From Thermoplasmata archaeon (lineage in GTDB: Archaea; Thermoplasmatota; Thermoplasmata; Thermoplasmatales; Thermoplasmataceae): DNA of 41,852 nt. The DNA is taken from contig JAKAUW010000076.1 in the NCBI GenBank assembly GCA_021817455.1, positions 1-41,852 on the forward strand. Direction: 5' to 3'. This document shows positions 1 through 41,852 of this stretch, piece by piece (position 1 is the first letter of the stretch; each line of letters begins with the position of its first letter). The notes below the pieces were generated by a model. That model was not told the origin of the DNA and made no database searches. It worked only from the letters and a program-made list of their open reading frames with translations. The translations under genes and the position numbers were made by a program.

Positions 1-211
1 AATTGGATATTTGGGGAGTTTGGACTCAATAGGGCCCAGGCTTGTCCTCTGCAGCACAATCTGGCTTGTGGGAAATTACTGGAAAAGGTTGGCTTTTTTT
101 AAAAGAAGGGCCCCTTATGGAGAGAGTGTATTTTCAAGGTAGGTTCCAAGATCAATATTACTACGGGTTGTCAAAAAGCGGGTGGGACAGAAAAGAGGCC
201 CGCTGATTGTT
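1..211. other. No gene recognised at the left edge
   Basis: I see no open frame with coding character here on either strand, and no tRNA-like fold. It lies downstream of the minus-strand gene that ends at 212, so it is probably the 3' flank of that gene. A gene ending or starting left of the window cannot be excluded. Confidence 0.4.
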
Positions 212-826
212 TCAGTAGTGCAATGTGAAATTAAACTGCACATACTCACCAAAAGAGTTTGGATTGGGGCCTGGCGGATACACCGGGGGATTATAAGTCA
301 ACCCAATATAATAAGATGCAGCTGGGCCATTGTAAAGTGGGAATGGACCAGTTTCGGTATTATTATACAACCTTATTCCTGGGGAACTTGTGGTTTGCCA
401 ACTGTGGTTCATGTATACCGACACATACTTTGTATAATTGTCATAATAAATTGTGCTTCCCATCTTGGCCCACTGCACAATAGTAGCGGTGATATTTCCT
501 GTTATATTTCCTACATTCAGGAGTTCCAGAATATTCCAATAATCCGTTCTGGTAGTCACATTGAAGTTAACATGCACTCTAAGAACGCCAGTTAAGGTGT
601 TATTATACATGCTGTAGTTCCACGCGAAAGTGCTTCCTTGGGGTGGGGTGAAGTTTTCGGGGGGAATCACGATAATCGGCGGGCCCGTTACCGTCTGAGT
701 TATTTTGATAAGACCCTGGGCAGAGATGTCACCAGTGGATTGCGGAGCCACGATAATTATTGAAATCAGGAACGAAACCGAGATTACCATTATAGACTTC
801 ATCAAGGGATTGACTTTTTGGCCCAT
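212..826 (-). CDS. Secreted beta-rich protein, fourth and most divergent paralog of a tandem family
   Basis: Unknown function. An N-terminal hydrophobic segment (about residues 7-30) reads as a signal peptide or membrane anchor. The rest is rich in Asn, Thr, Tyr and Pro, with about eight N-x-S/T sequons, as expected for an extracellular archaeal protein. Three blocks line up by eye with the three genes upstream: an early strand ending in AWN (residues about 55-60), a middle NILEL block, and a late YYIGLTYNPP block before a short terminal strand. This is why I place it in the same family. I start it at the ATG at 826, which has GGAG just upstream; the ATG at 838 is possible. It has its own likely promoter (TATA-like box near 893-900) and is separated from the other three by a T-rich stretch. 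Confidence 0.7.
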   Translation of the reverse strand: MGQKVNPLMKSIMVISVSFLISIIIVAPQSTGDISAQGLIKITQTVTGPPIIVIPPENFTPPQGSTFAWNYSMYNNTLTGVLRVHVNFNVTTRTDYWNILELLNVGNITGNITATIVQWAKMGSTIYYDNYTKYVSVYMNHSWQTTSSPGIRLYNNTETGPFPLYNGPAASYYIGLTYNPPVYPPGPNPNSFGEYVQFNFTLHY

Positions 827-890
827 ATTACTCTCCATCCAAGCTCAACGCGTTGCCTCTTCCTATCTTTAGGTAAATATGACCTGCGGG

Positions 891-901
891 CTAATATAAA
901 T
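891..901 (-). promoter_or_regulatory. TATA-like box for the 212-826 gene
   Basis: On the minus strand this reads as an A/T box of the form TTTATATT. It predicts a transcript start near 865-870 and a leader of roughly 40 bases containing GGAG before the ATG at 826. It suggests the fourth paralog is transcribed apart from the three-gene operon. Confidence 0.4.
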
Positions 902-960
902 CAGTGAATAAGTTCTCTATAGAATTTCTTGCTCCGTAAAATGGCAGGTATCAGGCCTTG

Positions 961-992
961 TAAAAAAAGGGAAAATAAATAATTTATAAAAA
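961..992 (-). terminator. T-rich terminator after the three-gene secreted-protein operon
   Basis: Directly after the stop at 994, the minus strand reads as several T tracts (including a run of seven T) without an obvious hairpin. Archaeal intrinsic termination works at oligo-T tracts. It separates the 994-2794 operon from the gene ending at 212. Confidence 0.4.
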
Positions 993-993
993 T

Positions 994-1575
994 TTAGCTT
1001 GCAGTGTAAGTTCCAGTCAGGAATAATTCCCCAAGTGTTGATGCACCATCGTATGGTGGTGTGAAGAACCCGATGTAGATGATTGTTGAACCATCAACAG
1101 GAGTCGTGAATGACTGGGGTCCGGATAACGGGAATGCTGTTACAGCTGGGTTTGTTATCACAGGAACTGCTCCGGGAAGGCCGCTATAGCTGAAGTCACT
1201 AAAGCTCATTGGAGACAGGGATAGATACATTGTTGATCCAGGGACGAAGGCAGAGGATACTGTGGAGTTCAGATAGAAATTTCCCGTTGGTAAAGAGGAA
1301 ACAAAGTGGATTTCCATCACGTTTATGATGAAAGTTGTCTGGTTAGTTACCTCTCCAAATCTCAAGTCCCCCATGTAATTTCCGCTGGAGTACGCGTTCC
1401 ATGCCACCGATCCATCTGCAGCCTGGAAGTTTGATCCCTTTTCGAGCCAGAATGTATTGCTGTTATTTGTTCCATGTATAGCCACATTGCCTGTTATCAT
1501 AACATCTGCTATTGCAACAGCTGGCATGATCGTGGCAATAAGACCAACTACAAGGAATGTTAATTTTCGATTCAT
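994..1575 (-). CDS. Secreted beta-rich protein, paralog 3 of the tandem family
   Basis: Unknown function. The N-terminus is a classical signal peptide: MNRK, a hydrophobic core to about residue 20, then AVAIA followed by DVMITGN, so the mature protein probably begins at Asp. The mature part is Ser/Thr/Gly-rich and beta-like, with N-x-S/T sequons. It has no C-terminal membrane segment, so it is probably released or assembled on the surface. The last 30 residues (YIGFF, then LFLTGTYTAS) match the ends of its two upstream neighbours. I use the ATG at 1575 because AAAGGAG lies 8 bases before it; a GTG at 1584 in the same frame sits on the ribosome site itself. It follows the previous gene by about 20 bases in one operon. 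Confidence 0.8.
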   Translation of the reverse strand: MNRKLTFLVVGLIATIMPAVAIADVMITGNVAIHGTNNSNTFWLEKGSNFQAADGSVAWNAYSSGNYMGDLRFGEVTNQTTFIINVMEIHFVSSLPTGNFYLNSTVSSAFVPGSTMYLSLSPMSFSDFSYSGLPGAVPVITNPAVTAFPLSGPQSFTTPVDGSTIIYIGFFTPPYDGASTLGELFLTGTYTAS

Positions 1576-1594
1576 TTTTTTCACTCCTTTTACC

Positions 1595-2215
1595 TCAAGA
1601 CAAAGCCACGAACTGGCCAGTCAGTATTGCACCACTACCTGCATACAGTCCAGGTGAAAGCAGGAAGCTTATGTATATAGTCTGCGCAGGTGCGAAGCCT
1701 GTTATGAGCAGGTGTGGGTTCTGCGAAAGATCAACAGCAACCACTGTGGAGAGAGATGCTGCGTTCACTGCAATCGATGGGTCGCCAGATGTGTACGATG
1801 TTACCGAGGTGGACTGAAGTGTGCTGAAGGTGATCTGCGATGTGGAGAGCACCATTATGGTTCCACTGGGGAAATCAGATGATGACACATTGAGATAGAG
1901 CCCCGAGAATGCAGCAGGAGCTGCTGGATTGCTTATCGACATGTTCAGGTCGAGTACGTTGATCATCTCTGTCTGCACATAGTAGCTTCCTTCCAGATCC
2001 ACGGTTCCCATTGTTGCATCATTGGACGGTGTCCACCCTAATGAATTGGTGGAGTTGGCTGCATAGTAGTTAGGACCTGGTTGGAAATAGAAAGCGGTGT
2101 GATGATGGTAACTTTCTAGTGATAGTTGCCCAGTCACCATAACATCAGCCACGGCTACCGCTGGAAGTATTGCCGTAACAGCAGCTATCATGAGCAAGGC
2201 GATTTTCTTATTCAT
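1595..2215 (-). CDS. Secreted beta-rich protein, paralog 2 of the tandem family
   Basis: Unknown function. It has a signal peptide with core IAAVTAILPAVAVA, almost identical to that of the gene upstream, and mature start DVMVTGQ. The mature 180 residues are beta-like and rich in Ser, Thr, Asn and Ala, with no further membrane segment. Shared blocks with its neighbours are a PGPNYYAA/GW block near residues 47-62, NVLDLNM near residue 86, and a YISFLL...LTGQF end. The ATG at 2215 is preceded by GAGGTG, which overlaps the TGA stop of the gene upstream, so the two are translationally close. It may be a subunit of a surface filament or layer; that is inference. Confidence 0.8.
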   Translation of the reverse strand: MNKKIALLMIAAVTAILPAVAVADVMVTGQLSLESYHHHTAFYFQPGPNYYAANSTNSLGWTPSNDATMGTVDLEGSYYVQTEMINVLDLNMSISNPAAPAAFSGLYLNVSSSDFPSGTIMVLSTSQITFSTLQSTSVTSYTSGDPSIAVNAASLSTVVAVDLSQNPHLLITGFAPAQTIYISFLLSPGLYAGSGAILTGQFVALS

Positions 2216-2224
2216 CCATTCACC

Positions 2225-2794
2225 TCATGATGCAAAGAACGTTCCTGTTATAGTGCCACTAGACCCTGCATATGATAAGCTTGCTGGCAGGTAGAAACTG
2301 ATGTAGTATGTTGTTGTTCCACCCTGGAATGGCCCTGTGTATGTGAAAGTAGCACTGTTGATTGACTGGCCACCTACTTGGGACATTACATCATTGACCG
2401 TCGTTTGTGTTGATGTAATCCAGACCAGTGCACCTGCAGGGAAATCTCCTGTGAAGTTTACATAGAGTGTTCCAGTAACTCCAGCGTTAATTGTCACATT
2501 GAGATCCAGGACATTTGCAAGGGCGGTTGTCTGATTTGCTATACCTTCCAGATCGAATGTTGCCATGGGTGCGACTGAGCCTTCAGTCTGTGAGACTCCG
2601 GCATTTGGGTTCCACGCTATTGCTCCTATTGCGAATGCTGACGGATAGTTCGGTCCGGGCTGGATGACAAAAACCGGCGCGTTCTGAGTTCCGTTCACTA
2701 AAACATTACCTGTGATCATCACATCTGCAACAGCAACAGCTGGAAGTATTGCCGTAACAGCTGCAATGAGCAGCAGGGTTACTCTTCGATTCAT
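2225..2794 (-). CDS. Secreted beta-rich protein, paralog 1, first gene of the operon
   Basis: Unknown function. It has a signal peptide (MNRR, hydrophobic core, AVAVA) and mature start DVMITGNV. Mature domain of about 165 residues contains FVIQPGPNY, AWNP, NVLDLNVTI and a YYISFYLP...TGTFFAS end, all repeated in the two genes downstream. The frame stays open to 2836, but the ATG at 2794 follows AAAGGAGG at 6 bases and puts the signal peptide at the very N-terminus, so I choose it. A TATA-like box lies near 2845-2854. DNA coding for the signal peptide shares more than 20 identical bases with the next gene, which suggests recent duplication or gene conversion. The general pattern (signal peptide, short mature beta-domain, no anchor) recalls TasA-like or donor-strand archaeal filament subunits, but I cannot show homology. 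Confidence 0.8.
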   Translation of the reverse strand: MNRRVTLLLIAAVTAILPAVAVADVMITGNVLVNGTQNAPVFVIQPGPNYPSAFAIGAIAWNPNAGVSQTEGSVAPMATFDLEGIANQTTALANVLDLNVTINAGVTGTLYVNFTGDFPAGALVWITSTQTTVNDVMSQVGGQSINSATFTYTGPFQGGTTTYYISFYLPASLSYAGSSGTITGTFFAS

Positions 2795-2844
2795 TTTATT
2801 CCTCCTTTTAAGTATGGGGTTTGCCCACAGAAACAAGCCATAGA

Positions 2845-2854
2845 AATTATATTA
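2845..2854 (-). promoter_or_regulatory. TATA-like box for the secreted-protein operon
   Basis: Minus-strand AATATAATT-type box about 50 bases before the ATG at 2794. The predicted start near 2824 gives a leader of about 30 bases carrying the strong AAAGGAGG ribosome site. Confidence 0.45.
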
Positions 2855-2978
2855 GGAAGCAAGAAAGAAAATTACCTACAAATCATACATTAGGGAAAGG
2901 CCTATTTTCAACGTTTTTCCAAAAAGGGAGCCCTAACCATTGGAAAAATGAAGAATTTCTTCAGGTAAGCTTAAATGT

Positions 2979-3665
2979 CTAAACCAGCAGTGAGTGAAAC
3001 AGATTTACAAAAAGAATTGCTGATGTAAAGACATAAGTGGATAAAGTCCCTGCAATGGATAGTTTTTCTATTTTCCCTGAAGGAAGGGCAAAGAAGCCAT
3101 ATGACAGGAACAGGATCGAAGTGATGATAGCATAGATGATTATTCCCCGTGCAAATAGGTTGAAACTTGAAATCCACTGCATGGAAGGCATATAGAATAG
3201 AAGAAAAGTGCCAACAGCTATCATCAGGAGTGTCATAATCATTCTTGGTTTTGTCTTAGACACCCTCATGATAACAGTGGACAGAAAAGAGACTGCAAAG
3301 AGGAGGCCAAGAGTAGAGTAAACCAAAAACTGCCAGTCTATAGAAAATGACGGAAAAAGCCTCGTTATGCTGGATGAAGGCAGAAGCAGTAATGACAGGA
3401 GAATCCAGATGTTTACAGCTAACATAGTAAGCTGAACATTCTTGGCTGTGCTGTAAAAAAACCCCATGCCATTCAATGTCATTTCAGAGGAACTGTACAG
3501 TTCTCCTCCAGCCAACTTTGGATTTTCTTTGGCCACAGCAACAACTGACATTTGATTTCTCTTGATTTTAACATTTCTGATTTCAAAGTAGAAAAGAAGG
3601 GACATTACACCGGCAATGAGGAAATCTGGAAATATTGAAAGAAATGCACTCAGATCGAAACCCAT
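2979..3665 (-). CDS. Polytopic membrane protein of unknown function
   Basis: I do not recognise a family. The 228 residues contain about six hydrophobic segments, roughly at residues 8-27, 82-98, 110-130, 140-158, 170-187 and 205-225. A hydrophilic loop lies between the first two (about 30-75) and is rich in Lys, Glu and Ser. There are no obvious catalytic motifs. The ATG at 3665 has no ribosome site; a TATA-like box at 3695-3702 would give a very short leader. It lies upstream of, and on the same strand as, the secreted-protein operon, with a gap of about 180 bases, so co-regulation is possible but unproven. Confidence 0.7.
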   Translation of the reverse strand: MGFDLSAFLSIFPDFLIAGVMSLLFYFEIRNVKIKRNQMSVVAVAKENPKLAGGELYSSSEMTLNGMGFFYSTAKNVQLTMLAVNIWILLSLLLLPSSSITRLFPSFSIDWQFLVYSTLGLLFAVSFLSTVIMRVSKTKPRMIMTLLMIAVGTFLLFYMPSMQWISSFNLFARGIIIYAIITSILFLSYGFFALPSGKIEKLSIAGTLSTYVFTSAILFVNLFHSLLV

Positions 3666-3788
3666 GGGTACCAGAAATAGATTTTTGAGCTCGGATATAA
3701 AGACATCTAGTCAGGTGAAATTGGAAATTATCTAGTTAAATTTACCTTGATTGGATACTGGAAAAGAGGACAAAGCTCTAACTCTTCC

Positions 3789-4346
3789 CTACTTTGGCAA
3801 GTAGTGCCTGGCCTCTTTTACCAGCTTATCTAAGAGCTGCCTTATGAAATCTCTGGCAATCTCATCCGTCAGCTTCATGTTCTGGTCGAACTTTGTATGT
3901 GCAGAGGCAAGGAATACCTCCGGCTTGTAAATCTGCCTCATATCAAGATAACCTAAGACCTGCCTTAAGTGGTACTGGACTCTTGCTCCTCCAAGAATAC
4001 TTCCTGATGCACTCATTATTGCAACAGGCTTTCCAGGAAATGGATTGTCGCTCGGTGGACGGCTTGCAAAATCAAGTGCGTTCTTCAGAAAGCCTGGAAT
4101 TGAATAATTATACTCAGGAGTGGATATGAGAACTCCATCTGCCTTCCTTACTGCGTCCTTGAACTTTTTGACAGATTCGGGAAGATGGCTGTCCAGATCC
4201 TGGTTGTAAATAGGAATGTCCTTTAAATCGTAAAGAGTGAGCTCTGAACCTTCAGGCATGAGGTCCTTTGCATTCTCAAGCAATGCCCGGTTATAGGATC
4301 CATTTCTCAGACTACCGCCAAAACCTAATATTTTGATATTTTCCAT
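3789..4346 (-). CDS. NADPH-dependent FMN reductase family protein
   Basis: Flavodoxin-fold reductase of the NADPH-dependent FMN, quinone or chromate reductase type (YieF/ChrR/azoreductase group). It would be a cytoplasmic FMN protein that reduces quinones or xenobiotics with NAD(P)H. Visible motifs are the phosphate-binding loop GSLRNGSYN at residues 11-19 and TPEYNYSIPG at 76-85, the family's flavin-contact segment, followed by LKNALDF. Length of 185 residues is normal. The gene is divergent from tpiA across an 80-base gap. The physiological substrate cannot be read from sequence. Confidence 0.88.
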   Translation of the reverse strand: MENIKILGFGGSLRNGSYNRALLENAKDLMPEGSELTLYDLKDIPIYNQDLDSHLPESVKKFKDAVRKADGVLISTPEYNYSIPGFLKNALDFASRPPSDNPFPGKPVAIMSASGSILGGARVQYHLRQVLGYLDMRQIYKPEVFLASAHTKFDQNMKLTDEIARDFIRQLLDKLVKEARHYLPK

Positions 4347-4402
4347 TGACGTTGATTTAAACCAGTATGAAAAACTATGCGGATTTCATCGCCTGGAAAT
4401 AC

Positions 4403-4410
4403 ATTTAAAC
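4403..4410 (+). promoter_or_regulatory. TATA-like box for tpiA
   Basis: ATTTAAAC-type box whose centre lies about 23-32 bases before the two candidate TTG starts (4429, 4438), consistent with a leaderless mRNA. Confidence 0.4.
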
Positions 4411-4428
4411 ACATATTTCATAATGTGA

Positions 4429-5097
4429 TTGTTTACATTGAATAAGACAGCGATAATTAATCTCAAGCACTATCAGGTCTCCTCTGGAAACCGTTGCGAG
4501 AGTTTTCTGAGCAAGTTCATTGGAATGGATACCCCTTCTGATACCAGAATTATTTTCGCGCTAAATCCTATAGATTTAAGGATTGCTAAGGGTTTTCCGG
4601 AGCTTAATTTCTATGCGCAGCACATATATCCCGTAGATTTCGGTGCCAGTACAGGACAGTATTCAATCGAATCTCTCATGGACCTGGGCATCGGAGGCTC
4701 ATTGCTGAACCACTCTGAAATGAGAGTACCGGAGAGCCATATTGCAGATACGCTTGACAAGGCAAAATCCATGGATTTCCCTGTTGTAGTCTGTGCGGAT
4801 TCTTCCGGCGAGGCAGAAAAATATTCTGCACTTGGACCAGAGTATATTGCCTATGAACCGCCAGAATTGATCGGAGGGAATGTGTCAGTGACCTCAGCCA
4901 AGCCTGAAATCATCCAAAGCGTTGTTGAAAGATGCGCAAGAAATTCTGTTCCTGTGCTTGTGGGTGCCGGTGTGAAGAATAACAATGACATGAAGAAGTC
5001 TCTGGAACTTGGGGCCAGAGGAGTGTTGGTCGCTTCAGGCATAGTGCTTTCAAATGACCCGTTGGCGTCGTTAACTTCATTAATTGAGATACTATGA
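4429..5097 (+). CDS. tpiA: Triosephosphate isomerase (archaeal type)
   Basis: Interconverts glyceraldehyde-3-phosphate and dihydroxyacetone phosphate in central carbon metabolism. At 222 residues it has the shorter archaeal TIM-barrel length. Visible active-site elements are NLK near residue 13 (substrate-binding Lys), NHSE with His95, YEPPE with Glu143, and the phosphate-binding LVGAGVKN and GVLVASGIV segments near the C-terminus. No ATG or GTG is available: the frame closes just upstream, and the start is TTG at 4429 or TTG at 4438. A TATA-like box just upstream fits a leaderless transcript starting there. A small membrane protein follows 12 bases downstream. Confidence 0.92.
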   Translation: MFTLNKTAIINLKHYQVSSGNRCESFLSKFIGMDTPSDTRIIFALNPIDLRIAKGFPELNFYAQHIYPVDFGASTGQYSIESLMDLGIGGSLLNHSEMRVPESHIADTLDKAKSMDFPVVVCADSSGEAEKYSALGPEYIAYEPPELIGGNVSVTSAKPEIIQSVVERCARNSVPVLVGAGVKNNNDMKKSLELGARGVLVASGIVLSNDPLASLTSLIEIL

Positions 5098-5109
5098 AGC
5101 GTTGAAGCC

Positions 5110-5775
5110 ATGGCCAAACCAAAAGAGAGTACACTGTTCGAGGAGCCAGAATTTGACGAGAAAGAATTCCTCACCATTGAGAGAGATAGAGGCATTGGCA
5201 TAATTGTAATATTTATTGTAGGTGCCCTCAGTGGGATACTTGCAGGCTACTTGCAACTACAGGGTTATGCCTACCTGTCTGTGCTACTAATGCTTGCAGT
5301 CCTGGTACTTCTTACTAGAATTCTAAAGGCATTGAGAATAAAGGTATCGGCAAGGGCATCGCACAGGATAATCAACTACGGAATGTACATCTTCACGTGG
5401 CTCCTTTTCTGGATCATATTGCTTAACCCGCCGGTGAGCGTGGTCTCATCCCCGCAGATCCACACTTTCCAGGTGGATCAGGCTGGAACCTGGAGCAACC
5501 TCACTATAACTTCTACAGGGGCATATAACGGCTTGACAGGCTCCAATCAATATAGCATCCACCTAACATACAAGTACAATTTCTCCATACCTTCCAACGG
5601 ATTCTATTACACTCAAGGCGGCCAGCAGATACAACAGGCATATAGTTTCCAAAACGGATATGTTAACTTCTCGCTGCAGTCTAGCTACGGAGACACTTAT
5701 AATTTCTATCTTGATTGGAGTTCCCCGGCCGCCAGCAGTCCGCATCCCCTGGAGTTTACCCTTGTGGTGGGTTAG
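5110..5775 (+). CDS. Membrane protein with extracytoplasmic C-terminal domain
   Basis: Function unknown. An acidic cytoplasmic N-terminus (about residues 1-27) is followed by three hydrophobic segments at about 29-50, 54-70 and 92-107. The C-terminal 110 residues are rich in Ser, Thr, Tyr and Asn with several N-x-S/T sequons, so they probably lie outside the membrane. It starts at an ATG 12 bases after tpiA and is probably co-transcribed with it, though a functional link is not evident. The next feature is the tRNA-Gly gene on the same strand. Confidence 0.75.
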   Translation: MAKPKESTLFEEPEFDEKEFLTIERDRGIGIIVIFIVGALSGILAGYLQLQGYAYLSVLLMLAVLVLLTRILKALRIKVSARASHRIINYGMYIFTWLLFWIILLNPPVSVVSSPQIHTFQVDQAGTWSNLTITSTGAYNGLTGSNQYSIHLTYKYNFSIPSNGFYYTQGGQQIQQAYSFQNGYVNFSLQSSYGDTYNFYLDWSSPAASSPHPLEFTLVVG

Positions 5776-5824
5776 CCATTTTAGTGGAAAATAAATTAAT
5801 ACCCTTGGCATAGGGGTTAGTAAA

Positions 5825-5898
5825 GCAGGTGTAGTGTAGTCTGGTCTAGCACGAGAGCCTTCCAAGCTTTCAACCCGGGTCCAAATCCCGGCACCTGC
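5825..5898 (+). tRNA. tRNA-Gly, anticodon UCC
   Basis: A complete 74-base cloverleaf folds by eye. The acceptor stem pairs GCAGGTG with CACCTGC, the D stem pairs GTGT with GCAC, and the anticodon stem AGAGC/GCTTT encloses the loop CTTCCAA with anticodon TCC at 5861-5863. The variable loop is four bases and the T stem pairs CCGGG with CCCGG. CCA is not encoded. An A/T-rich box near 5790-5801 lies at promoter distance. No intron is present. Confidence 0.95.
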
Positions 5899-5951
5899 AT
5901 ATTTAGATTTTCATAGTAAGCATGGAGCCGGGGGGAACATTGGGAACTTAA

Positions 5952-7958
5952 TCACCAGATTTTTATGGGCTTAACTCCGCTTGATTTCCTTGAAGACAGT
6001 TCCCTGAAATGATCTTCAAACTTGTGGTGTACTCTGGCGGGAAGGTCTCCTCTCAGATTGTCCGGTGAATGCGGGTCATTTGATACCTGCCACTTCAAGG
6101 CTTCATCTCTTATGCTTGACCTCCAGGATTGTGCCCATCCCAGGAAAAATCTCTGCTCGGATGTGAAACCATCAATTGTTTTCCTCATCTCAGGATGCCT
6201 TTTCAAGTGCCTTTCAAGAGCTTCATAGGCTATGCTCACTCCACCGAGGTCTGCAATGTTTTCTCCAAGTGTGAGTTCCCCGTTTACCTTAACCCCAGGA
6301 AGTACTTCCTTGGAACCGTAGAGGTCGACTACTTCTTTTGCCCTTGCCAGGAAGGCCTTTTCGTCTTCCTCTGACCACCATTCCCTGAGGTTTCCCTGGA
6401 GATCGTACTTTCTCCCCTCGTCATCAAATCCATGAGTTATTTCATGGGCAATGGTCCCGCCAAGGGAACCATAATTGACAGCATCATCCAGGTCAGGATC
6501 AAAGAAGGGAGGCTGCAGTATACCCGCAGGGAAGACTATCTCATTCTCTGTGGGAGAAAAGTATGCATTGACTGTTGGAGGAGTCATGTACCACAATTCC
6601 CTGTCAACCGGGCTTCCCACCCTGGATATTTCTCTCTGGAATTCGAAGGCGTTGGCCCTCATCACATTTCCAAGGTAGTCATCTTCCCGTAACTCAACAG
6701 TTGAATAGTCAATGAACTTGGATGGGAACCCTATTTTAGCCCTGAATTTAGAGAATTTCTCCAGTGCCTTCTTTCTTGTGGAATCAGACATCCAATCCAG
6801 TTTTTCCAGTTTCTCTGCAAACACTTCCTTCAGGTCTTCAATCATCACGGCTATCCGCTTCCGTGACTCTTCCCCGAATTCCTGGTCAACATAGAGTTTG
6901 CCAAGAGCCTCTCCGATATACATGTCAACTGCAGAGACTGCCTGCTTCCACCTCTTCTCCGGTTTTGGCTGCCCGAAAAGCTTTCTGTAATAAAAGTCAA
7001 AATTCTCCATTTCCGCATCACTGTGCAAATAAGATGCTGAGAAATGCAGGATTTTCCACTTCAAATATGTCTTCCAGTCTTCAAGCGGAACATCCTGGAA
7101 AAGCTCACCGAGGCCCGTAAAGTATTCTGGTTGGCCTACGATTATGTATTGTGCCTCTGGCAGGGAAATCTGGCTGAAATATGCCCTGAAGTCTAAGTGC
7201 GGGGAAATCTCTGAAATCCGGTTGTAATGTACCTTGTTGTAATTCTTCTCTGGATCACGTAAATCCACAGGAGACCTGCTGAATCGTGCCATCTTCTCTT
7301 CGATAGCATAGACTGATCCTGAACTGGAATCAGCTTCGGATTCAGGGAAACCGTAAAGCCTGAACATCTTTGACAGATGTTCCCTGTACTGTTTCCTCGC
7401 GCTTTCAAATGAATCTTCAAAATAGTAATCCCTGTTGGGAAGGGAAATCCCACCCTGTGAGAGCCTGAAAGCGTAAATATTGCTGTCCTTGTCATCAGGG
7501 CTGGATTCAAATGAGAAGAGCAGTGGAATACCCTTTCTGTGAAATTCTGAAGCTATTTTTAAGAGTTCATCCTTCGTACCTATACGTTCAATTTTCTCCA
7601 TCAGTGGTTCAATAGGCTTGTATTTCAGTCTCTCTATGGTTTCTGTGTCCATGGCTGAAAGATAGAACTTGCCAACCTGTGTTCTAACTGGGTCCCCGGA
7701 TATATCCGCTAATGCGCATTCTTCTAGGATCTTTCCAAGGATATACCTGTTCCACTCCACCAATTCTACAGAAGATCCCCAAAAGGATTTTTCTGGAGGT
7801 ATAGGGTGATTCTTGATCCAGATTCCATTTGAATATAGAAAAAAGTCATCGAAAGGGTCCACACCATCATCAATATATTTGGTTGAAAATTTTGGGCATT
7901 CTGGTTTCTCGTTGTCGCCAATCCTGTATATCCGCCCTTTGGCTGATTCTGCACTCAT
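5952..7958 (-). CDS. pepO: M13 (neprilysin/PepO) family zinc metallopeptidase
   Basis: Zinc-dependent endopeptidase acting on oligopeptides. The catalytic HEITH motif is near residue 500 and is followed by GFDDEG; the third zinc ligand region GENIADLGG is near residue 563. Upstream, NAYFSPTENEIVFPAG corresponds to the M13 substrate-binding NAFY/PAxxL region. At 668 residues it is full length. There is no signal peptide or membrane anchor, so unlike animal neprilysins it should be cytoplasmic and work in peptide catabolism. It is divergent from hutH, so peptide and histidine breakdown genes share one intergenic region. The start at 7958 has no ribosome site. Confidence 0.92.
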   Translation of the reverse strand: MSAESAKGRIYRIGDNEKPECPKFSTKYIDDGVDPFDDFFLYSNGIWIKNHPIPPEKSFWGSSVELVEWNRYILGKILEECALADISGDPVRTQVGKFYLSAMDTETIERLKYKPIEPLMEKIERIGTKDELLKIASEFHRKGIPLLFSFESSPDDKDSNIYAFRLSQGGISLPNRDYYFEDSFESARKQYREHLSKMFRLYGFPESEADSSSGSVYAIEEKMARFSRSPVDLRDPEKNYNKVHYNRISEISPHLDFRAYFSQISLPEAQYIIVGQPEYFTGLGELFQDVPLEDWKTYLKWKILHFSASYLHSDAEMENFDFYYRKLFGQPKPEKRWKQAVSAVDMYIGEALGKLYVDQEFGEESRKRIAVMIEDLKEVFAEKLEKLDWMSDSTRKKALEKFSKFRAKIGFPSKFIDYSTVELREDDYLGNVMRANAFEFQREISRVGSPVDRELWYMTPPTVNAYFSPTENEIVFPAGILQPPFFDPDLDDAVNYGSLGGTIAHEITHGFDDEGRKYDLQGNLREWWSEEDEKAFLARAKEVVDLYGSKEVLPGVKVNGELTLGENIADLGGVSIAYEALERHLKRHPEMRKTIDGFTSEQRFFLGWAQSWRSSIRDEALKWQVSNDPHSPDNLRGDLPARVHHKFEDHFRELSSRKSSGVKPIKIW

Positions 7959-8104
7959 CTATGGAATAAGGCATTGCTGTAGAAAAACTTGCTTAATCAC
8001 GGTCTTAGCTGCAGCATTTGAATTCCAGGTCAATTATAAACCATGGAAAATGCGATTTTAACATTAAGGGAATGATTTTAACCTGACGAACCCTCTCTCA
8101 TATC

Positions 8105-9601
8105 ATGATCACCGTTGACGGAAACAGCCTTACAGTTGAACAGGTACTTTCTGTAGCAAAGGATTACGAGAAGATAACTGTTTCAGATTCTGCCATGGGA
8201 CGGATCAAAAAATCACATACATCTTTACTCAAGATTGTTTCCTCTGGAAAGCGTGTCTATGGCGTTACCACAGGTTTTGGCAGCCTCCTGAACGTGGATG
8301 TCGACCCAAGCGACATTATCAGGCTACAATCCAACCTTATCAGGAGCCACTCTTCAGGTTATGGCCCGCGATTGGATGAGATACATGTCAGGGCTATGAT
8401 GCTTGTCAGGTTGAACAGCCTTTGCAAAGGCTTTTCCGGCGTCAGCCCCGGGCTAATACAATTTCTAACTGACATGATCAATAAGCAAATACATCCGGTT
8501 GTACCTAGATTCGGCTCAGTGGGTGCCAGTGGGGACCTTGCACCTCTGGCACATATCGCCCTTGCTATGATGGGTGAAGGCACAGTAATCGATGGTGCGG
8601 GAGAAATCCCCTCAAAGGAGGCACTTGCCGATGCCGGCATGCGGACATATTCATTTGGGGAAAAAGAAGGGGTGGCATTCATCAACGGAACTTCGACCAT
8701 TTCTGGGATTTTAGCGGTCGAAACTGCTCTTTCCTATAACGTATTCAGAAGCGCATTGAACTCTGCTTCAATGTCCTTCGAAGCACTGAAAGGCACAGAC
8801 AAAGCGTTTACAGAGTGGGCGATTGGAACCAGGGGCCACCCTGGCCAGCAAAAAGTTGCTGCTGCAATGAGGACCATTCTGAAAGAAAGCAGGAATGTAA
8901 GAATTGCTGGAGAAAACAAGGTGCAGGACCCATACACTCTTAGATGCATTCCACAGGTCTATGGTGCAGTGCTTGACACTCTCGATTATGTGAAAAGCAC
9001 CATAACTACCGAAATCAATTCAGCCACAGACAACCCTCTTGTAAATGAAGAGGAATATGTATCAGTGGGAAACTTCCATGGAGAGCCCGTAGCATTTGCA
9101 TGTGATTTTCTTGCCATCGCTCTCACCGATCTGGGAAACATCATAGAGAGAAGACTTGCAAGGATTACAGATGCAAATCTCAGTGGACTGCCGCCTTTCC
9201 TCATAGAGAGAAGTGGATTCAACTCTGGTTATATGATCCCGCAGTACACCGCTGCAGCACTCTGCAACCGTAACAAGACATTGTGCACTCCATCCTCCGC
9301 TGACACAATTCCTACTTGTGCAAACCAGGAGGATCATGTCAGCATGGGCACAAACTCTGCCCTCAAACTGATAGAGATAGTTGAAAATCTTCAGACAATT
9401 GTTTCAATAGAATTTCTGCTTTCTGCGCAGGGTCTTGAATTCATTCAGGAGAAGACCTCTCCGGATGTGGAAAAATTGAAATCAGAAATAAGGAAGAATG
9501 TGCCAAAACTTACTGAGGATCGGCCAGCAACTCCAGACATTGATCTGCTTGTTAAGCTCGTAGGAAAGGGAGAGCTGGCCTGGAATGGCAAACTCAATTA
9601 A
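8105..9601 (+). CDS. hutH: Histidine ammonia-lyase
   Basis: Removes ammonia from L-histidine to give urocanate, the first step of histidine catabolism. The MIO prosthetic group should form from Ala141-Ser142-Gly143 in GSVGASGDLAPLAH. Other family blocks are YGVTTGFGSL near residue 58, FINGTS near 196, and SATDNPL near 310. Length of 498 residues matches the family. No other hut gene (urocanase, imidazolonepropionase) lies in the window. The ATG at 8105 has no ribosome site, and a weak TATA-like ATTTTAAC stretch lies about 28 bases upstream. thrS follows after about 45 bases but has its own promoter. Confidence 0.95.
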   Translation: MITVDGNSLTVEQVLSVAKDYEKITVSDSAMGRIKKSHTSLLKIVSSGKRVYGVTTGFGSLLNVDVDPSDIIRLQSNLIRSHSSGYGPRLDEIHVRAMMLVRLNSLCKGFSGVSPGLIQFLTDMINKQIHPVVPRFGSVGASGDLAPLAHIALAMMGEGTVIDGAGEIPSKEALADAGMRTYSFGEKEGVAFINGTSTISGILAVETALSYNVFRSALNSASMSFEALKGTDKAFTEWAIGTRGHPGQQKVAAAMRTILKESRNVRIAGENKVQDPYTLRCIPQVYGAVLDTLDYVKSTITTEINSATDNPLVNEEEYVSVGNFHGEPVAFACDFLAIALTDLGNIIERRLARITDANLSGLPPFLIERSGFNSGYMIPQYTAAALCNRNKTLCTPSSADTIPTCANQEDHVSMGTNSALKLIEIVENLQTIVSIEFLLSAQGLEFIQEKTSPDVEKLKSEIRKNVPKLTEDRPATPDIDLLVKLVGKGELAWNGKLN

Positions 9602-9618
9602 TCCCAATCTGTCAACTC

Positions 9619-9625
9619 TTTTATA
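9619..9625 (+). promoter_or_regulatory. TATA-like box for thrS
   Basis: TTTTATA with centre at 9622, 25 bases before the ATG at 9647. This fits a leaderless thrS transcript and argues for 9647 over the GTG at 9641. Confidence 0.55.
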
Positions 9626-9646
9626 CCTAGTTCTTTTAAGGTGTCG

Positions 9647-11665
9647 ATGCCAAAGGCAGAAGACAACAAACTAGTGGCGAAAGCCAACAGAACCTTCGAG
9701 GAGTCCTTGAAGGAAGCCGGCATAAAAGGAGCAGTGGCCGTTATAGCTGACGGCGTGGAAATGGACATAAGAGATGTCCCCACTGCAGAAGTTACGATCC
9801 AGCCGGTTTTCACTGAGACTACAATGGGATTGAAGGTCCTGAGACATTCAGCTGCTCATCTTCTCGCGCAGGCAGTAACGGAATTATATCCAGATGCTAA
9901 GCCCAATGCCGGACCTCCAACAGATGATGGTTTCTACTATGATATTGACATGAAACCTGTCAACCAGGAGGAACTGGCTCACATAGAGAACAGGATGAAA
10001 GAGCTTGCATCTAAGAATATCAGGATCGACAAACACAGGCTTTCCAAGAAGGAACTGCTGCAGAAATTCTCTCAGAACCCGTACAAGATTGACAAAATTT
10101 TGGAGAATGTTGAAGACGGCGGATATTCTACGGTCTATTCGCAGGGAAATTTTGTTGATTTCTGCAGGGGACCACATGTTCCTTCAACTGGCTTCCTCAG
10201 GTCAATAAAATTGCTTACTGTAGCCAGTACGCATTACAAGGCAGATGAGAACAGGCCTATGCTGGTGCGCATCTACGGCACAGCATTTCCTGACGACAAA
10301 TCCCTGAAGGAGTATCTCCACAACAGGGATGAAGCCATGAAAAGAGACCACAGGAAAATAGGGCAGGAGATGGATCTCTTCGTCTTCAATTCTGAATGGG
10401 CCCCAGGTTTCCCTTTCTATACCCCTAACGGCTTTACACTGAAGCAGGAACTGACAAACTTCATGCGCGGCCTGAACGCAAAGCATGGATGGCAGGAAGT
10501 GGCCACACCACACATATTCAAGGACCTAATCTGGAAACAGTCTGGCCATTACGCAAAATATAAGCCCAATATGTTCCTGTTTACCCTCCCGGATGGTGAC
10601 AGCTATGGTGTTAAGCCCATGAATTGCCCCGGCCATGTTGCCATTTTTGCCAGGGAACCGAAGAGTTACAAGGAATTGCCTGTGAAGTACTCTGAAGCGG
10701 GAACTGTATACAGGTACGAAAAATCCGGTGAAATGGGTGGACTCACAAGGCCAAGGATGTTCACTGTTGATGATGGGCACGCATTTCTTAGACTGGACCA
10801 AATCGTTTCAGAAATAAAGGATATTATTTCCATGATCAAGGAAACTTATTCAACAGTCCTTGGTGAACCTGCATTGACATTCGACCTGAGCGTAATAGAC
10901 AAGAATGCCCCTGAGAACTACCTCATTACATACAGGTGCAAGGACTGCGGCACTGAAGCGGAAGCGAGAAAGACCTCCATGGCGGAGGCACTTGTTTGCC
11001 CCAATTGCTCTTCCACACATCTTGAACCGGACTTTGCAACATGGGACCAGGCAACAGACCAGCTCAGAAAAGCACTTGATGAGGAGGAAATATCATACAC
11101 AGAGAACCCCGGAGAGGCTGCCTTCTACGGGCCAAAGATCGATGTTCACGTCAGGGATGCTTTGGGAAGATCCTGGCAACTGTCTACAATACAGGTTGAC
11201 TTCTTTATGCCTACGAACTTCGGGCTCTACTACATTAACAGTGAAAGCAAACATGATCGGATCATAATGCTGCACAGGGCTATTTTCGGCTCTTATGAGA
11301 GATTTATGGCAATCCTTATAGAAAACTACGCCGGAAAGTTTCCCTCGTGGATGTCACCCATGCAGGTATATGTTGTCCCGGTCAGCGAGAAATTTATTGG
11401 GTATGCCACAAAGGTCCACAATGAGCTCTTAAGAAACGGCATAAGATCTACTCTTGATTCGAACCAGGAAACCATGAACAAGAAAATCAAGACGATCAGG
11501 CCAATGAGGCCCTCTTATATTGTTGTAGTTGGAGAAAAAGAGGAAGACGATGGGACAGTTTCTGTGAGGAACAGATCGGACAAACAGAAAGTCTTGAAAC
11601 TCGAGGATTTTGTTTCCCAGCTAAACATGGAAATAAGGGGTCGCAGTTTAAAACAAACAATATAA
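9647..11665 (+). CDS. thrS: Threonyl-tRNA synthetase, bacterial-like architecture, with Cys4 insert
   Basis: Charges tRNA-Thr. The order is a TGS-like region (about 1-60), an editing domain with RHSAAHLLAQ and FCRGPHV, the class II core with motif 2 around LTRPRMFTVDDGHAF, motif 3 HRAIFGSYERF, and a C-terminal anticodon-binding domain. Catalytic zinc ligands are Cys in MNCPGH, His in DDGHAF and His in LHRAIFG. The editing domain is the bacterial/eukaryotic type, not the D-aminoacyl-deacylase-like domain of most archaeal ThrRS. An extra segment near residues 429-460 carries two CxxC pairs (Cys431, 434, 451, 454), which looks like a zinc ribbon inside the catalytic domain and is absent from the usual bacterial enzymes as I remember them. 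I use ATG 9647 on promoter spacing; GTG 9641 is the alternative. Confidence 0.95.
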   Translation: MPKAEDNKLVAKANRTFEESLKEAGIKGAVAVIADGVEMDIRDVPTAEVTIQPVFTETTMGLKVLRHSAAHLLAQAVTELYPDAKPNAGPPTDDGFYYDIDMKPVNQEELAHIENRMKELASKNIRIDKHRLSKKELLQKFSQNPYKIDKILENVEDGGYSTVYSQGNFVDFCRGPHVPSTGFLRSIKLLTVASTHYKADENRPMLVRIYGTAFPDDKSLKEYLHNRDEAMKRDHRKIGQEMDLFVFNSEWAPGFPFYTPNGFTLKQELTNFMRGLNAKHGWQEVATPHIFKDLIWKQSGHYAKYKPNMFLFTLPDGDSYGVKPMNCPGHVAIFAREPKSYKELPVKYSEAGTVYRYEKSGEMGGLTRPRMFTVDDGHAFLRLDQIVSEIKDIISMIKETYSTVLGEPALTFDLSVIDKNAPENYLITYRCKDCGTEAEARKTSMAEALVCPNCSSTHLEPDFATWDQATDQLRKALDEEEISYTENPGEAAFYGPKIDVHVRDALGRSWQLSTIQVDFFMPTNFGLYYINSESKHDRIIMLHRAIFGSYERFMAILIENYAGKFPSWMSPMQVYVVPVSEKFIGYATKVHNELLRNGIRSTLDSNQETMNKKIKTIRPMRPSYIVVVGEKEEDDGTVSVRNRSDKQKVLKLEDFVSQLNMEIRGRSLKQTI

Positions 11666-11678
11666 TTTACCCAATTTT

Positions 11679-11897
11679 TTAATTATTATTTGACAACTTA
11701 CTCCTATGTTCATGGTCTATCCATATGACCGGAATGAGAGTACATATGAACGGTATCAACAAAATGGTTCCATAATATGGAATCCCACCTATCCCATTGG
11801 CTGAAATTATTCCAAAAGTCGAAGACAGTGGGACAAAGAGAATTATAAGCCATGGCAGAACTAAACCTTTCAGCCTTCTTTTTTTTGAATCTGGCAT
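11679..11897 (-). CDS. Small two-helix membrane protein, unknown
   Basis: 72 residues: a basic N-terminus (KKRRLK), hydrophobic segment about 11-29, a Gly-rich turn, second hydrophobic segment about 40-60, and a polar tail with HEHRSK. The pattern is typical of a small real membrane protein, and it does not overlap any other gene. It has no ribosome site and only a weak promoter-like stretch, so I am only moderately sure. Its stop is 13 bases from the thrS stop (convergent). Confidence 0.5.
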   Translation of the reverse strand: MPDSKKRRLKGLVLPWLIILFVPLSSTFGIISANGIGGIPYYGTILLIPFICTLIPVIWIDHEHRSKLSNNN

Positions 11898-12234
11898 TCA
11901 AAGATATGAGTTAAAACAGTGATGCTGCTCCCGTATATGATATGACAACTGAAAGGAGAATTACCTCCATAAAATTTTGTTGAACTTGTATAACCATTTG
12001 AGGCTGGTTCAGCTGGAGAGTTCAAACAACAATATAGGCAACACCGGACAATTAGGGCAAACAGTCCAGGGCTATGTATAAATTAAGTACTCTTCCATTT
12101 GTTTTAGCACTGATGTTCTTATTGGTGCCCAGTTTATTGACTTTATAGGGACACGTGAGAAGTGCTTCCTTGGAGCCCTAATCAAAAAATGATGCCGAGC
12201 AAATAAACCTGGCCCTATGAAGAAGTTTGATTAT
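11898..12234. other. Non-coding or decayed stretch between a small membrane gene and the fix operon
   Basis: No substantial gene is visible. Two very short hydrophobic frames are worth recording: ATG 12074 (plus) encodes 24 residues that look like a bare signal peptide and then stop, and a minus-strand ATG near 11975 encodes 19 hydrophobic residues. They could be remnants of lost secreted or membrane genes, or chance. Confidence 0.4.
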
Positions 12235-12396
12235 TCATCTTTCCTGGATGCAGCAGATTGCGAACCTGTCCCCGTCAAAGAAAGCCTGTTTTCCTGGATT
12301 GTTCTCTGAGAATTCTGCCATGAAATTAGCCATCTCCACCAGAGTGAACACCGATTCTTCACTGTAGCGTTGCAGGACCTTTACTTTTCTCAACAA
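12235..12396 (-). CDS. Possible small protein of 53 residues, TTG start
   Basis: An open minus-strand frame of 53 codons has protein-like composition: a basic start (LLRKVKVLQRY), an amphipathic middle (EMANFMAEF) and an end with FAICCIQER. The only starts are two adjacent TTG codons (12396, 12393). An A/T box TTTATTATATTT lies about 20-28 bases upstream, which fits a leaderless transcript. It sits 42 bases downstream of etfA on the same strand. It could also be the remnant of a longer gene. No family recognised. Confidence 0.35.
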   Translation of the reverse strand: MLRKVKVLQRYSEESVFTLVEMANFMAEFSENNPGKQAFFDGDRFAICCIQER

Positions 12397-12438
12397 AAGA
12401 AAATACCTGGCAAATATAATAAATTTGGGAACCTGTCA

Positions 12439-13485
12439 TCAGGCAGGCGACGGATTGGCACCGGTGACTTTCTCGATGCTCTCAATCAGTTTTGGAATGA
12501 CTTCGTAAAGATCGCCAATGATGACGTAATCCGCATTCTTGTTCATTTCCGCCTCAGGGTCCTTGTTTATGGATACGACCACCTTGCTGCCCATCATTCC
12601 CACTATGTGCTGTGGCTGCCCGGATATCCCGGCAGCTATGTACAGGTTTGGCCGCACAGTTTCACCTGTCTGGCCAACCTGGTGTTCCCTTGAAATCCAT
12701 CCGAGGTCCGCTATGGGGCGGGATACGCCGACTGATCCACCAAGCAAATCTGCGAGCTTACGTATAAGTTCAAGGCCCTCAGGTTTGCCCATTCCAAGCC
12801 CACCTGATACTATAACTTTGGATCCGGTTATGTCTTCCTCATTCTTCTGGTTGAATGAAACAATGTTTTCCTTGAGCTGGTTAGCCTCGAGTTTTATTTC
12901 CCTGACCTCCACCTGGAATTTTCTCTTTGGATCAGGTTCTGGGGTCGCGAAAGTTCCGGGTCTTGATGTTGCCATCTGGGGCCTGTGTTTTTCGCATCTG
13001 ATCTCAGACATGGTGCTGTCTCCATAATCAGGCCTCCTTGCAAGGAGTATTCTCGTATCTGGTTCAACATCAAGATCCATGCAGTCAGCGGTCAAGCCGC
13101 TCCTGACTTTTACTGCAACTCTAGCAGCCAGGTCCCTTCCATTCTTGGAGCCTGGAACGATGAGAATATTTGGTTTCTTCTCATTTACAAGACCTGCAAG
13201 AATGTCACTGAACGGTTTTGATCTGTACATCGCAAGGTCTTTTGAATCAAAGCCATAGACTTCATCACAACCGTGCACACCTGCCTCCTGGGCCATTGCT
13301 TTTGTGCTCCCTCCAATCACGGCACAGTAGAGCTTTTCATTGGTCTTGTCTGCCATTTTCCTGCCTGCGCCGACCATTTCAAGAGCTGCCCTGGTGAGTG
13401 AATTATTGAAAGAGTCGAGGTAAACCATAACTCCCTTATATTGGGAGATATCCTGCGGCGGTTCTGCTTTCTTCATTTCTGTCAT
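12439..13485 (-). CDS. etfA: Electron transfer flavoprotein alpha subunit (FixB)
   Basis: FAD-binding subunit of the ETF heterodimer. The C-terminal FAD domain is clear: VSGGLGMGKPEG, then SRPIADLGWISREHQVGQTG, then PNLYIAAGISGQPQHIVGM and VSINKDPEAEMNKNADY. The N-terminal half is the ETF alpha/beta-type domain. Length of 348 residues is normal. A strong AAGGAGG inside the end of etfB precedes the ATG; the etfB stop and this start are one base apart. It is the last gene of fixC-fixX-etfB-etfA, so it should be part of a FixABCX complex and not a fatty-acid-oxidation ETF. Confidence 0.95.
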   Translation of the reverse strand: MTEMKKAEPPQDISQYKGVMVYLDSFNNSLTRAALEMVGAGRKMADKTNEKLYCAVIGGSTKAMAQEAGVHGCDEVYGFDSKDLAMYRSKPFSDILAGLVNEKKPNILIVPGSKNGRDLAARVAVKVRSGLTADCMDLDVEPDTRILLARRPDYGDSTMSEIRCEKHRPQMATSRPGTFATPEPDPKRKFQVEVREIKLEANQLKENIVSFNQKNEEDITGSKVIVSGGLGMGKPEGLELIRKLADLLGGSVGVSRPIADLGWISREHQVGQTGETVRPNLYIAAGISGQPQHIVGMMGSKVVVSINKDPEAEMNKNADYVIIGDLYEVIPKLIESIEKVTGANPSPA

Positions 13486-13486
13486 G

Positions 13487-14284
13487 TTAGTTGCCTCCTT
13501 GCCTGATTATGCCTGTGTCCACAAGTTCCTTGACAAAATCGTCCATCATGTCCAACCCGATTACCTTGCCCTTTCTCTCAATTGCAGGAAACGGAAGCAT
13601 TTTCTTGACAACAGTTGGTGATGATCTAAGGCCCACCCAGTCTGATGGGAGGCCAATGTCCTGAAGGGACCATACAATGATGCCCTTCTTCTGAGCGTTC
13701 AGTTTCTTCCTTAATGTGGCCCTCCTGGGGATATTGGAGTCTGTGATCACTGTTACAACAGCTGGAGTGGGGATCTTCACTACTTCAACACCCTCTTCTA
13801 GCACCCTCTCAGCTGTCACAAAACCATCTTCGTACCTGCATGATCTTGAATATGAGGCAAGTTCTGCTTCAAGGAACTCTGCAACGCCAGGGCCAACATG
13901 TCCAGTGCTTGAATCTGAAGTCTTCTCTCCTGCGAAGACTATGTCAACTTTCCCCAGATGTTTTATTGCTGCTGCTACTGTGAGACTGGTTGGGTAAGTA
14001 TCAGACCCGGCAACTGCCCTGTCGCTGATAAGGACCGCCTGGTCAGCACCCCTTGACATGCACTCCAGCAGAAACGGTTCAGCAAATGGTGGTGCCATTG
14101 TCATCACAGTAATCCTTGCGTCATGTTCATCCTTGATTCTCAGCGCTGCTTCAAGGGCATTTTCATCGGCAGGATTCAGAACATTGGTTGCCATTGACCT
14201 GTTCAGTGTGAAATTTACCGGGTCCACAAAGACTTCTTTTCCATCTGGAACCACTTTTATGAGTACTACAAGTTCAAGAGCCAT
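13487..14284 (-). CDS. etfB: Electron transfer flavoprotein beta subunit (FixA)
   Basis: Partner of EtfA. Family features are the N-terminal VVLIKVVPD, the NPADENALEAALRIKDEH segment, SDRAVAGSDTYPTS, and the GEKTSDSSTGHVGPGVAEFL segment that lines the nucleotide/flavin site. In bifurcating ETFs this subunit holds the NADH-oxidising flavin. It is 265 residues long and is preceded by GGGTGAT. Two or three bases separate it from fixX, so translation is probably coupled. Confidence 0.95.
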   Translation of the reverse strand: MALELVVLIKVVPDGKEVFVDPVNFTLNRSMATNVLNPADENALEAALRIKDEHDARITVMTMAPPFAEPFLLECMSRGADQAVLISDRAVAGSDTYPTSLTVAAAIKHLGKVDIVFAGEKTSDSSTGHVGPGVAEFLEAELASYSRSCRYEDGFVTAERVLEEGVEVVKIPTPAVVTVITDSNIPRRATLRKKLNAQKKGIIVWSLQDIGLPSDWVGLRSSPTVVKKMLPFPAIERKGKVIGLDMMDDFVKELVDTGIIRQGGN

Positions 14285-14289
14285 TTATA

Positions 14290-14571
14290 TCACCCATACT
14301 TGTATTTGACGCCGTGTGCACCTTTGGAGTTATTCCATGAGACACTATCGTGTGAGCATGCAACCACACATGTTCCGCATTCCACGCAGTCTTCGTACTT
14401 GAAATTCAACTTTTTATCTATCAATGTGTAACATTTTGCGGGACAGGCAAATGTGCAGAAATGGTCCGGACAAACTTCGCAAATTTCTGGCTTCACGGTT
14501 ATGTGGGCATAGCTCTTGTCAATCTTGTAATTGAGTAAAGATAATCTGTCTTCTATTTTCATGTTGCTCAT
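14290..14571 (-). CDS. fixX: Ferredoxin-like protein FixX
   Basis: Small iron-sulfur partner of FixC. Cysteines form C-x2-C-x4-C-x3-C-P near residues 31-42 and C-x2-C-x2-C-x3-C near 61-71, able to bind at least one 4Fe-4S cluster. I start it at ATG 14571 because AGGAGG (in the fixC end) lies 7 bases upstream; this gives 93 residues. A longer reading to 14604 would run back into fixC. The start is one base after the fixC stop. Confidence 0.93.
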   Translation of the reverse strand: MSNMKIEDRLSLLNYKIDKSYAHITVKPEICEVCPDHFCTFACPAKCYTLIDKKLNFKYEDCVECGTCVVACSHDSVSWNNSKGAHGVKYKYG

Positions 14572-14572
14572 C

Positions 14573-15865
14573 TTACATCCTCCTGTACATCCTGTATCCT
14601 TCAAGCAAGAGCTTTGAACTCTTCAGCCCGGAAGATTTCAGCGCTTCCTTTACTATCTGGTTCATATGCCTCTTTGGTTCCCCGTCTTCCATGAAAAGGC
14701 CAAGCATGACTTTTTCAAGAATTCCTGGCATCTGCTGGTGGATTAGGTTTCCCCAGGTTATGTCGCCAATTCCTTTGAAAGTGTGCATATCCTTGAGGAC
14801 AAAGCTGTTCATGAGTTTCTCTTCGTACTTTGAAAAGGACTGTTCAGATATGCCGGATCCAGTCTTTGCCTCAACTATTGTGTCTGCTGCTGCAATGCCA
14901 GATGCAATTGCATAGTTCATTCCCTGCAATATGAGGCCATTGCTGAATGAGAAGCCAGCGGCATCCCCAGCGATCATGTAACCATTACCGTATAGTTTTG
15001 GGATAGATGCAAGGCCCCCTTCCTGAACCATGTGAGCACTGTACTCATCTACTTTCCCATCTTCCAGCAAAGGTGCTATTGAAGGGTGATTCTTGAACTG
15101 CTCCACTATGTCATATGAGTAAGTCTTGTTGTTTTCCCTGAGGTGTTTCATCGAGATCACCACCCCCAGTGAAATACTGTCCTTGTTAGTGTAAAGGAAG
15201 CCTCCTGCCTCCACTCCGCCATCAAGAAACCCAAGCACGTATTCTCCCGCAAATCCTTCCTTCTCCCTGAGGTTGAACCTGTCGTTGATTGTTTTTTCTG
15301 GAAGTTTTATCACTTCCTTTACGCCTATAGCAACGTCTTCATCCTTAAGTGGAGACCTTATACCTGAATCTATAGCCACTCTAGGGTTGGCACCTTCTGC
15401 CAGAATCACTGCATCTGATGTAATCACGTCACCATCCTGTTCGACGCCTATTACCTTCTTTCCCTCAAATGCGAGCCTGTCGACTGTAACGCCAGTAACC
15501 ACTGTTGCACCTGCATCTTTTGCTTTTTTGTTAAGGAACTGGTCAAGTTTTGTCCTCAGCACAGTGTAACCCGTCTTGGTTTCATTGAACCTTGTGCTCC
15601 TGAAGCTTATGTCGATGCTGGAATCCTTCGTGAGAAAGCCGATCCCTTTGGATTTAACATACCTTTCAAGGGGCGCCGTCTTCTCCCAGTCAGGCATAAC
15701 TCCAGCTAATGAATTGCCCCATAGTACCCCTCCAGAAACATTCTTGCTTCCTGGAGGATCAGCTTTTTCCACCAGTAGAACATTAAGCTTACTTGCAGCT
15801 AATCGCATTGCAGCAGAAGTGCCAGCTGGGCCTCCGCCCACTACTATGGCGTCAAATTCACTCAT
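14573..15865 (-). CDS. fixC: FixC, ETF:quinone oxidoreductase-like flavoprotein
   Basis: FAD-dependent membrane-associated dehydrogenase that passes electrons from the ETF to quinone. The N-terminal dinucleotide fold VVGGGPAGTSAA (residues 8-19) is clear, with GSKNVSGGVLWG near 37-48 and the GDAAGFSFSNGLILQGMNYAI FAD block near 300-320. It has 430 residues, like FixC and shorter than mitochondrial ETF-QO, whose ferredoxin part is here the separate fixX. First gene of the operon; a TATA-like box (15884-15893) centred about 24 bases before the ATG suggests a leaderless start. Confidence 0.95.
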   Translation of the reverse strand: MSEFDAIVVGGGPAGTSAAMRLAASKLNVLLVEKADPPGSKNVSGGVLWGNSLAGVMPDWEKTAPLERYVKSKGIGFLTKDSSIDISFRSTRFNETKTGYTVLRTKLDQFLNKKAKDAGATVVTGVTVDRLAFEGKKVIGVEQDGDVITSDAVILAEGANPRVAIDSGIRSPLKDEDVAIGVKEVIKLPEKTINDRFNLREKEGFAGEYVLGFLDGGVEAGGFLYTNKDSISLGVVISMKHLRENNKTYSYDIVEQFKNHPSIAPLLEDGKVDEYSAHMVQEGGLASIPKLYGNGYMIAGDAAGFSFSNGLILQGMNYAIASGIAAADTIVEAKTGSGISEQSFSKYEEKLMNSFVLKDMHTFKGIGDITWGNLIHQQMPGILEKVMLGLFMEDGEPKRHMNQIVKEALKSSGLKSSKLLLEGYRMYRRM

Positions 15866-15883
15866 ATGCCTGACATCGAAAGT

Positions 15884-15893
15884 TAATTTAAAA
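15884..15893 (-). promoter_or_regulatory. TATA-like box for the fixCX-etfBA operon
   Basis: Minus-strand GTTTTAAATT with centre about 24 bases before the fixC ATG. No other good promoter is seen inside the four-gene cluster, so it probably drives all four. Confidence 0.5.
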
Positions 15894-16007
15894 CCCTTTT
15901 CTAAAAAATACCCGCACTCACTGTAGTGGGTTTTAAAACTGGTATAAATTGAAAGTAACTAAAATTTCCAGGATCGCTATCCTATTTTAGTTTGAGGGTT
16001 TCCCTAA

Positions 16008-16667
16008 ATGTTGAACTCAGACGCAATTTCCCTTTACCGTGACCTTTTTCAGGTCTTTGGAGAAACTAAATGGTGGCCAGGTGACACTAAGGATGAGATT
16101 ATCGTGGGGGCGATCCTGACCCAGAACACAACCTGGTCCAACGTTGAGAGATCTCTTGCCAGGATCAGGAATGGTGGCCTGATGAGCATTAGTGCTTTAG
16201 CAAATGTAGAGCAGAATACTCTCATTGAGCTTATCCGGAGCTCAGGGTTCTACAACCAAAAGTCGAAGACAGTTCTTGAATTGTCACAAAGGATAAGAGA
16301 TCGTTTCGGAACCATTGAACAAATGAAAAATGAGCGTACAGATACTCTCCAGGAATTCCTCATAGATGTTCCCGGAATAGGCCAGGAGACCATGGACGCC
16401 ATGTTGTGTTATGCCCTCGACAAGCCGATATTTGTTGTGGACAAGTACACTCTGAGGCTGCTTGGCAGGATTGGTGTCAGCGACGCATCAACTATTGCCC
16501 AAGTGAAGGCTTACGTTCACAGTACAATGGGTTATGATCTGGAAAAACTGAAGAATTTTCATGGGCTGATTGTGAATTTTGCCAAGGAATACTGCAGGTC
16601 AAAGCCCAAATGTGAGATCTGCCCGCTTCAAAGAAAATGTGATTATGGCCTTTGTGGCGGAAACTAA
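16008..16667 (+). CDS. Endonuclease III-related HhH-GPD DNA glycosylase with 4Fe-4S motif
   Basis: Base-excision repair protein related to endonuclease III, most like the MagIII/COG2231 branch. The N-terminal WWPGDTKDEIIVGAILTQNT (22-41) is typical of that branch. The helix-hairpin-helix VPGIGQ is at 121-126, the catalytic Asp is Asp145 in VVDKY, and the cluster cysteines are Cys196, 202, 205 and 211. The Lys of bifunctional endonuclease III after the hairpin is replaced (QETMD), so a monofunctional glycosylase, possibly for alkylated purines, is likely. Its last four bases overlap the stop of aIF2-gamma on the opposite strand. Confidence 0.88.
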   Translation: MLNSDAISLYRDLFQVFGETKWWPGDTKDEIIVGAILTQNTTWSNVERSLARIRNGGLMSISALANVEQNTLIELIRSSGFYNQKSKTVLELSQRIRDRFGTIEQMKNERTDTLQEFLIDVPGIGQETMDAMLCYALDKPIFVVDKYTLRLLGRIGVSDASTIAQVKAYVHSTMGYDLEKLKNFHGLIVNFAKEYCRSKPKCEICPLQRKCDYGLCGGN

Positions 16668-17890
16668 ACAGAAATTATGTTTCCGTATCCGATTAATCTC
16701 CACCTGTTGGAAATTCTCCTTCCTATCGCTACCCTCTCACCCTCAAATGCGGCCACGGGGTATTTCAGGCTGATTTCCACCTTTCCGTCTCTTACGTTGC
16801 CAACCTGACCAACTGTGTTAGATGTCCCAACTGTCAACATAAGGTTCTCCTTGGACCTTATTGGATCGACTTTCTGTTCTTCCTGGAATCCCACCACCCG
16901 CTTGAGAAGGTGAGAGTCGATTGACAAGGAGAATATTGTGGGTGGCACCTGGCCCACTTTGCCTACTATCCTTCCAGTGAATGAATCACCTTTTGTCAGG
17001 AAGGGGTCAAGTGTAGTGCCCACAGCGGCAAGGCCGCCGGGCCTAATTTTATCATAAGAGCTCTTTCCAGCCATCAGGGATGTGATTGTAGTTACCACGT
17101 TTTCCCAGACCTGTTTACCTCCCTTTGTCATTTGGAGGCCGGGGACAATTTCGATTTCATCTCCAACTGCGAGCTCTCCTTCTACGAGAGAGCCTCCAAG
17201 AACACCACCCTTTATCTCGCTTGGCTTTATGCCTGGCCTGTTGACGTCAAAAGATCTGGCAACATACATCCTTGGAGGTGCATTTGGATCGAAATGCGGA
17301 GCGGGTATGAGCTCTTCAATAGCTCTGAAAAGAGTGTCGATGTTTGAATTGTGGTAAGCGCTAACTGGAATCACTGGGGCACTTTCAGCAACACTGCCTT
17401 TAAGGAATGCCTTGATCTCCTTGTAGCTTTCCAATGCCCTTTCCCGGGTTACAAGATCTATCTTATTCTGCACTACTACAATGTTCTTTATGCCCATTAT
17501 ATCAAGTGCAGTAAGGTGTTCTCTCGTTTGCGGCTGTGGGCATTTTTCATTGGCAGCAATAACAAGTAGGGCTCCATTCATTATGGAAGACCCAGAAAGC
17601 ATTGTAGCCATCAGGGTCTCATGGCCAGGGGCATCAACAAACGAGACTACCCTTTCAAGTTCGCAGTCTTCTTTGACCTTTTCTCGAGAATAGTATTCTT
17701 CTCCCCCCGGACCTGTGCATTTGTAAACCGGAGTTTCAGCATAACCGAGTTTTATGGATATGCCTCTTTTAATCTCTTCAGAGTGAATGTCAGTTTTTGT
17801 ACCAGTCAGTGCCTTGGTAAGAGTGCTCTTCCCATGGTCAACATGACCAACCATTCCGATATTTACGGATGGTTGAGGGAGTTTTACCAT
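16664..17890 (-). CDS. Translation initiation factor aIF2, gamma subunit
   Basis: GTPase subunit of aIF2, which brings initiator Met-tRNA to the small ribosomal subunit. G1 is GHVDHGKS (15-22), G3 is DAPGHE, G4 is NKID; the C-terminal beta-barrel domains follow to 408 residues. The zinc-knuckle loop between G1 and G3, normally two CxxC pairs, holds only two cysteines here (in YKCTGPG and KEDCELE), so it has probably lost zinc binding. It is immediately downstream of rps6e (one base between stop and start), a common archaeal pair. Confidence 0.95.
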   Translation of the reverse strand: MVKLPQPSVNIGMVGHVDHGKSTLTKALTGTKTDIHSEEIKRGISIKLGYAETPVYKCTGPGGEEYYSREKVKEDCELERVVSFVDAPGHETLMATMLSGSSIMNGALLVIAANEKCPQPQTREHLTALDIMGIKNIVVVQNKIDLVTRERALESYKEIKAFLKGSVAESAPVIPVSAYHNSNIDTLFRAIEELIPAPHFDPNAPPRMYVARSFDVNRPGIKPSEIKGGVLGGSLVEGELAVGDEIEIVPGLQMTKGGKQVWENVVTTITSLMAGKSSYDKIRPGGLAAVGTTLDPFLTKGDSFTGRIVGKVGQVPPTIFSLSIDSHLLKRVVGFQEEQKVDPIRSKENLMLTVGTSNTVGQVGNVRDGKVEISLKYPVAAFEGERVAIGRRISNRWRLIGYGNIISV

Positions 17891-17891
17891 T

Positions 17892-18284
17892 TTATTCCTT
17901 CTTCTCGCCCTCTTTAGACGGGGCTTCTAGAGGGTTTGGACCGTACTGGGTAACCTTGAGGTTAAGTTGGGCAATATCTGCTCCTACAATGGAGCCCCTG
18001 AAGGTTACTCTCTTTCTGTATCCATTTTTTGCTCTCTTTCCTTTGTTAAAAATTCTTAGAATCCTCTTTCTCCCTGATATCTGCAGGTCTGACTTCATAG
18101 GGAAGCCATCATTAGTGCTTCCACCGGTGATCTTTAACCTGTATCCCGGGAGTTCAAAGAAGATGCCGTCAACTTCATCTCCAATCTTTCTTCCCACTAA
18201 GGAATTGAGATTTTCGGGAGTTACTTCCTTCTTGTATGTTTTTCCGCTTTTTCCATCAGCAATGATTGCGACTGAATTTGCCAT
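17892..18284 (-). CDS. rps6e: Small-subunit ribosomal protein S6e
   Basis: Component of the archaeal 30S subunit. Recognisable parts are the N-terminal beta-barrel, LPGYRLKITGGSTNDGFPM near residues 46-64, and the basic RKRILRIFNKGKRAKNGYRKR stretch near 72-92. At 130 residues it has the short archaeal form with an acidic/basic tail. GAGAGGT lies 5 bases before the ATG, and an A/T box near 18347-18357 suggests a leadered transcript, in contrast to many neighbours. Confidence 0.96.
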   Translation of the reverse strand: MANSVAIIADGKSGKTYKKEVTPENLNSLVGRKIGDEVDGIFFELPGYRLKITGGSTNDGFPMKSDLQISGRKRILRIFNKGKRAKNGYRKRVTFRGSIVGADIAQLNLKVTQYGPNPLEAPSKEGEKKE

Positions 18285-18476
18285 AATTACCTCTCTTGGA
18301 CCTACGATGTTGTGTTGAACTAGGTCTTTGCCTATGCCTATCTCATTAATAAAAATGTCTCATATAGCACCATTTGTGATTATTTTATGTACTCAACTGC
18401 AGAAAAAATCAGCCCATCCGTGGATTCCTACCTGATTTCCACTACCTGTTAATATTTGTTCATAACCTGTTCACGC

Positions 18477-18483
18477 TTAAATA
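18477..18483 (+). promoter_or_regulatory. TATA-like box for kae1-bud32
   Basis: TTAAATA about 28-31 bases before the TTG at 18511. With no ribosome site present, this supports a leaderless TTG start. Confidence 0.45.
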
Positions 18484-18510
18484 TCAAGTTATAATTTCTC
18501 GAAGATAAGC

Positions 18511-20112
18511 TTGATTGCTCTTGGAATAGAAGGAACTGCCCACACCATTAGTTGTGGAATCGTCGACCAGGAGAATATTCTCAGCAATTCATCCAGGACT
18601 TATCACAACCCAAATGGAGGAATCCATCCAAGAGAAGCAGCCCAACATCATGCTGACCATGTCAAGGGCGTCATCGACGAAGCCATGCAGAATGCAGGGG
18701 TGAAGCTTGACAACATTGATCTAATTACTTATTCTAGAGGACCGGGCCTCGGCCCGTGCCTAAGAATTGCTGCCACTGCAGCCAGGACCCTGTCAGTAAA
18801 GTCCGGAAAACCAATCATAGGAGTAAACCATCCCTTGGGGCATGTTGAAATTGGAAGAAAGGTAACTGGTGCCAAGGATCCAATCATGCTTTATGTCTCA
18901 GGTGGAAATACGCAGGTTATCTCGCACTACAATGGCCGCTATAGGGTCATGGGCGAAACCATGGATATAGGGCTGGGCAACCTTCTCGACAAACTGGGCA
19001 GAGATCTGGGATATCCCTTTCCCGGAGGGCCACAGATAGAAAAATTGGCTCTTCAAGGTAAAAAGCTTCTGGAACTGCCATATTCAGTCAAAGGAATGGA
19101 CACTTCTTTTTCGGGAATTTACACTGCTGCACGGGAACACCTCAGAAAGGGCAATAGCAGGGAAGATGTATGCCTCAGCGTCCAGGAATACTCATTCGCT
19201 ATGCTTCTCGAAGTGCTTGAAAGAGGTTTACACCAAACGTCCAAGAATGAAATTCTCCTTGCAGGAGGTGTCGCTAAGAACCTGCGTTTAAGGGAAATGA
19301 TTTCAGAACTTGCCAGTGACCTGGGAATCAAGGCGCACCTAACAGCTGACCAGTATTGCATGGACAATGGAGCAATGATTGCTCAGGGTGGCCTTCTCAT
19401 GTATGAAAATGGTTACAGGATGGGGCTTGAAGATTCAACTATTGACCAGAGATTCCGGATAGACCAGGTTGAGGCTCCTTGGATACCTGAATCAGGCAAA
19501 TCCATTCCTGAGTACAGAGGCGCTGAGTCGATTGTAAACTTCACAGATTACCATGGCAGGGAAACAATTACCAAGATGAGAATACCAAAGGCATACAGGA
19601 ATGCAGAACTTGACAATATTATCCGGATGTCCAGACTTAGAAACGAACTGAGCATAATTCTAAAGGGTAAGGAACTCGGAATCCCTTTCCCAAATGTATA
19701 TGACGTTGATTCTGTGAATTATTCCACAACGTATGAAAGAATCAGTGGAAGGACCCTTAGAGGTTACATTAAACAGGAGAATGGGCCCGATAACATCATG
19801 GATGCCATAGGCGGTTTTGTTGGCAGGATGCACACTGCAGGCATAACCCATGGGGACCTCACAGTTGCCAATATACTTGTAAACAAATACGGGAAGCCTT
19901 TTTTCATAGATACTAGTATGGGGAAGGCGGATTCTGAAATAGAAGACATGGCGGTGGACCTTTACCTTTTTTATGAGTCTCTAAAGGCAGTTTCCAGCAA
20001 TCCAGATCTAGAAATAAGCCACTTCAGGACAGGATACCAAAGGGAATTCAACCGCTGGAGTGAGGTTTTTGAAACTGTGGCAGACCTTGAACTGAGGAGG
20101 AGATACGTCTGA
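18511..20112 (+). CDS. Kae1-Bud32 fusion: tRNA threonylcarbamoyladenosine synthase with built-in atypical kinase
   Basis: Core of the KEOPS complex that makes t6A37 in tRNAs reading ANN codons. Kae1 covers about 1-325: GIEGTAHT at the N-terminus, metal ligands His107 and His111 in NHPLGH, SGGNTQ near 130, and DNGAMIAQGG near 290. Bud32 covers about 340-533, with KxRIPKAYR near 355-363, HGD at 447-449 (THGDLTVANIL) and the metal-binding Asp in FIDTSMG near 467, where DFG of ordinary kinases is replaced. The fusion is known in Thermoplasma and some other Euryarchaea. It starts at TTG. The stop overlaps the likely CTG start of the next gene. Confidence 0.95.
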   Translation: MIALGIEGTAHTISCGIVDQENILSNSSRTYHNPNGGIHPREAAQHHADHVKGVIDEAMQNAGVKLDNIDLITYSRGPGLGPCLRIAATAARTLSVKSGKPIIGVNHPLGHVEIGRKVTGAKDPIMLYVSGGNTQVISHYNGRYRVMGETMDIGLGNLLDKLGRDLGYPFPGGPQIEKLALQGKKLLELPYSVKGMDTSFSGIYTAAREHLRKGNSREDVCLSVQEYSFAMLLEVLERGLHQTSKNEILLAGGVAKNLRLREMISELASDLGIKAHLTADQYCMDNGAMIAQGGLLMYENGYRMGLEDSTIDQRFRIDQVEAPWIPESGKSIPEYRGAESIVNFTDYHGRETITKMRIPKAYRNAELDNIIRMSRLRNELSIILKGKELGIPFPNVYDVDSVNYSTTYERISGRTLRGYIKQENGPDNIMDAIGGFVGRMHTAGITHGDLTVANILVNKYGKPFFIDTSMGKADSEIEDMAVDLYLFYESLKAVSSNPDLEISHFRTGYQREFNRWSEVFETVADLELRRRYV

Positions 20113-20660
20113 TAAAATTTGTAACCAGCAACGAGCATAAATTCCTGGAAATCAGCAAAAAACTCTTGGAAGACGGTTTTTCTATAGAATGGGTCAAGTT
20201 GTCATATGAGGAAATCCAGGCAGACGAGACATCAGAGATTTCCCTGGACAGCGCCAAAAAGTTATCACACACGATTTCTGATACATTTTTTCTAGAGGAC
20301 ACCGGGTTGTATATAGAATCATTGCGGGGTTTCCCCGGCCCTTATTCTTCTTTTGTGGCCAAGAAACTTGGCAACAACGGCATTTTGAAGCTCCTAGAAG
20401 GAAAGGACAGAAAGGCACGATTCGTTACTGTCATCACTTTAGTTGAAAACATGAAATTCCATCAGTTTGAGGGTGTTCTTGAGGGAACTATTTCAATAGA
20501 TCAAAAGGGGACGGGAGGATTCGGATTCGATCCAATTTTTGTACCAAATGGGGAATACAGGACTCTGGCAGAAATGTCAACGGAAGAGAAAAACAGAATT
20601 TCACACAGGTCAAGGGCCCTGGAGCTATTAATATCCCACCTCATTAGATTGAATCCGTAA
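20109..20660 (+). CDS. rdgB: RdgB/HAM1-type non-canonical purine NTP pyrophosphatase, probable CTG start
   Basis: Hydrolyses ITP, XTP and dITP to monophosphates to clean the nucleotide pool. Family blocks are TSNEHKFLEI (residues 5-14, the usual TGNxxK element), EDTGLYIESLRGFPGPYSS near 64-82, GGFGFDPIF, and SHRSRAL near the end. The N-terminal strand KFVTSNEHK lies upstream of the first TTG (20166), so that codon is too late. Between the frame's upstream part and this block there is no ATG, GTG or TTG. The best start is CTG at 20109, eight bases after GGAGG, overlapping the TGA of kae1-bud32 as CTGA. This gives 183 residues, the normal family length. ATA at 20112 is a weaker alternative. Confidence 0.88.
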   Translation: MIKFVTSNEHKFLEISKKLLEDGFSIEWVKLSYEEIQADETSEISLDSAKKLSHTISDTFFLEDTGLYIESLRGFPGPYSSFVAKKLGNNGILKLLEGKDRKARFVTVITLVENMKFHQFEGVLEGTISIDQKGTGGFGFDPIFVPNGEYRTLAEMSTEEKNRISHRSRALELLISHLIRLNP

Positions 20661-20688
20661 CTAAAAATTTCCTCTTTAATCGATGAGA

Positions 20689-20696
20689 TTAAATAT
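20689..20696 (+). promoter_or_regulatory. TATA-like box for the 20722 gene
   Basis: TTAAATAT-type box centred about 29 bases before the ATG at 20722. It supports a leaderless start there and argues against the longer reading from 20683, which would lie inside the promoter. Confidence 0.5.
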
Positions 20697-20721
20697 TGCG
20701 GTTTTATGGTTCCAAGAAACA

Positions 20722-21096
20722 ATGAGCAGATCCTGGAGAGAATTTCAATCATACATTTATCTTGCATTACTGGCTTCCTGCATAGTCATACTAGTAATGA
20801 CAATCAATGATCTCCTAGTAAGTAATTCCGCACTGAAAAATTCTGGGTTTACCCTGACTGCCGCAGGTGCCTGGGAAACCTGGATTTTTGCATTCGCACT
20901 TGTGTTCTCAATTATTTTTGCCTATTATTTTGCAAAAATTGTCAGGGAGACAAAGAAATTCCATTCACTTATTGCCAGTTCTAGCAAGCATAACTTTGTA
21001 AAGAATCTCAAGGATCTCCAGAGAATAGCCAGAATCCTTGGGCCAAGATACGAGCAGATCCTTAAGGAATCCATGGATAAGTGGAAAGTAAAGTAG
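20722..21096 (+). CDS. Small membrane protein with two helices and a charged tail, unknown
   Basis: 124 residues. Hydrophobic segments lie at about 11-30 and 51-68; the C-terminal 50 residues are basic and amphipathic and probably cytoplasmic, possibly forming a helical pair. No catalytic motif. I take the ATG at 20722 on promoter position; an in-frame ATG at 20683 would add 13 residues. It follows rdgB by about 60 bases and has its own promoter. It may be a Thermoplasmatales-specific family, but I cannot check that. Confidence 0.75.
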   Translation: MSRSWREFQSYIYLALLASCIVILVMTINDLLVSNSALKNSGFTLTAAGAWETWIFAFALVFSIIFAYYFAKIVRETKKFHSLIASSSKHNFVKNLKDLQRIARILGPRYEQILKESMDKWKVK

Positions 21097-21141
21097 TCTT
21101 TTATTGCTCAATAGATGCAGAAGAGGAAATTAGAAAGACCA

Positions 21142-21969
21142 TCACTTGCTGATAAGGTCTTTCACAAACTGGGGAAGCTTGAATGCTCCTTTGAGGATGC
21201 CTTCATTAAAATACTTGCCGGATTTTATTTCCCCTCCCCTTTGTGCGGGTTCGTAATCAAGAGCCATGGTAAATGACCAGAATCCACTTGGGTACGTTGG
21301 TATAAAAGCTGTGTAGCTTGCAACTGTGGAAAATACCTTGCTCATACCGCCATGCGCCATCTGGAGAGCTTTAGGTTGGTAAAAAGGAGAGCCAGACTGG
21401 GTTACCACTATGCCACTTTCCGAGAGAACACCTTTTATGGCCCTGTAGAAATCTTCCATGAAAAGGCCCTCTGCTGGGCCAACAGGATCTGTAGAATCTA
21501 TTATCACGAGATCAAACTTTTCCTTGGTTGTCTTGATGTACTTCACGCCATCCTCAATCCTAAGGTCGACATGTTTGTCTTCAAATGACTTATAAAGATC
21601 ATAAAAGTGCTTCTTGCATACTTCCACGACCTGAGTGTCGATCTCCACATTCACTACCTTTTTGAAACCCATCTTTACGAGTTGACCGGCAGTTCCGCCA
21701 TCACCGCCCCCAATTACAAGTGCTGACTCAGGAGCCTTTTTAGCGAGATAATATGGCACCATTGTGATCATTTCGTGGTAAACGAACTCATCCCTTTCCG
21801 TGAGCTGAACTGTTCCATCAATAGTCAGAAGTTTGCCGAAATCATAGGTTTCGAATACGTCAATTCTCTGGAAATCCGTCTTGACCGAAAGTAATTGATC
21901 CTTGACCCGAAATGAAAGCTGCAGATTATCTGAATACCGTTCTGAAAACCAGTTTTCTATTAACTTCAC
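21142..21969 (-). CDS. speE: Polyamine aminopropyltransferase (spermidine synthase family)
   Basis: Transfers the aminopropyl group from decarboxylated S-adenosylmethionine to a polyamine such as putrescine, cadaverine or agmatine. Visible features are the N-terminal beta-domain with [20 protein letters not shown], the nucleotide-binding [13 protein letters not shown], and the catalytic [14 protein letters not shown] block. Length is normal for the family. Two GTG codons are candidates, at 21975 and 21969; a TATA-like TTAAATAC at 21993-22000 is centred about 27 bases from 21969, so I prefer that start. The polyamine substrate cannot be read from sequence. Confidence 0.93.
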
Positions 21970-21975
21970 AATCAC

Positions 21976-22087
21976 TTCAATAGGAGGATTGTATTTAATT
22001 TTTTAAGTAACGTTAAGGGAACAGTTGTACAGACATTTCATTCAATTTTAGTCAATATGCCATATATTTAAACAGGGAAATCCCAAC
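21976..22087. promoter_or_regulatory. Divergent promoter region between speE and the HTa locus
   Basis: It holds the speE TATA-like box (21993-22000, minus) and, at 22061-22072 on the plus strand, an ATATATTTAAAC box that lies at leaderless distance from the ATG at 22088. Nothing else is recognised. Confidence 0.4.
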
Positions 22088-22267
22088 ATGCACCCCGTGC
22101 AAAGACATACTATCACCGGAAAATTCATGAATAAGGAATTAGCCCAGAGAAAATCTAGATTTTTTGAAAAGCTAGGAAATATTGAGCCACGATGTGATAT
22201 GCTTGCCAGAACGCAACAAATAAATATAAAAAATAAACAAATTAATATTCCTAAAATTTTATCATAA
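22088..22267 (+). CDS. Possible small basic protein, 59 residues
   Basis: The frame runs from ATG 22088 to TAA at 22265-22267. It encodes MHPVQRHTITGKF, a basic stretch ELAQRKSRFFEKLG, and a Lys/Ile/Asn-rich end. A strong TATA-like box lies about 20-23 bases upstream. The second half is A/T-rich and may be weakly selected. It sits directly before the HTa gene. It could be a small nucleic-acid-binding protein or a chance frame; no family recognised. Confidence 0.35.
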   Translation: MHPVQRHTITGKFMNKELAQRKSRFFEKLGNIEPRCDMLARTQQINIKNKQINIPKILS

Positions 22268-22367
22268 ATTCTGAATATCAGAAAAAGCAACAATTTCTCA
22301 TTTGCAGTAAAAACGTAATACAAATATTTTAATAGAACCAACTATATTATCATATCGGAGGGAAGTT

Positions 22368-22637
22368 ATGGTAGGAATAAGTGAGCTCTCTAAGACAGTA
22401 TCTAAAAAGACTGGCACCACCCAGAAGGTTGCGAGAAACGTGATCAAGACCTTCTTGGACACTGTTGTATCCGAAGCAGACAGAAACAGCAAGATTAACC
22501 TTGCTGGATTTGGAATCTTCGAGAGAAAGACACAGCAGGCCAGAAAGGCAAGGAACCCCCAGACGAAGAAAATTATTGAGGTTCCTTCCAAGAAGAAATT
22601 TGTCTTCAGAGCATCAAGCAAGATAAAATACAAGTAA
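22368..22637 (+). CDS. Histone-like protein HTa (bacterial HU/IHF family)
   Basis: Abundant chromosome-packaging protein of Thermoplasmatales, acquired from bacteria in place of archaeal histones. At 89 residues it has the HU fold: N-terminal helical part GISELSKTVSKKTG, the GFGIFERKTQQARKARNPQT beta-arm signature near 45-64, and a basic arm and tail VPSKKKFVFRASSKIK. GGAGGG lies 5 bases before the ATG, and an A/T box near 22324-22334 gives a short leader, as expected for a strongly translated gene. A T-rich terminator follows. It is one of the strongest clues to the host lineage. Confidence 0.95.
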   Translation: MVGISELSKTVSKKTGTTQKVARNVIKTFLDTVVSEADRNSKINLAGFGIFERKTQQARKARNPQTKKIIEVPSKKKFVFRASSKIKYK

Positions 22638-22664
22638 TCTTTATTAAACATAAGGTTAAAAATC

Positions 22665-22690
22665 TAAATTTTTTCAATTTTTCATATTTA
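22665..22690 (+). terminator. T-rich terminator after HTa
   Basis: Two close T tracts (six and five T) about 30-45 bases after the HTa stop, without a convincing hairpin. Fits archaeal oligo-T termination of a highly expressed short gene. Confidence 0.4.
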
Positions 22691-22931
22691 AGTGGTGTAA
22701 GCTGAATTTTTCCTGATTTAGGGAGTTGTTTTACCGGTTTTCTTCTCCTGATTATAAGAGTTCATTGGGTCATATCCAAGAAGGAATGAAATTTCAGGTA
22801 GAAATACCTGGTAGCTCTTCTGATTAAGTGACTTCACCATTGGTATATTGCAAAATATGATGATTTCGCAGCAGAATTTCTTTCTGAAAGTAAAAATAGG
22901 ACTGAAACTGAAAAAAATAATCAGCTAAACT
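22691..22931. other. Intergenic stretch, nothing recognised
   Basis: A/T-rich, with stops in all frames by eye and no RNA fold that I can support. It lies between HTa and the convergent minus-strand gene ending at 22932. Confidence 0.4.
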
Positions 22932-23225
22932 TCAAAGCTTGGAAAATTTCTTCTTTCGTTCCTTTGATGAATAGCCCGTAAGCGTCTCAATAAGATCATT
23001 GAAAAGACGTATCGTCTTCATTGGATCTTGGTTTTCAGGATCATTCACAGTATTCACTGATAGATTCTTACCTTCTGCGTATACCTCCACAGATTTGATC
23101 CCGGGGAGTGAGCAAAAAACATGTCCGTCCTTCATTTCGCCGCTCCCTGTGAACTCCTTCACCTTATCGAGAAGATCCTGGGCGCTGGTTGAGACTCCTT
23201 TCTTTACTGGGTAGATTCTTGCCAT
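22932..23225 (-). CDS. Small soluble protein, 97 residues, unknown
   Basis: No known family recognised with certainty. It begins MARIYPVKKGV, has a mixed alpha/beta composition with VFCSLPGIKSVEVYAEGKNLSV in the middle (two strands with a turn) and a basic C-terminal end KERKKKFSKL, which could contact nucleic acid. The ATG at 23225 is preceded by an AGGTGAAAAA stretch, a likely ribosome site. It is 9 bases downstream of the endonuclease IV family gene on the same strand, so the two are probably co-transcribed. Confidence 0.75.
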   Translation of the reverse strand: MARIYPVKKGVSTSAQDLLDKVKEFTGSGEMKDGHVFCSLPGIKSVEVYAEGKNLSVNTVNDPENQDPMKTIRLFNDLIETLTGYSSKERKKKFSKL

Positions 23226-23234
23226 TTTTTCACC

Positions 23235-24257
23235 TTAAGCTACTGTTTTCTTTATTGTGGCCTTCTTCTGATACTTCTTTGAGAGGGCTCTGAGATAGAT
23301 GAGGTTCATGTATTGGGCATCATGCTCAAGCAAAGGTGAGCTTGAGATTATTGTCATATCGGAATCAAAATCAATGAGCGATTCTGCCAGAGTCTCAAAT
23401 TTGAGGTCTCCGTGTTTGATGGCTGTGAGCTTTTCCTCATTGTGATCCTGGTATTCCACACCGGCAAATTCGGTGTAAAGGTCCCCTTTAGCATACTTTG
23501 AGAATTCACTTATAACGGCATCAAAATCCTTCACCTCAATTAAGGAACCTGTGCTAATGGAGTGCAGGTGGGGGAAGTTCAAGATAGGCTCAATGTCTTT
23601 TACCTTCTTTGCAAGTGATATGAGTTCGGTTGTTGTTCCAAAAATTTCTGTTTTCCCTGATGCCTCGACCCCGATGTACGGATACCCATGCTCAGGAGAG
23701 TATTTCTGTGAAAGGTCCGTATACACGTCAGTGGCGCGCTTCAGGCTATCTTTCTTGGAGCCTGAGTAGAAACCGGTGTGTGTTACGACCCTATGTGCAT
23801 TCATTGCTTTCCCAATCATCAGGGTCCACTTCAGGTGGTTGTAGGACTTGTCTCCCATCTCATCCTCCTGAAGTAGTTCCATGTAGTATGGGGCATGCAT
23901 TGAAAGGCTTACATCCAGTTCTTTCGCCAGTTTTCCACCATCGATTAGGTCTTCGTAATTCCTGGCCATGTTCCAGAACAGTTCCTGAACGATGTCATTT
24001 TCCTCTATGACACTGTCAATTCCTATTCCCACGTAATTTCCATCTTCATCCTGTCTCAGGACATCTACGATTATGGATGATTCTATGTCTCTTGGATTCA
24101 TTCCTGCATATTCAAGGGCAGGGGTTTCTTCAACGTTGACACGAAGAAGTTGTACCTCAAGGGCATTAAGCCCCAGATTATGGGCGTCTTCAACAGACTC
24201 TATAAAAGTTCTCCCCTTGCTGGTAAGAGGTATCCCAGCTATTCCAAACCTTATCAT
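23235..24257 (-). CDS. nfo: Endonuclease IV-like TIM-barrel protein (AP endonuclease family 2)
   Basis: Probable AP endonuclease that cuts DNA 5' of abasic sites using a metal cluster. Recognisable segments are FGIAGIPLTSKGRTF at the start, MHAPYYMELL near 123-132 (first His ligand), VVTHTGFYSG, GVEASGKTEIFG with the Glu ligand, and NFPHLHSIS with two His. It is 340 residues long, longer than E. coli Nfo (285). The frame stays open to 24386, but the ATG at 24257 sits about 29 bases from a TATATA box (24282-24289) and matches the family's N-terminal strand. It is divergent from dnaG. Another xylose-isomerase-like TIM barrel function is possible. Confidence 0.8.
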   Translation of the reverse strand: MIRFGIAGIPLTSKGRTFIESVEDAHNLGLNALEVQLLRVNVEETPALEYAGMNPRDIESSIIVDVLRQDEDGNYVGIGIDSVIEENDIVQELFWNMARNYEDLIDGGKLAKELDVSLSMHAPYYMELLQEDEMGDKSYNHLKWTLMIGKAMNAHRVVTHTGFYSGSKKDSLKRATDVYTDLSQKYSPEHGYPYIGVEASGKTEIFGTTTELISLAKKVKDIEPILNFPHLHSISTGSLIEVKDFDAVISEFSKYAKGDLYTEFAGVEYQDHNEEKLTAIKHGDLKFETLAESLIDFDSDMTIISSSPLLEHDAQYMNLIYLRALSKKYQKKATIKKTVA

Positions 24258-24458
24258 AAAACATGAGCCAATGCCTAAAATGTATATAAGTTTTCTAATT
24301 TTGGGCAAGTCCGCAAACACAAGAATTTTCAGCCTTTTCACGCCAGGCGCGACATCGAATAAGTTAAATAGCATCAAACAATTCATTTTCGATGGTGATT
24401 AATCGGAAAATAGACATTTCCCCAATTAACTCCATTGATATTTATTCGGGTGATTACA

Positions 24459-25805
24459 GTGAATGTAGATCCAAATTTAACAAAATATCTAATCAAAGCA
24501 AAGATTTCTACGGACGGGGTGGTTGAAAAACCCGACGTTGTAGGAGCCATATTCGGACAGACAGAAGGGCTCCTTGGTGACGAGCTTGACCTAAGGGATC
24601 TTCAAAAGAGCGGAAAGATAGGTAGAATAGAAGTAGAAATAGACAGCAAGAAAGGTCGAACGGAAGGGTACGTTTTAATACCGTCAGGTCTAGACCAGGT
24701 AGAAAGTTCAATCCTTGCTGCATCTCTTGAGACGATAGACAGAATCGGACCTTGCAAAGCAAAGGTCGAAGTCGAAAACATAGAGGATGTCAGGATACAG
24801 AAAAGACACAAGATCATTGAGAGGGCAGAAGCACTTTACAAAAGGATGAGCGATAGTGGAAAGAGTGTCAGCGAGAGCATTGTTGCATCGGTCCGCGAAG
24901 AAGTGGAAAAGGGCGAAATTGTAACCTATGGTGAAGACAAGCTCCCTGCCGGGCCTGCTGTAAAGGATTCTGACTCAATTATAGTTGTCGAGGGCCGGAG
25001 TGATATTCTGAACCTTCTCAGATATGGTATAAAGAACACCATAGCAGTGCAGGGTACAAACATCCCCAAAACTGTGCAAAAGCTCTCCAAAGAGAGAACT
25101 GTGACGGTATTTCTCGATGGAGACAGGGGTGGAGACCTCATTCTCAAAGAAATGCTACAGGTAGCTGAAATAGACTTCGTCGCTAGAGCGCCACCTGGAA
25201 CAGAAGTTGAAGAGCTGACCTATAAACAGATTGTTAAAGCCCTTCGATACAAGACTCCAATCGAACAGTACCTCTCCATGCGGGGGATGTCGGAAGAGCT
25301 GAAGGAGCTGACAGAGAAGGCAGCGACAGAATCTGGCCAGAAACAGCCAAAGCGCGGTTATGACGAGGCAAAGAATGTTGTTGAAATAAAGACCACCAAG
25401 CAGGATATAGAAAAAAAGCCTGATCATCCTCAAAGAGCACCTGAGAAAGAGGAACCTGTTCCAGCCCAGCAAATACTCGAGGAGCCGGAAGAAATACCCG
25501 GGAAAGTAGACCTCAGCAATCCCAGATCCATAGAAAGAAAAGGAACCAGCCTTGCAAAGGACAAATTAACAGAGCTTTACAGCAAGGATGGTAACATGAT
25601 AGGGTCATATCAGGTTTCAGAGGCAGTGGATAGAATACAGGAAGCTACCGATGGTGACACCATAATTACTGGAGGAGTAATTTCCCAGAGGCTTATTGAT
25701 GTGGCATTCAAGCAGGGCATAAGGAACATATATGGAGCCAAGCTTGGACATATCACCAAAAAGCCTACGGAAATCAGGGTCATATCATGGGAGCACCATA
25801 TATAA
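24459..25805 (+). CDS. dnaG: Archaeal DnaG-like primase (TOPRIM)
   Basis: Archaeal DnaG, known from other archaea both as a primase and as an RNA-exosome subunit. The N-terminal block GAIFGQTEGLLGDELDLRDLQKSGKIGRIEV is diagnostic. The TOPRIM domain has Glu178 in VVEGRSD and DxD at 220-222 in FLDGD. A Pro/Glu/Lys-rich linker (about 290-360) leads to a C-terminal domain ending in ISWEHHI. I choose the GTG at 24459 because the family begins close to this point; TTG 24435 and GTG 24450 are in frame. The last 19 bases overlap the start of the AAA+ gene. Confidence 0.95.
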   Translation: MNVDPNLTKYLIKAKISTDGVVEKPDVVGAIFGQTEGLLGDELDLRDLQKSGKIGRIEVEIDSKKGRTEGYVLIPSGLDQVESSILAASLETIDRIGPCKAKVEVENIEDVRIQKRHKIIERAEALYKRMSDSGKSVSESIVASVREEVEKGEIVTYGEDKLPAGPAVKDSDSIIVVEGRSDILNLLRYGIKNTIAVQGTNIPKTVQKLSKERTVTVFLDGDRGGDLILKEMLQVAEIDFVARAPPGTEVEELTYKQIVKALRYKTPIEQYLSMRGMSEELKELTEKAATESGQKQPKRGYDEAKNVVEIKTTKQDIEKKPDHPQRAPEKEEPVPAQQILEEPEEIPGKVDLSNPRSIERKGTSLAKDKLTELYSKDGNMIGSYQVSEAVDRIQEATDGDTIITGGVISQRLIDVAFKQGIRNIYGAKLGHITKKPTEIRVISWEHHI

Positions 25806-27289
25806 ATACAGATTACAGGGATGCCTCTGACACTTCCCAGGTAGCAATACCTGGTAGTCCCCTGGACAGGGTCATTGGACAGGATGAAGCTGTGAGAATG
25901 GCTCAGATCGCTGCCAAGCAGAGACGCCATCTTCTTCTTGTAGGACCGCCGGGTGTCGGAAAGTCAATGATTGCCCAGGCAATGTCGTTTTATCTCCTTC
26001 GGCCAAAACAGGAGATCCGGGTGGTCCACAACCCACAGTATCCAGAAAGGCCATTTATCGAGATCAAGAACAGCGACCAGATAAAAATTGAGAAAGATGA
26101 GCAGAATCTTGTAGAGGGAGAAGTAATAAATCCAAAGGATGCTCCTTTCAATGTTGCGGAGAGGCTAAATTACAGATGCTCCCGATGTGGTTTTTATTCA
26201 CTTCCAACAGACATGGTTTGCCCTAACTGCAACAATCCCAAGACACAGCCTACAACCCAGCAGGGACCCTTTGGAGATGTTTTTAACGTCATAGGTGCAG
26301 CTTTTGGTGTCCAGAATAACACTGACAAGGTAACTTCCACAAGAAGGGTCGGAGAACGGGAAGAAGTGATTGTTTACGAAAAATATGGGGATAAAATCCG
26401 TGTCCTTGACGAAAAGACCCTTGAACGACGCAGGAAAATGGAGAAGAAAAGCCCCAGTAAAGTCATTATCCCAATAGACAGAAACCCGTTTGTACTTGCC
26501 ACTGGTGCCAGCGAAACAGAGCTTCTGGGAGATGTCCGCCACGATCCATATGGTGGACACCCGCAACTTGGTACACTCCCCTACGAAAGGGTAATTGCCG
26601 GGGCAGTTCACGAGGCCCATGAAGGGGTGCTTTTCATAGATGAGATTACACACCTTGGAAATCTGCAGAGATTTATCCTGACCGCAATGCAGGAGAGAAG
26701 TTTTCCAATTTCAGGGAGAAATCCTCAGAGCGCAGGAGCCAGTGTCAGGGTGGACAAAGTCCCAGCTGAATTCATACTGGTTGCTGCATGCAACATTCAG
26801 GATCTCCAGTACATACTGAGCCCACTCAGGTCAAGAATAGTAGGGAGTGGTTATGAAATGCTCATGGAAGTTGCCATGCCTGACACACCAGAGAACCGCC
26901 TCAAATACTTGCAGTTCATAACCCAGGAGATTATATCCGACAGGAAAATCCCGCACATGGAACTTGCCGCCGCGGAACTCATTATCGAAGAAGGTGTCAG
27001 GAGAGCAAAGGAAATAGACCACAAGGACAGGTCATTGACCCTTAGGCTGAGGGAGCTTGGAGGATTGGTCAGGGCAGCAGGCGATATTGCAGTTGCTTCT
27101 GAGAAACCCATAATCGAAAAAAATGATGTTATTGAAGCCCTCAAGATGTACTTGCCTGTAGAAGAAAAGATAAAGAAGTATTACGGCAACCTTGGAGCAG
27201 CCATGTCATCGGAGAACACCCTTTCACAGGGCAAAGAAAATTATTACATGAATTACCACAATTACAGGGAAGACCGCTCTTACGACTGA
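25787..27289 (+). CDS. Lon-like AAA+ ATPase with zinc-ribbon insert and no protease domain
   Basis: AAA+ ATPase whose sequence is closest to archaeal LonB/Lon-related proteins. Walker A is GPPGVGKS (53-60), Walker B is LFIDEI near 282-287, sensor 1 is VAACN, and the arginine-finger region is LSPLRSRI. Between Walker A and B, where LonB carries its membrane segments, this protein has a Cys4 ribbon (Cys131, 134, 145, 148) and no hydrophobic helix. It ends at residue 500 after the helical lid with a polar Tyr/Asn-rich tail; the Ser-Lys protease domain is missing, and no fragment of it follows. It overlaps dnaG by 19 bases, so the two are probably translated together. Client or partner unknown. 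Confidence 0.88.
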   Translation: MGAPYINTDYRDASDTSQVAIPGSPLDRVIGQDEAVRMAQIAAKQRRHLLLVGPPGVGKSMIAQAMSFYLLRPKQEIRVVHNPQYPERPFIEIKNSDQIKIEKDEQNLVEGEVINPKDAPFNVAERLNYRCSRCGFYSLPTDMVCPNCNNPKTQPTTQQGPFGDVFNVIGAAFGVQNNTDKVTSTRRVGEREEVIVYEKYGDKIRVLDEKTLERRRKMEKKSPSKVIIPIDRNPFVLATGASETELLGDVRHDPYGGHPQLGTLPYERVIAGAVHEAHEGVLFIDEITHLGNLQRFILTAMQERSFPISGRNPQSAGASVRVDKVPAEFILVAACNIQDLQYILSPLRSRIVGSGYEMLMEVAMPDTPENRLKYLQFITQEIISDRKIPHMELAAAELIIEEGVRRAKEIDHKDRSLTLRLRELGGLVRAAGDIAVASEKPIIEKNDVIEALKMYLPVEEKIKKYYGNLGAAMSSENTLSQGKENYYMNYHNYREDRSYD

Positions 27290-27363
27290 CCTGAACCTGC
27301 ATCTGCACTCGTTCAGGGAAAAATTTAATTCTTCCTCATCCTAACACAGATCGGATTAATAAA

Positions 27364-29139
27364 ATGAAACTTCAATACCAGCTTGAAATTGAGAATCCGC
27401 AAACACATTTTGTCAAGGTAACACTGAATGTTGAGGACTTTACTGAGGATACCCTTTACGCTACAATCCCTGCATGGGCACCAGGTTCCTACGAAATTTA
27501 TGATTTTTCAAGATACGTGAGGCATTTACATGCCTTTTCGGGAAAAACTGAACTTGAGGTTGCAAAGAAAGACAAATCGACCTGGAAAATTTCAACAAAG
27601 GAGGTCCATTCAGTCTCAATAACTTATGAATTCTATGCCAACGAACTATCAGTTCATACATCACATGTTGATTCAACACATGCATACTTCAACGGGGTCA
27701 ACCTATTCATGTACCTTGAGGGGTACAAGGACCAGTCAGTTGAACTTGTGATCAAGCCATACAAGGATTGGAAGATATCAACAGGGCTTGAAAAGTTGAG
27801 TGACAATAAATTCAGGGCCATAAACTACGATATTCTTGCAGACTGCCCTATTGAGATAGGTACCCACAGAAGCCTTTTCTTTAATGTAGACAGCAAAGAA
27901 CATGAAATAGTCCTATACGGCAAGGGAAACGAGGATGAGGAGCGGATCAAGGCAGACCTTAAGAAAATTGTTGAAGGGTTCCTGAAGATTTTCGGCAAAC
28001 TTCCCTACAAGCGTTATGTTTTCATCTACCACCTGTTCTCGGGCGAAAGTGAAGTGATGGGGGGCCTTGAACATCTCAATTCCACAACCATAGATGTGGA
28101 CAATTTTGTGTTCAGTCCTGACTCAAAATACCAGAGGACTTTCCTTTCAGTTACCGCCCATGAATACTTCCACCTCTGGAACGTAAAAAGGATAAGGCCA
28201 TTGGAGCTTGGCCCATTCAACTACAAAGAGGAAAACTATACAAATATGCTGTGGATGGCAGAAGGTTTCACCAACTATTATGCATCCCTTGTCCTATTGA
28301 GGACAGGGCTCATAGATAGGAAAGAATATTTCAGGCACCTTGCTAGCCAGATGCTTTTGCATGACCTGATGCCGGGCTCGAAGATAACATCGGCATATGA
28401 ATCCTCATTCGACACATGGATAAAACTGTACAAACCAACTCCTAATAATATCAACAGTTACATTTCGTACTACCTCAAGGGGGAGTTGCTTGGTTTCCTG
28501 CTCAATACAAGGATCATAGAATCCACAGGCGCATCAAAATCACTGGATGACGTCTACAGAAGCCTTATGGATAAATACAACAAAGATGGCAAGGGTTACA
28601 CGGAAAAGGACGTCTTGAGTGCTATCAAGGAAGTAACCGGCACTGACTTTACAGAATTTTTCCAGACTTACATCAAGTCCCCTGGCGCAATAGATTTCTC
28701 TCAGGAGGTTAAAAGAATAGGCCTGACACTTAGGGCTTCCTACAAGAAAGTGGATGACAAGGAGGTAACTGAAAAGGCATATCTTGGACTTATAGTTCGT
28801 CCCGAGGGTGGGAGATTTGTGGTGGAATCAGTTATAGAAGGTTCCCCTGCCTTCACGGGTGGCATTAACCCCAAGGACGAACTAATAGCAGTGGACGGCT
28901 ATAAGTTCTCAGAACGCTACCTTAAGGAGATCAGGGAGGAGATGAAGAGGCTCAGAATGGACGGATTCTCGGACCGCAAACCCGGAGATGTTGTAAGGAT
29001 AGACTTCTTCAGAAGGGGACAACTGATGGGCATGGAACTTAAATTCACCAGGGCCCCTCCAGAGATTTATGAAATCACTGAGCAGGAAAACCTGTCTGGG
29101 GAAGTCAAAAATTCAAGTGTTAAATATTTCTCAGCATAG
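27364..29139 (+). CDS. M61 family metallo-aminopeptidase with PDZ domain
   Basis: Zinc aminopeptidase of the M61 (glycyl aminopeptidase) family. An N-terminal beta-domain (about 1-170) is followed by the catalytic domain with HEYFHLWN (His266, Glu267, His270) and the third ligand Glu300 in WMAEGFTNYY. A PDZ domain occupies about 475-570, with VVESVIEGSPAFTGGINPKDELIAVDG. No signal peptide, so probably cytoplasmic. Length of 591 residues is normal. With the M13 peptidase at 5952 it suggests strong peptide use by a heterotroph. It is separate from dnaG/AAA+ by a 74-base gap. Confidence 0.92.
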   Translation: MKLQYQLEIENPQTHFVKVTLNVEDFTEDTLYATIPAWAPGSYEIYDFSRYVRHLHAFSGKTELEVAKKDKSTWKISTKEVHSVSITYEFYANELSVHTSHVDSTHAYFNGVNLFMYLEGYKDQSVELVIKPYKDWKISTGLEKLSDNKFRAINYDILADCPIEIGTHRSLFFNVDSKEHEIVLYGKGNEDEERIKADLKKIVEGFLKIFGKLPYKRYVFIYHLFSGESEVMGGLEHLNSTTIDVDNFVFSPDSKYQRTFLSVTAHEYFHLWNVKRIRPLELGPFNYKEENYTNMLWMAEGFTNYYASLVLLRTGLIDRKEYFRHLASQMLLHDLMPGSKITSAYESSFDTWIKLYKPTPNNINSYISYYLKGELLGFLLNTRIIESTGASKSLDDVYRSLMDKYNKDGKGYTEKDVLSAIKEVTGTDFTEFFQTYIKSPGAIDFSQEVKRIGLTLRASYKKVDDKEVTEKAYLGLIVRPEGGRFVVESVIEGSPAFTGGINPKDELIAVDGYKFSERYLKEIREEMKRLRMDGFSDRKPGDVVRIDFFRRGQLMGMELKFTRAPPEIYEITEQENLSGEVKNSSVKYFSA

Positions 29140-29156
29140 AACTGATCTGTTGAGTA

Positions 29157-29164
29157 TTTATATC
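29157..29164 (+). promoter_or_regulatory. TATA-like box for the 29185 regulator
   Basis: TTTATATC centred 24-25 bases before the ATG at 29185, a textbook leaderless arrangement. Confidence 0.6.
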
Positions 29165-29184
29165 TTGAACAAATTAATCCCCTA

Positions 29185-29787
29185 ATGCTTCTAATCCTGG
29201 AGGAATACTTTAAAGACCATCCCATTAAGAGAAGAATTGTGGAGGGGCTCTACAATAGAGGTATTTCGGTAAGCAATGGCAGGTTTTACACTGACAGCAT
29301 AGAGATTTCCATAAGTGAAGTTGCCAAAACCTTCGGGGTAAACAGAAGAACAGTCTATGACACCATAAGAATCATAGAAGGGACCCCGGGTGTCAAGGAA
29401 ATCATGTCCGGGATAAAGCCATTTCCGGACATATCAGGCATCTCTCCTCTCATGGGGGATCAAGTTGTTACCCTTCACATTTGCCCAGGATACTATTCAA
29501 GGGCAATGGCTTCCCTCATTGACACTGTGAGAAGATACGGCTCCTATATCAAGGAACTGTACGGGAGAAATCTCAGCATGGATGACACTGTACTGAGAGC
29601 CATATTTTTCAGGACCGTTCCTAAGAAAATCTTCGATGAGCTGGCTAAGATTGAGGGTGTGGAGAAAATTGTCGTGGACTCTCCGGGAAACAGAACTGGC
29701 GAAGTCATATGCACGAGTTGTGATGTTAAGATCTGCCCTAACAAACTCTCCACTGGCATTTATGAAGAGCCACTTCGCGAACTGTAA
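29185..29787 (+). CDS. HTH plus ACT-like regulator (COG2150-like)
   Basis: Probable transcription regulator of amino-acid metabolism. The N-terminal 75 residues resemble archaeal proteins of this type: LEEYFKDHPIKRRIVEGLYNRGISV, then a helix-turn-helix ISEVAKTFGVNRRTVYDTIRII near 47-69. The rest (about 78-180) has a beta-alpha-beta pattern suitable for a ligand-binding ACT-like domain. The C-terminus adds a Cys-rich CTSCDVKIC (about 175-183) that could bind metal. Leaderless ATG start. The next gene, another HTH protein, begins 47 bases downstream with its own promoter. Confidence 0.75.
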   Translation: MLLILEEYFKDHPIKRRIVEGLYNRGISVSNGRFYTDSIEISISEVAKTFGVNRRTVYDTIRIIEGTPGVKEIMSGIKPFPDISGISPLMGDQVVTLHICPGYYSRAMASLIDTVRRYGSYIKELYGRNLSMDDTVLRAIFFRTVPKKIFDELAKIEGVEKIVVDSPGNRTGEVICTSCDVKICPNKLSTGIYEEPLREL

Positions 29788-29805
29788 AGCGGAAAACAGA
29801 AAGAG

Positions 29806-29813
29806 TTAAATAC
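29806..29813 (+). promoter_or_regulatory. TATA-like box for the 29835 regulator
   Basis: TTAAATAC centred about 26 bases before the GTG at 29835. It decides that start over the TTG at 29826. Confidence 0.5.
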
Positions 29814-29834
29814 AGAAAATTATACTTGTATATC

Positions 29835-30785
29835 GTGGAGGATCGGCGCGGCGCCATAGTAAAACACATTTTCGATCTTCTCACAAGAGAAGGATTCGGA
29901 GTATCAGATCCCTTGCTGGGCGGTGCGACAGGCTTCGATATTATTGCGAAACGCGAAAGATTGCGTCTTATTATAAAAGTACTGCAAAATATCGATACTC
30001 TTAGGGGCTCCAGTGCAATGGAACTTATCAGAATTTCGAAGCTTACCTACGCAGCCCCAATTGTTGTGGGGGAGAAAACAGGTGGCGGCCCACTGGAGCA
30101 AGGCGTGGTGTATTTCAGGCACAGGGTACCGATACTTTCCCCCAGCACATTCCGGGATTATATAGAGGGAGAAATGCCATTCATCTCTTCGGGCCCGGGA
30201 GGCTTCTATGCATCCATCGATGGAAAAAGGCTACACCAGAGAAGGGAAGAGCTAGGTTTTTCCATCGGATACCTTTCGAACAAGATTGGAACTTCCAGAA
30301 GATCCATTTCCCTTTATGAATCAGGCAGCGCAGTTAGCATAGACGTTTACCTTAAGCTAGAAGAGGTGCTTGGTGAAGATCTGGGGAAGTCGATAGACCT
30401 TTCAGTTATATCAAAAAACCTAGAAATGCCTCCTGAAGAGTCACCATTGGAAAATGACTTTCTGGTTGAAGTCCTGAACCTAATGATGATACATGGCATG
30501 GATTTCCATCCCGTGAGAAAGTTCCCGTTCGATGCAATAATGAAGGAAACCATTGAGGAATTTTTACTTATAGGGCTCATGGAGTCCCTGGACCAGAATC
30601 TGCTCAGAATTAATGCAATGAAAAACATCAGCCAGATTTTCGGAAATGACTCCTTTGTCATCAGCAGGCTAAGTACCTCCAAAGAACATCTTGGGGGCTG
30701 CCCAGTCATAAACCTGTCAGAGCTCAGGGAAATTCACGAAAAAGAGAAGCTGCAGACTTTGATTGAAAAGAGAAAGCTGGCATAA
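29835..30785 (+). CDS. Archaeal HTH-type transcription regulator (COG1395-like)
   Basis: The N-terminal half (about 1-120) resembles a nuclease-fold-like or sensing domain: RRGAIVKHIFDLLTREGFGVSD, then an IIAKRERLRLIIKVLQN strand. A Cro/XRE helix-turn-helix follows near 125-185 (RLHQRREELGFSIGYLSNKIG, then SRRSISLYESG). The C-terminal 130 residues are alpha/beta of unknown role. This domain order is that of a conserved archaeal regulator family. I use GTG 29835 on promoter spacing; TTG 29826 is in frame. Its TAA overlaps the ATG of the next gene by one base, so the two are an operon. Confidence 0.8.
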   Translation: MEDRRGAIVKHIFDLLTREGFGVSDPLLGGATGFDIIAKRERLRLIIKVLQNIDTLRGSSAMELIRISKLTYAAPIVVGEKTGGGPLEQGVVYFRHRVPILSPSTFRDYIEGEMPFISSGPGGFYASIDGKRLHQRREELGFSIGYLSNKIGTSRRSISLYESGSAVSIDVYLKLEEVLGEDLGKSIDLSVISKNLEMPPEESPLENDFLVEVLNLMMIHGMDFHPVRKFPFDAIMKETIEEFLLIGLMESLDQNLLRINAMKNISQIFGNDSFVISRLSTSKEHLGGCPVINLSELREIHEKEKLQTLIEKRKLA

Positions 30786-31435
30786 TGTTTACAAGACTGT
30801 ACAACGAAGGCGGCCGTGTCCTCAATTTCTTTTCGGGAGTGAAAGGGCTTGTGTCCCATGGTGGGGAATTGAAGGAACTCCTTGAAAAAGAGCCACCAGA
30901 AGTGTTGCTCATAACAATATCCCAGGGTGAGATTGAGGGGCTTACTTCATTCATCCGTGAACCATTCGAGATGAACCTTTCCGATTATGAGATAATTTAT
31001 GGTGTCAGGCTTTCAAAATATGGAGAGGTCATGACACCACCCCCGATTTATGTTGAAGCAGTGAAATACCTTATGGACACTGGAAATAAGGGAATCGGAC
31101 TTGATATGCCCCAGGAAGATTTCGATGCACTTTATTCGCAGAATATGAGAACGAGCCATTTAATCAGGCATTCAATCCGGAAGAAGAGGATCCTTAATTT
31201 CGATTTCAAAGACACCAATGAGTATGAATTTTCTGAAAAATGGATAAGAAGGATTAACGCAGTCAAGGGACTGGCAAGGATAGATGAGGCCCGTATTGGG
31301 CACATGGCAAGGGAGATACAGAATTTCGCCTCGAGCGATTACAATCCAAAAAATATCATAGTGTCAGATTATGAATTCCACAAGCCACTGATTAGCAGTC
31401 TTGAAGAAATAGGTTGGAAAGCTAAAAACCCTTGA
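30785..31435 (+). CDS. Unknown protein translated with the upstream regulator, possibly TraB-like
   Basis: 216 residues, soluble. The order of elements (a strand-turn then ELKELLEKEPPEVLLITISQGEIEGL near 30-55; later DEARIGHMAREI near 160-171 and a strand IIVSDYEFHKPLISSLEEIGW at the end) recalls TraB/PrgY-type proteins, but the conserved GxxH and GxGH residues of that family are not evident. I leave it unassigned. It starts inside the TAATG overlap with the regulator and ends 14 bases inside the convergent rlmE gene. Confidence 0.75.
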   Translation: MFTRLYNEGGRVLNFFSGVKGLVSHGGELKELLEKEPPEVLLITISQGEIEGLTSFIREPFEMNLSDYEIIYGVRLSKYGEVMTPPPIYVEAVKYLMDTGNKGIGLDMPQEDFDALYSQNMRTSHLIRHSIRKKRILNFDFKDTNEYEFSEKWIRRINAVKGLARIDEARIGHMAREIQNFASSDYNPKNIIVSDYEFHKPLISSLEEIGWKAKNP

Positions 31436-32015
31436 GATACTGGAATATAATGTATATTTCTTTGCTTGCTTCCCTTGATGCCGCCACCTTTGTGATCTTG
31501 GAGAAACCAAAAGAATTTTTCCACTGATTTACAAATTTGACGGTAAGATCACCCTGGAACTGCTTTAGGAGTACAAAACCATCTGGTTTCAGGAGTGCTT
31601 CCGCCAAAGCCATGACCTCCTGGCAAATTAGGTAAGATGAAGAGTGATCAATATCCTGGTTACCACTGGTCTTGGACATCGCATCTGATAATATCCCGTC
31701 AAACGCCTCTATCCCAAGCCTGTCCATTTCATCCTTGATTCTCACTTTGAGTGCCTTGTCACCCACTCTTCCCCGGATAAATACAGTGTTTTCAAGTGGT
31801 ACCATCTTGTCGATGTCCACGGAGAAAACTGTGGATCCGGTAATGCTTGTAATAATCTGGCTCCATCCGCCTGGCGAAGAGCCGATTTCAAGAATATTCT
31901 GGCCCTCTTTCAGTATGCCAAATTTTGTCTGGAGTTCGAGCAGCTTGAAGGCTGCCCTGCTCCGGTACCTCTCCTTTTTTGCCAGGTAATAGAATTTGTC
32001 TCTCCTGTCAGGCAT
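31422..32015 (-). CDS. rlmE: FtsJ/RlmE-type rRNA 2'-O-ribose methyltransferase
   Basis: SAM-dependent methyltransferase for the A-loop uridine of 23S rRNA or a related target. The SAM site LEIGSSPGGWSQ (42-53) is clear. The catalytic tetrad reads Lys24 (RAAFKLLEL), Asp111 (LSDAMSK), Lys151 (LLKQFQGD) and Glu186 (SKEIYI). Length of 197 residues is normal; no C-terminal TRAM domain. The 3' end overlaps the convergent gene by 14 bases. It lies 8 bases downstream of gcvH on the same strand. Confidence 0.93.
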   Translation of the reverse strand: MPDRRDKFYYLAKKERYRSRAAFKLLELQTKFGILKEGQNILEIGSSPGGWSQIITSITGSTVFSVDIDKMVPLENTVFIRGRVGDKALKVRIKDEMDRLGIEAFDGILSDAMSKTSGNQDIDHSSSYLICQEVMALAEALLKPDGFVLLKQFQGDLTVKFVNQWKNSFGFSKITKVAASREASKEIYIIFQYLKGF

Positions 32016-32023
32016 TTTCCAGG

Positions 32024-32398
32024 TTATTCCCCTATAAACTTCTTGTATTCCTCTGGGCTGAGGGAGTCGGTTTCCTTGCCTGTCTTCTTTAACTTTACCA
32101 TCCAGTAACTGTAAGAATCTGAGTTTACCAGTTCCGGTTTGTCTGCCAGTGCTTTGTTGACTTCCACTACTTCCCCTTCAACAGGAGAGTAGACATCCTC
32201 TGCGGATTTGACCGATTCAATTGTAAGCAGCACATCTCCCGCTTTCTTCTTTGAGCCAACGGAAGGGAGTTCTATATACACAATATCTGTAAGCTGGCCC
32301 TGGGCATAGTCTGATATCCCCATGGTGACAATCCCGCCTGCTTCCTTGAACCATTCGTGCGATTTTGTAAACTTAAGATCCACTGGTACCTTGGACAT
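32024..32398 (-). CDS. gcvH: Glycine cleavage system H protein
   Basis: Lipoyl carrier of the glycine cleavage system. The 124 residues match the family: KSHEWFKE near 12-19, ISDYAQGQLTDIVYIELPSVG, and the lipoylation site Lys64 in TIESVKSAEDVYSPVEGEV. The frame is open to 32701, but the ATG at 32398 lies about 24 bases from a TATATA-type box (32419-32426) and matches the family start; the longer frame runs under thpR. No P, T or L protein gene is in the window. rlmE follows immediately and may be co-transcribed. Confidence 0.95.
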   Translation of the reverse strand: MSKVPVDLKFTKSHEWFKEAGGIVTMGISDYAQGQLTDIVYIELPSVGSKKKAGDVLLTIESVKSAEDVYSPVEGEVVEVNKALADKPELVNSDSYSYWMVKLKKTGKETDSLSPEEYKKFIGE

Positions 32399-32418
32399 GC
32401 TTTCAATATAATTTGTGG

Positions 32419-32426
32419 ATATATAA
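32419..32426 (-). promoter_or_regulatory. TATA-like box for gcvH
   Basis: TTATATAT-type box on the minus strand, centred about 24 bases before the gcvH ATG; supports a leaderless transcript. Confidence 0.5.
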
Positions 32427-32498
32427 CAGTTCATCGTTACACAAATCAGTTTCAAGGAACAGGGAAAGCCTATTTTATGACGAGATCCTAAGTGCAAT

Positions 32499-33017
32499 GT
32501 GAGAGTATTCCTTGCTGCATCCATACCAAGGTTCGAAGGGATTGGGGACCTTATTGAGGCAATTTCAAAGATACCATACAGCAAACCCGTCAGGACACCC
32601 GAACTGCATCTCACTTTCAGGTTCTTTGGAGACATATCTCCTGCCCATGTAGAACAGCTCAAAGGGAGCCTTGGCGAGGCCAAGCTCAGGAAATTTGTCA
32701 TTAAAGTTCATGGAATAGGTGCCTTTCCGTCATTGGCGAAAGCCAATGTACTTTTCCTGGAAGTCGAGAACTCAACGGAAATAACTGAAAATGCTTCTCT
32801 GGCGGCCCATGTCAAACCTGTAACAGTTGAAAAAAGGCCATTTGTGCCACACATAACAGTTGGCAGGTTCAATAAACCTGCAGACTGCACCCCTCTGAAG
32901 AAAAAGTTTGGTTCCATTTCCTTTTCAACGGAAATCTCAGAAATAACAATTTATGAGAGCATCCTTTCAGAAATTGGGCCCGTCTATAACAGGCTTAAGA
33001 CATTTCAACTGAAATAG
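32499..33017 (+). CDS. thpR: RNA 2',3'-cyclic phosphodiesterase (ThpR, 2'-5' RNA ligase family)
   Basis: 2H phosphoesterase. The two catalytic motifs are His37-Leu-Thr39 in LHLTFRFFG and His118-Ile-Thr120 in PHITVGR. Start MRVFLAASIP is typical, on a GTG codon at 32499. Length of 172 residues is normal. It opens or seals 2',3'-cyclic or 2'-5' RNA ends; the biological target in archaea is uncertain. Divergent from gcvH; its last 13 bases overlap the convergent gene at 33005. Confidence 0.93.
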   Translation: MRVFLAASIPRFEGIGDLIEAISKIPYSKPVRTPELHLTFRFFGDISPAHVEQLKGSLGEAKLRKFVIKVHGIGAFPSLAKANVLFLEVENSTEITENASLAAHVKPVTVEKRPFVPHITVGRFNKPADCTPLKKKFGSISFSTEISEITIYESILSEIGPVYNRLKTFQLK

Positions 33018-33283
33018 GTGGTCTTGTCAGACTCCTCTACTTTTTTCTTTGCTGCAAGGAGTTCCTCATCGGTGAACTCTATGGCAATCAGGCTGGATAC
33101 GGGGATAAGCCTGAGAAGGCCCTTCTTCTCACCATTGTTTACGCGGAAACAGACAGCCCCCTCTTCGCCAAGAACTGTATAACCTACGAATTCCCCCTCG
33201 GTTTCCATTGGTTCGTCTCTGCCACTGTTGGAAATAATCTTGTATTTTCCGCCTTTCTTGATTTCGATCATGTCCATATTCAT
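33005..33283 (-). CDS. Small beta-barrel-like protein, unknown
   Basis: About 92 residues. The sequence IEIKKGGKYKIISNSG, then EGEFVGYTVLGEEGAVCFRVN, then GLLRLIPVSSLIAIEF gives five short strands with glycine turns, as in Sm-like or SH3-like barrels, followed by a charged helix KKKVEESD. The strand pattern suggests an RNA- or protein-binding barrel, but no family signature is certain. Candidate starts are TTG 33298, ATG 33283, ATG 33277 and ATG 33271; I use 33283 on the position of a weak A/T box. Overlaps the thpR end by 13 bases. Confidence 0.7.
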   Translation of the reverse strand: MNMDMIEIKKGGKYKIISNSGRDEPMETEGEFVGYTVLGEEGAVCFRVNNGEKKGLLRLIPVSSLIAIEFTDEELLAAKKKVEESDKTTYFS

Positions 33284-33363
33284 CAACAACTCTGACAATA
33301 GGGATAGGTTAATTTTCGTCTAATCCCCTCCCCGGTTTATATAGTTACTCATAAAAAACTTTG

Positions 33364-33813
33364 TCATTTTTGACTTCTGGATTTGTCCCTCGAAAGTTCC
33401 CAGATATGTTCCACAGTCTTTCTGTAATTGTCCAGTGCCATTTTGACGTTGACTTCCACCCAGTTCCATGCCCTCATGATATCTCCGGATCTCATCCTGT
33501 ACTTCTTGTTCTTGCCATCCTGGATTTCCTCCAGAATGTCCATGGACTTCAGCTTGTTGAGATGCCTGTAAAGGGTCGTCCTGCTGGTTTTCAGGTAAGT
33601 GAGCAGTTCTTCTCCACTCCAGTATCTCTCTGAGTTCATGAGAAAGCATTCCTTGAAAAGCCTGAAGTAAGCCGATTTGGAGATCACCTGGAAATCAGTG
33701 CTTGGCTTCAGCCTCGGGATGTATCCGATATCAGAGAGGAAGTATGCTATGTTCCTGTCAATATCATCATCAAGAATTCTTGTTGGAGTGGAAACAACTG
33801 TCATCTTGAACAT
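33364..33813 (-). CDS. Winged-helix transcription regulator
   Basis: The middle holds a winged helix: WSGEELLTYLKTSRTTLYRHLNKLKSMDIL near residues 64-93, then a wing EEIQDGKNKKYRMRSGD. A C-terminal helix (about 115-145) may serve dimerisation. The N-terminal 60 residues are unassigned. It resembles ArsR/PadR-size regulators but I cannot fix the family. Candidate starts are ATG 33834, 33813 and 33804; an A/T box near 33845 makes 33813 a reasonable choice. It lies downstream of marC on the same strand. Confidence 0.75.
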   Translation of the reverse strand: MFKMTVVSTPTRILDDDIDRNIAYFLSDIGYIPRLKPSTDFQVISKSAYFRLFKECFLMNSERYWSGEELLTYLKTSRTTLYRHLNKLKSMDILEEIQDGKNKKYRMRSGDIMRAWNWVEVNVKMALDNYRKTVEHIWELSRDKSRSQK

Positions 33814-33942
33814 TTTTACAGGTCGTCTTAACATACCAGAACTAATAAATTCTTCTCAGTGGGTCACTATCATTAGATTCAGGCCTGCACTGAAATTTTT
33901 ATTCCAGAGCGTCCGGCTGACAACTAGTACAGCTTTGGGAAA

Positions 33943-34599
33943 TCAGAAAGTGGTGACTATTGTCAGAAGGCCTGTTGTGATAAACTCCACAGCAATAGAT
34001 GCAAGCAAGAGCCCCATAATTCTTGAAATTATCAGGGAGCCTGTCTTCCCGAGCCTGGAAAACAATGGAACTGAGAATTTCAGTATGGCAAATGAGATGA
34101 GAAGGATAACCAAGATTGCAAGAAGTACAACCAGTTTATCGACAGGGGTTGAACTGACATTGTTGAAGTAAATTATCGCAGTGGTGATGGACCCTGGACC
34201 CGCAAGGAGCGGCGTGCCGATAGGGACAATACCAATCGCTTCCCTCTCCAGTCCTTCCTCCTTTTCCTGCTCGGTCAGCTTAGTGTTGGATGTCTTTCCC
34301 TGGAGCATGTCAAATGCCACCTTGAAAAGAAGGATGCCACCTGCAACCTTGAAATCAGAAATGTCTATGCCGAGCACGCTGAAAATATAAACTCCAATCA
34401 GCATGAATCCAATGATCATGCCCCCTGCAACGATTATGCTCTTGATAACTACCCTGTTCCTTTCCCTTAAGGTGTAGTTTTCGGTGAGTATCATGAGAGT
34501 GGGGACTGCACCTATGGGATTCAGGACAGCAAAGATTGCAGCTGTAACTGTGAGAAAGAACAGGATCGTCTCAAACAACAAATAGTGATGATCCACCAT
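33943..34599 (-). CDS. MarC family integral membrane protein
   Basis: 218 residues with six hydrophobic segments. Family signatures are AVLNPIGAVPTLMILTENYT near 23-42 and IGTPLLAGPGSITTAI near 127-142, in the two repeat halves. Despite the old name, the substrate of this family is unknown; proposed roles include small-molecule or amino-acid export. The start codon has no ribosome site. The winged-helix regulator gene lies 130 bases downstream on the same strand and might control it. Confidence 0.9.
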   Translation of the reverse strand: MVDHHYLLFETILFFLTVTAAIFAVLNPIGAVPTLMILTENYTLRERNRVVIKSIIVAGGMIIGFMLIGVYIFSVLGIDISDFKVAGGILLFKVAFDMLQGKTSNTKLTEQEKEEGLEREAIGIVPIGTPLLAGPGSITTAIIYFNNVSSTPVDKLVVLLAILVILLISFAILKFSVPLFSRLGKTGSLIISRIMGLLLASIAVEFITTGLLTIVTTF

Positions 34600-34655
34600 T
34601 TAAATTAGTTTTTCCAAGTTTAAGTGGAGATTCAACATTGCAAATGCCTGCACCA

Positions 34656-34665
34656 TTTTTATATG
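34656..34665 (+). promoter_or_regulatory. TATA-like box for the phoU-like/pit operon
   Basis: TTTTTATATG centred 24-25 bases before the ATG at 34685; a leaderless arrangement. Confidence 0.55.
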
Positions 34666-34684
34666 TGAATAAAATGACGTAAGA

Positions 34685-35368
34685 ATGGTCAATTCCAAGT
34701 TTCTGAAGAAAATCATGGTTGTGGGCGAGAAAAGTGTTCTTCAGCAACTGGCAAAATATGCTGACATGGCTACTGCCTCAGCCACCTTCCTCAAGGAAAT
34801 GTTCAGCCTCGAGGATGAAAAAAAGGCAAGCATCAATGAAAAAATAAAGCAGATTGAGAAAGATGCCGATGAGCTATCCATGAGCATGAGGCAGCAAATT
34901 ACAGGTGGCGCAATAAGCTCTAACCTGATGGATGACCTCATCACCCTGGTAGAAACCTGTGATGACCTTCTGGACAAATCGTACTATATCAGCAGAGAGG
35001 TCAAGAGAATTCATGAGAATTCCCATAAATTTGATGACCAATCAAGAAAAGTGATGAGAAAGGGCTATGATATATGCAGCAAAATGGCTGACTACACCGT
35101 GGATGCACTGAAAGATGTTAAAATTGTCCTTGATTCCAGGGACTCAAAGATAATGGCAGATGCCCGAGCCAGGATTGAAGTAATCGAGGAGAAAGTGGAC
35201 GACCTGAAGGACAATCTAATCGATGAGCTGTATAATGAAGCAGACACGCTACCTTACATAATATTCATACATCTTACAGAGCTGGTGCATAAAATGGATG
35301 ACCTCCTGGATGACTGCGAAGACATTTCGGATCTTGTCCACACAATTGATGTTTCAATCACCCGCTGA
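34685..35368 (+). CDS. PhoU-like protein (DUF47/COG1392), Pit accessory protein
   Basis: 227 residues, almost wholly helical and rich in Asp, Glu and Lys, with repeated D-D-L-x-D-K/C-x-D motifs (LITLVETCDDLLDKSYYISREVKRI near 85-109; LTELVHKMDDLLDDCEDISD near 198-217) typical of the metal-binding PhoU-like bundle. Such proteins are regularly encoded directly before a PiT transporter and are thought to control it. The pit start is 3 bases downstream of the stop. Confidence 0.92.
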   Translation: MVNSKFLKKIMVVGEKSVLQQLAKYADMATASATFLKEMFSLEDEKKASINEKIKQIEKDADELSMSMRQQITGGAISSNLMDDLITLVETCDDLLDKSYYISREVKRIHENSHKFDDQSRKVMRKGYDICSKMADYTVDALKDVKIVLDSRDSKIMADARARIEVIEEKVDDLKDNLIDELYNEADTLPYIIFIHLTELVHKMDDLLDDCEDISDLVHTIDVSITR

Positions 35369-35370
35369 AA

Positions 35371-36270
35371 ATGTACTACAATATTCTTGTAATACTGCTT
35401 TCTGTCATTCTGACAGCCCTTGTCGCTGGAAACAACTTATCCGCAGCAGTGGGGACCCTCATCGGTTCCAGAATCCTTTCCAGGAGTGGAGGCACAATTA
35501 TTGGAGTTGCTGGATTCGCGGCAGGCCTTCTTTTGCAGGGGAACAGCCTTCATGGAACTGCTGAGTCCCTCCTTCCCAGATCGGACCCTTTGATTTCATA
35601 TGCTTTGATAGTTGCTTTGATAATTTTTGTAATGGCGACATACTTCCGGGTTCCCCTGTCCCTGATCATGGCGCTAGTAGGAACTTCAGTGGGAATCTCC
35701 ATCAGACTGGGTTATGCCATTAATGAACCTCTGGTACTACTCATAGTGGGAACCTGGGCGCTTGCACCTCTGCTTTCTATTTCCATTGCATTTCTGATAA
35801 ACAGGCAGTTCATCCGGTCACAGCCCAGGGACGTTTGGAGGTTTGCGCTTTCAATGAAAATAGCCCTCATTGCTGTTTCCTTTGTAACTGCCTTCACGCT
35901 AGGCGCCAACACCCTTGGCTTCATTGAGCAGGTTTCCGGCCTGAGGGGCCTGGCAGTGCTCTATCTGATTGGAGGGATAGCCATTGGTTCCATATTCCTT
36001 AGTAAGGGAGTCATAAAGAGGGTGGGCCAGGAAATGTACCTGATGAGATACACCAATGCATTTGTGTCGCTCATAGTCTCTTCTGTCCTTGTGGAAGGCG
36101 CAACAATCCTTGGAATCCCTCTAAGCAATACTCAGACTCTCACATCAAGTGTATTTGGCACAGGCCTATCTTACAGAAACAAGCTGATGGAAATGCGCCC
36201 TTTTCTCATAACTGTTGCAACCTGGGTCATTTCTCCCCTATCAGGCTTGGTGCTTGGTTTACTTGTATAG
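35371..36270 (+). CDS. pit: PiT family inorganic phosphate permease
   Basis: Cation-coupled phosphate (or possibly sulfate) transporter. About eight to nine hydrophobic segments. The two PiT signature repeats are present: VAGNNLSAAVGTLIGSRIL near 18-36 and GIPLSNTQTLTSSVFGTGLSY near 249-269. In the first, the usual GxND is GNNL, so the Asp of the signature is replaced. At 299 residues it is short, like other archaeal members. Its end overlaps the convergent gene at 36259 by 12 bases. Confidence 0.92.
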   Translation: MYYNILVILLSVILTALVAGNNLSAAVGTLIGSRILSRSGGTIIGVAGFAAGLLLQGNSLHGTAESLLPRSDPLISYALIVALIIFVMATYFRVPLSLIMALVGTSVGISIRLGYAINEPLVLLIVGTWALAPLLSISIAFLINRQFIRSQPRDVWRFALSMKIALIAVSFVTAFTLGANTLGFIEQVSGLRGLAVLYLIGGIAIGSIFLSKGVIKRVGQEMYLMRYTNAFVSLIVSSVLVEGATILGIPLSNTQTLTSSVFGTGLSYRNKLMEMRPFLITVATWVISPLSGLVLGLLV

Positions 36271-37065
36271 TTTTCCCTCATAGTCAAATATGGTCTTCCG
36301 GGATATCTTTTCCGCATATGGCAAATATAGTCTCTGATACCTCCGCCTGTATTCTGTGAAGTCTGTAAGGTATGTAAGATATTCGCCCTTAACACGGAAG
36401 ACGCCTGAGCCGATAAGTTCCATCAGCATTTCATGGAAATCCTTCCTGATGGTGTCCTTCTTGATTCCCACAGAATGCTCATAAGCCTCCTCCACCAGAT
36501 TATCCATCATAAATTTCCTGCTAAGTGGAGGCTTAAGCATCAATCCCCTCGTCAGGAACATGGACCGCACGAAAAAATCAAGCTGGGGATGATACGGATG
36601 CGGAAAATACATGGAGACGCTGCTGCCATTTTCCAGGACTGGATCAAGGATATCACCTAAATTGTAACCGGCTCCCTTCATTAATTCCCCGGTTCGCGGG
36701 TCAATCATAAGGACAGGAAACCCGCCATCCAGGTTTTCTCCGGAATGGTCAACAGAAATAACTCTGACTGGCCTTGCGTTTGACTCAAGCCTCATGTTGA
36801 CATTGTTTGTCAATTCCGTGACCGGTACCCTGTCAGAAAGCTTCCTGAATGATGAACCAACAAAGAAGATATAATCCGCAATTCTTGCAGAGGCTGTTCT
36901 CCTGCCTGTAACAACATACCACATACCTCCGGAAATTCCTGTTTCTAATGGTGCCAGATTAGGGTCACCTGAAACCTGGAATGCCTGGAAAACTGTGCTG
37001 ATTAAACGTTGGGTCTCATACTGGGTTATTATTTCCTTTGTGGTCTGGCGATTTTCACTTATCAA
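36259..37065 (-). CDS. Unknown protein, third gene of the 36-38 kb operon
   Basis: 268 residues, no family recognised. It has an alpha/beta N-terminal half and a mostly helical C-terminal end with FHEMLMELIGSGVFRVKGEYLTYL, which could be a winged helix. There is no membrane segment or signal peptide. The frame is open to 37161 but overlaps the upstream gene; the best start is the TTG at 37065, whose last bases form TTGA with the upstream stop, indicating translational coupling. GGGAG lies about 11 bases before it. Confidence 0.75.
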   Translation of the reverse strand: MISENRQTTKEIITQYETQRLISTVFQAFQVSGDPNLAPLETGISGGMWYVVTGRRTASARIADYIFFVGSSFRKLSDRVPVTELTNNVNMRLESNARPVRVISVDHSGENLDGGFPVLMIDPRTGELMKGAGYNLGDILDPVLENGSSVSMYFPHPYHPQLDFFVRSMFLTRGLMLKPPLSRKFMMDNLVEEAYEHSVGIKKDTIRKDFHEMLMELIGSGVFRVKGEYLTYLTDFTEYRRRYQRLYLPYAEKISRKTIFDYEGKLYK

Positions 37066-37916
37066 TTCTGCACCAGCTCCCGGAGAGCATCTATTAGCTC
37101 TATGCCCAGATTGAAATCTGCCTCCGCCATGAAGTATACTTTGAGGGTGTCTGAGTGGCACGAAATCTCACCCCAGAGTCCGGAGCTGTGGCTGAAGTAG
37201 ATGCCACTCTTTCCGGATGCCCGTATGTCTAGACCCTCTGGCAGCCTCCTTTCCAGTTTGGCAATAATCTGGTCCCTTCCCCCAAAACTTCCTTTTATGT
37301 TGACTGGATTGATCCGTGCAGTCCACATCTCATCACGCTTGGGATTGAATGACTGGTATACCTCCTGGTAAATTGAGGAATCATAAAGAATACCCTGAAT
37401 TGAGTCGAAAATCAATGCACCAGCCTCCCTGATATAACCCTGGCAGGTTATCTTCATATCCATGGAGAATGTGACTTTACAGCCTTCACTTCTGAATCCT
37501 AGAAATACAGGAATAGAAGCTGGATCTCCAGAGTACTTTTCATACATCTCCCTGGATATGTTTGAGTCTCCCGAAACTGAAACGATGTTTTCCCCTGCCC
37601 TGGAGAGGACAATATCATATAATTTGAAGCCGTTCTTTGACGCAACCTGGCTTATGTCTTTAAATGCTTTTCTTGTGGCCCTTATTGACATCGGCAAAGT
37701 TTGCCCTTTCTTCTTCGAAATGAGGTTACTGTTTCTCGACATAAGGATCCTGAAGCCTTCACCTACTGGAACTGCAAGGGTACGGGTACTTATGTTGGCC
37801 GGAACTAGTGTAGAAACTTCACTGCCTGTATATGTTACCTCAGCGAAAAATTTCCTGTCTCCACCTGACACATGGACATTCTGTGAAAAAATGTCAACAA
37901 ACTCTTCCCTGTTCAC
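37062..37916 (-). CDS. Unknown protein, second gene of the 36-38 kb operon
   Basis: 284 residues, soluble and mixed alpha/beta, with no motif I can assign. It contains a Gly/Ser-rich beta-like middle and a C-terminal helix GIELIDALRELVQN. The ATG at 37916 lies about 43 bases downstream of the first gene's stop. It shares its stop/start (TTGA) with the third gene, so the products are probably made in fixed ratio and may form a complex. Confidence 0.75.
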   Translation of the reverse strand: MNREEFVDIFSQNVHVSGGDRKFFAEVTYTGSEVSTLVPANISTRTLAVPVGEGFRILMSRNSNLISKKKGQTLPMSIRATRKAFKDISQVASKNGFKLYDIVLSRAGENIVSVSGDSNISREMYEKYSGDPASIPVFLGFRSEGCKVTFSMDMKITCQGYIREAGALIFDSIQGILYDSSIYQEVYQSFNPKRDEMWTARINPVNIKGSFGGRDQIIAKLERRLPEGLDIRASGKSGIYFSHSSGLWGEISCHSDTLKVYFMAEADFNLGIELIDALRELVQN

Positions 37917-37958
37917 TCTGAATAAGTATAGTTCCGGAAGTAAAATAATTTTTTAGAA

Positions 37959-38378
37959 TTAGAGGTCTCCATTTGAAAGGAATTCCTGGATATCTTCTTC
38001 GCTGTAAGGGCCCTCCACCGCAACAGGAAGCAGAACTGATTCTTCGTGCCCTTCTTCCTCCAGGTCCTCGCTGAAATCCTCTATTCTCACCTCAAAGGTA
38101 TCCTGGGAGAAATGTGGCTCTTCGACATCCCCCTCGGTCTCCTTGGCATAGACTTCATCAAACCAGATAATGTAGCTGTAGCCCCCATACCTGTAGACTT
38201 TCCTATCGGAAGAGTCCATGGTAAGCTGGCTCATGGGGTTCTCCGTCAGCAGGCCATAAATGTATCCCACCAGGATCGCCTCCTGGAATGTGCCCTGGCC
38301 GCCATACTCCTCATCGCCAAGAGTGTGGAACTCGGACATGATTTCATAGAGAAGCCTGGGGTCTAGCTTAAGCGTCAT
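37959..38378 (-). CDS. Acidic unknown protein, first gene of the 36-38 kb operon
   Basis: 139 residues with a very acidic second half (clusters of Glu and Asp such as EDLEEEGHEES). The N-terminal 50 residues look helical, with YEIMSEFHTLGDEEYGG and ILVGYIYGLL. No family recognised. The ATG at 38378 lies in the 139-base region shared with the divergent nreA gene, so regulation may be linked. Confidence 0.7.
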   Translation of the reverse strand: MTLKLDPRLLYEIMSEFHTLGDEEYGGQGTFQEAILVGYIYGLLTENPMSQLTMDSSDRKVYRYGGYSYIIWFDEVYAKETEGDVEEPHFSQDTFEVRIEDFSEDLEEEGHEESVLLPVAVEGPYSEEDIQEFLSNGDL

Positions 38379-38489
38379 ATGAACGCCACTTCCCTATAGC
38401 TGTAAGTGTAAACCATGGTTCCTTTCGTAATGGTGTTATGGTTGTAATACTTATTCGCTAGTCACAGTTGTCTGATTATTTCACTCATA

Positions 38490-38496
38490 TTAAATA
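38490..38496 (+). promoter_or_regulatory. TATA-like box for nreA
   Basis: TTAAATA centred 25 bases before the ATG at 38518. It decides that start over the TTG at 38503. Confidence 0.55.
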
Positions 38497-38517
38497 CAGG
38501 AATTGATTCAAAGAAAT

Positions 38518-39768
38518 ATGCAGATGAAGGCCAAGATGAAAATACCGGCTTCACTGTGCCTTAGGTGCAGAGGCACAAAGATGCTTTGTGGCCTTTCTTA
38601 CTGCCCTATTTCAGTTAAACAGCTGGTTCAACCCAGCCTTACAAAGATTACAGGCAACAATCTTGAGGGATCTTCCCCTCCCAGTGTTTTTGTCGGGAGG
38701 TATGGCTATCCCAAAGTGAAGATGTACCCAACAACCCCTCCGGTGCATGGAGACACTTCGCAATATGAGAATTCAAAGGAGTGGCTTGGCGTACCCATTG
38801 AGAATTTCCTTTCCATGAGGCTCTCAATGATCAGGGGCGGAATAGATGTAACGGTTGCCAAGGCTGCCGATCCGGACAGGCTTTTTCAGGAAATCCAGCT
38901 AATGGCCCTCTCAGAGAAATCCGTTGAGGTTGAGATGATACTTGATGGCAACATTTCAGGACGGGACGTAATACTTGATGAACATACCCCACCTATGGGA
39001 CCTTCCGCTCCCCTGAAACGATTGACTGTGGACTACTCCAACCCTGGTCTACATGTCGAGAAGGTCTTTTCCGATACAGACCTGAAGGCAATGGATGCCA
39101 TGGATTACCTCTACTCTAATGGCCAGGATGTTTCAAGAATTTCAAAAATACTCAGTGTAGGTGCCCTGGGCGAGAAGAAGGCCAGAAAAGCTGTGCCCAC
39201 GAGATGGTCTATTACAGCGGTAGACAAGAACCTCTCTGATGACCTGGTGGAGAAGATCAAAGACCACAGGCAGATAGACAAATTTCTCGCCTTTGTCAGG
39301 GTTACATCAGGCAATCTTTTCATGGCGGTACTCACCCCATCCAACTGGATTTACGAGTGGGGAGAATCATGGTTCCCGGGTAGCACGTGGAACCAGTGGG
39401 GGGAAAACGCACACGTAATGATTGATTATGAAGGCTATTACGGGAGAAAGGAGTACCCAGATATTGGCGGATGTTATTATTCCACAAGACTTGCTGTGGC
39501 AGAAAAGTTCTCCAGCATGGGAAGGACAGGTGGAGCCATTACATGGAGAGAGATCTACCCGGGATGGAATCTTCCTGTTGGAGTATGGTATGTCAGGGAA
39601 AACATGAGGACTCTATTTGAACAGAAGCCACAGGAATTTGATACCTTGGACGAGTCTTTGAATTTTCTATCGGGATACATGAGGGTCCCCTTGGCCAAGT
39701 GGGTGGAAAAGTCCTATGTTGTGCCCACACAGAAATACAACAACCTTGACAGGTTCTTCAGTATTTGA
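38518..39768 (+). CDS. nreA: NreA-type archaeal DNA repair protein
   Basis: Archaeal repair protein of the Nre family, linked to DNA damage response and PCNA. The N-terminal zinc motif has Cys14, 17, 24 and 29 (CLRCRG, then LCGLSYCP). The body carries family segments such as SPPSVFVGRYGYPKVKMYP near 53-71. The C-terminus ends YNNLDRFFSI, a PCNA-interaction-like box with Tyr in place of Gln. Length is 416 residues. Leaderless ATG at 38518. The stop forms TTGA with a possible TTG start of the next gene, a radical SAM protein. Confidence 0.9.
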   Translation: MQMKAKMKIPASLCLRCRGTKMLCGLSYCPISVKQLVQPSLTKITGNNLEGSSPPSVFVGRYGYPKVKMYPTTPPVHGDTSQYENSKEWLGVPIENFLSMRLSMIRGGIDVTVAKAADPDRLFQEIQLMALSEKSVEVEMILDGNISGRDVILDEHTPPMGPSAPLKRLTVDYSNPGLHVEKVFSDTDLKAMDAMDYLYSNGQDVSRISKILSVGALGEKKARKAVPTRWSITAVDKNLSDDLVEKIKDHRQIDKFLAFVRVTSGNLFMAVLTPSNWIYEWGESWFPGSTWNQWGENAHVMIDYEGYYGRKEYPDIGGCYYSTRLAVAEKFSSMGRTGGAITWREIYPGWNLPVGVWYVRENMRTLFEQKPQEFDTLDESLNFLSGYMRVPLAKWVEKSYVVPTQKYNNLDRFFSI

Positions 39769-39770
39769 AC

Positions 39771-40610
39771 ATGAAATACATAGAATACGACGTAAAAACG
39801 GCAATTTCAAAGTCGAACCTACCTGAGCTTGATTATGCAGTGAACCCTTACACAGGCTGTCAACATCGCTGCATTTACTGTTTTGCCATTGATTTCACCA
39901 AAATAGATGAGGCAAGGGAAAAGTGGGGAGAAGTTGTATACGTAAAGAGGAACCTCATGGAAGTCCTTAAGAAGCAGATAAAAGGAATGAAGCGGGGAAT
40001 AACGGGGCTTTCGAGCATAACTGACCCTTACCAGCCTGCGGAAGCCATTTACGGCCTTACAAGGGAATCTGTAAGAATCCTTCTGTCAAACGGTTTCCGT
40101 GTTACTGTGCAGACAAAATCACCGCTTGCATCTAGGGATATAGGGCTCTTTGCCTCACACAGGGATCTCATTGATGTGGGAGTTACAATCACAACCATTG
40201 ACCAGAAAAAGGCGCTTGAAATTGAGACACAGACGCCTTCCCCTGCACAGAGGGTTAGGCTCCTGGAGCGATTGCACAGCAACGGAATAAAGACCTGGAT
40301 ATTCATCGGGCCTATTATTAAGGGATTCAATGACTCAAAGGATGAAGTGGGAAAAATATTCCAGGTCGCGAAAGATAATGGCGCCAGGATCATTTATGAC
40401 GCATATTCACCCTATAAGAATTCATCAGTTTTCATGAATAATGAATTCAAACATCCTGTCCCTGAACGAACCAGGGATACTGAATGGAGAGGGGATCTGG
40501 ACAGGATGATGCTTTCCCTTGGTGACCAGTTCGACGTGAGGACAAACAGCCAGGACGATGAATGGAAAGTTGCGCGTGGAGAAGGTCTGGGAACCCTTTC
40601 CACAACCTGA
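39771..40610 (+). CDS. Radical SAM protein, SplB/COG1533 family
   Basis: Radical SAM enzyme related to spore photoproduct lyase. The 4Fe-4S site is Cys30, Cys34 and Cys37 in GCQHRCIYCF. Other blocks are SSITDPYQPAE near 83-93 and VTVQTKSPL near 111-119. No conserved Cys typical of the true photoproduct lyase active site is obvious in the C-terminal half, so the substrate is unknown. Start at ATG 39771; TTG at 39765 is also in frame and overlaps the nreA stop. Co-transcription with nreA suggests a role in repair of DNA or nucleic-acid modification. Confidence 0.88.
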   Translation: MKYIEYDVKTAISKSNLPELDYAVNPYTGCQHRCIYCFAIDFTKIDEAREKWGEVVYVKRNLMEVLKKQIKGMKRGITGLSSITDPYQPAEAIYGLTRESVRILLSNGFRVTVQTKSPLASRDIGLFASHRDLIDVGVTITTIDQKKALEIETQTPSPAQRVRLLERLHSNGIKTWIFIGPIIKGFNDSKDEVGKIFQVAKDNGARIIYDAYSPYKNSSVFMNNEFKHPVPERTRDTEWRGDLDRMMLSLGDQFDVRTNSQDDEWKVARGEGLGTLSTT

Positions 40611-40686
40611 ATGCATTCCAAAGGGACAACAGTCCAGCAAAATATCTCTTATAACACCTTTAACAAGGCCATGTCCCTTAATTGCA

Positions 40687-41063
40687 ATGAGATTGTGGAA
40701 GGTAGATCCTGCAAAGATGTGCGGCCTCCATCTATTGGGAAAACATAATGAAATTTACTTGCTGGACTTTTTCATTTCCAGAAAAGAAAAGCTACCGGAT
40801 TGTTCGAAAACTTTATAATTAGGCCTTTGTCCCTTGAGAGAAGGCTTGACACGCTTGCACTGGAAATGATAACAAGAGGTTTTACCCTTAATTCTCCCAT
40901 ATTAAACACCCCTAGCCTTTCTTACCTTGGTGAACTCTCAAGTGTCACAGTAGACCCAGCAGCCAGTTATGAAGAACTTCTATCGAGATGTGGTAGGTGT
41001 CGGTCTTTGATCTCCCATGACCCTCAGAATAAGGTTCTCTGGTTGTCTGGTGCTTTGTGGTAA
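40687..41063 (+). pseudogene. Pyrimidine-dimer DNA glycosylase-like gene, split by a frameshift
   Basis: Two frames together read as one protein of the T4 endonuclease V-like (pyrimidine dimer glycosylase) type. The first, from ATG 40687, gives MRLWKVDPAKMCGLHLLGKH then NEIYLL and runs to about 40790 before hitting a stop at 40819. The second frame continues as GLFENF, RPLSLERRLDTLALEM, ITRGFTLNSPI and RCGRCRSLI, ending at 41063. Both parts match, from memory, the order of that family (HLLGEH; LFEPLS; EEMxxRGYxHNSP). The shift lies within 40780-40799, in an A-rich run with two AAAA blocks, so one inserted or lost A is likely. It may be a real mutation, a sequencing error, or less likely recoding. 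The gene follows nreA and the SplB-like gene. Confidence 0.6.
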
Positions 41064-41833
41064 GATTCCGGCCATTTGGCGGGTTCAAACCCCATGGCAG
41101 ACCTGAAGAGATTCACTGTCCCAGGGCCAAAACCCTGGAAGTGGTTATTTGAATAGACATAGACTTTCCTTATGTCATCTCCGAGCGATTTCACCTTGCC
41201 TGCCCACATCTCAATCACCGGGTTCATGTTCCTGACAATGGAACCGAAGGAACTTTCATTGATTTCCCGATCTCCGACAAGCCTGAGATAGATATGGTCA
41301 GAAGTAACCACGGCCGGGTTTCTTGCCATGGGAATTTCAGACCATGCCATGGTAACATGGTTTTCCTCAAGGAAATCATAAACACTATCTCTGAACCAAG
41401 AATTATCCCTGAACTCCACTGCAAATCTGAACCCAGCCGGCAGATCGGAAATAAAATTCTGGAAATCCCAGACAGAATTATCATGTTTCATGGATGGTGG
41501 AAGCTGGATTAGCATCATCCCTATCTTTTCCCTGATGGGGTAAATGCCCTCCATAAACTGTTCCATAATGAGAGTTGTGCTCCTAAGCCTATGTTCATGG
41601 GTTATTTCCCGTGGAAGTTTTGGAGAGAACTTGAATCCTGGAGGTGTGGATTTATGCCATTTTCTAGCCGAATTTTGCGGAGGAATGCTGTAAAAGGTTG
41701 AGTCTATCTCAACAGTGTCAAATACAGATGAATAGAATTCCAGGTAGTCGCCAGGCTGTATGCCCTTGGGATAGAAAGGGCCATCCCATGCCTTATAGCT
41801 CCAGCCTGAACAACCAACCTTTAAGTCAAACAT
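41024..41833 (-). CDS. DUF72 family TIM-barrel protein (COG1801, YecE-like)
   Basis: Widely conserved family of unknown biochemical role. Clear blocks are VGCSGWSYKAWDGPFYP (7-23), FDTVEIDSTFYSIP (38-51), FSPKLPREITHEHRL, LIQLPPSMKHD, FAVEFRDNSWF, and YVYSNNHFQGFGPGTV near the end. At 269 residues it is full length. GGGAGGTG lies just before the ATG at 41833. The 3' end overlaps the end of the frameshifted glycosylase-like gene by 40 bases in convergent orientation. Confidence 0.93.
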   Translation of the reverse strand: MFDLKVGCSGWSYKAWDGPFYPKGIQPGDYLEFYSSVFDTVEIDSTFYSIPPQNSARKWHKSTPPGFKFSPKLPREITHEHRLRSTTLIMEQFMEGIYPIREKIGMMLIQLPPSMKHDNSVWDFQNFISDLPAGFRFAVEFRDNSWFRDSVYDFLEENHVTMAWSEIPMARNPAVVTSDHIYLRLVGDREINESSFGSIVRNMNPVIEMWAGKVKSLGDDIRKVYVYSNNHFQGFGPGTVNLFRSAMGFEPAKWPESYHKAPDNQRTLF

Positions 41834-41852
41834 CGGACACCTCCCTAGGATT

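Follow-up and report, generated by a model that had tools for sequence, protein, structure and literature searches.

A conserved gene module for anchorless secreted beta-proteins in Thermoplasmatales as a candidate donor-strand surface filament

The window (i.e., the whole stretch of 41,852 nucleotides analysed here) is contig 5 of a 1.76-Mb genome of a member of the Thermoplasmatales, an acid-loving archaeon without a cell wall. Near its start lie four genes for small secreted proteins (g1-g4) and a gene for a membrane protein, with the following features:

212-826, minus strand: g4, putative minor subunit; signal peptide about 731-826, mature start DISAQGLIKI
686-730, minus strand: predicted donor strand of g4 (mature residues 1-15), placed by aligning its residue 1 to residue 1 of the major subunits
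994-1575, minus strand: g3, third putative major subunit; signal peptide 1507-1575, mature start DVMITGNVAI, from the alignment
1462-1506, minus strand: predicted donor strand of g3 (mature residues 1-15), placed by alignment with g1
1595-2215, minus strand: g2, second putative major subunit; signal peptide 2147-2215, mature start DVMVTGQLSL
2102-2146, minus strand: predicted donor strand of g2 (mature residues 1-15), placed by alignment with g1
2225-2794, minus strand: g1, first putative major subunit, from its open reading frame; signal peptide 2726-2794 (23 aa), mature part of 166 aa, start DVMITGNVLV
2681-2725, minus strand: predicted donor strand of g1 (mature residues 1-15), unplaced in the structure model, with conserved V2 and in thread register
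2979-3665, minus strand: membrane protein with 6 hydrophobic segments (6-TM protein), upstream of g1

The three-gene operon at 994-2794 and the separate fourth gene at 212-826 that the earlier note had described were confirmed. The spacers between g1 and g2 and between g2 and g3 are just 9 and 19 nt, so that g1-g3 are operon-like, while g3 and g4 are separated by 167 nt. The start of g3 is the conserved ATG at 1575 and not the GTG at 1584. The operon g1-g3 recurs in three congeners and in one other genus (L031-L034), in which the g1 orthologs are 72-81% identical and g2 keeps its second place in the operon order. Given this recurrence and the presence of the family in 35 of the 117 genomes of the order, the arrangement of the locus is not due to chance. 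Another conserved neighbour on the plus strand (5110-5775) has three hydrophobic segments at its N-terminus and, at the C-terminus, a domain of the secreted type; it is assigned to no confident family.

When g1 was compared with its own genome, g2 and g3 were found with identities of 45% (E 5e-23) and 37% (E 6e-16), respectively, and these alignments identify g1, g2 and g3 as clear paralogs. Their signal peptides are all 23 aa long, and nearly all major subunits of the Thermoplasmataceae type have signal peptides of 22-25 aa. A23 and D24-V25 around the cleavage site are invariant across the 15 closest sequences. In a wider set of majors, D is found at mature position +1 in 21/39 and V at +2 in 36/39. 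The motifs listed by the earlier note were recovered by alignment: A/DV-M-I/V-T-G, GPNY/GSNF, W, NVLDL/NVMEI, Y(I)S/G-F and TGxF/Y are present in g1-g3, and NILEL and YYIG are found in g4, which is cleaved at G/DISAQG. The absence of a C-terminal hydrophobic anchor likewise held for all four mature proteins, which also lack cysteine. The claim that all four carry many N-glycosylation sequons (i.e., N-x-S/T) stood for g4 only, which has 10 sequons compared to 3.1 expected by shuffling, a number reached in 0/2000 shuffles; the 4, 3 and 3 sequons of g1, g2 and g3 are at chance level. Pfam and NCBIfam profiles gave no family match to the window proteins, nor did Pfam match the relatives from outside the order. 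Matches of two Pfam families, ComS and Myco_arth_vir_N, which fall around the signal peptide, were below the cut-off and were rejected.

The earlier note had counted four paralogs, and the fourth proved to be divergent. With a profile built from 4 close sequences, the relation of g4 to g1-g3 was below detection; it became detectable on the mature sequences only, once the alignments were enlarged. A profile of 11 g4 orthologs from six genera, restricted to the mature part, matched the majors by hhalign with a probability of 96.5 and an E-value of 7.5e-10, and the alignment begins at residue 1 of both. The mature proteins of the orthologs start with G/DVMISG, A/DVAVTG and G/DVMIIS, and the DISAQG of g4 is thus read as the same mature start as that of the majors. 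Because the mature parts align from their first residue and the ortholog starts match, we take g4 to be a divergent paralog of the majors and a conserved minor subunit homologous to them. Its orthologs are found in 12/117 genomes and 6 genera. The structure model of g4, built from 4 sequences, had a pLDDT of 30 and was not used.

The major family is found in 18/33 genera of the Thermoplasmatales order and also outside it, in the families f14, f15 and f31 of the class, in which most copies again start with A/DV directly behind the signal peptide; in the f15 genomes, the majors stand in tandem. At two loci outside the order (L110 179-2987 and L111 327-3328), the majors are followed by a secreted protein of about 500 aa and then by a small multi-TM protein. 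The distribution bears on the possibility that these proteins form an unordered external layer of S-layer-free cells, held by lateral or membrane-protein association and not by head-to-tail polymerisation. Thermoplasmatales have a dense exterior protein layer of ~20 nm and carry no genes for an S-layer (PMC12448462), g4 is enriched in sequons, and a mixed coat would be in keeping with several paralogs that are expressed together. However, none of the four proteins has an anchor, and the absence of the family from 82/117 genomes of the order would be odd for a general coat.

The earlier note had ended the unit at 2794, but the 6-TM gene at 2979-3665 also belongs to it. The 6-TM family is found in 25/117 genomes, and its gene lies within 3 kb (≤3 kb) of a major-subunit gene at 24/35 loci in nine genera, compared to an expectation of 0.28. 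The protein has no match in Pfam or NCBIfam, and profile searches found no member of its family outside the order; the membrane genes adjoining the majors in L110 and L111 have a like position and no profile match to it. The 6-TM protein is a candidate for a membrane base or an assembly factor. The window's own genome has a second locus (L096 4509-6579, G000:C23) with a major, a minor-like and a 6-TM gene, which is a diverged operon of the AVVV type.

In three genera (genomes G107, G108, G109, G012 and G013), the module also includes a second, divergent paralog of type I signal peptidase. The gene order is major, signal peptidase, minor and 6-TM in G108 and G109, where the genes span ≤3.5 kb. 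In G107, all four genes are found within 6.2 kb, and in G012 and G013 the 6-TM gene is grouped with the peptidase and the major(s). The divergent peptidase family is found in 101/117 genomes and is distinct from the copies of the same genomes that score better to the archaeal type I signal peptidase model. The linked copies of three genera (labelled g6, g8 and g12) form one clade apart from the second copies of the same genomes (support 0.99), and the divergent peptidase retains the motifs of the serine (SESM) and the histidine (IIHR). In the window genome, a divergent type I peptidase is present outside the cluster; the idea that this copy is dedicated to the module was dropped, as it has no linkage to the module and clusters with the general copies outside the linked clade. 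A further small membrane protein adjoins the divergent peptidase in several genera (L034 3387-4010, L122 1605-2189 and L124 1214-1816) and is possibly one more member of the module.

The AlphaFold model of mature g1, built with 15 sequences, has a pLDDT of 76 and a pTM of 0.71 and is a beta-sandwich of about 12 strands. Its first 15 residues are unplaced, with pLDDT below 50, and the rest is confident. In the model, the tail looks as that of a donor-strand subunit modelled alone should look, which by itself would be no proof of exchange. Foldseek searches of the PDB with this model had the jelly-rolls of carbohydrate-binding modules as the best matches (E 1e-3, TM-score ≤0.39), and the top 50 matches included no filament subunit and no TasA, so that the fold match to a named filament that might have backed the earlier note was not obtained. 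Could the proteins, then, be secreted carbohydrate-binding or adhesive proteins that work as monomers or small oligomers? These neighbours are the evidence for it, but matches as weak as these are typical of any jelly-roll, and we rejected a carbohydrate-binding function drawn from them as generic similarity. Moreover, such a function has no Pfam or NCBIfam match to back it and leaves the conserved unplaced N-terminus, the paralog arrays and the linked peptidase unexplained. We therefore regard it as very unlikely.

A search of the whole PDB with a full-length family profile that included the signal peptide gave the thread protein Saci_0406 (7pnb) as the best match (E 0.0046). This score comes mostly from the signal peptide and the cleavage site: the mature part alone scores 3.6 bits, compared to 13.4 bits for the signal peptide with 9 further residues, and after shuffling of the rest the full score was reached in 2/2000 cases. 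Thread homology drawn from this profile was thus rejected. The match was lost in a mature-only search of the PDB, and the wide profiles A7 and A12 gave nanobody noise only. Because of the signal-peptide-driven score and this noise, HMMER evidence alone was not accepted for a relation to threads.

Profile-profile comparison gave a different picture of the mature N-terminus. When the mature-only, class-wide alignment was compared with residues 24-85 of Saci_0406 by hhalign, the probability was 47.6 and the pairwise E-value 1.9e-4, and the alignment starts in register, at mature residue 1 of the family. This score was above that of 200/200 shuffles and of every unrelated ORF compared, the one higher background ORF (L108_2802) being itself a match of the major family. 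The similarity sits in the N-terminal strand region (i.e., the first 26-60 mature residues); the heads alone gave a probability of 0.3% and hence no head homology. The family thus shares the tail signature of the threads. We do not claim that it belongs to the thread family, as it lacks the YYY motif and shows no homology in the head. Cleavage of Saci_0406 falls at LVA/DV, and the strand at its N-terminus completes the adjacent subunit (PMC9715654). The N-terminal tail in thread register, the minor subunit and the linked dedicated peptidase fit a filament better than the unordered coat considered above, which we hold to be unlikely.

The thread protein of Sulfolobus acidocaldarius (Saci_0406, PDB 7PNB, arCOG10215) resembles the window proteins in its 23-aa class I signal peptide cut at A/DV, its mature N-terminal beta-tail, its beta-rich head and its lack of an anchor. 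It also has a neighbouring related subunit, Saci_0405, as the majors here have g4, although g4 has a signal peptide and none is predicted for Saci_0405. The differences are clear as well. The thread has YYY directly behind the cleavage site, whereas the window proteins have DVMITG or DVMVTG and the relatives outside the order DVxLxY, with at most one Tyr. The thread has one major subunit, while the window locus has three major paralogs and a distant minor one; threads carry five N-glycans, whereas g1-g3 are not enriched in sequons; and the linked signal peptidase and the 6-TM protein have no counterpart reported for the thread. An isopeptide bond joins the N-terminus of the thread subunit to an Asn of subunit n-2, for which the near-invariant Asn of the family, residue 26 of the mature protein (in GxNY), is at best a candidate. 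Reports of threads are limited to some Crenarchaea, and the neighbourhood of Saci_0406 revealed no chaperone, usher or platform (PMC9715654).

In outline, the module is also like the TasA/TapA/SipW system of Bacillus subtilis, in which a major beta-subunit, a minor subunit and an archaeal-type signal peptidase are clustered, as they are here in the relatives, with sipW inside tapA-sipW-tasA (PMC9674648). TasA has its donor strand at the mature N-terminus, and the same is predicted for the window family; the window module differs by a conserved 6-TM protein and several major paralogs. The likeness to TasA/camelysin that the earlier note had proposed did not appear by profile: no such match was found in Pfam for the window proteins and the relatives outside the order, or in NCBIfam for the window proteins. 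AbpA, the archaeal bundling pilus subunit of Pyrobaculum calidifontis, forms a donor-strand filament and is said to be related to TasA in structure (PMC9674648). For AbpA, compared here indirectly, a Pfam domain has been reported (PMC9715654), whereas the window family has none.

Thermoplasmatales also make type IV pili and archaella (PMC12448462), and the proteins might be minor or accessory subunits of those filaments. In type IV pilins and archaellins, however, the signal peptide is of class III and the mature protein begins with a hydrophobic helix, whereas the window proteins have class I signal peptides whose hydrophobic segment is removed at an A-x-A/D site and a polar, beta-stranded mature N-terminus. 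Nor does the module contain a gene for a pilus ATPase or platform, its neighbours being the 6-TM protein and signal peptidase I. A role in these filaments is hardly credible.

We propose, with a probability of about 0.66, that the locus encodes a surface filament built by donor-strand complementation, a counterpart in Thermoplasmata of the archaeal threads and the TasA fibre. The proteins g1-g3 would be co-expressed major subunits exported via Sec and cut at A/DV by signal peptidase I, in particular by the divergent enzyme that is encoded inside the cluster in relatives. The cut majors would be released as jelly-roll-like beta-sandwiches short of one strand, and the freed N-terminal strand (D-V-M-I-T-G...) would fill the groove of the next subunit. 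The minor subunit g4, with a donor strand of its own, may be terminal, nucleating or capping, in a role like that of Saci_0405 or TapA, and the 6-TM protein would mark the filament's site in the membrane as its base or assembly factor. Sequence is the basis for every step as far as cleavage; for filament formation, donor-strand exchange, polymerisation, the order of subunits and the roles of g4 and the 6-TM protein, we infer from threads and TasA (PMC9715654, PMC9674648).

The filament-like character that the earlier note saw in anchorless, tandem beta-proteins is thus strengthened by the unplaced N-terminus, the thread-register tail, the minor subunit and the peptidase in relatives. Against it stand the confinement of the thread similarity to the signal peptide and the mature N-terminus, the loss of the 7pnb match with mature-only profiles, the Foldseek result and the unlinked peptidase of the window genus. 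The two Thermoplasmatales imaged by cryo-EM had type IV pili and archaella plus a protein layer, and no filament of the thread-like kind was reported (PMC12448462); this observation makes the coat the main rival. The module itself is real, conserved and so far unnamed. As far as the literature is searchable, this filament system of Thermoplasmata has not been described, which agrees with the earlier note, but the system would be a relative or analogue of a known kind and not wholly new. That it is a distinct Thermoplasmata class of donor-strand filament is a bolder and rather doubtful idea: interchangeable majors, a minor tip, a dedicated peptidase and a 6-TM platform, with a near-constant signal peptide and donor strand on diversified heads, might give mixed filaments with swappable surfaces. 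On this bolder idea, the 6-TM protein would be the first candidate for an assembly platform of archaeal donor-strand filaments.

If the filament reading is true, thread-like filaments would extend to cells that lack an S-layer and for which few surface proteins have been identified (PMC12448462). The small defined gene set (i.e., the major and minor subunits, the 6-TM protein and the peptidase) gives a hint of how filaments of this type may be assembled.

Two observations concern the 5' ends of the major-subunit genes in other genomes. At L035 5445-11875 (contig 76 of G009), five tandem majors have signal-peptide regions identical at 69/69 nucleotides and strongly diverged heads, a pattern suggestive of gene conversion or of an exchange of 5' ends; the majors of the window genus, unlike those at L035, differ at many synonymous sites in their signal-peptide region. 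In G109, the contigs L087 and L088 (at their ends) and L089 (at its start) break exactly within the signal-peptide region of the majors, which is where breaks should fall if the 5' end is a repeat that is identical in several copies.
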